A stretch of 64,000 nucleotides of DNA, from contig JANFNE010000019.1 in the NCBI GenBank assembly GCA_024867545.1, positions 248,001 through 312,000 on the forward strand, in the 5' to 3' direction. Origin of the DNA: Phytopythium helicoides. Taxonomy: Eukaryota; Oomycota; Peronosporomycetes; Pythiales; Pythiaceae. The notes beneath the pieces were generated by a model. It was not told the origin of the DNA. It worked only from the letters and a program-made list of their open reading frames with translations, and made no database searches. Within the stretch, counting starts at the first letter, position 1, and each line of letters opens with the position of its first letter. The translations under genes were made by a program, and so were the position numbers. Of this stretch, positions 1 to 64,000 are shown in pieces.

Positions 1-669
1 GCCTTCAGCGACACCTTGGTATTGATCCATAAATGCGATAGCGTCGTCCACCACGTTGTTCACGTGGAGAGCGTAAAATTGGCGACCAAACAGCCGTAGT
101 GACCACAGAGCTCCAACGTGCAGGTCGTGGGGACGGATTAATGGAACTGTTTCTGAGAGGAGAAACGGAACTGTGAGGTGATTTACAACTGCTGGGGGGA
201 TGATATTGCCACGGCTCTTCCGGCATGCCGTACACACTTCATCTTGGCGTTGTAGTAACTCGAGAGGATTGAGAACCATGTCACTGACTCCGGCACCGAC
301 TTGTAAGTCGTAGTTGAGTGGGTCAACCTTGATTTGGCGAGGGGTATCGGTAAGTTTGACCGTCACAACGCCTTCCCGTCTTATCTTGTGAGGCTGGCGC
401 CTTCCACCCCAAATTCGTAACGCGACACCACACCGTAAGCCCAGTGACCTGTCAATGGGCCAGTTGGCTGAACAAAAGCGACAGGGTGGCTCACATAATT
501 TCCTGGCCAGAGATCTGCTTCTCCGTTGTCGACCACCCAGGTAGACAGAACGGAAATGACAACTTCCAGCTCTTCAGTGTCCACGTCGGGCCTAACAACT
601 CTGACACTAGCGCGATCGCCTTGGAGCCGGCTAACTTGAGGAGAAATGAAAACTGAGGTTCTGCTAAGC
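1..669 (-). pseudogene. Unrecognised protein-like frame with one frame break, running off the left edge
   Basis: Read on the minus strand, a protein-like frame is open from about 669 down to a TAA at 381-383. It includes the stretch DTEELEVVISVLSTW followed by a Gly/Pro/Trp-containing segment. A second frame, shifted by one base, takes over at about 380 and stays open to position 1; it contains KLTDTPRQIKVDPLNYDL and a CTAC motif. The two frames look like parts of one protein broken by a single-base indel near 380-390. No plausible GT-AG intron bridges the switch. I do not recognise the family and can assign no function. It could be a decayed gene, a decayed transposon fragment, or a live gene with an assembly indel. 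Seen: the open frames. Inferred: that they belong together. Confidence 0.35.
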
Positions 670-1670
670 TACATCCTAAATCTGCTCCTAAGTATATCAA
701 ACTTCACCTTCGATCTTCCTGTCTTGTCGGAAAACGGATTCTCCTCACGGACTGATCCCGAAGCTCGTGGAAACATGAACGGCAAGACATCACCACGGCT
801 GTGAACCGTTTGTCACGATAGCTTATCCAATGCAGCATCATTGGGAAGGAGTGAAACGTATGCTTCAATACCTCCGTGCCTACGAACTGTGGTCTATTTT
901 GCCTGTACGTTCGCAGCATCGGCGCTTCGCTGAGTTCGGTCATTTCCGCGACGTAAAATTTGGAGAGGACTCAACATCAGCCAAGTCATCATCCAGTGCA
1001 TTGTTCAGATCAACGGCACGACGACATCGAAGTTCTCAAAGAAATAGACGCCGGCTAGACAAAACACACTACAGCAGTGCTTGCAGTGCAAGAACGTATG
1101 TAAACCTTTTAGCCGTTTAGAAAGCTCGGCCTACCTCGGCAGGACGATATGTTGCACATCACAACTAATCTGCAATCAAGGCTATCGAGAGCAGCTTCAT
1201 AACAGTCAGCATGCAATGTACATAAAATTAATACCACTTTAGCTCTTTTATTAAGAGCATTCTTCAGCTTAGAGCATACTAATGCTAAGCGTATCTCTCC
1301 GTGAAGAGCATCTATCTGTTGTGAATGCCGTAGCACACTGCGATGATAAGAGGCACTCTTCCAGACCAAGTTCTTAAAAGCCAATGTGTCACACAATCCA
1401 AACGCTTGACTTCGCATCGCTTACCATTCAGAGATTGAGTGAGTTATGCGCTAAGAGCTATTCTCAGCTATGAAGCTCCATGACTCGAGGGATTGAACTG
1501 AAGGAGGTAACCTTGCAGCAGTCATGAAGTATATCAGCAACACAGGAACATACCCGCAGCAGCTCTCTGCTAAGAAGTGATCATCAAAGGTGATCTAGAT
1601 GAAGGACCTAGATGACCTCTCCGCTTTCAACCAAGCAGCCTAGCTAAGGAATACTCTTGGCGAAGAAAAC
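670..1670. other. Gene-poor stretch left of the satellite array
   Basis: About 1 kb with no supported gene. It is visibly richer in A and T than the rest of the window. A 102-codon minus-strand frame at 1109-1417 is present but has no domain or codon pattern that I trust. No LTR edges, terminal inverted repeats or RNA gene were seen. It ends directly at the first degenerate satellite unit. Confidence 0.5.
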
Positions 1671-1740
1671 ACGGTCTATCAATATGGTCCTATGTAGAGC
1701 TGTAGGACTGGATTTGGACACTGGGACATTGGGACATTGG
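1671..1740. repeat. Degenerate left-edge satellite unit lacking the GC hairpin
   Basis: The first recognisable unit reads GTCTATCAATATGGTC and then passes through CCTAT straight to GTAGAGCTGTAGG. All later units have the ~29-bp GC-rich inverted repeat segment between these two parts. It also has only a short run of the 8-bp block. It is either an edge unit that lost the hairpin or a relic of an older, hairpin-less form. Edge units of satellites usually diverge most because they escape homogenisation. Confidence 0.75.
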
Positions 1741-1795
1741 GACAAGTGGCAGGTCAAAGATGCAAGTGACTCGACGGGGTCTGTCAATATGGTCG

Positions 1796-1820
1796 GCGCG
1801 GGCGGAGCATCTGCCCGCGC
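1796..1820. repeat. GC-rich perfect hairpin, first example of a motif found in each unit
   Basis: GCGCGGGC at 1796-1803 and GCCCGCGC at 1813-1820 are exact reverse complements around the 9-nt loop GGAGCATCT. The same inverted repeat recurs in essentially every unit of the array. Units with the T-to-C variant (GCGCCGG) gain two further Watson-Crick pairs, giving a 10-bp stem. It can form a cruciform in DNA or a stem-loop in RNA. Its function is unknown. Confidence 0.85.
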
Positions 1821-3171
1821 TGGTGTAGAGCTGTAGGACTGGATTTGGACACTGGGACATTGGGACATTGGGACATTGGGACATTGGGACAAGTGGCAAG
1901 TCAAAGATGCAAGTGACTCGACGGGGTCTGTCAATATGGTCGGCGCGGGCGGAGCATCTGCCCGCGCTGTTGTAGAGCTGTAGGACTGGATTTGGACACT
2001 GGGACATTGGGACATTGGGACATTGGGACATTGGGACATTGGGACATTAGGACAAGTGGCAAGTCAAAGATGCAAGTGACTCGACGGGGTCTGTCAATAT
2101 GGTCGGCGCGGGCGGAGCATCTGCCCGCGCTGTTGTAGAGCTGTAGGACTGGATTTGGACACTGGGACATTGGGACATTGGGACATTGGGACATTGGGAC
2201 ATTGGGACATTAGGACAAGTGGCAAGTCAAAGATCCAAGTGACTCGACGGAGGTCTGTCAATATGGTCGGCGCGGGCGGAGCATCTGCCCGCGCTGGTGT
2301 AGAGCTGTAGGACTGGATTTGGACACTGGGACATTGGGACATTGGGACATTGGGACATTGGGACAAGTGGCAGGTCAAAGATGCAAGTGACTCGACGGGG
2401 TCTGTCAATATGGTCGGCGCGGGCGGAGCATCTGCCCGCGCTGGTGTAGAGCTGTAGGACTGGATTTGGACACTGGGACATTGGGACATTGGGACATTGG
2501 GACATTGGGACAAGTGGCAAGTCAAAGATGCAAGTGACTCGACGGGGTCTGTCAATATGGTCGGCGCGGGCGGAGCATCTGCCCGCGCTGTTGTAGAGCT
2601 GTAGGACTGGATTTGGACACTGGGACATTGGGACATTGGGACATTGGGACATTGGGACATTGGGACATTAGGACAAGTGGCAAGTCAAAGATGCAAGTGA
2701 CTCGACGGGGTCTGTCAATATGGTCGGCGCGGGCGGAGCATCTGCCCGCGCTGGTGTAGAGCTGTAGGACTGGATTTGGACACTGGGACATTGGGACATT
2801 GGGACATTGGGACATTGGGACAAGTGGCAAGTCAAAGATGCAAGTGACTCGACGGGGTCTGTCAATATGGTCGGCGCGGGCGGAGCATCTGCCCGCGCTG
2901 GTGTAGAGCTGTAGGACTGGATTTGGACACTGGGACATTGGGACATTGGGACATTGGGACATTGGGACATTAGGACAAGTGGCAAGTCAAAGATGCAAGT
3001 GACTCGACGGGGTCTGTCAATATGGTCGGCGCGGGCGGAGCATCTGCCCGCGCCGGTGTAGAGCTGTAGGACTGGATTTGGACACTGGGACATTGGGACA
3101 TTGGGACATTGGGACATTGGGACATTGGGACAAGTGGCAAGTCAAAGATGCAAGTGACTCGACGGGGTCTG

Positions 3172-6100
3172 TCAATATGGTCGGCGCGGGCGGAGCATCT
3201 GCCCGCGCTGGTGTAGAGCTGTAGGACTGGATTTGGACACTGGGACATTGGGACATTGGGACATTGGGACATTGGGACATTGGGACATTAGGACAAGTGG
3301 CAAGTCAAAGATGCAAGTGACTCGACGGGGTCTGTCAATATGGTCGGCGCGGGCGGAGCATCTGCCCGCGCTGGTGTAGAGCTGTAGGACTGGATTTGGA
3401 CACTGGGACATTGGGACATTGGGACATTGGGACATTGGGACATTGGGACAAGTGGCAAGTCAAAGATGCAAGTGACTCGACGGGGTCTGTCAATATGGTC
3501 GGCGCGGGCGGAGCATCTGCCCGCGCTGGTGTAGAGCTGTAGGACTGGATTTGGACACTGGGACATTGGGACATTGGGACATTGGGACATTGGGACATTA
3601 GGACAAGTGGCAAGTCAAAGATGCAAGTGACTCGACGGGGTCTGTCAATATGGTCGGCGCGGGCGGAGCATCTGCCCGCGCTGGTGTAGAGCTGTAGGAC
3701 TGGATTTGGACACTGGGACATTGGGACATTGGGACATTGGGACATTGGGACATTAGGACAAGTGGCAAGTCAAAGATGCAAGTGACTCGACGGGGTCTGT
3801 CAATATGGTCGGCGCGGGCGGAGCATCTGCCCGCGCTGGTGTAGAGCTGTAGGACTGGATTTGGACACTGGGACATTGGGACATTGGGACATTGGGACAA
3901 GTGGCAAGTCAAAGATGCAAGTGACTCGACGGGGTCTGTCAATATGGTCGGCGCGGGCGGAGCATCTGCCCGCGCTGGTGTAGAGCTGTAGGACTGGATT
4001 TGGACACTGGGACATTGGGACATTGGGACATTGGGACATTGGGACATTAGGACAAGTGGCAAGTCAAAGATGCAAGTGACTCGACGGGGTCTGTCAATAT
4101 GGTCGGCGCGGGCGGAGCATCTGCCCGCGCTGGTGTAGAGCTGTAGGACTGGATTTGGACACTGGGACATTGGGACATTGGGACATTGGGACATTGGGAC
4201 ATTGGGACAAGTGGCAAGTCAAAGATGCAAGTGACTCGACGGGGTCTGTCAATATGGTCGGCGCGGGCGGAGCATCTGCCCGCGCTGGTGTAGAGCTGTA
4301 GGACTGGATTTGGACACTGGGACATTGGGACATTGGGACATTGGGACATTGGGACATTGGGACAAGTGGCAAGTCAAAGATGCAAGTGACTCGACGGGGT
4401 CTGTCAATATGGTCGGCGCGGGCGGAGCATCTGCCCGCGCTGGTGTAGAGCTGTAGGACTGGATTTGGACACTGGGACATTGGGACATTGGGACATTGGG
4501 ACATTGGGACATTAGGACAAGTGGCAAGTCAAAGATGCAAGTGACTCGACGGGGTCTGTCAATATGGTCGGCGCGGGCGGAGCATCTGCCCGCGCTGGTG
4601 TAGAGCTGTAGGACTGGATTTGGACACTGGGACATTGGGACATTGGGACATTGGGACATTGGGACATTGGGACAAGTGGCAAGTCAAAGATGCAAGTGAC
4701 TCGACGGGGTCTGTCAATATGGTCGGCGCGGGCGGAGCATCTGCCCGCGCTGGTGTAGAGCTGTAGGACTGGATTTGGACACTGGGACATTGGGACATTG
4801 GGACATTGGGACATTGGGACATTGGGACATTAGGACAAGTGGCAAGTCAAAGATGCAAGTGACTCGACGGGGTCTGTCAATATGGTCGGCGCGGGCGGAG
4901 CATCTGCCCGCGCTGGTGTAGAGCTGTAGGACTGGATTTGGACACTGGGACATTGGGACATTGGGACATTGGGACATTGGGACATTGGGACAAGTGGCAA
5001 GTCAAAGATGCAAGTGACTCGACGGGGTCTGTCAATATGGTCGGCGCGGGCGGAGCATCTGCCCGCGCTGGTGTAGAGCTGTAGGACTGGATTTGGACAC
5101 TGGGACATTGGGACATTGGGACATTGGGACATTGGGACATTGGGACAAGTGGCAAGTCAAAGATGCAAGTGACTCGACGGGGTCTGTCAATATGGTCGGC
5201 GCGGGCGGAGCATCTGCCCGCGCTGGTGTAGAGCTGTAGGACTGGATTTGGACACTGGGACATTGGGACATTGGGACATTGGGACATTGGGACATTAGGA
5301 CAAGTGGCAAGTCAAAGATGCAAGTGACTCGACGGGGTCTGTCAATATGGTCGGCGCGGGCGGAGCATCTGCCCGCGCTGGTGTAGAGCTGTAGGACTGG
5401 ATTTGGACACTGGGACATTGGGACATTGGGACATTGGGACATTGGGACATTGGGACAAGTGGCAAGTCAAAGATGCAAGTGACTCGACGGGGTCTGTCAA
5501 TATGGTCGGCGCGGGCGGAGCATCTGCCCGCGCTGGTGTAGAGCTGTAGGACTGGATTTGGACACTGGGACATTGGGACATTGGGACATTGGGACATTGG
5601 GACATTGGGACATTAGGACAAGTGGCAAGTCAAAGATGCAAGTGACTCGACGGGGTCTGTCAATATGGTCGGCGCGGGCGGAGCATCTGCCCGCGCTGGT
5701 GTAGAGCTGTAGGACTGGATTTGGACACTGGGACATTGGGACATTGGGACATTGGGACATTGGGACATTAGGACAAGTGGCAAGTCAAAGATGCAAGTGA
5801 CTCGACGGGGTCTGTCAATATGGTCGGCGCGGGCGGAGCATCTGCCCGCGCTGGTGTAGAGCTGTAGGACTGGATTTGGACACTGGTACATTGGGACATT
5901 GGGACATTGGGACATTGGGACATTGGGACATTAGGACAAGTGGCAAGTCAAAGATGCAAGTGACTCGACGGGGTCTGTCAATATGGTCGGCGCGGGCGGA
6001 GCATCTGCCCGCGCTGGTGTAGAGCTGTAGGACTGGATTTGGACACTGGGACATTGGGACATTGGGACATTGGGACATTGGGACAAGTGGCAGGTCAAAG

Positions 6101-9077
6101 ATGCAAGTGACTCGACGGGGTCTGTCAATATGGTCGGCGCGGGCGGAGCATCTGCCCGCGCTGGTGTAGAGCTGTAGGACTGGATTTGGACACTGGGACA
6201 TTGGGACATTGGGACATTGGGACATTGGGACATTGGGACATTAGGACAAGTGGCAAGTCAAAGATGCAAGTGACTCGACGGGGTCTGTCAATATGGTCGG
6301 CGCGGGCGGAGCATCTGCCCGCGCTGGTGTAGAGCTGTAGGACTGGATTTGGACACTGGGACATTGGGACATTGGGACATTGGGACATTGGGACATTGGG
6401 ACAAGTGGCAAGTCAAAGATGCAAGTGACTCGACGGGGTCTGTCAATATGGTCGGCGCGGGCGGAGCATCTGCCCGCGCTGGTGTAGAGCTGTAGGACTG
6501 GATTTGGACACTGGGACATTGGGACATTGGGACATTGGGACATTGGGACATTAGGACAAGTGGCAAGTCAAAGATGCAAGTGACTCGACGGGGTCTGTCA
6601 ATATGGTCGGCGCGGGCGGAGCATCTGCCCGCGCTGGTGTAGAGCTGTAGGACTGGATTTGGACACTGGGACATTGGGACATTGGGACATTGGGACATTG
6701 GGACATTAGGACAAGTGGCAAGTCAAAGATGCAAGTGACTCGACGGGGTCTGTCAATATGGTCGGCGCGGGCGGAGCATCTGCCCGCGCTGGTGTAGAGC
6801 TGTAGGACTGGATTTGGACACTGGGACATTGGGACATTGGGACATTGGGACAAGTGGCAAGTCAAAGATGCAAGTGACTCGACGGGGTCTGTCAATATGG
6901 TCGGCGCGGGCGGAGCATCTGCCCGCGCTGGTGTAGAGCTGTAGGACTGGATTTGGACACTGGGACATTGGGACATTGGGACATTGGGACATTGGGACAT
7001 TAGGACAAGTGGCAAGTCAAAGATGCAAGTGACTCGACGGGGTCTGTCAATATGGTCGGCGCGGGCGGAGCATCTGCCCGCGCTGGTGTAGAGCTGTAGG
7101 ACTGGATTTGGACACTGGGACATTGGGACATTGGGACATTGGGACATTGGGACATTGGGACAAGTGGCAAGTCAAAGATGCAAGTGACTCGACGGGGTCT
7201 GTCAATATGGTCGGCGCGGGCGGAGCATCTGCCCGCGCTGGTGTAGAGCTGTAGGACTGGATTTGGACACTGGGACATTGGGACATTGGGACATTGGGAC
7301 ATTGGGACATTGGGACAAGTGGCAAGTCAAAGATGCAAGTGACTCGACGGGGTCTGTCAATATGGTCGGCGCGGGCGGAGCATCTGCCCGCGCTGGTGTA
7401 GAGCTGTAGGACTGGATTTGGACACTGGGACATTGGGACATTGGGACATTGGGACATTGGGACATTAGGACAAGTGGCAAGTCAAAGATGCAAGTGACTC
7501 GACGGGGTCTGTCAATATGGTCGGCGCGGGCGGAGCATCTGCCCGCGCTGGTGTAGAGCTGTAGGACTGGATTTGGACACTGGGACATTGGGACATTGGG
7601 ACATTGGGACATTGGGACATTGGGACAAGTGGCAAGTCAAAGATGCAAGTGACTCGACGGGGTCTGTCAATATGGTCGGCGCGGGCGGAGCATCTGCCCG
7701 CGCTGGTGTAGAGCTGTAGGACTGGATTTGGACACTGGGACATTGGGACATTGGGACATTGGGACATTGGGACATTGGGACATTAGGACAAGTGGCAAGT
7801 CAAAGATGCAAGTGACTCGACGGGGTCTGTCAATATGGTCGGCGCGGGCGGAGCATCTGCCCGCGCTGGTGTAGAGCTGTAGGACTGGATTTGGACACTG
7901 GGACATTGGGACATTGGGACATTGGGACATTGGGACATTGGGACAAGTGGCAAGTCAAAGATGCAAGTGACTCGACGGGGTCTGTCAATATGGTCGGCGC
8001 GGGCGGAGCATCTGCCCGCGCTGGTGTAGAGCTGTAGGACTGGATTTGGACACTGGGACATTGGGACATTGGGACATTGGGACATTGGGACATTGGGACA
8101 AGTGGCAAGTCAAAGATGCAAGTGACTCGACGGGGTCTGTCAATATGGTCGGCGCGGGCGGAGCATCTGCCCGCGCTGGTGTAGAGCTGTAGGACTGGAT
8201 TTGGACACTGGGACATTGGGACATTGGGACATTGGGACATTGGGACATTAGGACAAGTGGCAAGTCAAAGATGCAAGTGACTCGACGGGGTCTGTCAATA
8301 TGGTCGGCGCGGGCGGAGCATCTGCCCGCGCTGGTGTAGAGCTGTAGGACTGGATTTGGACACTGGGACATTGGGACATTGGGACATTGGGACATTGGGA
8401 CATTGGGACAAGTGGCAAGTCAAAGATGCAAGTGACTCGACGGGGTCTGTCAATATGGTCGGCGCGGGCGGAGCATCTGCCCGCGCTGGTGTAGAGCTGT
8501 AGGACTGGATTTGGACACTGGGACATTGGGACATTGGGACATTGGGACATTGGGACATTGGGACATTAGGACAAGTGGCAAGTCAAAGATGCAAGTGACT
8601 CGACGGGGTCTGTCAATATGGTCGGCGCGGGCGGAGCATCTGCCCGCGCTGGTGTAGAGCTGTAGGACTGGATTTGGACACTGGGACATTGGGACATTGG
8701 GACATTGGGACATTGGGACATTAGGACAAGTGGCAAGTCAAAGATGCAAGTGACTCGACGGGGTCTGTCAATATGGTCGGCGCGGGCGGAGCATCTGCCC
8801 GCGCTGGTGTAGAGCTGTAGGACTGGATTTGGACACTGGTACATTGGGACATTGGGACATTGGGACATTGGGACATTGGGACATTAGGACAAGTGGCAAG
8901 TCAAAGATGCAAGTGACTCGACGGGGTCTGTCAATATGGTCGGCGCGGGCGGAGCATCTGCCCGCGCTGGTGTAGAGCTGTAGGACTGGATTTGGACACT
9001 GGGACATTGGGACATTGGGACATTGGGACATTGGGACAAGTGGCAGGTCAAAGATGCAAGTGACTCGACGGGGTCTG
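3172..9077. repeat. Higher-order tandem duplication, two copies of 2,953 bp
   Basis: The order of unit lengths and marker variants from about 3172 to 6124 is repeated from about 6125 to 9077 at a constant offset of 2,953 bp, about 19 units. A diagnostic CACTGGTACATT variant occurs at 5881 and again at 8834, and a CAGGTC variant at 6091 and 9044, both exactly 2,953 apart. The two copies are directly adjacent, so this is a tandem block duplication within the satellite. It probably arose by unequal exchange or replication slippage. The outer limits are set by where the match fails and are accurate to about one unit. Confidence 0.85.
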
Positions 9078-12000
9078 TCAATATGGTCGGCGCGGGCGGA
9101 GCATCTGCCCGCGCTGGTGTAGAGCTGTAGGACTGGATTTGGACACTGGGACATTGGGACATTGGGACATTGGGACATTGGGACAAGTGGCAAGTCAAAG
9201 ATGCAAGTGACTCGACGGGGTCTGTCAATATGGTCGGCGCGGGCGGAGCATCTGCCCGCGCTGTTGTAGAGCTGTAGGACTGGATTTGGACACTGGGACA
9301 TTGGGACATTGGGACATTGGGACATTGGGACATTAGGACAAGTGGCAAGTCAAAGATGCAAGTGACTCGACGGGGTCTGTCAATATGGTCGGCGCGGGCG
9401 GAGCATCTGCCCGCGCTGGTGTAGAGCTGTAGGACTGGATTTGGACACTGGGACATTGGGACATTGGGACATTGGGACATTGGGACAAGTGGCAAGTCAA
9501 AGATGCAAGTGACTCGACGGGGTCTGTCAATATGGTCGGCGCGGGCGGAGCATCTGCCCGCGCTGGTGTAGAGCTGTAGGACTGGATTTGGACACTGGGA
9601 CATTGGGACATTGGGACATTGGGACATTGGGACATTAGGACAAGTGGCAAGTCAAAGATGCAAGTGACTCGACGGGGTCTGTCAATATGGTCGGCGCGGG
9701 CGGAGCATCTGCCCGCGCTGTTGTAGAGCTGTAGGACTGGATTTGGACACTGGGACATTGGGACATTGGGACATTGGGACATTGGGACATTAGGACAAGT
9801 GGCAAGTCAAAGATGCAAGTGACTCGACGGGGTCTGTCAATATGGTCGGCGCGGGCGGAGCATCTGCCCGCGCTGGTGTAGAGCTGTAGGACTGGATTTG
9901 GACACTGGGACATTGGGACATTGGGACATTGGGACATTGGGACAAGTGGCAAGTCAAAGATGCAAGTGACTCGACGGGGTCTGTCAATATGGTCGGCGCG
10001 GGCGGAGCATCTGCCCGCGCTGGTGTAGAGCTGTAGGACTGGATTTGGACACTGGGACATTGGGACATTGGGACATTGGGACATTGGGACATTAGGACAA
10101 GTGGCAAGTCAAAGATGCAAGTGACTCGACGGGGTCTGTCAATATGGTCGGCGCGGGCGGAGCATCTGCCCGCGCTGGTGTAGAGCTGTAGGACTGGATT
10201 TGGACACTGGGACATTGGGACATTGGGACATTGGGACATTGGGACATTAGGACAAGTGGCAAGTCAAAGATGCAAGTGACTCGACGGGGTCTGTCAATAT
10301 GGTCGGCGCGGGCGGAGCATCTGCCCGCGCTGGTGTAGAGCTGTAGGACTGGATTTGGACACTGGGACATTGGGACATTGGGACATTGGGACATTGGGAC
10401 AAGTGGCAAGTCAAAGATGCAAGTGACTCGACGGGGTCTGTCAATATGGTCGGCGCGGGCGGAGCATCTGCCCGCGCTGGTGTAGAGCTGTAGGACTGGA
10501 TTTGGACACTGGGACATTGGGACATTGGGACATTGGGACATTGGGACATTAGGACAAGTGGCAAGTCAAAGATGCAAGTGACTCGACGGGGTCTGTCAAT
10601 ATGGTCGGCGCGGGCGGAGCATCTGCCCGCGCTGGTGTAGAGCTGTAGGACTGGATTTGGACACTGGGACATTGGGACATTGGGACATTGGGACATTGGG
10701 ACAAGTGGCAAGTCAAAGATGCAAGTGACTCGACGGGGTCTGTCAATATGGTCGGCGCGGGCGGAGCATCTGCCCGCGCTGGTGTAGAGCTGTAGGACTG
10801 GATTTGGACACTGGGACATTGGGACATTGGGACATTGGGACATTGGGACATTAGGACAAGTGGCAAGTCAAAGATGCAAGTGACTCGACGGGGTCTGTCA
10901 ATATGGTCGGCGCGGGCGGAGCATCTGCCCGCGCTGGTGTAGAGCTGTAGGACTGGATTTGGACACTGGGACATTGGGACATTGGGACATTGGGACATTG
11001 GGACATTAGGACAAGTGGCAAGTCAAAGATGCAAGTGACTCGACGGGGTCTGTCAATATGGTCGGCGCGGGCGGAGCATCTGCCCGCGCTGGTGTAGAGC
11101 TGTAGGACTGGATTTGGACACTGGGACATTGGGACATTGGGACATTGGGACAAGTGGCAAGTCAAAGATGCAAGTGACTCGACGGGGTCTGTCAATATGG
11201 TCGGCGCGGGCGGAGCATCTGCCCGCGCTGGTGTAGAGCTGTAGGACTGGATTTGGACACTGGGACATTGGGACATTGGGACATTGGGACATTGGGACAT
11301 TAGGACAAGTGGCAAGTCAAAGATGCAAGTGACTCGACGGGGTCTGTCAATATGGTCGGCGCGGGCGGAGCATCTGCCCGCGCTGGTGTAGAGCTGTAGG
11401 ACTGGATTTGGACACTGGGACATTGGGACATTGGGACATTGGGACATTGGGACAAGTGGCAAGTCAAAGATGCAAGTGACTCGACGGGGTCTGTCAATAT
11501 GGTCGGCGCGGGCGGAGCATCTGCCCGCGCTGGTGTAGAGCTGTAGGACTGGATTTGGACACTGGGACATTGGGACATTGGGACATTGGGACATTGGGAC
11601 ATTAGGACAAGTGGCAAGTCAAAGATGCAAGTGACTCGACGGGGTCTGTCAATATGGTCGGCGCGGGCGGAGCATCTGCCCGCGCTGGTGTAGAGCTGTA
11701 GGACTGGATTTGGACACTGGGACATTGGGACATTGGGACATTGGGACATTGGGACAAGTGGCAAGTCAAAGATGCAAGTGACTCGACGGGGTCTGTCAAT
11801 ATGGTCGGCGCGGGCGGAGCATCTGCCCGCGCTGGTGTAGAGCTGTAGGACTGGATTTGGACACTGGGACATTGGGACATTGGGACATTGGGACATTGGG
11901 ACATTAGGACAAGTGGCAAGTCAAAGATGCAAGTGACTCGACGGGGTCTGTCAATATGGTCGGCGCGGGCGGAGCATCTGCCCGCGCTGGTGTAGAGCTG

Positions 12001-12948
12001 TAGGACTGGATTTGGACACTGGTACATTGGGACATTGGGACATTGGGACAAGTGGCAAGTCAAAGATGCAAGTGACTCGACGGGGTCTGTCAATATGGTC
12101 GGCGCGGGCGGAGCATCTGCCCGCGCTGGTGTAGAGCTGTAGGACTGGATTTGGACACTGGGACATTGGGACATTGGGACATTGGGACATTGGGACAAGT
12201 GGCAAGTCAAAGATGCAAGTGACTCGACGGGGTCTGTCAATATGGTCGGCGCGGGCGGAGCATCTGCCCGCGCTGTTGTAGAGCTGTAGGACTGGATTTG
12301 GACACTGGGACATTGGGACATTGGGACATTGGGACATTGGGACATTAGGACAAGTGGCAAGTCAAAGATGCAAGTGACTCGACGGGGTCTGTCAATATGG
12401 TCGGCGCGGGCGGAGCATCTGCCCGCGCTGGTGTAGAGCTGTAGGACTGGATTTGGACACTGGGACATTGGGACATTGGGACATTGGGACATTGGGACAT
12501 TAGGACAAGTGGCAAGTCAAAGATGCAAGTGACTCGACGGGGTCTGTCAATATGGTCGGCGCGGGCGGAGCATCTGCCCGCGCTGGTGTAGAGCTGTAGG
12601 ACTGGATTTGGACACTGGGACATTGGGACATTGGGACATTGGGACATTGGGACAAGTGGCAAGTCAAAGATGCAAGTGACTCGACGGGGTCTGTCAATAT
12701 GGTCGGCGCGGGCGGAGCATCTGCCCGCGCTGGTGTAGAGCTGTAGGACTGGATTTGGACACTGGGACATTGGGACATTGGGACATTGGGACATTAGGAC
12801 AAGTGGCAAGTCAAAGATGCAAGTGACTCGACGGGGTCTGTCAATATGGTCGGCGCGGGCGGAGCATCTGCCCGCGCTGGTGTAGAGCTGTAGGACTGGA
12901 TTTGGACATTGGGACATTGGGACATTGGGACATTGGGACATTGGGACA

Positions 12949-14498
12949 TTAGGACAAGTGGCAAGTCAAAGATGCAAGTGACTCGACGGGGTCTGTCAAT
13001 ATGGTCGGCGCGGGCGGAGCATCTGCCCGCGCTGGTGTAGAGCTGTAGGACTGGATTTGGACACTGGGACATTGGGACATTGGGACATTGGGACATTGGG
13101 ACATTAGGACAAGTGGCAAGTCAAAGATGCAAGTGACTCGACGGGGTCTGTCAATATGGTCGGCGCGGGCGGAGCATCTGCCCGCGCTGGTGTAGAGCTG
13201 TAGGACTGGATTTGGACACTGGTACATTGGGACATTGGGACATTGGGACATTGGGACATTGGGACATTGGGACATTAGGACAAGTGGCAAGTCAAAGATG
13301 CAAGTGACTCGACGGGGTCTGTCAATATGGTCGGCGCGGGCGGAGCATCTGCCCGCGCTGGTGTAGAGCTGTAGGACTGGATTTGGACACTGGGACATTG
13401 GGACATTGGGACATTGGGACATTGGGACATTAGGACAAGTGGCAAGTCAAAGATGCAAGTGACTCGACGGGGTCTGTCAATATGGTCGGCGCGGGCGGAG
13501 CATCTGCCCGCGCTGGTGTAGAGCTGTAGGACTGGATTTGGACACTGGGACATTGGGACATTGGGACATTGGGACAAGTGGCAAGTCAAAGATGCAAGTG
13601 ACTCGACGGGGTCTGTCAATATGGTCGGCGCGGGCGGAGCATCTGCCCGCGCTGGTGTAGAGCTGTAGGACTGGATTTGGACACTGGGACATTGGGACAT
13701 TGGGACATTGGGACATTGGGACATTAGGACAAGTGGCAAGTCAAAGATGCAAGTGACTCGACGGGGTCTGTCAATATGGTCGGCGCGGGCGGAGCATCTG
13801 CCCGCGCTGGTGTAGAGCTGTAGGACTGGATTTGGACACTGGGACATTGGGACATTGGGACATTGGGACATTGGGACATTAGGACAAGTGGCAAGTCAAA
13901 GATGCAAGTGACTCGACGGGGTCTGTCAATATGGTCGGCGCGGGCGGAGCATCTGCCCGCGCTGGTGTAGAGCTGTAGGACTGGATTTGGACACTGGTAC
14001 ATTGGGACATTGGGACATTGGGACATTGGGACATTGGGACATTGGGACATTAGGACAAGTGGCAAGTCAAAGATGCAAGTGACTCGACGGGGTCTGTCAA
14101 TATGGTCGGCGCGGGCGGAGCATCTGCCCGCGCTGGTGTAGAGCTGTAGGACTGGATTTGGACACTGGGACATTGGGACATTGGGACATTGGGACATTGG
14201 GACATTAGGACAAGTGGCAAGTCAAAGATGCAAGTGACTCGACGGGGTCTGTCAATATGGTCGGCGCGGGCGGAGCATCTGCCCGCGCTGGTGTAGAGCT
14301 GTAGGACTGGATTTGGACACTGGGACATTGGGACATTGGGACATTGGGACAAGTGGCAAGTCAAAGATGCAAGTGACTCGACGGGGTCTGTCAATATGGT
14401 CGGCGCGGGCGGAGCATCTGCCCGCGCTGGTGTAGAGCTGTAGGACTGGATTTGGACACTGGGACATTGGGACATTGGGACATTGGGACATTGGGACA
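12949..14498. repeat. Tandem 775-bp higher-order repeat (five units, two copies)
   Basis: Units from 12949 to 13723 and from 13724 to 14498 share the same series of unit lengths and the same CACTGGTACATT marker (near 13219 and 13994), at a constant offset of 775 bp. The copies are adjacent. Confidence 0.75.
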
Positions 14499-15606
14499 TT
14501 AGGACAAGTGGCAAGTCAAAGATGCAAGTGACTCGACGGGGTCTGTCAATATGGTCGGCGCGGGCGGAGCATCTGCCCGCGCTGGTGTAGAGCTGTAGGA
14601 CTGGATTTGGACACTGGGACATTGGGACATTGGGACATTGGGACATTGGGACATTAGGACAAGTGGCAAGTCAAAGATGCAAGTGACTCGACGGGGTCTG
14701 TCAATATGGTCGGCGCGGGCGGAGCATCTGCCCGCGCTGGTGTAGAGCTGTAGGACTGGATTTGGACACTGGGACATTGGGACATTGGGACATTGGGACA
14801 AGTGGCAAGTCAAAGATGCAAGTGACTCGACGGGGTCTGTCAATATGGTCGGCGCGGGCGGAGCATCTGCCCGCGCTGGTGTAGAGCTGTAGGACTGGAT
14901 TTGGACACTGGGACATTGGGACATTGGGACATTGGGACATTGGGACAAGTGGCAAGTCAAAGATGCAAGTGACTCGACGGGGTCTGTCAATATGGTCGGC
15001 GCGGGCGGAGCATCTGCCCGCGCTGGTGTAGAGCTGTAGGACTGGATTTGGACACTGGGACATTGGGACATTGGGACATTGGGACATTGGGACATTGGGA
15101 CATTAGGACAAGTGGCAAGTCAAAGATGCAAGTGACTCGACGGGGTCTGTCAATATGGTCGGCGCGGGCGGAGCATCTGCCCGCGCTGGTGTAGAGCTGT
15201 AGGACTGGATTTGGACACTGGGACATTGGGACATTGGGACATTGGGACATTGGGACAAGTGGCAAGTCAAAGATGCAAGTGACTCGACGGGGTCTGTCAA
15301 TATGGTCGGCGCGGGCGGAGCATCTGCCCGCGCTGGTGTAGAGCTGTAGGACTGGATTTGGACACTGGGACATTGGGACATTGGGACATTGGGACATTGG
15401 GACATTGGGACAAGTGGCAAGTCAAAGATGCAAGTGACTCGACGGGGTCTGTCAATATGGTCGGCGCGGGCGGAGCATCTGCCCGCGCTGGTGTAGAGCT
15501 GTAGGACTGGATTTGGACACTGGGACATTGGGACATTGGGACATTGGGACATTGGGACATTAGGACAAGTGGCAAGTCAAAGATGCAAGTGACTCGACGG
15601 GGTCTG

Positions 15607-17367
15607 TCAATATGGTCGGCGCGGGCGGAGCATCTGCCCGCGCTGGTGTAGAGCTGTAGGACTGGATTTGGACACTGGGACATTGGGACATTGGGACATT
15701 GGGACAAGTGGCAAGTCAAAGATGCAAGTGACTCGACGGGGTCTGTCAATATGGTCGGCGCGGGCGGAGCATCTGCCCGCGCTGGTGTAGAGCTGTAGGA
15801 CTGGATTTGGACACTGGGACATTGGGACATTGGGACATTGGGACATTGGGACAAGTGGCAAGTCAAAGATGCAAGTGACTCGACGGGGTCTGTCAATATG
15901 GTCGGCGCGGGCGGAGCATCTGCCCGCGCTGGTGTAGAGCTGTAGGACTGGATTTGGACACTGGGACATTGGGACATTGGGACATTGGGACATTGGGACA
16001 TTGGGACAAGTGGCAAGTCAAAGATCCAAGTGACTCGACGGGGGTCTGTCAATATGGTCGGCGCGGGCGGAGCATCTGCCCGCGCTGGTGTAGAGCTGTA
16101 GGACTGGATTTGGACACTGGTACATTGGGACATTGGGAAATTGGGACATTGGGACATTGGGACATTGGGACAAGTGGCAAGTCAAAGATCCAAGTGACTC
16201 GACGGGGTCTGTCAATATGGTCGGCGCGGGCGGAGCATCTGCCCGCGCTGGTGTAGAGCTGTAGGACTGGATTTGGACACTGGTACATTGGGACATTGGG
16301 ACATTGGGACATTGGGACATTGGGACATTAGGACAAGTGGCAAGTCAAAGATCCAAGTGACTCGACGGAGGTCTGTCAATATGGTCGGCGCGGGCGGAGC
16401 ATCTGCCCGCGCTGGTGTAGAGCTGTAGGACTGGATTTGGACACTGGGACATTGGGACATTGGGACAAGTGGCAGGTCAAAGATGCAAGTGACTCGACGG
16501 GGTCTGTCAATATGGTCGGCGCGGGCGGAGCATCTGCCCGCGCTGGTGTAGAGCTGTAGGACTGGATTTGGACACTGGGACATTGGGACATTGGGACATT
16601 GGGACATTGGGACATTAGGACAAGTGGCAAGTCAAAGATGCAAGTGACTCGACGGGGTCTGTCAATATGGTCGGCGCGGGCGGAGCATCTGCCCGCGCTG
16701 GTGTAGAGCTGTAGGACTGGATTTGGACACTGGGACATTGGGACATTGGGACATTGGGACATTGGGACAAGTGGCAAGTCAAAGATGCAAGTGACTCGAC
16801 GGGGTCTGTCAATATGGTCGGCGCGGGCGGAGCATCTGCCCGCGCTGGTGTAGAGCTGTAGGACTGGATTTGGACACTGGTACATTGGGACATTGGGAAA
16901 TTGGGACATTGGGACATTGGGACATTGGGACAAGTGGCAAGTCAAAGATCCAAGTGACTCGACGGGGTCTGTCAATATGGTCGGCGCGGGCGGAGCATCT
17001 GCCCGCGCTGGTGTAGAGCTGTAGGACTGGATTTGGACACTGGTACATTGGGACATTGGGACATTGGGACATTGGGACATTGGGACATTAGGACAAGTGG
17101 CAAGTCAAAGATCCAAGTGACTCGACGGAGGTCTGTCAATATGGTCGGCGCGGGCGGAGCATCTGCCCGCGCTGGTGTAGAGCTGTAGGACTGGATTTGG
17201 ACACTGGGACATTGGGACATTGGGACAAGTGGCAGGTCAAAGATGCAAGTGACTCGACGGGGTCTGTCAATATGGTCGGCGCGGGCGGAGCATCTGCCCG
17301 CGCTGGTGTAGAGCTGTAGGACTGGATTTGGACACTGGGACATTGGGACATTGGGACATTGGGACAT
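15607..17367. repeat. Dispersed duplicated block, left copy (partner at 23113-24865)
   Basis: This block carries rare markers: GATCCAAG, GGGAAATTGGG, CACTGGTACATT and GACGGAGGTCTG. The same markers occur in the same order at 23113-24865. The offset is 7,506 bp in the first half and 7,498 bp in the second, a difference of exactly one 8-bp block. The block itself contains an internal ~760-bp duplication (GGGAAATT near 16136 and 16896). Confidence 0.75.
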
Positions 17368-20300
17368 TGGGACATTAGGACAAGTGGCAAGTCAAAGATG
17401 CAAGTGACTCGACGGGGTCTGTCAATATGGTCGGCGCGGGCGGAGCATCTGCCCGCGCTGGTGTAGAGCTGTAGGACTGGATTTGGACACTGGGACATTG
17501 GGACATTGGGACATTGGGACAAGTGGCAAGTCAAAGATGCAAGTGACTCGACGGGGTCTGTCAATATGGTCGGCGCGGGCGGAGCATCTGCCCGCGCTGG
17601 TGTAGAGCTGTAGGACTGGATTTGGACACTGGTACATTGGGACATTGGGACATTGGGACAAGTGGCAAGTCAAAGATCCAAGTGACTCGACGGGGTCTGT
17701 CAATATGGTCGGCGCGGGCGGAGCATCTGCCCGCACTGGTGTAGAGCTGTAGGACTGGATTTGGACACTGGGACATTGGGACATTGGGACATTGGGACAT
17801 TGGGACAAGTGGCAAGTCAAAGATGCAAGTGACTCGACGGGGTCTGTCAATATGGTCGGCGCGGGCGGAGCATCTGCCCGCGCTGGTGTAGAGCTGTAGG
17901 ACTGGATTTGGACACTGGGACATTGGGACATTGGGACATTGGGACATTGGGACATTGGGACATTAGGACAAGTGGCAAGTCAAAGATGCAAGTGACTCGA
18001 CGGGGTCTGTCAATATGGTCGGCGCGGGCGGAGCATCTGCCCGCGCTGGTGTAGAGCTGTAGGACTGGATTTGGACACTGGGACATTGGGACATTGGGAC
18101 ATTGGGACATTGGGACATTGGGACAAGTGGCAAGTCAAAGATCCAAGTGACTCGACGGGGGTCTGTCAATATGGTCGGCGCGGGCGGAGCATCTGCCCGC
18201 GCTGGTGTAGAGCTGTAGGACTGGATTTGGACACTGGGACATTGGGACATTGGGACATTGGGACATTGGGACAAGTGGCAAGTCAAAGATGCAAGTGACT
18301 CGACGGGGTCTGTCAATATGGTCGGCGCGGGCGGAGCATCTGCCCGCGCCGGTGTAGAGCTGTAGGACTGGATTTGGACACTGGGACATTGGGACATTGG
18401 GACAAGTGGCAGGTCAAAGATGCAAGTGACTCGACGGGGTCTGTCAATATGGTCGGCGCGGGCGGAGCATCTGCCCGCGCTGGTGTAGAGCTGTAGGACT
18501 GGATTTGGACACTGGGACACTGGGACATTGGGACATTGGGACATTGGGACATTGGGACATTAGGACAAGTGGCAAGTCAAAGATGCAAGTGACTCGACGG
18601 GGTCTGTCAATATGGTCGGCGCGGGCGGAGCATCTGCCCGCGCTGGTGTAGAGCTGTAGGACTGGATTTGGACACTGGGACATTGGGACATTGGGACATT
18701 GGGACAAGTGGCAAGTCAAAGATGCAAGTGACTCGACGGGGTCTGTCAATATGGTCGGCGCGGGCGGAGCATCTGCCCGCGCTGGTGTAGAGCTGTAGGA
18801 CTGGATTTGGACACTGGGACATTGGGACATTGGGACATTGGGACATTGGGACATTAGGACAAGTGGCAAGTCAAAGATGCAAGTGACTCGACGGGGTCTG
18901 TCAATATGGTCGGCGCGGGCGGAGCATCTGCCCGCGCCGGTGTAGAGCTGTAGGACTGGATTTGGACACTGGGACACTGGGACATTGGGACATTGGGACA
19001 TTAGGACAAGTGGCAAGTCAAAGATGCAAGTGACTCGACGGGGTCTGTCAATATGGTCGGCGCGGGCGGAGCATCTGCCCGCGCTGGTGTAGAGCTGTAG
19101 GACTGGATTTGGACACTGGGACACTGGGACATTGGGACATTGGGACATTAGGACAAGTGGCAAGTCAAAGATGCAAGTGACTCGACGGGGTCTGTCAATA
19201 TGGTCGGCGCGGGCGGAGCATCTGCCCGCGCTGGTGTAGAGCTGTAGGACTGGATTTGGACACTGGGACACTGGGACATTGGGACATTGGGACATTAGGA
19301 CAAGTGGCAAGTCAAAGATGCAAGTGACTCGACGGGGTCTGTCAATATGGTCGGCGCGGGCGGAGCATCTGCCCGCGCTGGTGTAGAGCTGTAGGACTGG
19401 ATTTGGACACTGGGACATTGGGACATTGGGACATTGGGACATTAGGACAAGTGGCAAGTCAAAGATGCAAGTGACTCGACGGGGTCTGTCAATATGGTCG
19501 GCGCGGGCGGAGCATCTGCCCGCGCTGGTGTAGAGCTGTAGGACTGGATTTGGACACTGGGACATTGGGACATTGGGACATTGGGACAAGTGGCAAGTCA
19601 AAGATGCAAGTGACTCGACGGGGTCTGTCAATATGGTCGGCGCGGGCGGAGCATCTGCCCGCGCTGGTGTAGAGCTGTAGGACTGGATTTGGACACTGGG
19701 ACACTGGGACATTGGGACATTGGGACATTGGGACATTGGGACATTAGGACAAGTGGCAAGTCAAAGATGCAAGTGACTCGACGGGGTCTGTCAATATGGT
19801 CGGCGCGGGCGGAGCATCTGCCCGCGCTGGTGTAGAGCTGTAGGACTGGATTTGGACACTGGGACACTGGGACATTGGGACATTGGGACATTGGGACATT
19901 GGGACATTAGGACAAGTGGCAAGTCAAAGATGCAAGTGACTCGACGGGGTCTGTCAATATGGTCGGCGCGGGCGGAGCATCTGCCCGCGCTGGTGTAGAG
20001 CTGTAGGACTGGATTTGGACACTGGGACACTGGGACATTGGGACATTGGGACATTGGGACATTGGGACATTAGGACAAGTGGCAAGTCAAAGATGCAAGT
20101 GACTCGACGGGGTCTGTCAATATGGTCGGCGCGGGCGGAGCATCTGCCCGCGCTGGTGTAGAGCTGTAGGACTGGATTTGGACACTGGGACACTGGGACA
20201 TTGGGACATTGGGACATTAGGACAAGTGGCAAGTCAAAGATGCAAGTGACTCGACGGGGTCTGTCAATATGGTCGGCGCGGGCGGAGCATCTGCCCGCGC

Positions 20301-23112
20301 TGGTGTAGAGCTGTAGGACTGGATTTGGACACTGGGACACTGGGACATTGGGACATTGGGACATTAGGACAAGTGGCAAGTCAAAGATGCAAGTGACTCG
20401 ACGGGGTCTGTCAATATGGTCGGCGCGGGCGGAGCATCTGCCCGCGCTGGTGTAGAGCTGTAGGACTGGATTTGGACACTGGGACACTGGGACATTGGGA
20501 CATTGGGACATTGGGACAAGTGGCAAGTCAAAGATGCAAGTGACTCGACGGGGTCTGTCAATATGGTCGGCGCGGGCGGAGCATCTGCCCGCGCTGGTGT
20601 AGAGCTGTAGGACTGGATTTGGACACTGGGACATTGGGACATTGGGACATTGGGACATTGGGACAAGTGGCAAGTCAAAGATGCAAGTGACTCGACGGGG
20701 TCTGTCAATATGGTCGGCGCGGGCGGAGCATCTGCCCGCGCTGGTGTAGAGCTGTAGGACTGGATTTGGACACTGGGACATTGGGACATTGGGACATTGG
20801 GACAAGTGGCAAGTCAAAGATGCAAGTGACTCGACGGGGTCTGTCAATATGGTCGGCGCGGGCGGAGCATCTGCCCGCGCTGGTGTAGAGCTGTAGGACT
20901 GGATTTGGACACTGGGACATTGGGACATTGGGACATTGGGACATTGGGACATTGGGACATTAGGACAAGTGGCAAGTCAAAGATGCAAGTGACTCGACGG
21001 GGTCTGTCAATATGGTCGGCGCGGGCGGAGCATCTGCCCGCGCTGGTGTAGAGCTGTAGGACTGGATTTGGACACTGGGACATTGGGACATTGGGACATT
21101 GGGACATTGGGACATTAGGACAAGTGGCAAGTCAAAGATGCAAGTGACTCGACGGGGTCTGTCAATATGGTCGGCGCGGGCGGAGCATCTGCCCGCGCTG
21201 GTGTAGAGCTGTAGGACTGGATTTGGACACTGGGACATTGGGACATTGGGACATTGGGACATTAGGACAAGTGGCAAGTCAAAGATGCAAGTGACTCGAC
21301 GGGGTCTGTCAATATGGTCGGCGCGGGCGGAGCATCTGCCCGCGCTGGTGTAGAGCTGTAGGACTGGATTTGGACACTGGGACATTGGGACATTGGGACA
21401 TTGGGACATTGGGACATTAGGACAAGTGGCAAGTCAAAGATGCAAGTGACTCGACGGGGTCTGTCAATATGGTCGGCGCGGGCGGAGCATCTGCCCGCGC
21501 TGGTGTAGAGCTGTAGGACTGGATTTGGACACTGGGACATTGGGACATTGGGACATTGGGACATTGGGACATTAGGACAAGTGGCAAGTCAAAGATGCAA
21601 GTGACTCGACGGGGTCTGTCAATATGGTCGGCGCGGGCGGAGCATCTGCCCGCGCTGGTGTAGAGCTGTAGGACTGGATTTGGACACTGGGACATTGGGA
21701 CATTGGGACATTGGGACAAGTGGCAAGTCAAAGATGCAAGTGACTCGACGGGGTCTGTCAATATGGTCGGCGCGGGCGGAGCATCTGCCCGCGCTGGTGT
21801 AGAGCTGTAGGACTGGATTTGGACACTGGGACATTGGGACATTGGGACATTGGGACATTGGGACATTGGGACAAGTGGCAAGTCAAAGATGCAAGTGACT
21901 CGACGGGGTCTGTCAATATGGTCGGCGCGGGCGGAGCATCTGCCCGCGCTGGTGTAGAGCTGTAGGACTGGATTTGGACACTGGGACATTGGGACATTGG
22001 GACATTGGGACATTGGGACATTAGGACAAGTGGCAAGTCAAAGATGCAAGTGACTCGACGGGGTCTGTCAATATGGTCGGCGCGGGCGGAGCATCTGCCC
22101 GCGCTGGTGTAGAGCTGTAGGACTGGATTTGGACACTGGGACATTGGGACATTGGGACATTGGGACAAGTGGCAAGTCAAAGATGCAAGTGACTCGACGG
22201 GGTCTGTCAATATGGTCGGCGCGGGCGGAGCATCTGCCCGCGCTGGTGTAGAGCTGTAGGACTGGATTTGGACACTGGGACATTGGGACATTGGGACATT
22301 GGGACATTGGGACATTGGGACAAGTGGCAAGTCAAAGATGCAAGTGACTCGACGGGGTCTGTCAATATGGTCGGCGCGGGCGGAGCATCTGCCCGCGCTG
22401 GTGTAGAGCTGTAGGACTGGATTTGGACACTGGGACATTGGGACATTGGGACATTGGGACATTGGGACATTAGGACAAGTGGCAAGTCAAAGATGCAAGT
22501 GACTCGACGGGGTCTGTCAATATGGTCGGCGCGGGCGGAGCATCTGCCCGCGCTGGTGTAGAGCTGTAGGACTGGATTTGGACACTGGGACATTGGGACA
22601 TTGGGACATTGGGACAAGTGGCAAGTCAAAGATGCAAGTGACTCGACGGGGTCTGTCAATATGGTCGGCGCGGGCGGAGCATCTGCCCGCGCTGGTGTAG
22701 AGCTGTAGGACTGGATTTGGACACTGGGACACTGGGACATTGGGACATTGGGACATTGGGACATTGGGACAAGTGGCAAGTCAAAGATGCAAGTGACTCG
22801 ACGGGGTCTGTCAATATGGTCGGCGCGGGCGGAGCATCTGCCCGCGCTGGTGTAGAGCTGTAGGACTGGATTTGGACACTGGGACATTGGGACATTGGGA
22901 CATTGGGACATTGGGACAAGTGGCAAGTCAAAGATGCAAGTGACTCGACGGGGTCTGTCAATATGGTCGGCGCGGGCGGAGCATCTGCCCGCGCTGGTGT
23001 AGAGCTGTAGGACTGGATTTGGACACTGGGACATTGGGACATTGGGACATTGGGACATTGGGACATTAGGACAAGTGGCAAGTCAAAGATGCAAGTGACT
23101 CGACGGGGTCTG

Positions 23113-24865
23113 TCAATATGGTCGGCGCGGGCGGAGCATCTGCCCGCGCTGGTGTAGAGCTGTAGGACTGGATTTGGACACTGGGACATTGGGACATTGG
23201 GACATTGGGACAAGTGGCAAGTCAAAGATGCAAGTGACTCGACGGGGTCTGTCAATATGGTCGGCGCGGGCGGAGCATCTGCCCGCGCTGGTGTAGAGCT
23301 GTAGGACTGGATTTGGACACTGGGACATTGGGACATTGGGACATTGGGACATTGGGACAAGTGGCAAGTCAAAGATGCAAGTGACTCGACGGGGTCTGTC
23401 AATATGGTCGGCGCGGGCGGAGCATCTGCCCGCGCTGGTGTAGAGCTGTAGGACTGGATTTGGACACTGGGACATTGGGACATTGGGACATTGGGACATT
23501 GGGACATTGGGACAAGTGGCAAGTCAAAGATCCAAGTGACTCGACGGGGGTCTGTCAATATGGTCGGCGCGGGCGGAGCATCTGCCCGCGCTGGTGTAGA
23601 GCTGTAGGACTGGATTTGGACACTGGTACATTGGGACATTGGGAAATTGGGACATTGGGACATTGGGACATTGGGACAAGTGGCAAGTCAAAGATCCAAG
23701 TGACTCGACGGGGTCTGTCAATATGGTCGGCGCGGGCGGAGCATCTGCCCGCGCTGGTGTAGAGCTGTAGGACTGGATTTGGACACTGGTACATTGGGAC
23801 ATTGGGACATTGGGACATTGGGACATTGGGACATTAGGACAAGTGGCAAGTCAAAGATCCAAGTGACTCGACGGAGGTCTGTCAATATGGTCGGCGCGGG
23901 CGGAGCATCTGCCCGCGCTGGTGTAGAGCTGTAGGACTGGATTTGGACACTGGGACATTGGGACATTGGGACAAGTGGCAGGTCAAAGATGCAAGTGACT
24001 CGACGGGGTCTGTCAATATGGTCGGCGCGGGCGGAGCATCTGCCCGCGCTGGTGTAGAGCTGTAGGACTGGATTTGGACACTGGGACATTGGGACATTGG
24101 GACATTGGGACATTGGGACATTAGGACAAGTGGCAAGTCAAAGATGCAAGTGACTCGACGGGGTCTGTCAATATGGTCGGCGCGGGCGGAGCATCTGCCC
24201 GCGCTGGTGTAGAGCTGTAGGACTGGATTTGGACACTGGGACATTGGGACATTGGGACATTGGGACAAGTGGCAAGTCAAAGATGCAAGTGACTCGACGG
24301 GGTCTGTCAATATGGTCGGCGCGGGCGGAGCATCTGCCCGCGCTGGTGTAGAGCTGTAGGACTGGATTTGGACACTGGTACATTGGGACATTGGGAAATT
24401 GGGACATTGGGACATTGGGACATTGGGACAAGTGGCAAGTCAAAGATCCAAGTGACTCGACGGGGTCTGTCAATATGGTCGGCGCGGGCGGAGCATCTGC
24501 CCGCGCTGGTGTAGAGCTGTAGGACTGGATTTGGACACTGGTACATTGGGACATTGGGACATTGGGACATTGGGACATTGGGACATTAGGACAAGTGGCA
24601 AGTCAAAGATCCAAGTGACTCGACGGAGGTCTGTCAATATGGTCGGCGCGGGCGGAGCATCTGCCCGCGCTGGTGTAGAGCTGTAGGACTGGATTTGGAC
24701 ACTGGGACATTGGGACATTGGGACAAGTGGCAGGTCAAAGATGCAAGTGACTCGACGGGGTCTGTCAATATGGTCGGCGCGGGCGGAGCATCTGCCCGCG
24801 CTGGTGTAGAGCTGTAGGACTGGATTTGGACACTGGGACATTGGGACATTGGGACATTGGGACAT
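23113..24865. repeat. Dispersed duplicated block, right copy (partner at 15607-17367)
   Basis: This is the second copy of the marker-rich block described at 15607. The GGGAAATT variant occurs near 23642 and 24395. About 5.7 kb of ordinary array separates the copies, so this was not a simple adjacent tandem duplication, or it was later split by further expansion of the array. Confidence 0.72.
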
Positions 24866-27792
24866 TGGGACATTAGGACAAGTGGCAAGTCAAAGATGCA
24901 AGTGACTCGACGGGGTCTGTCAATATGGTCGGCGCGGGCGGAGCATCTGCCCGCGCTGGTGTAGAGCTGTAGGACTGGATTTGGACACTGGGACATTGGG
25001 ACATTGGGACATTGGGACAAGTGGCAAGTCAAAGATGCAAGTGACTCGACGGGGTCTGTCAATATGGTCGGCGCGGGCGGAGCATCTGCCCGCGCTGGTG
25101 TAGAGCTGTAGGACTGGATTTGGACACTGGTACATTGGGACATTGGGACATTGGGACATTGGGACATTGGGACATTGGGACAAGTGGCAAGTCAAAGATC
25201 CAAGTGACTCGACGGGGTCTGTCAATATGGTCGGCGCGGGCGGAGCATCTGCCCGCGCTGGTGTAGAGCTGTAGGACTGGATTTGGACACTGGGACATTG
25301 GGACATTGGGACATTGGGACAAGTGGCAAGTCAAAGATGCAAGTGACTCGACGGGGTCTGTCAATATGGTCGGCGCGGGCGGAGCATCTGCCCGCGCTGG
25401 TGTAGAGCTGTAGGACTGGATTTGGACACTGGGACATTGGGACATTGGGACATTGGGACATTGGGACAAGTGGCAAGTCAAAGATGCAAGTGACTCGACG
25501 GGGTCTGTCAATATGGTCGGCGCGGGCGGAGCATCTGCCCGCGCCGGTGTAGAGCTGTAGGACTGGATTTGGACACTGGGACATTGGGACATTGGGACAA
25601 GTGGCAGGTCAAAGATGCAAGTGACTCGACGGGGTCTGTCCATATGGTCGGCGCGGGCGGAGCATCTGCCCGCGCTGGTGTAGAGCTGTAGGACTGGATT
25701 TGGACACTGGGACACTGGGACATTGGGACATTGGGACATTGGGACATTGGGACAAGTGGCAGGTCAAAGATGCAAGTGACTCGACGGGGTCTGTCAATAT
25801 GGTCGGCGCGGGCGGAGCATCTGCCCGCGCTGGTGTAGAGCTGTAGGACTGGATTTGGACACTGGGACACTGGGACATTGGGACATTGGGACATTGGGAC
25901 ATTGGGACATTAGGACAAGTGGCAAGTCAAAGATGCAAGTGACTCGACGGGGTCTGTCAATATGGTCGGCGCGGGCGGAGCATCTGCCCGCGCCGGTGTA
26001 GAGCTGTAGGACTGGATTTGGACACTGGGACACTGGGACATTGGGACATTGGGACATTAGGACAAGTGGCAAGTCAAAGATGCAAGTGACTCGACGGGGT
26101 CTGTCAATATGGTCGGCGCGGGCGGAGCATCTGCCCGCGCTGGTGTAGAGCTGTAGGACTGGATTTGGACACTGGGACATTGGGACATTGGGACATTGGG
26201 ACATTGGGACATTAGGACAAGTGGCAAGTCAAAGATGCAAGTGACTCGACGGGGTCTGTCAATATGGTCGGCGCGGGCGGAGCATCTGCCCGCGCTGGTG
26301 TAGAGCTGTAGGACTGGATTTGGACACTGGGACACTGGGACATTGGGACATTGGGACATTGGGACATTGGGACAAGTGGCAGGTCAAAGATGCAAGTGAC
26401 TCGACGGGGTCTGTCAATATGGTCGGCGCGGGCGGAGCATCTGCCCGCGCTGGTGTAGAGCTGTAGGACTGGATTTGGACACTGGGACACTGGGACATTG
26501 GGACATTGGGACATTGGGACATTGGGACATTAGGACAAGTGGCAAGTCAAAGATGCAAGTGACTCGACGGGGTCTGTCAATATGGTCGGCGCGGGCGGAG
26601 CATCTGCCCGCGCCGGTGTAGAGCTGTAGGACTGGATTTGGACACTGGGACACTGGGACATTGGGACATTGGGACATTAGGACAAGTGGCAAGTCAAAGA
26701 TGCAAGTGACTCGACGGGGTCTGTCAATATGGTCGGCGCGGGCGGAGCATCTGCCCGCGCTGGTGTAGAGCTGTAGGACTGGATTTGGACACTGGGACAT
26801 TGGGACATTGGGACATTGGGACATTGGGACATTAGGACAAGTGGCAAGTCAAAGATGCAAGTGACTCGACGGGGTCTGTCAATATGGTCGGCGCGGGCGG
26901 AGCATCTGCCCGCGCTGGTGTAGAGCTGTAGGACTGGATTTGGACACTGGGACATTGGGACATTGGGACATTGGGACATTGGGACATTAGGACAAGTGGC
27001 AAGTCAAAGATGCAAGTGACTCGACGGGGTCTGTCAATATGGTCGGCGCGGGCGGAGCATCTGCCCGCGCTGGTGTAGAGCTGTAGGACTGGATTTGGAC
27101 ACTGGGACATTGGGACATTGGGACATTGGGACATTGGGACATTAGGACAAGTGGCAAGTCAAAGATGCAAGTGACTCGACGGGGTCTGTCAATATGGTCG
27201 GCGCGGGCGGAGCATCTGCCCGCGCCGGTGTAGAGCTGTAGGACTGGATTTGGACATTGGGACATTGGGACATTGGGACATTGGGACATTGGGACATTAG
27301 GACAAGTGGCAAGTCAAAGATGCAAGTGACTCGACGGGGTCTGTCAATATGGTCGGCGCGGGCGGAGCATCTGCCCGCGCTGGTGTAGAGCTGTAGGACT
27401 GGATTTGGACACTGGGACACTGGGACATTGGGACATTGGGACATTGGGACATTGGGACATTAGGACAAGTGGCAAGTCAAAGATGCAAGTGACTCGACGG
27501 GGTCTGTCAATATGGTCGGCGCGGGCGGAGCATCTGCCCGCGCTGGTGTAGAGCTGTAGGACTGGATTTGGACACTGGGACATTGGGACATTGGGACATT
27601 GGGACAAGTGGCAAGTCAAAGATGCAAGTGACTCGACGGGGTCTGTCAATATGGTCGGCGCGGGCGGAGCATCTGCCCGCGCTGGTGTAGAGCTGTAGGA
27701 CTGGATTTGGACACTGGGACATTGGGACATTGGGACATTGGGACATTGGGACAAGTGGCAAGTCAAAGATGCAAGTGACTCGACGGGGTCTG

Positions 27793-29016
27793 TCAATATG
27801 GTCGGCGCGGGCGGAGCATCTGCCCGCGCTGGTGTAGAGCTGTAGGACTGGATTTGGACACTGGGACACTGGGACATTGGGACATTGGGACATTGGGACA
27901 TTGGGACATTAGGACAAGTGGCAAGTCAAAGATGCAAGTGACTCGACGGGGTCTGTCAATATGGTCGGCGCGGGCGGAGCATCTGCCCGCGCCGGTGTAG
28001 AGCTGTAGGACTGGATTTGGACACTGGGACACTGGGACATTGGGACATTGGGACATTAGGACAAGTGGCAAGTCAAAGATGCAAGTGACTCGACGGGGTC
28101 TGTCAATATGGTCGGCGCGGGCGGAGCATCTGCCCGCGCTGGTGTAGAGCTGTAGGACTGGATTTGGACACTGGGACACTGGGACATTGGGACATTGGGA
28201 CATTAGGACAAGTGGCAAGTCAAAGATGCAAGTGACTCGACGGGGTCTGTCAATATGGTCGGCGCGGGCGGAGCATCTGCCCGCGCTGGTGTAGAGCTGT
28301 AGGACTGGATTTGGACACTGGGACATTGGGACATTGGGACATTGGGACATTGGGACATTAGGACAAGTGGCAAGTCAAAGATGCAAGTGACTCGACGGGG
28401 TCTGTCAATATGGTCGGCGCGGGCGGAGCATCTGCCCGCGCTGGTGTAGAGCTGTAGGACTGGATTTGGACACTGGGACACTGGGACATTGGGACATTGG
28501 GACATTGGGACATTGGGACATTAGGACAAGTGGCAAGTCAAAGATGCAAGTGACTCGACGGGGTCTGTCAATATGGTCGGCGCGGGCGGAGCATCTGCCC
28601 GCGCCGGTGTAGAGCTGTAGGACTGGATTTGGACACTGGGACACTGGGACATTGGGACATTGGGACATTAGGACAAGTGGCAAGTCAAAGATGCAAGTGA
28701 CTCGACGGGGTCTGTCAATATGGTCGGCGCGGGCGGAGCATCTGCCCGCGCTGGTGTAGAGCTGTAGGACTGGATTTGGACACTGGGACACTGGGACATT
28801 GGGACATTGGGACATTAGGACAAGTGGCAAGTCAAAGATGCAAGTGACTCGACGGGGTCTGTCAATATGGTCGGCGCGGGCGGAGCATCTGCCCGCGCTG
28901 GTGTAGAGCTGTAGGACTGGATTTGGACACTGGGACATTGGGACATTGGGACATTGGGACATTGGGACATTAGGACAAGTGGCAAGTCAAAGATGCAAGT
29001 GACTCGACGGGGTCTG
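27793..29016. repeat. Tandem 612-bp higher-order repeat (four units, two copies)
   Basis: The unit order 27793-28404 recurs at 28405-29016 with the same CACTGGGACACTGGG and GCGCCGG markers, at an offset of 612 bp. Confidence 0.65.
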
Positions 29017-32000
29017 TCAATATGGTCGGCGCGGGCGGAGCATCTGCCCGCGCTGGTGTAGAGCTGTAGGACTGGATTTGGACACTGGGACACTGGGACA
29101 TTGGGACATTGGGACATTGGGACATTGGGACATTAGGACAAGTGGCAAGTCAAAGATGCAAGTGACTCGACGGGGTCTGTCAATATGGTCGGCGCGGGCG
29201 GAGCATCTGCCCGCGCTGGTGTAGAGCTGTAGGACTGGATTTGGACACTGGGACATTGGGACATTGGGACATTAGGACAAGTGGCAAGTCAAAGATGCAA
29301 GTGACTCGACGGGGTCTGTCAATATGGTCGGCGCGGGCGGAGCATCTGCCCGCGCTGGTGTAGAGCTGTAGGACTGGATTTGGACACTGGGACACTGGGA
29401 CATTGGGACATTGGGACATTGGGACATTGGGACATTAGGACAAGTGGCAAGTCAAAGATGCAAGTGACTCGACGGGGTCTGTCAATATGGTCGGCGCGGG
29501 CGGAGCATCTGCCCGCGCTGGTGTAGAGCTGTAGGACTGGATTTGGACACTGGGACACTGGGACATTGGGACATTGGGACATTAGGACAAGTGGCAAGTC
29601 AAAGATGCAAGTGACTCGACGGGGTCTGTCAATATGGTCGGCGCGGGCGGAGCATCTGCCCGCGCTGGTGTAGAGCTGTAGGACTGGATTTGGACACTGG
29701 GACATTGGGACATTGGGACATTGGGACATTGGGACATTAGGACAAGTGGCAAGTCAAAGATGCAAGTGACTCGACGGGGTCTGTCAATATGGTCGGCGCG
29801 GGCGGAGCATCTGCCCGCGCTGGTGTAGAGCTGTAGGACTGGATTTGGACACTGGGACACTGGGACATTGGGACATTGGGACATTGGGACATTGGGACAT
29901 TAGGACAAGTGGCAAGTCAAAGATGCAAGTGACTCGACGGGGTCTGTCAATATGGTCGGCGCGGGCGGAGCATCTGCCCGCGCTGGTGTAGAGCTGTAGG
30001 ACTGGATTTGGACACTGGGACATTGGGACATTGGGACATTGGGACAAGTGGCAAGTCAAAGATGCAAGTGACTCGACGGGGTCTGTCAATATGGTCGGCG
30101 CGGGCGGAGCATCTGCCCGCGCTGGTGTAGAGCTGTAGGACTGGATTTGGACACTGGGACATTGGGACATTGGGACATTGGGACATTGGGACAAGTGGCA
30201 AGTCAAAGATGCAAGTGACTCGACGGGGTCTGTCAATATGGTCGGCGCGGGCGGAGCATCTGCCCGCGCTGGTGTAGAGCTGTAGGACTGGATTTGGACA
30301 CTGGGACACTGGGACATTGGGACATTGGGACATTGGGACATTGGGACATTAGGACAAGTGGCAAGTCAAAGATGCAAGTGACTCGACGGGGTCTGTCAAT
30401 ATGGTCGGCGCGGGCGGAGCATCTGCCCGCGCTGGTGTAGAGCTGTAGGACTGGATTTGGACACTGGGACATTGGGACATTGGGACATTGGGACATTGGG
30501 ACAAGTGGCAAGTCAAAGATGCAAGTGACTCGACGGGGTCTGTCAATATGGTCGGCGCGGGCGGAGCATCTGCCCGCGCCGGTGTAGAGCTGTAGGACTG
30601 GATTTGGACACTGGGACATTGGGACATTGGGACAAGTGGCAGGTCAAAGATGCAAGTGACTCGACGGGGTCTGTCAATATGGTCGGCGCGGGCGGAGCAT
30701 CTGCCCGCGCTGGTGTAGAGCTGTAGGACTGGATTTGGACACTGGGACACTGGGACATTGGGACATTGGGACATTGGGACATTGGGACATTAGGACAAGT
30801 GGCAAGTCAAAGATGCAAGTGACTCGACGGGGTCTGTCAATATGGTCGGCGCGGGCGGAGCATCTGCCCGCGCTGGTGTAGAGCTGTAGGACTGGATTTG
30901 GACACTGGGACATTGGGACATTGGGACATTGGGACATTGGGACAAGTGGCAAGTCAAAGATGCAAGTGACTCGACGGGGTCTGTCAATATGGTCGGCGCG
31001 GGCGGAGCATCTGCCCGCGCCGGTGTAGAGCTGTAGGACTGGATTTGGACACTGGGACACTGGGACATTGGGACATTGGGACATTGGGACATTGGGACAT
31101 TAGGACAAGTGGCAAGTCAAAGATGCAAGTGACTCGACGGGGTCTGTCAATATGGTCGGCGCGGGCGGAGCATCTGCCCGCGCTGGTGTAGAGCTGTAGG
31201 ACTGGATTTGGACACTGGGACATTGGGACATTGGGACATTGGGACATTGGGACAAGTGGCAAGTCAAAGATGCAAGTGACTCGACGGGGTCTGTCAATAT
31301 GGTCGGCGCGGGCGGAGCATCTGCCCGCGCTGGTGTAGAGCTGTAGGACTGGATTTGGACACTGGGACACTGGGACATTGGGACATTGGGACATTGGGAC
31401 ATTGGGACATTAGGACAAGTGGCAAGTCAAAGATGCAAGTGACTCGACGGGGTCTGTCAATATGGTCGGCGCGGGCGGAGCATCTGCCCGCGCTGGTGTA
31501 GAGCTGTAGGACTGGATTTGGACACTGGGACACTGGGACATTGGGACATTGGGACATTGGGACATTGGGACAAGTGGCAAGTCAAAGATGCAAGTGACTC
31601 GACGGGGTCTGTCAATATGGTCGGCGCGGGCGGAGCATCTGCCCGCGCCGGTGTAGAGCTGTAGGACTGGATTTGGACACTGGGACATTGGGACATTGGG
31701 ACAAGTGGCAGGTCAAAGATGCAAGTGACTCGACGGGGTCTGTCAATATGGTCGGCGCGGGCGGAGCATCTGCCCGCGCTGGTGTAGAGCTGTAGGACTG
31801 GATTTGGACACTGGGACACTGGGACATTGGGACATTGGGACATTGGGACATTGGGACATTAGGACAAGTGGCAAGTCAAAGATGCAAGTGACTCGACGGG
31901 GTCTGTCAATATGGTCGGCGCGGGCGGAGCATCTGCCCGCGCCGGTGTAGAGCTGTAGGACTGGATTTGGACACTGGGACATTGGGACATTGGGACATTG

Positions 32001-35000
32001 GGACATTGGGACAAGTGGCAAGTCAAAGATGCAAGTGACTCGACGGGGTCTGTCAATATGGTCGGCGCGGGCGGAGCATCTGCCCGCGCCGGTGTAGAGC
32101 TGTAGGACTGGATTTGGACACTGGGACACTGGGACATTGGGACATTGGGACATTGGGACATTGGGACATTAGGACAAGTGGCAAGTCAAAGATGCAAGTG
32201 ACTCGACGGGGTCTGTCAATATGGTCGGCGCGGGCGGAGCATCTGCCCGCGCTGGTGTAGAGCTGTAGGACTGGATTTGGACACTGGGACATTGGGACAT
32301 TGGGACATTGGGACATTGGGACAAGTGGCAAGTCAAAGATGCAAGTGACTCGACGGGGTCTGTCAATATGGTCGGCGCGGGCGGAGCATCTGCCCGCGCT
32401 GGTGTAGAGCTGTAGGACTGGATTTGGACACTGGGACATTGGGACATTGGGACATTGGGACATTGGGACATTGGGACATTAGGACAAGTGGCAAGTCAAA
32501 GATGCAAGTGACTCGACGGGGTCTGTCAATATGGTCGGCGCGGGCGGAGCATCTGCCCGCGCTGGTGTAGAGCTGTAGGACTGGATTTGGACACTGGGAC
32601 ACTGGGACATTGGGACATTGGGACATTGGGACATTGGGACATTAGGACAAGTGGCAAGTCAAAGATGCAAGTGACTCGACGGGGTCTGTCAATATGGTCG
32701 GCGCGGGCGGAGCATCTGCCCGCGCTGGTGTAGAGCTGTAGGACTGGATTTGGACACTGGGACATTGGGACATTGGGACATTGGGACATTGGGACAAGTG
32801 GCAAGTCAAAGATGCAAGTGACTCGACGGGGTCTGTCAATATGGTCGGCGCGGGCGGAGCATCTGCCCGCGCCGGTGTAGAGCTGTAGGACTGGATTTGG
32901 ACACTGGGACATTGGGACATTGGGACATTGGGACATTGGGACAAGTGGCAAGTCAAAGATGCAAGTGACTCGACGGGGTCTGTCAATATGGTCGGCGCGG
33001 GCGGAGCATCTGCCCGCGCTGGTGTAGAGCTGTAGGACTGGATTTGGACACTGGGACATTGGGACATTGGGACATTGGGACATTGGGACAAGTGGCAAGT
33101 CAAAGATGCAAGTGACTCGACGGGGTCTGTCAATATGGTCGGCGCGGGCGGAGCATCTGCCCGCGCCGGTGTAGAGCTGTAGGACTGGATTTGGACACTG
33201 GGACATTGGGACATTGGGACATTGGGACATTGGGACAAGTGGCAAGTCAAAGATGCAAGTGACTCGACGGGGTCTGTCAATATGGTCGGCGCGGGCGGAG
33301 CATCTGCCCGCGCTGGTGTAGAGCTGTAGGACTGGATTTGGACACTGGGACATTGGGACATTGGGACATTCGGACATTGGGACAAGTGGCAAGTCAAAGA
33401 TGCAAGTGACTCGACGGGGTCTGTCAATATGGTCGGCGCGGGCGGAGCATCTGCCCGCGCCGGTGTAGAGCTGTAGGACTGGATTTGGACACTGGGACAT
33501 TGGGACATTGGGACATTGGGACATTGGGACATTGGGACATTAGGACAAGTGGCAAGTCAAAGATGTAAGTGACTCGACGGGGTCTGTCAATATGGTCGGC
33601 GCGGGCGGAGCATCTGCCCGCGCTGGTGTAGAGCTGTAGGACTGGATTTGGACACTGGGACATTGGGACATTGGGACATTGGGACATTGGGACAAGTGGC
33701 AAGTCAAAGATGCAAGTGACTCGACGGGGTCTGTCAATATGGTCGGCGCGGGCGGAGCATCTGCCCGCGCCGGTGTAGAGCTGTAGGACTGGATTTGGAC
33801 ACTGGGACATTGGGACATTGGGACATTGGGACATTGGGACATTGGGACATTAGGACAAGTGGCAAGTCAAAGATGCAAGTGACTCGACGGGGTCTGTCAA
33901 TATGGTCGGCGCGGGCGGAGCATCTGCCCGCGCTGGTGTAGAGCTGTAGGACTGGATTTGGACACTGGGACATTGGGACATTGGGACATTGGGACATTGG
34001 GACAAGTGGCAAGTCAAAGATGCAAGTGACTCGACGGGGTCTGTCAATATGGTCGGCGCGGGCGGAGCATCTGCCCGCGCTGGTGTAGAGCTGTAGGACT
34101 GGATTTGGACACTGGGACATTGGGACATTGGGACATTGGGACATTGGGACAAGTGGCAAGTCAAAGATGCAAGTGACTCGACGGGGTCTGTCAATATGGT
34201 CGGCGCGGGCGGAGCATCTGCCCGCGCTGGTGTAGAGCTGTAGGACTGGATTTGGACACTGGGACACTGGGACATTGGGACATTGGGACATTGGGACATT
34301 GGGACATTAGGACAAGTGGCAAGTCAAAGATGCAAGTGACTCGACGGGGTCTGTCAATATGGTCGGCGCGGGCGGAGCATCTGCCCGCGCTGGTGTAGAG
34401 CTGTAGGACTGGATTTGGACACTGGGACATTGGGACATTGGGACATTGGGACATTGGGACATTGGGACAAGTGGCAAGTCAAAGATGCAAGTGACTCGAC
34501 GGGGTCTGTCAATATGGTCGGCGCGGGCGGAGCATCTGCCCGCGCTGGTGTAGAGCTGTAGGACTGGATTTGGACACTGGGACATTGGGACATTGGGACA
34601 TTGGGACATTGGGACAAGTGGCAAGTCAAAGATGCAAGTGACTCGACGGGGTCTGTCAATATGGTCGGCGCGGGCGGAGCATCTGCCCGCGCTGGTGTAG
34701 AGCTGTAGGACTGGATTTGGACACTGGGACATTGGGACATTGGGACATTGGGACATTGGGACATTAGGACAAGTGGCAAGTCAAAGATGCAAGTGACTCG
34801 ACGGGGTCTGTCAATATGGTCGGCGCGGGCGGAGCATCTGCCCGCGCTGGTGTAGAGCTGTAGGACTGGATTTGGACACTGGGACATTGGGACATTGGGA
34901 CATTGGGACATTGGGACAAGTGGCAAGTCAAAGATGCAAGTGACTCGACGGGGTCTGTCAATATGGTCGGCGCGGGCGGAGCATCTGCCCGCGCTGGTGT

Positions 35001-38000
35001 AGAGCTGTAGGACTGGATTTGGACACTGGGACACTGGGACATTGGGACATTGGGACATTGGGACATTGGGACATTAGGACAAGTGGCAAGTCAAAGATGC
35101 AAGTGACTCGACGGGGTCTGTCAATATGGTCGGCGCGGGCGGAGCATCTGCCCGCGCTGGTGTAGAGCTGTAGGACTGGATTTGGACACTGGGACATTGG
35201 GACATTGGGACATTGGGACATTGGGACAAGTGGCAAGTCAAAGATGCAAGTGACTCGACGGGGTCTGTCAATATGGTCGGCGCGGGCGGAGCATCTGCCC
35301 GCGCTGGTGTAGAGCTGTAGGACTGGATTTGGACACTGGGACATTGGGACATTGGGACATTGGGACATTGGGACAAGTGGCAAGTCAAAGATGCAAGTGA
35401 CTCGACGGGGTCTGTCAATATGGTCGGCGCGGGCGGAGCATCTGCCCGCGCTGGTGTAGAGCTGTAGGACTGGATTTGGACACTGGGACACTGGGACATT
35501 GGGACATTGGGACATTGGGACATTGGGACATTAGGACAAGTGGCAAGTCAAAGATGCAAGTGACTCGACGGGGTCTGTCAATATGGTCGGCGCGGGCGGA
35601 GCATCTGCCCGCGCTGGTGTAGAGCTGTAGGACTGGATTTGGACACTGGGACATTGGGACATTGGGACATTGGGACATTGGGACATTAGGACAAGTGGCA
35701 AGTCAAAGATGCAAGTGACTCGACGGGGTCTGTCAATATGGTCGGCGCGGGCGGAGCATCTGCCCGCGCTGGTGTAGAGCTGTAGGACTGGATTTGGACA
35801 CTGGGACATTGGGACATTGGGACATTGGGACATTGGGACAAGTGGCAAGTCAAAGATGCAAGTGACTCGACGGGGTCTGTCAATATGGTCGGCGCGGGCG
35901 GAGCATCTGCCCGCGCTGGTGTAGAGCTGTAGGACTGGATTTGGACACTGGGACATTGGGACATTGGGACATTGGGACATTGGGACATTAGGACAAGTGG
36001 CAAGTCAAAGATGCAAGTGACTCGACGGGGTCTGTCAATATGGTCGGCGCGGGCGGAGCATCTGCCCGCGCCGGTGTAGAGCTGTAGGACTGGATTTGGA
36101 CACTGGGACATTGGGACATTGGGACATTGGGACATTGGGACAAGTGGCAAGTCAAAGATGCAAGTGACTCGACGGGGTCTGTCAATATGGTCGGCGCGGG
36201 CGGAGCATCTGCCCGCGCTGGTGTAGAGCTGTAGGACTGGATTTGGACACTGGGACATTGGGACATTGGGACATTGGGACATTGGGACATTAGGACAAGT
36301 GGCAAGTCAAAGATGCAAGTGACTCGACGGGGTCTGTCAATATGGTCGGCGCGGGCGGAGCATCTGCCCGCGCTGGTGTAGAGCTGTAGGACTGGATTTG
36401 GACACTGGGACATTGGGACATTGGGACATTGGGACAAGTGGCAAGTCAAAGATGCAAGTGACTCGACGGGGTCTGTCAATATGGTCGGCGCGGGCGGAGC
36501 ATCTGCCCGCGCTGGTGTAGAGCTGTAGGACTGGATTTGGACACTGGGACATTGGGACATTGGGACATTGGGACATTGGGACATTAGGACAAGTGGCAAG
36601 TCAAAGATGCAAGTGACTCGACGGGGTCTGTCAATATGGTCGGCGCGGGCGGAGCATCTGCCCGCGCTGGTGTAGAGCTGTAGGACTGGATTTGGACACT
36701 GGGACATTGGGACATTGGGACATTGGGACAAGTGGCAAGTCAAAGATGCAAGTGACTCGACGGGGTCTGTCAATATGGTCGGCGCGGGCGGAGCATCTGC
36801 CCGCGCTGGTGTAGAGCTGTAGGACTGGATTTGGACACTGGGACATTGGGACATTGGGACATTGGGACATTGGGACATTAGGACAAGTGGCAAGTCAAAG
36901 ATGCAAGTGACTCGACGGGGTCTGTCAATATGGTCGGCGCGGGCGGAGCATCTGCCCGCGCCGGTGTAGAGCTGTAGGACTGGATTTGGACACTGGGACA
37001 TTGGGACATTGGGACATTGGGACAAGTGGCAAGTCAAAGATGCAAGTGACTCGACGGGGTCTGTCAATATGGTCGGCGCGGGCGGAGCATCTGCCCGCGC
37101 CGGTGTAGAGCTGTAGGACTGGATTTGGACACTGGGACATTGGGATATTGGGACAAGTGGCAGGTCAAAGATGCAAGTGACTCGACGGGGTCTGTCAATA
37201 TGGTCGGCGCGGGCGGAGCATCTGCCCGCGCTGGTGTAGAGCTGTAGGACTGGATTTGGACACTGGGACACTGGGACATTGGGACATTGGGACATTGGGA
37301 CATTGGGACATTAGGACAAGTGGCAAGTCAAAGATGCAAGTGACTCGACGGGGTCTGTCAATATGGTCGGCGCGGGCGGAGCATCTGCCCGCGCCGGTGT
37401 AGAGCTGTAGGACTGGATTTGGACACTGGGACATTGGGATATTGGGACAAGTGGCAGGTCAAAGATGCAAGTGACTCGACGGGGTCTGTCAATATGGTCG
37501 GCGCGGGCGGAGCATCTGCTCGCGCTGGTGTAGAGCTGTAGGACTGGATTTGGACACTGGGACACTGGGACATTGGGACATTGGGACATTGGGACATTGG
37601 GACATTAGGACAAGTGGCAAGTCAAAGATGCAAGTGACTCGACGGGGTCTGTCAATATGGTCGGCGCGGGCGGAGCATCTGCCCGCGCTGGTGTAGAGCT
37701 GTAGGACTGGATTTGGACACTGGGACATTGGGACATTGGGACATTGGGACATTGGGACAAGTGGCAAGTCAAAGATGCAAGTGACTCGACGGGGTCTGTC
37801 AATATGGTCGGCGCGGGCGGAGCATCTGCCCGCGCTGGTGTAGAGCTGTAGGACTGGATTTGGACACTGGGACATTGGGACATTGGGACATTGGGACATT
37901 GGGACAAGTGGCAAGTCAAAGATGCAAGTGACTCGACGGGGTCTGTCAATATGGTCGGCGCGGGCGGAGCATCTGCCCGCGCTGGTGTAGAGCTGTAGGA

Positions 38001-41000
38001 CTGGATTTGGACACTGGGACATTGGGACATTGGGACATTGGGACATTGGGACAAGTGGCAAGTCAAAGATGCAAGTGACTCGACGGGGTCTGTCAATATG
38101 GTCGGCGCGGGCGGAGCATCTGCCCGCGCCGGTGTAGAGCTGTAGGACTGGATTTGGACACTGGGACATTGGGACATTGGGACATTGGGACATTGGGACA
38201 AGTGGCAAGTCAAAGATGCAAGTGACTCGACGGGGTCTGTCAATATGGTCGGCGCGGGCGGAGCATCTGCCCGCGCTGGTGTAGAGCTGTAGGACTGGAT
38301 TTGGACACTGGGACATTGGGACATTGGGACATTGGGACATTGGGACAAGTGGCAAGTCAAAGATGCAAGTGACTCGACGGGGTCTGTCAATATGGTCGGC
38401 GCGGGCGGAGCATCTGCCCGCGCTGGTGTAGAGCTGTAGGACTGGATTTGGACACTGGGACATTGGGACATTGGGACATTGGGACATTGGGACAAGTGGC
38501 AAGTCAAAGATGCAAGTGACTCGACGGGGTCTGTCAATATGGTCGGCGCGGGCGGAGCATCTGCCCGCGCTGGTGTAGAGCTGTAGGACTGGATTTGGAC
38601 ACTGGGACATTGGGACATTGGGACATTGGGACATTGGGACAAGTGGCAAGTCAAAGATGCAAGTGACTCGACGGGGTCTGTCAATATGGTCGGCGCGGGC
38701 GGAGCATCTGCCCGCGCTGGTGTAGAGCTGTAGGACTGGATTTGGACACTGGGACACTGGGACATTGGGACATTGGGACATTGGGACATTGGGACATTAG
38801 GACAAGTGGCAAGTCAAAGATGCAAGTGACTCGACGGGGTCTGTCAATATGGTCGGCGCGGGCGGAGCATCTGCCCGCGCTGGTGTAGAGCTGTAGGACT
38901 GGATTTGGACACTGGGACATTGGGACATTGGGACATTGGGACATTGGGACAAGTGGCAAGTCAAAGATGCAAGTGACTCGACGGGGTCTGTCAATATGGT
39001 CGGCGCGGGCGGAGCATCTGCCCGCGCTGGTGTAGAGCTGTAGGACTGGATTTGGACACTGGGACATTGGGACATTGGGACATTGGGACATTGGGACAAG
39101 TGGCAAGTCAAAGATGCAAGTGACTCGACGGGGTCTGTCAATATGGTCGGCGCGGGCGGAGCATCTGCCCGCGCTGGTGTAGAGCTGTAGGACTGGATTT
39201 GGACACTGGGACATTGGGACATTGGGACATTGGGACATTGGGACAAGTGGCAAGTCAAAGATGCAAGTGACTCGACGGGGTCTGTCAATATGGTCGGCGC
39301 GGGCGGAGCATCTGCCCGCGCTGGTGTAGAGCTGTAGGACTGGATTTGGACACTGGGACATTGGGACATTGGGACATTGGGACATTGGGACAAGTGGCAA
39401 GTCAAAGATGCAAGTGACTCGACGGGGTCTGTCAATATGGTCGGCGCGGGCGGAGCATCTGCCCGCGCTGGTGTAGAGCTGTAGGACTGGATTTGGACAT
39501 TGGGACATTGGGACATTGGGACAAGTGGCAAGTCAAAGATGCAAGTGACTCGACGGGGTCTGTCAATATGGTCGGCGCGGGCGGAGCATCTGCCCGCGCC
39601 GGTGTAGAGCTGTAGGACTGGATTTGGACACTGGGACATTGGGACATTGGGACATTGGGACATTGGGACATTAGGACAAGTGGCAAGTCAAAGATGCAAG
39701 TGACTCGACGGGGTCTGTCAATATGGTCGGCGCGGGCGGAGCATCTGCCCGCGCTGGTGTAGAGCTGTAGGACTGGATTTGGACACTGGGACATTGGGAC
39801 ATTGGGACATTGGGACATTGGGACAAGTGGCAAGTCAAAGATGCAAGTGACTCGACGGGGTCTGTCAATATGGTCGGCGCGGGCGGAGCATCTGCCCGCG
39901 CTGGTGTAGAGCTGTAGGACTGGATTTGGACACTGGGACACTGGGACATTGGGACATTGGGACATTGGGACATTGGGACATTAGGACAAGTGGCAAGTCA
40001 AAGATGCAAGTGACTCGACGGGGTCTGTCAATATGGTCGGCGCGGGCGGAGCATCTGCCCGCGCTGGTGTAGAGCTGTAGGACTGGATTTGGACACTGGG
40101 ACATTGGGACATTGGGACATTGGGACATTGGGACATTGGGACATTGGGACATTAGGACAAGTGGCAAGTCAAAGATGCAAGTGACTCGACGGGGTCTGTC
40201 AATATGGTCGGCGCGGGCGGAGCATCTGCCCGCGCTGGTGTAGAGCTGTAGGACTGGATTTGGACACTGGGACATTGGGACATTGGGACATTGGGACATT
40301 GGGACAAGTGGCAAGTCAAAGATGCAAGTGACTCGACGGGGTCTGTCAATATGGTCGGCGCGGGCGGAGCATCTGCCCGCGCTGGTGTAGAGCTGTAGGA
40401 CTGGATTTGGACACTGGGACACTGGGACATTGGGACATTGGGACATTGGGACATTGGGACATTAGGACAAGTGGCAAGTCAAAGATGCAAGTGACTCGAC
40501 GGGGTCTGTCAATATGGTCGGCGCGGGCGGAGCATCTGCCCGCGCTGGTGTAGAGCTGTAGGACTGGATTTGGACACTGGGACATTGGGACATTGGGACA
40601 TTGGGACATTGGGACATTGGGACATTAGGACAAGTGGCAAGTCAAAGATGCAAGTGACTCGACGGGGTCTGTCAATATGGTCGGCGCGGGCGGAGCATCT
40701 GCCCGCGCCGGTGTAGAGCTGTAGGACTGGATTTGGACACTGGGACATTGGGACATTGGGACAAGTGGCAGGTCAAAGATGCAAGTGACTCGACGGGGTC
40801 TGTCAATATGGTCGGCGCGGGCGGAGCATCTGCCCGCGCTGGTGTAGAGCTGTAGGACTGGATTTGGACACTGGGACATTGGGACATTGGGACATTGGGA
40901 CATTGGGACATTGGGACATTAGGACAAGTGGCAAGTCAAAGATGCAAGTGACTCGACGGGGTCTGTCAATATGGTCGGCGCGGGCGGAGCATCTGCCCGC

Positions 41001-44000
41001 GCTGGTGTAGAGCTGTAGGACTGGATTTGGACACTGGGACATTGGGACATTGGGACATTGGGACATTGGGACAAGTGGCAAGTCAAAGATGCAAGTGACT
41101 CGACGGGGTCTGTCAATATGGTCGGCGCGGGCGGAGCATCTGCCCGCGCTGGTGTAGAGCTGTAGGACTGGATTTGGACACTGGGACATTGGGACATTGG
41201 GACATTGGGACATTGGGACAAGTGGCAAGTCAAAGATGCAAGTGACTCGACGGGGTCTGTCAATATGGTCGGCGCGGGCGGAGCATCTGCCCGCGCTGGT
41301 GTAGAGCTGTAGGACTGGATTTGGACACTGGGACATTGGGACATTGGGACATTGGGACATTGGGACAAGTGGCAAGTCAAAGATGCAAGTGACTCGACGG
41401 GGTCTGTCAATATGGTCGGCGCGGGCGGAGCATCTGCCCGCGCTGGTGTAGAGCTGTAGGACTGGATTTGGACACTGGGACATTGGGACATTGGGACATT
41501 GGGACATTGGGACAAGTGGCAAGTCAAAGATGCAAGTGACTCGACGGGGTCTGTCAATATGGTCGGCGCGGGCGGAGCATCTGCCCGCGCTGGTGTAGAG
41601 CTGTAGGACTGGATTTGGACACTGGGACATTGGGACATTGGGACATTGGGACATTGGGACATTGGGACATTAGGACAAGTGGCAAGTCAAAGATGCAAGT
41701 GACTCGACGGGGTCTGTCAATATGGTCGGCGCGGGCGGAGCATCTGCCCGCGCTGGTGTAGAGCTGTAGGACTGGATTTGGACACTGGGACATTGGGACA
41801 TTGGGACATTGGGACATTGGGACAAGTGGCAAGTCAAAGATGCAAGTGACTCGACGGGGTCTGTCAATATGGTCGGCGCGGGCGGAGCATCTGCCCGCGC
41901 CGGTGTAGAGCTGTAGGACTGGATTTGGACACTGGGACATTGGGACATTGGGACAAGTGGCAGGTCAAAGATGCAAGTGACTCGACGGGGTCTGTCAATA
42001 TGGTCGGCGCGGGCGGAGCATCTGCCCGCGCTGGTGTAGAGCTGTAGGACTGGATTTGGACACTGGGACATTGGGACATTGGGACATTGGGACATTGGGA
42101 CAAGTGGCAAGTCAAAGATGCAAGTGACTCGACGGGGTCTGTCAATATGGTCGGCGCGGGCGGAGCATCTGCCCGCGCTGGTGTAGAGCTGTAGGACTGG
42201 ATTTGGACACTGGGACATTGGGACATTGGGACATTGGGACAAGTGGCAAGTCAAAGATGCAAGTGACTCGACGGGGTCTGTCAATATGGTCGGCGCGGGC
42301 GGAGCATCTGCCCGCGCTGGTGTAGAGCTGTAGGACTGGATTTGGACACTGGGACATTGGGACATTGGGACATTGGGACATTGGGACAAGTGGCAAGTCA
42401 AAGATGCAAGTGACTCGACGGGGTCTGTCAATATGGTCGGCGCGGGCGGAGCATCTGCCCGCGCTGGTGTAGAGCTGTAGGACTGGATTTGGACACTGGG
42501 ACATTGGGACATTGGGACATTGGGACAAGTGGCAAGTCAAAGATGCAAGTGACTCGACGGGGTCTGTCAATATGGTCGGCGCGGGCGGAGCATCTGCCCG
42601 CGCTGGTGTAGAGCTGTAGGACTGGATTTGGACACTGGGACATTGGGACATTGGGACATTGGGACATTGGGACATTAGGACAAGTGGCAAGTCAAAGATG
42701 CAAGTGACTCGACGGGGTCTGTCAATATGGTCGGCGCGGGCGGAGCATCTGCCCGCGCTGGTGTAGAGCTGTAGGACTGGATTTGGACACTGGGACATTG
42801 GGACATTGGGACAAGTGGCAGGTCAAAGATGCAAGTGACTCGACGGGGTCTGTCCATATGGTCGGCGCGGGCGGAGCATCTGCCCGCGCTGGTGTAGAGC
42901 TGTAGGACTGGATTTGGACACTGGGACACTGGGACATTGGGACATTGGGACATTGGGACATTGGGACAAGTGGCAAGTCAAAGATGCAAGTGACTCGACG
43001 GGGTCTGTCAATATGGTCGGCGCGGGCGGAGCATCTGCCCGCGCTGGTGTAGAGCTGTAGGACTGGATTTGGACACTGGGACACTGGGACATTGGGACAT
43101 TGGGACATTGGGACATTGGGACAAGTGGCAAGTCAAAGATGCAAGTGACTCGACGGGGTCTGTCAATATGGTCGGCGCGGGCGGAGCATCTGCCCGCGCT
43201 GGTGTAGAGCTGTAGGACTGGATTTGGACACTGGGACATTGGGACATTGGGACAAGTGGCAGGTCAAAGATGCAAGTGACTCGACGGGGTCTGTCCATAT
43301 GGTCGGCGCGGGCGGAGCATCTGCCCGCGCTGGTGTAGAGCTGTAGGACTGGATTTGGACACTGGGACACTGGGACATTGGGACATTGGGACATTGGGAC
43401 ATTGGGACAAGTGGCAAGTCAAAGATGCAAGTGACTCGACGGGGTCTGTCAATATGGTCGGCGCGGGCGGAGCATCTGCCCGCGCTGGTGTAGAGCTGTA
43501 GGACTGGATTTGGACACTGGGACACTGGGACATTGGGACATTGGGACATTGGGACATTGGGACAAGTGGCAAGTCAAAGATGCAAGTGACTCGACGGGGT
43601 CTGTCAATATGGTCGGCGCGGGCGGAGCATCTGCCCGCGCTGGTGTAGAGCTGTAGGACTGGATTTGGACACTGGGACATTGGGACATTGGGACATTGGG
43701 ACAAGTGGCAAGTCAAAGATGCAAGTGACTCGACGGGGTCTGTCAATATGGTCGGCGCGGGCGGAGCATCTGCCCGCGCTGGTGTAGAGCTGTAGGACTG
43801 GATTTGGACACTGGGACATTGGGACATTGGGACATTGGGACATTGGGACATTAGGACAAGTGGCAAGTCAAAGATGCAAGTGACTCGACGGGGTCTGTCA
43901 ATATGGTCGGCGCGGGCGGAGCATCTGCCCGCGCTGGTGTAGAGCTGTAGGACTGGATTTGGACACTGGGACATTGGGACATTGGGACATTGGGACATTG

Positions 44001-47000
44001 GGACAAGTGGCAAGTCAAAGATGCAAGTGACTCGACGGGGTCTGTCAATATGGTCGGCGCGGGCGGAGCATCTGCCCGCGCTGGTGTAGAGCTGTAGGAC
44101 TGGATTTGGACACTGGGACATTGGGACATTGGGACATTGGGACAAGTGGCAAGTCAAAGATGCAAGTGACTCGACGGGGTCTGTCAATATGGTCGGCGCG
44201 GGCGGAGCATCTGCCCGCGCTGGTGTAGAGCTGTAGGACTGGATTTGGACACTGGGACATTGGGACATTGGGACATTGGGACATTGGGACATTAGGACAA
44301 GTGGCAAGTCAAAGATGCAAGTGACTCGACGGGGTCTGTCAATATGGTCGGCGCGGGCGGAGCATCTGCCCGCGCTGGTGTAGAGCTGTAGGACTGGATT
44401 TGGACACTGGGACATTGGGACATTGGGACATTGGGACAAGTGGCAAGTCAAAGATGCAAGTGACTCGACGGGGTCTGTCAATATGGTCGGCGCGGGCGGA
44501 GCATCTGCCCGCGCTGGTGTAGAGCTGTAGGACTGGATTTGGACACTGGGACATTGGGACATTGGGACATTGGGACATTGGGACATTAGGACAAGTGGCA
44601 AGTCAAAGATGCAAGTGACTCGACGGGGTCTGTCAATATGGTCGGCGCGGGCGGAGCATCTGCCCGCGCTGGTGTAGAGCTGTAGGACTGGATTTGGACA
44701 CTGGGACATTGGGACATTGGGACATTGGGACATTGGGACATTAGGACAAGTGGCAAGTCAAAGATGCAAGTGACTCGACGGGGTCTGTCAATATGGTCGG
44801 CGCGGGCGGAGCATCTGCCCGCGCCGGTGTAGAGCTGTAGGACTGGATTTGGACACTGGGACATTGGGACATTGGGACATTGGGACATTGGGACAAGTGG
44901 CAAGTCAAAGATGCAAGTGACTCGACGGGGTCTGTCAATATGGTCGGCGCGGGCGGAGCATCTGCCCGCGCTGGTGTAGAGCTGTAGGACTGGATTTGGA
45001 CACTGGGACATTGGGACATTGGGACATTGGGACATTGGGACATTGGGACATTAGGACAAGTGGCAAGTCAAAGATGCAAGTGACTCGACGGGGTCTGTCA
45101 ATATGGTCGGCGCGGGCGGAGCATCTGCCCGCGCTGGTGTAGAGCTGTAGGACTGGATTTGGACACTGGGACATTGGGACATTGGGACATTGGGACATTG
45201 GGACATTGGGACATTGGGACAAGTGGCAAGTCAAAGATGCAAGTGACTCGACGGGGTCTGTCAATATGGTCGGCGCGGGCGGAGCATCTGCCCGCGCTGG
45301 TGTAGAGCTGTAGGACTGGATTTGGACACTGGGACATTGGGACATTGGGACATTGGGACAAGTGGCAAGTCAAAGATGCAAGTGACTCGACGGGGTCTGT
45401 CAATATGGTCGGCGCGGGCGGAGCATCTGCCCGCGCTGGTGTAGAGCTGTAGGACTGGATTTGGACACTGGGACATTGGGACATTGGGACATTGGGACAT
45501 TGGGACATTAGGACAAGTGGCAAGTCAAAGATGCAAGTGACTCGACGGGGTCTGTCAATATGGTCGGCGCGGGCGGAGCATCTGCCCGCGCTGGTGTAGA
45601 GCTGTAGGACTGGATTTGGACACTGGGACATTGGGACATTGGGACATTGGGACATTGGGACAAGTGGCAAGTCAAAGATGCAAGTGACTCGACGGGGTCT
45701 GTCAATATGGTCGGCGCGGGCGGAGCATCTGCCCGCGCTGGTGTAGAGCTGTAGGACTGGATTTGGACACTGGGACATTGGGACATTGGGACATTGGGAC
45801 AAGTGGCAAGTCAAAGATGCAAGTGACTCGACGGGGTCTGTCAATATGGTCGGCGCGGGCGGAGCATCTGCCCGCGCTGGTGTAGAGCTGTAGGACTGGA
45901 TTTGGACACTGGGACATTGGGACATTGGGACATTGGGACATTGGGACATTAGGACAAGTGGCAAGTCAAAGATGCAAGTGACTCGACGGGGTCTGTCAAT
46001 ATGGTCGGCGCGGGCGGAGCATCTGCCCGCGCTGGTGTAGAGCTGTAGGACTGGATTTGGACACTGGGACATTGGGACATTGGGACATTGGGACATTGGG
46101 ACATTAGGACAAGTGGCAAGTCAAAGATGCAAGTGACTCGACGGGGTCTGTCAATATGGTCGGCGCGGGCGGAGCATCTGCCCGCGCCGGTGTAGAGCTG
46201 TAGGACTGGATTTGGACACTGGGACATTGGGACATTGGGACATTGGGACATTGGGACAAGTGGCAAGTCAAAGATGCAAGTGACTCGACGGGGTCTGTCA
46301 ATATGGTCGGCGCGGGCGGAGCATCTGCCCGCGCTGGTGTAGAGCTGTAGGACTGGATTTGGACACTGGGACATTGGGACATTGGGACATTGGGACATTG
46401 GGACATTGGGACATTAGGACAAGTGGCAAGTCAAAGATGCAAGTGACTCGACGGGGTCTGTCAATATGGTCGGCGCGGGCGGAGCATCTGCCCGCGCTGG
46501 TGTAGAGCTGTAGGACTGGATTTGGACACTGGGACATTGGGACATTGGGACATTGGGACATTGGGACATTGGGACATTGGGACAAGTGGCAAGTCAAAGA
46601 TGCAAGTGACTCGACGGGGTCTGTCAATATGGTCGGCGCGGGCGGAGCATCTGCCCGCGCTGGTGTAGAGCTGTAGGACTGGATTTGGACACTGGGACAT
46701 TGGGACATTGGGACATTGGGACATTGGGACAAGTGGCAAGTCAAAGATGCAAGTGACTCGACGGGGTCTGTCAATATGGTCGGCGCGGGCGGAGCATCTG
46801 CCCGCGCCGGTGTAGAGCTGTAGGACTGGATTTGGACACTGGGACATTGGGACATTGGGACATTGGGACATTGGGACATTGGGACATTAGGACAAGTGGC
46901 AAGTCAAAGATGCAAGTGACTCGACGGGGTCTGTCAATATGGTCGGCGCGGGCGGAGCATCTGCCCGCGCCGGTGTAGAGCTGTAGGACTGGATTTGGAC

Positions 47001-47340
47001 ACTGGGACATTGGGACATTGGGACATTGGGACATTGGGACATTGGGACATTAGGACAAGTGGCAAGTCAAAGATGCAAGTGACTCGACGGGGTCTGTCAA
47101 TATGGTCGGCGCGGGCGGAGCATCTGCCCGCGCTGGTGTAGAGCTGTAGGACTGGATTTGGACACTGGGACATTGGGACATTGGGACATTGGGACATTGG
47201 GACATTAGGACAAGTGGCAAGTCAAAGATGCAAGTGACTCGACGGGGTCTGTCAATATGGTCGGCGCGGGCGGAGCATCTGCCCGCGCCGGTGTAGAGCT
47301 GTAGGACTGGATTTGGACACTGGGACATTGGGACATTGGG

Positions 47341-48530
47341 ACAAGTGGCAGGTCAATATGGTCGGCGCGGGCGGAGCATCTGCCCGCGCTGGTGTAGAGC
47401 TGTAGGACTGGATTTGGACACTGGGACACTGGGACATTGGGACATTGGGACATTGGGACATTGGGACATTAGGACAAGTGGCAAGTCAAAGATGCAAGTG
47501 ACTCGACGGGGTCTGTCAATATGGTCGGCGCGGGCGGAGCATCTGCCCGCGCCGGTGTAGAGCTGTAGGACTGGATTTGGACACTGGGACATTGGGACAT
47601 TGGGACATTGGGACATTGGGACATTAGGACAAGTGGCAAGTCAAAGATGCAAGTGACTCGACGGGGTCTGTCAATATGGTCGGCGCGGGCGGAGCATCTG
47701 CCCGCGCTGGTGTAGAGCTGTAGGACTGGATTTGGACACTGGGACATTGGGACATTGGGACATTGGGACATTGGGACATTGGGACATTGGGACATTAGGA
47801 CAAGTGGCAAGTCAAAGATGCAAGTGACTCGACGGGGTCTGTCAATATGGTCGGCGCGGGCGGAGCATCTGCCCGCGCTGGTGTAGAGCTGTAGGACTGG
47901 ATTTGGACACTGGGACATTGGGACATTGGGACATTGGGACATTAGGACAAGTGGCAAGTCAAAGATGCAAGTGACTCGACGGGGTCTGTCAATATGGTCG
48001 GCGCGGGCGGAGCATCTGCCCGCGCTGGTGTAGAGCTGTAGGACTGGATTTGGACACTGGGACATTGGGACATTGGGACATTGGGACATTGGGACATTGG
48101 GACATTAGGACAAGTGGCAAGTCAAAGATGCAAGTGACTCGACGGGGTCTGTCAATATGGTCGGCGCGGGCGGAGCATCTGCCCGCGCCGGTGTAGAGCT
48201 GTAGGACTGGATTTGGACACTGGGACATTGGGACATTGGGACAAGTGGCAGGTCAATATGGTCGGCGCGGGCGGAGCATCTGCCCGCGCTGGTGTAGAGC
48301 TGTAGGACTGGATTTGGACACTGGGACATTGGGACATTGGGACATTGGGACATTGGGACAAGTGGCAAGTCAAAGATGCAAGTGACTCGACGGGGTCTGT
48401 CAATATGGTCGGCGCGGGCGGAGCATCTGCCCGCGCCGGTGTAGAGCTGTAGGACTGGATTTGGACACTGGGACATTGGGACATTGGGACAAGTGGCAGG
48501 TCAATATGGTCGGCGCGGGCGGAGCATCTG
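47341..48530. repeat. Three satellite units with the same ~30-bp internal deletion
   Basis: At about 47351, 48251 and 48499 the unit reads GGCAGGTCAATATGGTC, skipping the normal AAGATGCAAGTGACTCGACG section. The deletion lies exactly between two GTCAA copies, which fits slippage or end-joining at 5-bp microhomology. The form occurs only in this interval, so it spread locally after arising once. Confidence 0.8.
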
Positions 48531-49939
48531 CCCGCGCTGGTGTAGAGCTGTAGGACTGGATTTGGACACTGGGACATTGGGACATTGGGACATTGGGACA
48601 TTGGGACATTGGGACATTAGGACAAGTGGCAAGTCAAAGATGCAAGTGACTCGACGGGGTCTGTCAATATGGTCGGCGCGGGCGGAGCATCTGCCCGCGC
48701 TGGTGTAGAGCTGTAGGACTGGATTTGGACACTGGGACATTGGGACATTGGGACATTGGGACATTGGGACATTGGGACATTAGGACAAGTGGCAAGTCAA
48801 AGATGCAAGTGACTCGACGGGGTCTGTCAATATGGTCGGCGCGGGCGGAGCATCTGCCCGCGCTGGTGTAGAGCTGTAGGACTGGATTTGGACACTGGGA
48901 CATTGGGACATTGGGACATTGGGACATTAGGACAAGTGGCAAGTCAAAGATGCAAGTGACTCGACGGGGTCTGTCAATATGGTCGGCGCGGGCGGAGCAT
49001 CTGCCCGCGCTGGTGTAGAGCTGTAGGACTGGATTTGGACATTGGGACATTGGGACATTAGCACAAGTGGCAAGTCAAAGATGCAAGTGACTCGACGGGG
49101 TCTGTCAATATGGTCGGCGCGGGCGGAGCATCTGCCCGCGCTGGTGTAGAGCTGTAGGACTGGATTTGGACACTGGGACATTGGGACATTGGGACATTGG
49201 GACATTGGGACATTAGGACAAGTGGCAAGTCAAAGATGCAAGTGACTCGACGGGGTCTGTCAATATGGTCGGCGCGGGCGGAGCATCTGCCCGCGCTGGT
49301 GTAGAGCTGTAGGACTGGATTTGGACACTGGGACATTGGGACATTGGGACATTGGGACATTGGGACATTGGGACATTAGGACAAGTGGCAAGTCAAAGAT
49401 GCAAGTGACTCGACGGGGTCTGTCAATATGGTCGGCGCGGGCGGAGCATCTGCCCGCGCCGGTGTAGAGCTGTAGGACTGGATTTGGACACTGGGACATT
49501 GGGACATTGGGACATTGGGACATTGGGACATTAGGACAAGTGGCAAGTCAAAGATGCAAGTGACTCGACGGGGTCTGTCAATATGGTCGGCGCGGGCGGA
49601 GCATCTGCCCGCGCTGGTGTAGAGCTGTAGGACTGGATTTGGACACTGGGACATTGGGACATTGGGACATTGGGACATTGGGACATTGGGACATTAGGAC
49701 AAGTGGCAAGTCAAAGATGCAAGTGACTCGACGGGGTCTGTCAATATGGTCGGCGCGGGCGGAGCATCTGCCCGCGCTGGTGTAGAGCTGTAGGACTGGA
49801 TTTGGACACTGGGACATTGGGACATTGAGACATTGGGACATTGGGACATTAGGACAAGTGGCAAGTCAAAGATGCAAGTGACTCGACGGGGTCTGTCAAT
49901 ATGGTCGGCGCGGGCGGAGCATCTGCCCGCGCCGGTGTA

Positions 49940-49943
49940 GAGC
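49940..49943. repeat. Target site duplication, left (GAGC)
   Basis: GAGC precedes the TGTGGTGG end of the 5' LTR and is repeated at 62292-62295 directly after the CCACCACA end of the 3' LTR. If the last A of the LTR is counted with the target, the duplication is 5 bp (AGAGC). The satellite unit is cleanly split: ...GGTGTAGAGC before the element and GAGCTGTAGGACTGG after it. Confidence 0.85.
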
Positions 49944-50688
49944 TGTGGTGGAGCGCGCTGGGGAAAAGCGAAGATCCGCGCGCTCCTGATGGGAAGATCG
50001 GCAACGACTACGGCAACGGCGGCGAGTGTCCATAGGTGTACACACTCATCTGTGTGGACCACCTCAGGAGGGGACCCGAGGATCCAGCCATCATTCGTGG
50101 GTCCTCCAGGGATCGCTTGATGACGGCACACGCATCGGCCCTGGCATTGATTACGCAACTCGGACCAGACGATCTTCACACACAACAGGTACATAGGCGT
50201 GCAGGAGCAGGTACAAGGATGGGTAGGCACAGACACGTAGGTAAACAGTCAGTCGAGAATTCACCTTGGGGCATCAAGACGTCTTCCTTGTTCTCCTCTG
50301 CTCGACCAGCTCCCCCCAACTCCACGCCCGATAAGAGGGTTAGAAGACTAACAAAGGACTTTGGACTACGCTTTGGGTGGCTAGGCGAGGATCGCCAGTC
50401 ACATCTATCCTTTGGCGCGCCAGGACTAGGATCCTGCGCAGCGGCCGCCGATCGCCTATCGACTGCCGCACAAACCACCACCGCGGAGTGAAGAGCATCC
50501 ACGCCGCGGCTTCGAGCCCCTCAGCCTTGCCTCCACGCATCCACCAGAACCCGTGAAGATCGCAACCGCCCACCGGCGGGTACACAACGTGACTCTTTCC
50601 TACATCTACCGGGGTAACCCCTCCGACAGCCGGTGTCGGGCGCGCTGGTGGCTGGTCCCTCCGTTTTCGGGAGGACCACCCCACCACA
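49944..50688 (+). repeat. 5' LTR, 745 bp
   Basis: It begins TGTGGTGG and ends CCACCACA, an 8-bp terminal inverted repeat. The matching 3' LTR lies at an exact offset of 11,603 bp and is the same length. I saw no difference on reading both copies. The gag ATG follows the last LTR base directly, so the whole 5' leader of the genomic RNA would be encoded by the LTR. A compact hairpin near the right end (50623-50639) lies in the presumed R-U5 part. I could not place the transcription start or poly(A) site. A 151-codon plus frame and a 108-codon minus frame in the LTR are not supported as genes. Confidence 0.95.
50623..50639. other. Hairpin in LTR (also at 62226-62242)
   Basis: CCGACA and TGTCGG pair perfectly around the 5-nt loop GCCGG. 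Just upstream is a second small inverted repeat, GGGG-TAA-CCCC. The position, 50-80 bp from the LTR end, would fit a structured leader or poly(A)-region element; the role is inferred only. Confidence 0.5.
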
Positions 50689-52983
50689 ATGGTGCGCATG
50701 CCCGGATCTTCCAGCTCTGGGAGTGATGCGACAGTCAAGACTGAGCCAGGGGCTCCTCCACCAGCGGACTCAGGGTCGACGCTGGTGAATCAAGAATCAA
50801 CCAGACCCTGCGAAGGTCAGGCCTCCGGGGGGACGTCTGACGTCGTAACTAAGGACGAACTCGAAGAGAAGAGTCCAGTCCCCCCTGTAGCCCCGAAAGG
50901 GGCAATTGCGGGTCCTGCTACCCTGCAGGATCCGCCATCGGGTCTAACTCGACCCGATCGAGGCAGAAAGCCTCGTCAAGATGCATCCAAGTCGACGACT
51001 AAGCCGACGTCGAAGAAGACGACCAGGAGTGCCAGTACCCGCAAGAAGCTGCGGGCTCCGGGCCTAACGGATCCGGAATCCCAGCCCGTCACAGGATCGA
51101 TGTGGCGATCCAGAAGCGATGCCGAGCTGGAGTTCGCCGCTCAGCGCCATGAGTTGTTCGAGTTCCTAGACCAGGATCCGTTGATGCAGCTCTTGCAGCT
51201 AAGGCTCCTCAGTGATCTTCAAGGCCCGATCCCCGCTCCGACGACCGGGACGTCGAAGCTGGATCTCGTCAAAGCAACCTTACGCGTCCTGGAGGATGCC
51301 GGACTGGTTGCGGGACCGTTTGAAGCGCACGAAGTCTTCGAGATGACAACCGAGGAGATCAAGACTGCTTATTACAAGCTCCAGGATCTGCTGCGACCGC
51401 TGGTCGGTCAAGTCAAGGCACCGCCGGCTGTGACGTCTGCTGGAAGAGTGTCAGCAGAGTCTTCGCCTTACCAGACTGGAGTCTCAGGTTCCAGCTCTAG
51501 ATCCTCGTCCGAACCCACGCGAATGTCGCTTGGACCCGCTGTCGTATCCACATTCCATCCACGACCAACACCACTGGCCTACACTGGCCAACATTGGGAG
51601 CCGACAAGGCAGCCGCGGGCTGCACAGCAGGCAGGTGTTGGCGGAATCACGAACATTGGCGCAGGAGACCCACAGATCGCCACCCTAATGGAACAATTTG
51701 CAGCGATCCTGGGATCTCGACGCCAAGATCCGGTTGCAACGACACCTGAAGCAGATCACTCAGACGTGGACATGGAATCCGCCGACTCAAGCCATGAGTA
51801 CGATCCTGACGATCTCGACGGCGGCCCGATGGCGACCCGCGTAGTAGCGACTGCGACCACGCCAGCATTGACGGCCCCTCGTATGAGGACATCAGCGGTC
51901 TCCGACCTCAAAGAGTTCTCCGGCAGGGACGGAGACGAGGATGGGGCGAGAGCGTGGCTAAGCAAAGCACAGTCAGCCTTCAGCCGAGATCAAGCTGATG
52001 AAGACGAGCGTTGCCTCGTATTCGGTAATCTCCTGACAGGCCCTGCGCGCAACTGGTACCGGCAGCTGAGCCGATCAACCCGCAGATCCTGGCCAAACTT
52101 GTACGAGCATTTCCAGGTGCAATACTGTGGGCGCGGCACATCAGTAGCTCGCCAATACTACCATGCGCGTCGCCGCCCTGACGAGACACCGTGGGAGTAT
52201 CTCTTCCGCTTGAATGTTGCAGCCCTCCGCGCGAAGATCAAGGTCAAAGACGGCACGGCGGAAGTCCGCCGGGAACACGTGGAGCACTTCATCGATACCC
52301 TCGAAGATCCGGACCTAGGAGCCCGTCTCACACCTCTGCGTCTTGAGGACGCAGATGCGTTGGAAGAAACCCTGCGTGCCTTACAGCGAGCTGAAGCGCG
52401 GCTAAAGAAGCCAGGACCTAAGCATCGGCCGAAGCCGGTCCCACCGCCCTCAACTCCAAAACCGGCAGCTGCGTCACGAGCAGTTCGAACGGTGAAAGTG
52501 GCGGTCGACAACAACAGCTCTGGGAGTGATTCAGGGTCCTCGGATGATGACGGTGATCTTCGTCGTGTGTACATGACCGCCACAGAGCCTCAGAAGGAGT
52601 CCCAAGCGTCGAAGAGCCTGACGCCAGCCCGCGAAGATCGGATGCGAGAAGGGTGGGCCGAGGGTGATCAAACTCAGCCAGGCCTCACGAACGGACAGGC
52701 CGCCCCGAATTCAGGACCTGATAAGTTCCGCCGGGAGCGCTGCTCGCACTGCGGATCCCAAAAACACACAGACTTGGGATGTTGGAGACGGCTCACGTGC
52801 CAGAAATGCGGGAAGCGTGGACACCCGACCGACCGCTGCCTCTTCGTCTGCCGCGGCTGCGGGGAGCTTCATGACATTGGCCGTTGTCCGATGGAAGAGT
52901 TCTACAACCTCGTCCGTCAATGGTACGATCCAGCGAAGCACGCCGGCATGTTGCCCGCCAACGCCGAGAAGATGTTAAACTAG
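50689..52983 (+). CDS. gag: Gag polyprotein (capsid and nucleocapsid with three zinc knuckles)
   Basis: 764 codons encode the structural protein of the retrotransposon particle. Residues 1 to ~130 are low complexity, rich in Ser, Pro, Thr, Lys and Arg. Residues ~405-540 match the pattern of the retrotransposon Gag capsid domain, with RAWLSKAQSAF, LLTGPARNWYRQL, and an ETPWEYLFRL segment near 500. A Ser/Asp-rich acidic stretch (SSGSDSGSSDDDGD) lies near 607. The C-terminal nucleocapsid has three knuckles: CX2CX4HX4C at 685-698 and 704-717, and a shorter CX2CX3HX4C at 721-733. The ATG used is the first base after the LTR and has a good context (ACAATGG); a second in-frame Met is at codon 4. The stop codon TAG at 52981 directly follows the GTTAAAC slippery heptamer. 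The frame is intact from end to end. Confidence 0.93.
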   Translation: MVRMPGSSSSGSDATVKTEPGAPPPADSGSTLVNQESTRPCEGQASGGTSDVVTKDELEEKSPVPPVAPKGAIAGPATLQDPPSGLTRPDRGRKPRQDASKSTTKPTSKKTTRSASTRKKLRAPGLTDPESQPVTGSMWRSRSDAELEFAAQRHELFEFLDQDPLMQLLQLRLLSDLQGPIPAPTTGTSKLDLVKATLRVLEDAGLVAGPFEAHEVFEMTTEEIKTAYYKLQDLLRPLVGQVKAPPAVTSAGRVSAESSPYQTGVSGSSSRSSSEPTRMSLGPAVVSTFHPRPTPLAYTGQHWEPTRQPRAAQQAGVGGITNIGAGDPQIATLMEQFAAILGSRRQDPVATTPEADHSDVDMESADSSHEYDPDDLDGGPMATRVVATATTPALTAPRMRTSAVSDLKEFSGRDGDEDGARAWLSKAQSAFSRDQADEDERCLVFGNLLTGPARNWYRQLSRSTRRSWPNLYEHFQVQYCGRGTSVARQYYHARRRPDETPWEYLFRLNVAALRAKIKVKDGTAEVRREHVEHFIDTLEDPDLGARLTPLRLEDADALEETLRALQRAEARLKKPGPKHRPKPVPPPSTPKPAAASRAVRTVKVAVDNNSSGSDSGSSDDDGDLRRVYMTATEPQKESQASKSLTPAREDRMREGWAEGDQTQPGLTNGQAAPNSGPDKFRRERCSHCGSQKHTDLGCWRRLTCQKCGKRGHPTDRCLFVCRGCGELHDIGRCPMEEFYNLVRQWYDPAKHAGMLPANAEKMLN
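50690..50707 (+). promoter_or_regulatory. Candidate primer binding site overlapping the gag start codon
   Basis: One base after the LTR comes TGG, as expected for a site complementary to a tRNA 3' CCA end. The 18 nt starting TGGTGCGCATG are followed by bases that fit the conserved C61 and pyrimidine-60 of a T-arm on the complementary strand. I could not identify the tRNA. The T and G of this TGG are also the second and third bases of the gag ATG at 50689. Confidence 0.45.
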
Positions 52984-53020
52984 GACGCTCGCTGGGTTGG
53001 AATCCAGTGCGGGACGAGCG
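52974..53020 (+). promoter_or_regulatory. Programmed -1 ribosomal frameshift signal at the gag-pol junction
   Basis: GTTAAAC at 52974-52980 is placed so that gag reads TTA AAC and then TAG. Shifting back one base gives CTA and the open protease frame. GTTAAAC is a known slippery heptamer in arteriviruses. After a 5-nt spacer (TAGGA), CGCTCG at 52986-52991 pairs with CGAGCG at 53015-53020, and inside it CTGG (52992-52995) pairs with CCAG (53004-53007) around an 8-nt loop. Heptamer, phase, stop codon and spaced hairpin all agree. The function is inferred and the efficiency unknown. Confidence 0.8.
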
Positions 53021-56000
53021 GTCTGAAGTTTGCATCTATGCATATGTGGAACGATCATCCCGAGATGCAGTTAGCGTGGAGCTAACTTCCAAGGATGGTA
53101 ATGCATGTGATCTACGTACCCCCGACTTGGCTGCCGTATCCAGTCTACGCTTGAATGATGAATTCAATCGTCAGTCCGCGACGATGACCGTAGAGTTGCT
53201 GCCGGGAGAATCCCGCGGCTACTGGAAACACCACGCTCCTGATAAGTGGTTCAAGCAGGCGAAGGCCACCGGGAAGATCAACAATGAGAAGGCGCAAATC
53301 CTCTTTGACTCAGGCGCGGAAGTCTCGATCCTAGACACCGACTTCGCTCGCAAGGTAGGATGTTACGTCGACGGGAGTCAGCGTCAAGAATGTGTCGGGA
53401 TCGGAGAGAACACGTACATGACGGACGGACGCACGAAGATCAAGGTCACCCTGGCAGGATCTCTGGTGTACTATTGCCAAGTGTGGGTGGGCCGTCTTGC
53501 GGGGCAAGATGCCATCCTGGGGATGGACTTCATGGTACCGGCCGGCGTCCGACTCGACCTGGCCGACGGGTCAGTCTGTCTCCCAGACGAAGTAAGGATC
53601 CGACTACAAGGAAGACGCCAGCTCTTCAGTTCTAAAGCACGTCTGGTCACCCCCGACTCATTCCTGTCGATAGCACCTGGTGATTTTGCCGAGGTCATGA
53701 CCAGACCATCGCCGGGAGACAAGCAAGCGTTGTGGGTTACACGCGGTAAGAACTGGGTCGCAACGGTCACCAAAGGCTTGGGCCGCACCCGTTACATCAG
53801 GATCACCAATGTCGGCGAAGAAGAAGTCAAGCTTGACCGCCTGCAGCGGATTGGGATCTGGATATCAGGAGGACACATACCACGTCTGCCGGGCTTTGTG
53901 TCCGTCGGGTCAAATAGATACCGCGAGTGGCAGAATCTTGCCTACAGTGCCACAACGGACCAACAATCGCGCGATAATGATGCGGGAGACGACGAAGTAC
54001 CGAAGACTGAGAAGGTGTCATACCCCACTCCGGAAGGAATCCTCGAGAGACCATCACCGGCGGTAGCCGCAGTAGTCCGAAGCGCTGAGGATCACATAGT
54101 TCCCACTCAGGAGGATCGAAACGAACAGACCAGAGAGCAGTCACCGCAGATCGACGAGGCGGTCTACTACCACAAGGGCGGCGAACTCTTCGCTGAAGAC
54201 ATCGAAGCTCAGATGGCAATCTTGCCAGAGGTCACGCCAGGCACGGACGAAGTGAAGATCGAGGATATTCAGGTTGGAGACCCCGGCGTCAACACGATCG
54301 AAGAGATCGATCAGTTGCGATCAATAATCTGGGATAGACGGCACTTGCTGATGGGGAAAGGGAATGCACTCCCTCCAAAGGCCAAAGGAGCGGTGTGTGA
54401 CATCGATGTCGGCAATGCGAAGCCGGTTGCACAACGTGTCCGAAGAGTTCCGCCGCAGTTCCGCGAGAAGGTCGCCGAGCTTCTCAAGGGGTTACTCTCG
54501 GCGAGGATCGTCCAGCCGTCGACGTCACCCTGGGCTTCACCCATCGTGGTGATCGTGAAGAAGAACGGAGTCGACATCAGGCTGTGCATCGACTACCGAC
54601 TAGTTAACAGCCTGACCCAACTCATGGTGTACCCGATGCCAATCGTGAACGACCTGCTCGAAGACCTTGACAAAGTGCTGTGGTTTTGCTCGCTCGACAT
54701 GGCCAGTGGATTCTGGGTGGTGGAGATGACCCAAAGGGCTCGCGAGATATCAGCCTTCATCACTCCGTTCGGGCTCTTCGAATGGAACCGAATGCCCTTC
54801 GGACTGAAGAACGCGCCCCAGATTTACCAGAGGCTTATCGACAACACGCTGTACGGATTCATGAAGATCGCTCCAGCGACGCTTGAGAACACTGACAGGG
54901 ATCCCGCCGGTGAAGACACGCCTCCTAAGGACGTCTTCACTAGCGGGGTGCCGGATGTAAGCACGAGGTCGTCGGTACTAGGGAGGCGCTCATATATTGA
55001 TGACATCCTGGTCACCAGTGGATCGTGGGAAGAACTGTGCGCAAAAGTAAAGAGGTTGCTCGACGCTTGCGACAAATGGAACTTATCCATCAGCGTTCCC
55101 AAGAGTTACTGGGGGCGTCGTCGGGTAGAATACTTGGGACACCAGGTTACCATTGAAGGACTCGAAGCGCATCCGAAGAATTTGGACGAGCTGGTGCAGT
55201 TGCCATTTCCGCGCAAGCTTAGAGGGCTTCAGTCCTTCCTCGGGAGTCTGAATTACTACCACCGGTTCATCGAAGACTTTGCGGTCTACGCCGCCGCGCT
55301 CTACGAACTGCGAGAGACCGACTTCCATGCCATGCCACCGGAGGATCAGCTACACGAAGATCCGACATGGGGGCGGGCCGTCGTTGCTTTCAAGACCCTG
55401 AAGACGAAGCTCTCACACATGCCTTTCCTCAAGCACTTCGACAAGAATCGGCCAGCAGTGCTGGTGATCTATGCTGGGGAATGGGCGGTCGCCGCCGCCT
55501 TGGTACAAGATCATGATGGGACATTTCATCCGACGAAGTTCTGCAGTCGAACTCTGAAGCCCAACGAGCTGAACTACAGCGTAGCAGAGAAGGAAATCTT
55601 GGCGCTACTGAGGGCGCTAGACAACTGTTTCAACATGCTGATCGGGCGGCCGGTGAAGGTATTAACGCGGCATACAACAATGGCTTGGTTGTGGAGATCG
55701 CACGGCCTGCAGGGCCGGCTCGCACAGTGGGCAGCGATACTCTCTCCGTGGACACTGGAAATCGTCAAGTGCTCGAAGGGCGAAGAGGAGATTCTTGGAA
55801 CGTTGGCGGCTTGCATTACACCTCGAGGCCAAGTCGACGAAGCGTTGGTTGCAATCGCACCAAAGAAGAAAGCTTTCAAGTCAACCGCAATGCCAGTGCC
55901 AACGGTGCTCCCCGCAGAGCGACTGCTAGTGGTGAGCTTCGACGGATCCGCCCGGACCAAACGAGGAGGTGGAGCTTTCGGTGCCATCGTCTGGCAGCTT

Positions 56001-56567
56001 CCTGAGTGGGAAATACTGGACGCAGCCTCCGAATATCGCCAAGATCTCACAGTCAACGAAGCAGAGTACCGCGGTCTCCTTCTTGCGCTGGATCTCCTGG
56101 AAACCCAAGGTCGAAGTCGACTTGTCATCTGCGGAGATTCCAACCTCGTAATCAGGCAGCTGACGGGCGAGATTGATTGCAAAGCACCGGGCTTACAACT
56201 CCTGCGTCAGCAGGCACTGGACCGTCTTCAATCTTGGGACCGCACAGAGTATCTTCACGTCAAACGTGATTGGAACCGGAGCGCAGATTTCCTGGCAGGG
56301 ACGGCCTTACAACGAGAAGAAGGCGTACGAGTGCAAGCGGAGTCGACGACGCAGGATCTTAAAGACCTAAACCGACTGGCAGAGATCTTGAGACCAATGG
56401 AGTCAGAAGAGGTCGCGAAGGTCACAGCAGTAACCACTCGGGGCGCCGCTCAGCCAACAAGTCGAAAGAGGTGGTCAACGAAGAGGTCGTTAAGAGGATG
56501 CGAATGGAACGCATCAAGACTGCTCAAGACGAGGAAACATGGATCCTCCACTTCAAGGCATTCCTGA
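52980..56567 (+). CDS. pol: Pol, first part: aspartic protease, reverse transcriptase, two RNase H domains
   Basis: This frame lies -1 to gag and is open across the gag end; the first Met in frame is at 52884, but entry by frameshift at 52980 is more likely. Protease: DSGA active site at 53307-53318 and the paired ILGMDF motif near 53515. Reverse transcriptase: catalytic Asp in LDMASGFW at 54696, FGLKNAP motif near 54798, YIDD at 54993-55004. Between NAPQIYQRL and YIDD there are ~50 residues, more than the usual short spacing. The classical Gypsy RNase H follows (~55449-55700), but its active-site Asp is replaced (VIYAGEWA). A second RNase H (~55926-56320) has the full set: Asp in FDGSA (55941), Glu in AEYRG (56064), Asp in CGDS (56136), Asp in SADFLA (56286). 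The frame ends at 56565-56567, in the linker before integrase, about 130 bases after the likely frame change. Confidence 0.92.
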   Translation, partial: LGRSLGWNPVRDERSEVCIYAYVERSSRDAVSVELTSKDGNACDLRTPDLAAVSSLRLNDEFNRQSATMTVELLPGESRGYWKHHAPDKWFKQAKATGKINNEKAQILFDSGAEVSILDTDFARKVGCYVDGSQRQECVGIGENTYMTDGRTKIKVTLAGSLVYYCQVWVGRLAGQDAILGMDFMVPAGVRLDLADGSVCLPDEVRIRLQGRRQLFSSKARLVTPDSFLSIAPGDFAEVMTRPSPGDKQALWVTRGKNWVATVTKGLGRTRYIRITNVGEEEVKLDRLQRIGIWISGGHIPRLPGFVSVGSNRYREWQNLAYSATTDQQSRDNDAGDDEVPKTEKVSYPTPEGILERPSPAVAAVVRSAEDHIVPTQEDRNEQTREQSPQIDEAVYYHKGGELFAEDIEAQMAILPEVTPGTDEVKIEDIQVGDPGVNTIEEIDQLRSIIWDRRHLLMGKGNALPPKAKGAVCDIDVGNAKPVAQRVRRVPPQFREKVAELLKGLLSARIVQPSTSPWASPIVVIVKKNGVDIRLCIDYRLVNSLTQLMVYPMPIVNDLLEDLDKVLWFCSLDMASGFWVVEMTQRAREISAFITPFGLFEWNRMPFGLKNAPQIYQRLIDNTLYGFMKIAPATLENTDRDPAGEDTPPKDVFTSGVPDVSTRSSVLGRRSYIDDILVTSGSWEELCAKVKRLLDACDKWNLSISVPKSYWGRRRVEYLGHQVTIEGLEAHPKNLDELVQLPFPRKLRGLQSFLGSLNYYHRFIEDFAVYAAALYELRETDFHAMPPEDQLHEDPTWGRAVVAFKTLKTKLSHMPFLKHFDKNRPAVLVIYAGEWAVAAALVQDHDGTFHPTKFCSRTLKPNELNYSVAEKEILALLRALDNCFNMLIGRPVKVLTRHTTMAWLWRSHGLQGRLAQWAAILSPWTLEIVKCSKGEEEILGTLAACITPRGQVDEALVAIAPKKKAFKSTAMPVPTVLPAERLLVVSFDGSARTKRGGGAFGAIVWQLPEWEILDAASEYRQDLTVNEAEYRGLLLALDLLETQGRSRLVICGDSNLVIRQLTGEIDCKAPGLQLLRQQALDRLQSWDRTEYLHVKRDWNRSADFLAGTALQREEGVRVQAESTTQDLKDLNRLAEILRPMESEEVAKVTAVTTRGAAQPTSRKRWSTKRSLRGCEWNASRLLKTRKHGSSTSRHS
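56438..56470 (+). other. Frame change between RNase H and integrase
   Basis: Protein-like sequence in the RNase H frame ends with VTAVTTR near 56437. Protein-like sequence in the integrase frame begins by about 56465 (KSKEVVNEEVV). The shift equals loss of one base, or gain of two, between them. A GGGG run at 56440-56443 is a likely place for a real or sequencing indel. I found no X-XXY-YYZ heptamer in phase. Confidence 0.6.
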
Positions 56568-58120
56568 GAGGCGAGTTCAGAGAACTGACCGAGGCGGAAG
56601 TGAAGACTTACAGCCTGCTGAGCGATCAGTACGAGGTTGACGACTCCGACTTGTTGTATTACTGCCCACCTGCTAGTGACTCGGCCGAAGATCGCGGACA
56701 GCTGATGCGGCTTGTGATCCCTGACACCCTGAAGAGCGACGTACTGCACCATTACCACGCAAGCTTGGAAGGAGGACACCAGGGAATAGGTCGCACGTAC
56801 CAGCGCGTGAAACGATATTTCCATTGGCGAGGCATGTACCGCGATGTTCAGCGATACGTCGGCGAGTGCACTGACTGCGAGACTGGCAAGGGTAAACCCA
56901 CCATACGAGGATCTTCGCCTGGGAACATCCGAGCGACGTACCCGTTCCAGGTCGTGGCGATGGACCACATCCCTTCGTTGCCCAAGTCCTATCGAGGCAA
57001 CACAGAACTCTTGATCTGGGTAGATGTATTCTCCGGCTTCGTCATTGCAAAAGCGAGCTCATCACGGACGGCCCAAACCATCGCTGAAGCGTATGAGTCG
57101 AGTGTCTTCAGGCGATTCGGCGCCAGCGAGGCTATTCGCCACGACCGAGAGCCTGGGTTCATGTCCGATTTCTTCAAAGCATTCAACCGGATCGTTGGAC
57201 AACGCCAGCGAGCCACCATGGCATACAGGCCACAGGCCAACGGAACCGCCGAGCGCATGGTGCAAACTATCACACGCGCCATCAAGATGTTCGTTGCGGA
57301 TGGACAGCAGAAGGATTGGGATGACTACGCGGAGAGGCTGACGTTCGCGTTAAACACCGCAGAAGACCGAGTGAGGAAAGAGACGCCATTCTACCTTGTA
57401 CATGGTTGGGATCCCCGCTCAACGCTTGAGGCGACGATCGCCGTAGGCAGCACACGGCGGCAAGACGTGGAGCCCCGGAGGTGGAGGTACCACATCCAGC
57501 GCCATTACCAACACGCGAGGGCACAAGTGAACGACCTCCTCAAGGCCGCAATAGCCGAGCGCGCCGAAGCCGCGGCCGAGCAGGCCACCACCCACGGCAT
57601 CGAGGCCGGTGCGCGCGTGTGGCTCTACATCGACCGCGTCAAAGTCGGGTACGCTCGCAAGCTGGCGCACATGTGGCACGGTCCCTTCCGCGTCGCGGAG
57701 ATGATCGACCAGCATGCAGCACGTCTGGAAATCCAGGGCTCCGAGTACCGGCTATTTCCAACTGTTCATGTCTCCAAGTTGAAGTTGGTGCGTGACTATC
57801 CCGATCGTCCAGCGGTCGCCCTCGAGGTCGACCCAAGCAATCGCTTCGATTTTGACGAGGAGCTCCTACCAGAGGATAGCTGGACGAGTACGTCGAACGA
57901 GGGAGAGTATGAGGTGGAGAAGATCCTCGACGTGCGTACTGGACGGCGAACGCGCTATGGGCGCAGCCTACGAGAGTTTCTAGTTCAGTGGAAGGGCTAC
58001 GACGACCCCAGTTGGGTCGACGAGGCCGATCTCAGTTGCGGCGCGCTACTGTTCGAGTTCCTGAGGGATCGAACCAGCAAGAGCCGCCTGAGCGCCATGC
58101 AAACCCATGAAGAGGCGTAG
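56471..58120 (+). CDS. pol: Pol, second part: integrase with C-terminal chromodomain
   Basis: This is a 549-codon segment counted from a GTG at 56471; the frame is open from 56363 and shows no good ATG start, so it is a continuation of Pol in another frame. The zinc-binding HHCC region is HHYHASLEGGHQG...CTDC (~56748-56880). The catalytic core has Asp at 56963 (MDHIP), Asp at 57143 (HDREPGF) and Glu at 57251 (NGTAERM); the second Asp and the Glu are 36 codons apart, the classical DD35E. A GPFRV-type integrase C-terminal domain follows (~57600-57800). A chromodomain lies at 57905-58040, with EYEVEKIL, FLVQWKGY and a WV(D)E motif, keeping two cage aromatics. Chromodomains in this family bind methylated histone tails and steer insertion to heterochromatin. 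Relative to the RNase H frame this reading frame is -1; no slippery heptamer was seen at the switch. Confidence 0.9.
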   Translation: MVNEEVVKRMRMERIKTAQDEETWILHFKAFLRGEFRELTEAEVKTYSLLSDQYEVDDSDLLYYCPPASDSAEDRGQLMRLVIPDTLKSDVLHHYHASLEGGHQGIGRTYQRVKRYFHWRGMYRDVQRYVGECTDCETGKGKPTIRGSSPGNIRATYPFQVVAMDHIPSLPKSYRGNTELLIWVDVFSGFVIAKASSSRTAQTIAEAYESSVFRRFGASEAIRHDREPGFMSDFFKAFNRIVGQRQRATMAYRPQANGTAERMVQTITRAIKMFVADGQQKDWDDYAERLTFALNTAEDRVRKETPFYLVHGWDPRSTLEATIAVGSTRRQDVEPRRWRYHIQRHYQHARAQVNDLLKAAIAERAEAAAEQATTHGIEAGARVWLYIDRVKVGYARKLAHMWHGPFRVAEMIDQHAARLEIQGSEYRLFPTVHVSKLKLVRDYPDRPAVALEVDPSNRFDFDEELLPEDSWTSTSNEGEYEVEKILDVRTGRRTRYGRSLREFLVQWKGYDDPSWVDEADLSCGALLFEFLRDRTSKSRLSAMQTHEEA

Positions 58121-58345
58121 CACAAAGTGCTGCGCTGATCACGGGGTCCGCAGTGGAGCGGATACCCGACATGGGAGAGGATGCAGGACGGCTGCATGCA
58201 GAGGAGGAGATGGTTTACATGCGCTCATCGAGAAGACAAGCGCCGACAAGGAGTCCAAAATGCCAGTTATGATGAAGAGTGGACGGAGCCGAAATGTATT
58301 GATGCGTTATGCAAGTGCCTACAATGGAGATCAGCGACCCCAGTG
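58121..58345. other. Convergent 3' gap between pol and the antisense gene
   Basis: 225 bp separate the pol stop from the stop of the minus-strand gene. Nothing further is recognisable. It must serve as the 3' end region of the antisense transcript; no poly(A) signal consensus is usable in oomycetes for a firm call. Confidence 0.5.
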
Positions 58346-61300
58346 TCACGGTGAAGCAGTGCCGCGGCGTCGCGCGCGCAAGAACTTGTCGCGCAGACGC
58401 GGAAGCTGATAAGCAGGATGACCCTGGATATCGGCGCGATATTGCAAACGCCAAGGATCGGCTCGGTCTAACGCTGCCAATGACCCAACTAAGCTGCCGG
58501 GCAGTCGGGGATCCTCGACTGGGTGCCATTCGCGCGCCTTGATGCGCGGTGCCAGATGAAAGAAGAAGGGATCTAGCAGAATGTCGAGGTCGCAATAACC
58601 TCGATGGATAAGGTCGACGATCTCCGCGAGGATCACCCTCCACGCGGCTCCCATGTGAGACCGACGGTCTTTCCGTCGCTTCACGTAGGCCACCAAGTCG
58701 GCGTCCAGCCGACCGCCGGTGGGGATCGCGAGGTGATGCGTTCCCTCCCACAACGCCTTGACCCACGAGCCGACGAAGTTGGTGTAAAGCGCCACTAGTG
58801 GTGCGAACACCACATCCAGCGGATCAAAAGTCAGCGGAGTCACCGCAACCGTCATCGAATCCCATGGCTGAGTGGTGTACAACGCGCTGATCGCGCTCCA
58901 AGTGAGCAGTCTGGGGTCGGCCGTGACGCGCGGCACCTTGGCTGGGAAGATCCACCCGCTGATAGGCACGAGCTTAAGGATCCACTCCACATCGACAGCA
59001 CCCCGGAATGATGCTGACACTTCCAACACCGGCCAGGGCTCGACTTCGGACTCCAGGAAGGCCACGGGACTGCGCGCTCCTGGGATCGACACGAAGCTGG
59101 AGGGTGTGTCGCTCGCGTCACTCGGGACGAATGACGATGAAGAGCTGCCGGAAGGTGACGGAGACGCGCTCCCATCAGGATCCGCGTAGTCACCACTGCG
59201 AACAGGTGACACTGAGCGGTGAGCGGCCTGCGCCCCGCCTGACACCGATGCGTGGGCCGACGCTCCGACCGCAAACGTGACGGTACGGCCACGCGCTCCA
59301 CGACGGTCCGCTCTTGGCGCACTGCCCGCGGTGAGCACCGCTGCCACCGTAGACACCGCCGACCCTGCGTCCGTGGCCGCCGCGCGCTCAGCTAGCGACA
59401 CGGAGCTGGACACTGTGATGGGAAAGGAGGATGAGGCGGGTGCGACCGCCGGCCGGCTTGTGACAGGCGCATCCCCTTGCGTGTCATCTGTTGACTGCGC
59501 ATCACCCGCTGGCTCGTCCACACCAAGGAAAAAGGCCGCTGCAGACAGTGCAAGAGTCAGATGAGGGAGATGAGATCAAAACGACCACGTGAAGCCACTC
59601 ACCAGGATCTGCGTGCATGCGCAGCGCACGGCGGGGAGCGCCACGAACCAGAGCTGGCCGAGGAAGGCGGTATGTGCCGGGTAGACCAGCGACTGGCAAC
59701 GCTTCCTCTGGGGCACGGCGTTGGATCTTGGCGGGACGTGAAGAAGGCGTGAATGACGGAGGCTCATGGCCACGGCTCGCACCTCGCTCGGAAGCAGATG
59801 TGACAGGCGGAGAAGATTGGTCCTGGTAGACGGCAGAACCCACGTCGTCCGCAGGGACCACCGCGGTCGGTGCCATAACCGACTCATGGCTATCGGGCGG
59901 CGATCCCGGCTGAGTGAGGCCCAATCTGCGCTCAGGCACGGGAGAGTCATCGGCAGGTGAAGAAGGCTTCGGACTGCCGTCGGGCGACGAGTCGGAACTG
60001 TAGACCACAATAGGCGAAGAGGGTGGCGGCGTCCGAGCCGGCGAGCCATCAGATGCTGGTGGACTAGACGGAGACCGGCTGAGGCGCGCGATGAGTAGCG
60101 ACAGCCGCTGCTGCAACGCGTCCCGACTCTGCTGCACGTCATGCAGCTCGGCCTGCAGAGTGTCTTGCACGGCCTTAGCATCTTGACAGCGTGAACGCAG
60201 CGAGTCGCGCTCGAGAGCCACCGTACGGAGCAGTTCGCGAGTAACATCATGCCCGTGTTGTTCAGCGTCGAGACGTACCCTCACCGACCGAAGATCGGCC
60301 TCGAGAGTACTCTGAGTTGCCGCCAAGTCTTCGATGCGACGACGCAAGATCCGGCGCGCGTCGCGACCCTTCAATACGCTCTCTTCTGAAGCAGCTGCAC
60401 TGACCCGCAGGCGAGACAAACGCCGTTGAAGATCTTGTCTGGTTGCCTGAAGAGCCGACACCTCGGCTGCAGCATTCGCGCTTGCCTCGTCAGCGCAACG
60501 CACCGTTTCCCGCGCTCGGTGTACCTCGGCGACAGCATCCGTAGCCGCTGTTTGCAGTTGCGCGACGGTGGCCCGCAGACGGCCCACTTCTGCTCGAAGA
60601 TCAGCACCTGGGGGCGGAAGCGGAAGGTTGTATGGCTCGCGAGCAGCGAGCTGCGACTCCAAGTCGGCGATCCGTGCTAGCAATCGCTCTTGCTCAGGAC
60701 CAGGCGTGAGCACGTCTCGGTCATGGATCCACACGGTACTGACTGGATCCTCATCATCATGGGGTTGACGACGTCGCTGCTCAAGCTCGGCTACGCGAGA
60801 CTCCAAGTCGGACACGTAGGCTTGGCGGCGTTCACTCTCCACGACGTCCGTACATTCGGCTGCTTCCATCGCAGATAGGCGAGCTTGTAGCGCATCCGCG
60901 CGGTCACGACCGGCCCGCGCGTCTTCAAGACTGGCCTCCAGTTCGCGTATCACTTCTTCGAGCCGCCGTCGTTCCGTCGAGCTCTCCGAGAGTCGCTGCA
61001 TTGCGCGCTGGAAACGTTGGTCACAGTACCAAGCGAAGCCTTCACCTTGACGCAAGATCTCGGTCCCACGGCGATGAAGATCAGCCGCGTGCTCGTGTAG
61101 CCGACGATGTACTGCCTGGAGGGCCATGTGGTCGGCGTAGATGCTGTCGGCCGCGCCGGCAAAGGACGTGAGTGCCGCGACCGCATCAGCCGCCGACCGC
61201 ACAAGGATCGGGGAGGCCAGGGTATATGGTGTTGTCGGCGACCACGGAGCAGATGCGTTGCACACCGAGCACCCGCGGACGACCTCCTCAGGTTGTAATG

Positions 61301-61430
61301 GCGGGTCGGCGAGCCGCTCGCCGGGAGTTCTGTCGTCGCGCGTGGCTCCTTGACCAGGATCGTTGAAAGAAGGATCTTCAAACTCGTCGGTCGACTCGTC
61401 GAGGACTTCAGTAGCAGAGCCCTCCGACAT
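58346..61430 (-). CDS. Antisense two-exon gene inside the retrotransposon: coiled-coil protein of ~1,006 aa, unknown function
   Basis: Exon 1 is 61430-59603 and exon 2 is 59538-58346, joined in frame across a 64-nt intron, giving 1,007 codons including TGA. The chosen ATG at 61430 has an ACCATG context and lies just inside the element; the frame stays open for 59 more codons into the 3' LTR. Residues ~1-90 are acidic (DESTDEFEDPSFNDPGQ). Residues ~150-450 form a long heptad-rich coiled coil (RRLEEVIRELEASLEDA, SDLESRVAELEQRR, LLARIADLESQL), ending before a Ser/Pro/Asp-rich tract at ~450-560. After the exon junction (ADP|AAFFLGVDEP) comes another Ser/Ala-rich stretch, then a globular C-terminal part (~780-1006) with many Trp, Pro and aromatic residues (WILKLVPISGW, VDLIHRGYCDLDILLDPFFF). 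No match to Gag, Pol, Env or any named domain is apparent. It runs opposite to gag-pol and converges on it. It may be an accessory gene of the element or a captured host gene. Confidence 0.8.
59539..59602 (-). other. 64-nt spliceosomal intron in the antisense gene
   Basis: The minus strand reads CCTG|GTGAGT at the donor (59602 downward) and CTGCAG|CGGCC at the acceptor (59539), with a branch-like CATCTGACTC 20-25 nt before the acceptor and a pyrimidine-rich stretch between. Removing it joins the two long minus-strand frames in phase (G|CG codon). Without splicing the upstream frame stops at 59502. The length fits oomycete introns, like the 68- and 83-nt introns of the neighbouring bZIP-type gene. 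Confidence 0.85.
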
Positions 61431-61480
61431 GGTGTCAGAGAACCACTGCGGCGTCGTGCTTGGACTGCTTCGGTGCATCG

Positions 61481-61497
61481 GGGAAATTGGCGCAATG
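61481..61497 (-). promoter_or_regulatory. Possible oomycete core promoter (INR/FPR-like) for the antisense gene
   Basis: The minus strand has CATTGCGCCAATTTCCC. The CAATTTCCC part fits the flanking promoter region consensus MAWTTTNYY in full. The CATT before it fits only part of the initiator YCAYTYY, and spacing is about one base long. It lies 51 nt upstream of the ATG at 61430, the expected distance for an oomycete start site, and between the LTR and the gene. Confidence 0.45.
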
Positions 61498-61535
61498 TTC
61501 CTCGCGCACACACAGCTGGCCTGCGCGTACGCGAC

Positions 61536-61546
61536 GAGGGGGCGGC
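61536..61546 (+). promoter_or_regulatory. Polypurine tract before the 3' LTR
   Basis: GAGGGGGCGGC lies directly before the TGTGGTGG start of the 3' LTR. It is a G-rich tract with a single internal C and is the expected plus-strand primer site for reverse transcription. Confidence 0.7.
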
Positions 61547-62291
61547 TGTGGTGGAGCGCGCTGGGGAAAAGCGAAGATCCGCGCGCTCCTGATGGGAAGA
61601 TCGGCAACGACTACGGCAACGGCGGCGAGTGTCCATAGGTGTACACACTCATCTGTGTGGACCACCTCAGGAGGGGACCCGAGGATCCAGCCATCATTCG
61701 TGGGTCCTCCAGGGATCGCTTGATGACGGCACACGCATCGGCCCTGGCATTGATTACGCAACTCGGACCAGACGATCTTCACACACAACAGGTACATAGG
61801 CGTGCAGGAGCAGGTACAAGGATGGGTAGGCACAGACACGTAGGTAAACAGTCAGTCGAGAATTCACCTTGGGGCATCAAGACGTCTTCCTTGTTCTCCT
61901 CTGCTCGACCAGCTCCCCCCAACTCCACGCCCGATAAGAGGGTTAGAAGACTAACAAAGGACTTTGGACTACGCTTTGGGTGGCTAGGCGAGGATCGCCA
62001 GTCACATCTATCCTTTGGCGCGCCAGGACTAGGATCCTGCGCAGCGGCCGCCGATCGCCTATCGACTGCCGCACAAACCACCACCGCGGAGTGAAGAGCA
62101 TCCACGCCGCGGCTTCGAGCCCCTCAGCCTTGCCTCCACGCATCCACCAGAACCCGTGAAGATCGCAACCGCCCACCGGCGGGTACACAACGTGACTCTT
62201 TCCTACATCTACCGGGGTAACCCCTCCGACAGCCGGTGTCGGGCGCGCTGGTGGCTGGTCCCTCCGTTTTCGGGAGGACCACCCCACCACA
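61547..62291 (+). repeat. 3' LTR, 745 bp
   Basis: Same length and, as far as I can read, same sequence as the 5' LTR at 49944-50688. It ends CCACCACA and is followed by the GAGC target duplication. On the minus strand it lies directly upstream of the antisense gene, so it may supply enhancer or promoter activity to it. Confidence 0.95.
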
Positions 62292-62518
62292 GAGCTGTAG
62301 GACTGGATTTGGACACTGGGACATTGGGACATTGGGACATTGGGACATTGGGACATTAGGACAAGTGGCAAGTCAAAGATGCAAGTGACTCGACGGGGTC
62401 TGTCAATATGGTCGGCGCGGGCGGAGCATCTGCCCGCGCCGGTGTAGAGCTGTAGGACTGGATTTGGACACTGGGACATTGGAACATTGGGACATTGGGA
62501 CATTGGGACATTGGGACA
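62292..62518. repeat. Satellite array remnant right of the retrotransposon
   Basis: The remnant starts GAGCTGTAGGACTGG, the exact continuation of the unit cut at 49943. It contains the rest of that unit, then one further full core with the GCGCCGG variant and a final run of the 8-bp block, one copy of which is mutated (GGAACATT). The array ends at GGGACAATTGGGC. The first four bases are also the right target duplication. Confidence 0.95.
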
Positions 62519-62538
62519 ATTGGGCATTCTCCTTTATA

Positions 62539-62565
62539 ATTGGTGTGGACCACGTGCTCACTTTC
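62539..62565 (+). promoter_or_regulatory. Core promoter of the bZIP-like gene (inverted CCAAT, CACGTG, oomycete initiator)
   Basis: GCTCACTTTC at 62556-62565 fits the oomycete initiator (GCTCAYTYY type, with YCAYTYY fully matched) and predicts transcription from about 62559. CACGTG, a bHLH/bZIP-type palindrome, overlaps it at 62551-62556. ATTGG, a reverse CCAAT box, is at 62539-62543. The last satellite repeat ends only about 20 bp before the CCAAT box. Confidence 0.6.
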
Positions 62566-62681
62566 GAGCAACATCTGGCTTGCCTTGGTTCTGGCCCGGC
62601 TCGAGCATAGAGCGTGACATGCACAGTACAGTCCCATTCTGGCGTTCCTCAACTCGGCACGTTGCGCGGCGGGCTCGCAGC

Positions 62682-64000
62682 ATGGCGTCCCCGTTCGACG
62701 CGCGCGCGCCTGCGCTGTTCCTGCCGGCCGACTGGACGGACACGGACCAGCGCATCATCGAGTCGCTGCTGCTGCCCCCGCCGGGGCCCGAGGGCGAGTG
62801 GACGCCGCGCGCCGTGGAGCTGCCGCCCAAGCGCGTCGAGCAGCTGCTGGACGCGGGCGAAAAGGGCGCCGCCGTCGCGCAGGCTGCCACGCCCACGCCA
62901 CTGGCGACCCCCGCGCCCATGGCCGCGCCCACGCGCGCGCGCTCGCCCGGCGACAAGAAGGCGCGCGGCTCGCGGCGGCGCGTGACGATCGAGGAGAAGC
63001 GCATGAAGCACCGCGAGGTACAGCGCCGGTTCATGCAGCGCAAGAAGGAGGCCATCGCGCAGGTCAAGCAGTCCATCGGCGCGCTCGAGCAGCAGCTGCG
63101 GCTCATGAAGCTCGCGGCCGAGCGCGCGGCGCTCGAGGCCGAGAACTCGGCGCTGAAGGCCCACGTGGACGCCCCGGCGCGCGGCCAGGAGGAGCTGCTG
63201 CGCAAGTTCCTGGTGAGACAGCCAGACACCGGCGGATTACGCTGGCTGGGGAGAATCGTGCACGACTCACTAACTGCCCCACGTTTGTCCGGCAGCTCGA
63301 GATCCCGCTCGTCGAGAAGATCTTCCGGCCCGTGACGGCGGAGCGGTGGGAGGAGATCGCGTGCCAGACGCTGTCGTGCATCGACGGCATCTTCTCCGAC
63401 TGCTCCCTGCGCTCCACGGGCTTCAGCGTGCTCGGCTGGACGGACCACCGAGACGTGCAAGACTCGACCGTCAAGTTCACGCTGTCCAAGTCCTTCCCCA
63501 ACGTGTGCGCCGAGCAGTTGTGGAATCGCAGCTGGGAGCGCATCTCGACAGACAGCTATGCGAGCTTCTTCAGTCCGTCGCTGCATGTTCGGGTGAGTAG
63601 AGTAGCTCAAGTACGCATTTCACGCTCGATGCTCACCAAACCCCCTTGCCGCCCATCCAGAAACACCTGCTCCAGCAAGTGTGCGACGACGCCATCATCA
63701 TCTACCGCGGCATTTGCAACCAGCAGACAGCTCGCATCTCTCGCGCCGTGGAGATCATCAGCCGCGTGCGGCGTGCCGACGACTTCATCTTCTTTATCCG
63801 CAGTCTCGACGTGGCGGAGGTGCGGCAGGAGCTAAGAACGCCCGACGTGTGGACGCAGTCGCTCACCGCGCTGCGGTTCTCACCGACCGACCCGGAACAC
63901 CCAGAGAGCGGCTGCACCGTGCACTACGGCGGCAGCTACGAGAACATCCCCACGGGCGGCATCCGCTACTGGCTCATGGAGATCCTGTTCCTCGTGCTGC
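62682..64000 (+). CDS. bZIP-like protein with C-terminal START-like region, 3' end outside window
   Basis: Three exons are visible: 62682-63212 (177 codons), 63296-63592 (99 codons) and 63661 to beyond the window (113 codons seen). All are in phase 0 and join in frame. The basic region is at residues ~98-123 (SRRRVTIEEKRMKHREVQRR, then KK) and a coiled coil with Leu at 144, 151 and 158 follows. In the usual alignment the invariant DNA-contacting Asn is His110. The later exons (from WEEIACQTLSCIDGIF on) resemble the START-like half of oomycete bZIP-type proteins; this is from memory of the family, not a search. ATG 62682 has the better context (AGCATGG). An in-frame ATG at 62619 would add 21 residues rich in Arg and Ser. 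It probably acts as a DNA-binding regulator in the nucleus. Codons are strongly GC-ended. Confidence 0.8.
63213..63295 (+). other. Intron 1 of the bZIP-like gene
   Basis: Donor GTGAGA, acceptor GTCCGGCAG and a clear CACTAACTG branch-like site 20-30 nt before the acceptor. It is 83 nt long and keeps the frame (CTG|CTC). Confidence 0.85.
63593..63660 (+). other. Intron 2 of the bZIP-like gene
   Basis: Donor GTGAGT, acceptor GCCCATCCAG and a CTCACC branch-like motif. It is 68 nt long and keeps the frame (CGG|AAA). Confidence 0.85.

Follow-up and report, generated by a model that had tools for sequence, protein, structure and literature searches.

The window, by which we mean the whole 64,000-nucleotide stretch of Phytopythium helicoides DNA analysed here, contains a Ty3/Gypsy LTR retrotransposon of 12,348 bp with a Chronos-like architecture. 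On the minus strand, between the end of the integrase/chromodomain frame (58120) and the start of the 3' LTR (61547), the element holds a predicted gene of two long exons; the coordinates bear out an initial annotation that had located such an antisense gene downstream of pol and before the 3' LTR. The features are, in window positions:

49940..49943, unstranded: left target-site duplication, GAGC, from the sequence at the LTR edge
49944..50688, plus strand: 5' LTR, 745 bp, with ends TGTGGTGG...CCACCACA, identical to the 3' LTR
50689..52983, plus strand: gag ORF, 764 aa, Retrotrans_gag
50690..50708, plus strand: candidate primer binding site, TGG... directly after the LTR, overlapping the gag start (from sequence)
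52884..56567, plus strand: pol ORF with protease, RT, Gypsy RNase H and a second RNase H (RVT_3)
56471..58120, plus strand: integrase with C-terminal chromodomain, 585 aa, a separate frame in the window copy
58346..59538, minus strand: exon 2 of the antisense gene including the stop codon, from sequence
58349..59095, minus strand: conserved C-terminal helical domain (WExxH ... CDLDILLDPFF ... PWRLQ ... HPA), from alignment, selection and model
59539..59602, minus strand: predicted intron of 64 nt, GTGAGT...CTGCAG, phase 1, from sequence and comparison of copies
59603..61430, minus strand: exon 1 of the antisense gene, 609 codons plus 1 nt, from sequence
60078..61193, minus strand: residues 80-451 of exon 1, predicted to form long, coiled-coil-like helices (AlphaFold2, low overall confidence)
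61431..61546, minus strand: leader of 116 nt, from the 3' LTR to the first-listed start codon
61533..61546, plus strand: candidate polypurine tract GACGAGGGGGCGGC, adjoining the 3' LTR
61547..62291, plus strand: 3' LTR, 745 bp, 745/745 identical to the 5' LTR
62292..62295, unstranded: right target-site duplication, GAGC, from the sequence at the LTR edge

The Pfam matches in pol (RVT_1, 3.2e-22; RT_RNaseH, 2.5e-20) correspond to a Gypsy RT with its native RNase H, which is followed by a match to RVT_3 (7.4e-14), a putative second RNase H of the archaeal/plant type. A chromodomain (PF00385) is found at residues 480-530 of the integrase ORF, with 31.9 bits against a cut-off of 25.1. In another copy of the element, C24 (copies are named here after contigs of the same genome), a single frame of 1,748 aa is present where the window copy has the integrase in a separate frame, and the window pol frame is therefore broken after the RNase H part and ahead of the integrase part. 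The break lies at 56450-56567, before the integrase, despite the identical LTRs. The element is inserted into a minisatellite with units of ~155 bp, which extends over 44104-49946 and about 62291-62526, and the left part of which comprises 37.8 copies with an inner 8-bp ATTGGGAC repeat.

With nucleotides 59602-59539 removed, the two exons of the antisense gene are in frame and the predicted spliced product has 1,006 aa, exactly the two minus-strand frames and 64-nt intron first proposed for this locus. With an alternative in-frame ATG at 61478, which C24 and C75 also have, the product would be 1,022 aa long. When the surroundings of the exon junction were scanned for GTRNGT..YAG pairs with a spacing of 45-110 nt, only two were found to restore the frame: one of 64 nt (59602/59539) and one of 94 nt (59602/59509), with the donor in common. 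It had also been proposed that the gene has its own promoter, but a scan with an oomycete Inr/FPR consensus gave 10/15 matches, a score reached by 383/500 shuffles, so that the signal does not rise above the shuffled background.

Neither exon has a Pfam match above the cut-off, and the bZIP family is absent from the matches of both exons at E<=1. The AlphaFold2 model of exon 1 (3 sequences, pTM 0.28) predicts long helices at residues 80-221, 273-390 and 397-451, followed by disorder; these helices make the earlier description of a coiled-coil protein plausible, but the model is weak. The C-terminal domain is modelled as all-helical (pLDDT 72, pTM 0.74), and a comparison of this domain with PDB structures gave no convincing relative.

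The C24 copy is 96% identical to the window in exon 1 and 97% in exon 2. It has its own target duplication (GTAG) and its own LTR pair (745/746 aligned bases identical, compared with 745/745 in the window), and gene and intron are therefore present in separate insertions, in keeping with the initial annotation, which had regarded the intron as retained within the element. Among the other copies, C75 is 83-90% identical by piece and broken by frameshifts, C26 is 72% identical in exon 2 and has the last third of exon 1 only, with one stop, and C21 has part of exon 2 only. The intron at the homologous site measures 64 nt in the window, 63 in C24, 63 in C75 and 77 in C26, with GT and AG kept, and two of these four intron-bearing copies (C75 and C26) are broken elsewhere.

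Identical columns between C26 and the window amount to 31/68 in the intron interior, 112/150 at the adjoining end of exon 1 and 75/168 at the start of exon 2. Between the window and C24 the intron has 0 substitutions in 63 aligned bases, and the synonymous divergence of the exons is 0.10-0.13. The intron is part of a block of low divergence (59740-59447) with 3 substitutions in ~300 nt compared with 124 in ~3,250 overall, which may reflect gene conversion or constraint; the identity of the two introns within this block counts against a simple neutral-intron picture for this pair. The C26 copy is a mosaic relative to the window, with a synonymous divergence of 0.33 in gag and of more than 1.1 in the later integrase part and exon 2, which suggests recombination between element families; a similar 3' LTR is absent from the C26 stretch examined.

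The protein appears to be conserved by selection. Pairwise dN/dS values (Nei-Gojobori) between the window and C24 are 0.197 for exon 1, 0.123 for exon 2 and 0.041 for the C-terminal domain, the last from 3 nonsynonymous and 23 synonymous changes. On the sense strand of the same pair they are 0.236 for gag, 0.128 for pol (first 930 codons) and 0.109 for the integrase, and the antisense exons fall within the range of these genes. The corresponding values between the window and C26 are 0.192 (exon 1 end), 0.145 (exon 2), 0.076 (domain), 0.161 (gag) and 0.029 (integrase part). Judged from the substitutions between the window and C24, purifying selection acts strongly on the C-terminal domain, and the earlier suggestion that the protein has been kept for a purpose gains from the values of 0.04-0.20 between the window and C24.

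The gene is linked to a clade of elements. Integrase matches in the genome, 82 in number, were joined into 73 loci where they were fragments of one insertion; 14 of these are at least 57% identical to the window integrase, 30 are 43-51% identical and 29 are at most 31% identical. We counted a pair where an antisense match lies on the opposite strand and within 4 kb downstream of the integrase. The best 79 of 191 integrase candidates and the best 50 of 63 antisense candidates were scored, the antisense matches were cleared of duplicates from a single gene and of the shortest fragments, neither the matches of the exon-1 search nor those of a further search (a single match, counted already) were used, and the counts are lower bounds. 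A homologous gene downstream was found at at least 36 of the 44 integrase loci with 43% identity or more (at least 13/14 in the upper class and at least 23/30 in the class of 43-51%). At the 29 loci with at most 31% identity, the antisense domain gene was found at none among the matches listed, a count in which a very divergent gene would be missed.

The initial annotation had named stops throughout the frame, or loss of the segment, in other copies as the pattern that would speak against the gene. The gene is instead carried by most of the 44 related loci, in some of them in broken form, and 8/44 have no homologue among the matches listed. In the 3.3 kb inspected at C72, no antisense ORF of at least 120 aa with the domain lies downstream of the integrase. 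In the 3.3 kb inspected at C28:298150-301400, a Chronos-type integrase is followed by an 841-aa ORF on the sense strand, which we take to resemble a transposase, with no antisense gene match.

More divergent families (C86, C28/C66, C2/C12b and C28:387k) have an antisense gene in the same place and with the same C-terminal domain at 33-41% identity. C28/C66 and C2/C12b agree in the position of a phase-1 intron that follows 'ELKEL' in the coiled-coil part and measures 61 and 70 nt; an additional break before the last exon is found in both. In the comparisons of C28 with C66 and of C2 with C12b, dN/dS of the antisense exons is 0.20-0.44 on few changes, and that of the integrase is 0.230 and 0.068, respectively. 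A sister group has integrases 45-48% identical to that of the window, and three of its loci were examined. In C35 and C70 the antisense gene is a single frame, of 908 and 920 aa, with no intron, and in C36 two antisense frames suggest an intron; C35, C70 and C36 match the domain profile with 59.6, 50.9 and 26.1 bits. Since C35 and C70 have one intronless frame, the intron itself is not essential.

The occurrence of such genes in many related elements makes an accessory role for the element probable. Our preferred explanation, to which we assign a probability of about 0.72, is that the antisense gene is spliced and truly belongs to a Chronos-like Ty3/Gypsy element as an accessory gene. Transcription would start in or near the 3' LTR and run leftward, and the conserved signals suggest that the host spliceosome would remove the short intron. 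The mRNA would encode a protein of ~1,000 aa, predicted to have coiled-coil-like helices at the N-terminus and a helical domain at the C-terminus, with a disordered linker between them. The element would move via its sense genomic RNA, which the spliceosome would not cut at the complement of the intron, and the intron would be copied intact in each cycle; we infer that it survives because the splice signals are present in the genomic RNA in complementary form only. The purifying selection and the distribution of the gene over the clade suggest that the protein may serve the spread of the element itself. We speculate that it acts in trans, most likely as an oligomeric regulator or cofactor in transcription, silencing or nuclear steps. 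In layout the gene comes closest to the plant antisense ORFs, HBZ/APH of HTLV and the antisense homing endonuclease genes described below.

The domain is also found outside the elements. Searching oomycete proteomes, as had been proposed from the window sequence, yielded 7 matching proteins in Phytophthora and Peronospora (E down to 7e-33), which may themselves belong to elements, and a further search returned 8 proteins, of which P0008 and P0009 were new; the identity of the domain to that in other oomycete species is 34-42%. The P. helicoides genome itself has at least 23 domain loci that have no related integrase closer than 4 kb; contigs C57, C90 and C68 account for 20 of these. One of the remaining three, C48:43494, lies ~0.5 kb from an LTR that is 90% identical to that of the window and is probably an element fragment; C57:497669 and C68:1129059 have stops. 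Gene structure was examined for seven of the 23, all on C57 and C90, and the other 16 are known by their coordinates or were not analysed as genes. The seven are single frames, most with a coiled-coil-like N-terminal part, and the two stretches that hold them have no gag, pol or integrase matches. Their neighbours presumably resemble methionine synthase, a U-box protein, a cyclic-nucleotide-gated channel and a transporter. Domain genes are clustered at C57:495-519k, C90:1155-1178k and C68:1129-1164k with no integrase nearby, and the C57 and C90 clusters have neighbours in common and appear to be two versions of one segment, duplicated or divergent allelic.

These loci raise the alternative that an ancestral Chronos-like element captured a host gene of the stand-alone family together with its intron and in antisense orientation. 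The number of integrase-less loci, the ordinary-looking host genes beside those that were read, and the match between the element and stand-alone profiles (97.5%, E 6.9e-12) are all consistent with such a capture. However, the seven stand-alone genes lack the intron, and a database search with one stand-alone protein returned one relative. In a maximum-likelihood tree of the domain, which is unrooted, four stand-alone genes and P0010 form a group with a support of 96, which adjoins the intronless element families (79), an arrangement that domestication fits at least as well. The Phytophthora and Peronospora proteins group with the window family and C86a in this tree; the split that joins them with the other coiled-coil-intron families has a support of 83, and the finer order one of 41-44. 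We consider capture rather unlikely.

The antisense frames could also be real and unspliced, with exons 1 and 2 encoding two proteins or being joined by a frameshift. This would agree with the single intronless frames of C35 and C70, and in the window copy the unspliced exon 1 frame indeed stays open across the intron to 59504. In C24 and C75, however, the unspliced frame runs into a TGA within the intron, and the GT and AG are kept while the length of the intron varies (63/63/64/77). The coiled-coil-like and C-terminal parts, moreover, lie in one frame in C35, C70 and the Phytophthora protein P0002, and translation without splicing is in our judgement unlikely.

A third alternative, raised as a possibility for plant antisense ORFs in the part of PMC7264820 drawn on here, is that the protein is incidental and that the antisense RNA pairs with the genomic RNA as double-stranded RNA, thereby tuning silencing. 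The constraint is at the level of amino acids, as the few nonsynonymous changes in the C-terminal domain indicate, and the domain is recognizable in other oomycete species, which makes a role of the RNA alone very unlikely. That the frames are chance or remnants of a non-functional insert is suggested by the decayed copies (C75, C21, C26 exon 1 and C86a) but is extremely improbable in view of the selection and the presence across the clade.

The accessory-gene explanation may be extended to a wider scenario, which we offer tentatively as a possibility. Chronos-like oomycete elements would carry a lineage-defining antisense gene, the spliceosomal introns of which would survive reverse transcription owing to the orientation of the gene, and the host would have domesticated this gene at least once into the clustered intronless genes on C57, C90 and C68, possibly to compete with the elements or to restrict them.

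The part of PMC7264820 consulted describes the function of antisense accessory genes in LTR retrotransposons as unknown. The family found here constitutes a clear system, with many copies in one genome, a conserved domain, intronless sister elements and relatives outside the elements, and the intron provides a natural marker that separates antisense mRNA from genomic RNA or DNA. It allows testable questions to be asked: whether the protein works for or against the element, and whether antisense orientation keeps introns in retroelements in the long term.

Chronos elements are oomycete Ty3/Gypsy elements that combine a Gypsy RT and its native RNase H with another RNase H, of the archaeal/plant type, an integrase and a chromodomain, and number 233 per Phytophthora genome on average, with a range of 3 to 1,555 (PMC5348765, in part; numbers from Table 1). 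We liken the window element to Chronos by architecture, as it has the same RT, RNase H, integrase and chromodomain, and a putative second RNase H by its RVT_3 match (compared with the same part of PMC5348765). Neither 'antisense' nor 'intron' appears anywhere in the main text of that paper. The gene described here, if present across the group, adds a gene to Chronos elements. In searches of an open-licence library, we found no description of an intron-bearing antisense element gene from an oomycete.

Antisense additional ORFs (aORF-3R) have been described in plant and fungal LTR elements, including Grande (gene23), RIRE2, Retand, PvRetro13 and Boty; the protein of Grande is nuclear and that of PvRetro13 has an SMC domain (sections of PMC7264820 and PMC11963269). 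Like the window gene, they lie between pol and the 3' LTR on the opposite strand and are present in most copies (same sections). They are conserved like other genes of their elements, and so is the window family, with the gene at at least 36/44 loci and a dN/dS between the window and C24 of 0.04-0.20 compared with 0.11-0.24 for gag, pol and integrase. Unlike aORF-3R, the window gene resides in a Chronos-like element, has exons without a Pfam match above the cut-off, and has relatives outside elements. The consulted sections of the two papers contain no mention of an intron that we could find, and 'intron' occurs 0 times in the main text of PMC11963269.

HBZ of HTLV-1 and the APH genes of HTLV-2/3/4 are antisense genes near the 3' LTR with spliced transcripts, which suppress sense transcription (from part of PMC10186651). 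The window gene resembles them in orientation and location, and its splicing is predicted from sequence. It differs from HBZ and APH in that its protein is much larger, its intron lies between two long coding exons and it has no bZIP match, although the APH proteins also lack a bZIP domain (same part of PMC10186651). Unlike HTLV, the window element has no env ORF that we could see.

The initial annotation had looked for precedent in plant elements. Antisense genes are indeed known there, but this view was too narrow, since spliced antisense genes occur both in HTLV and in group I introns (parts of PMC10186651 and PMC9548176). In myxomycetes, group I introns carry antisense homing endonuclease genes with a spliceosomal intron of 47 nt, which is removed in vivo (PMC9548176, in part). 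That system differs from the one described here in being a ribozyme intron in rDNA, which homes via a DNA double-strand break and involves no LTR element; the likeness is that of a mobile element with an antisense protein gene that is interrupted by a spliceosomal intron (PMC9548176, same part).
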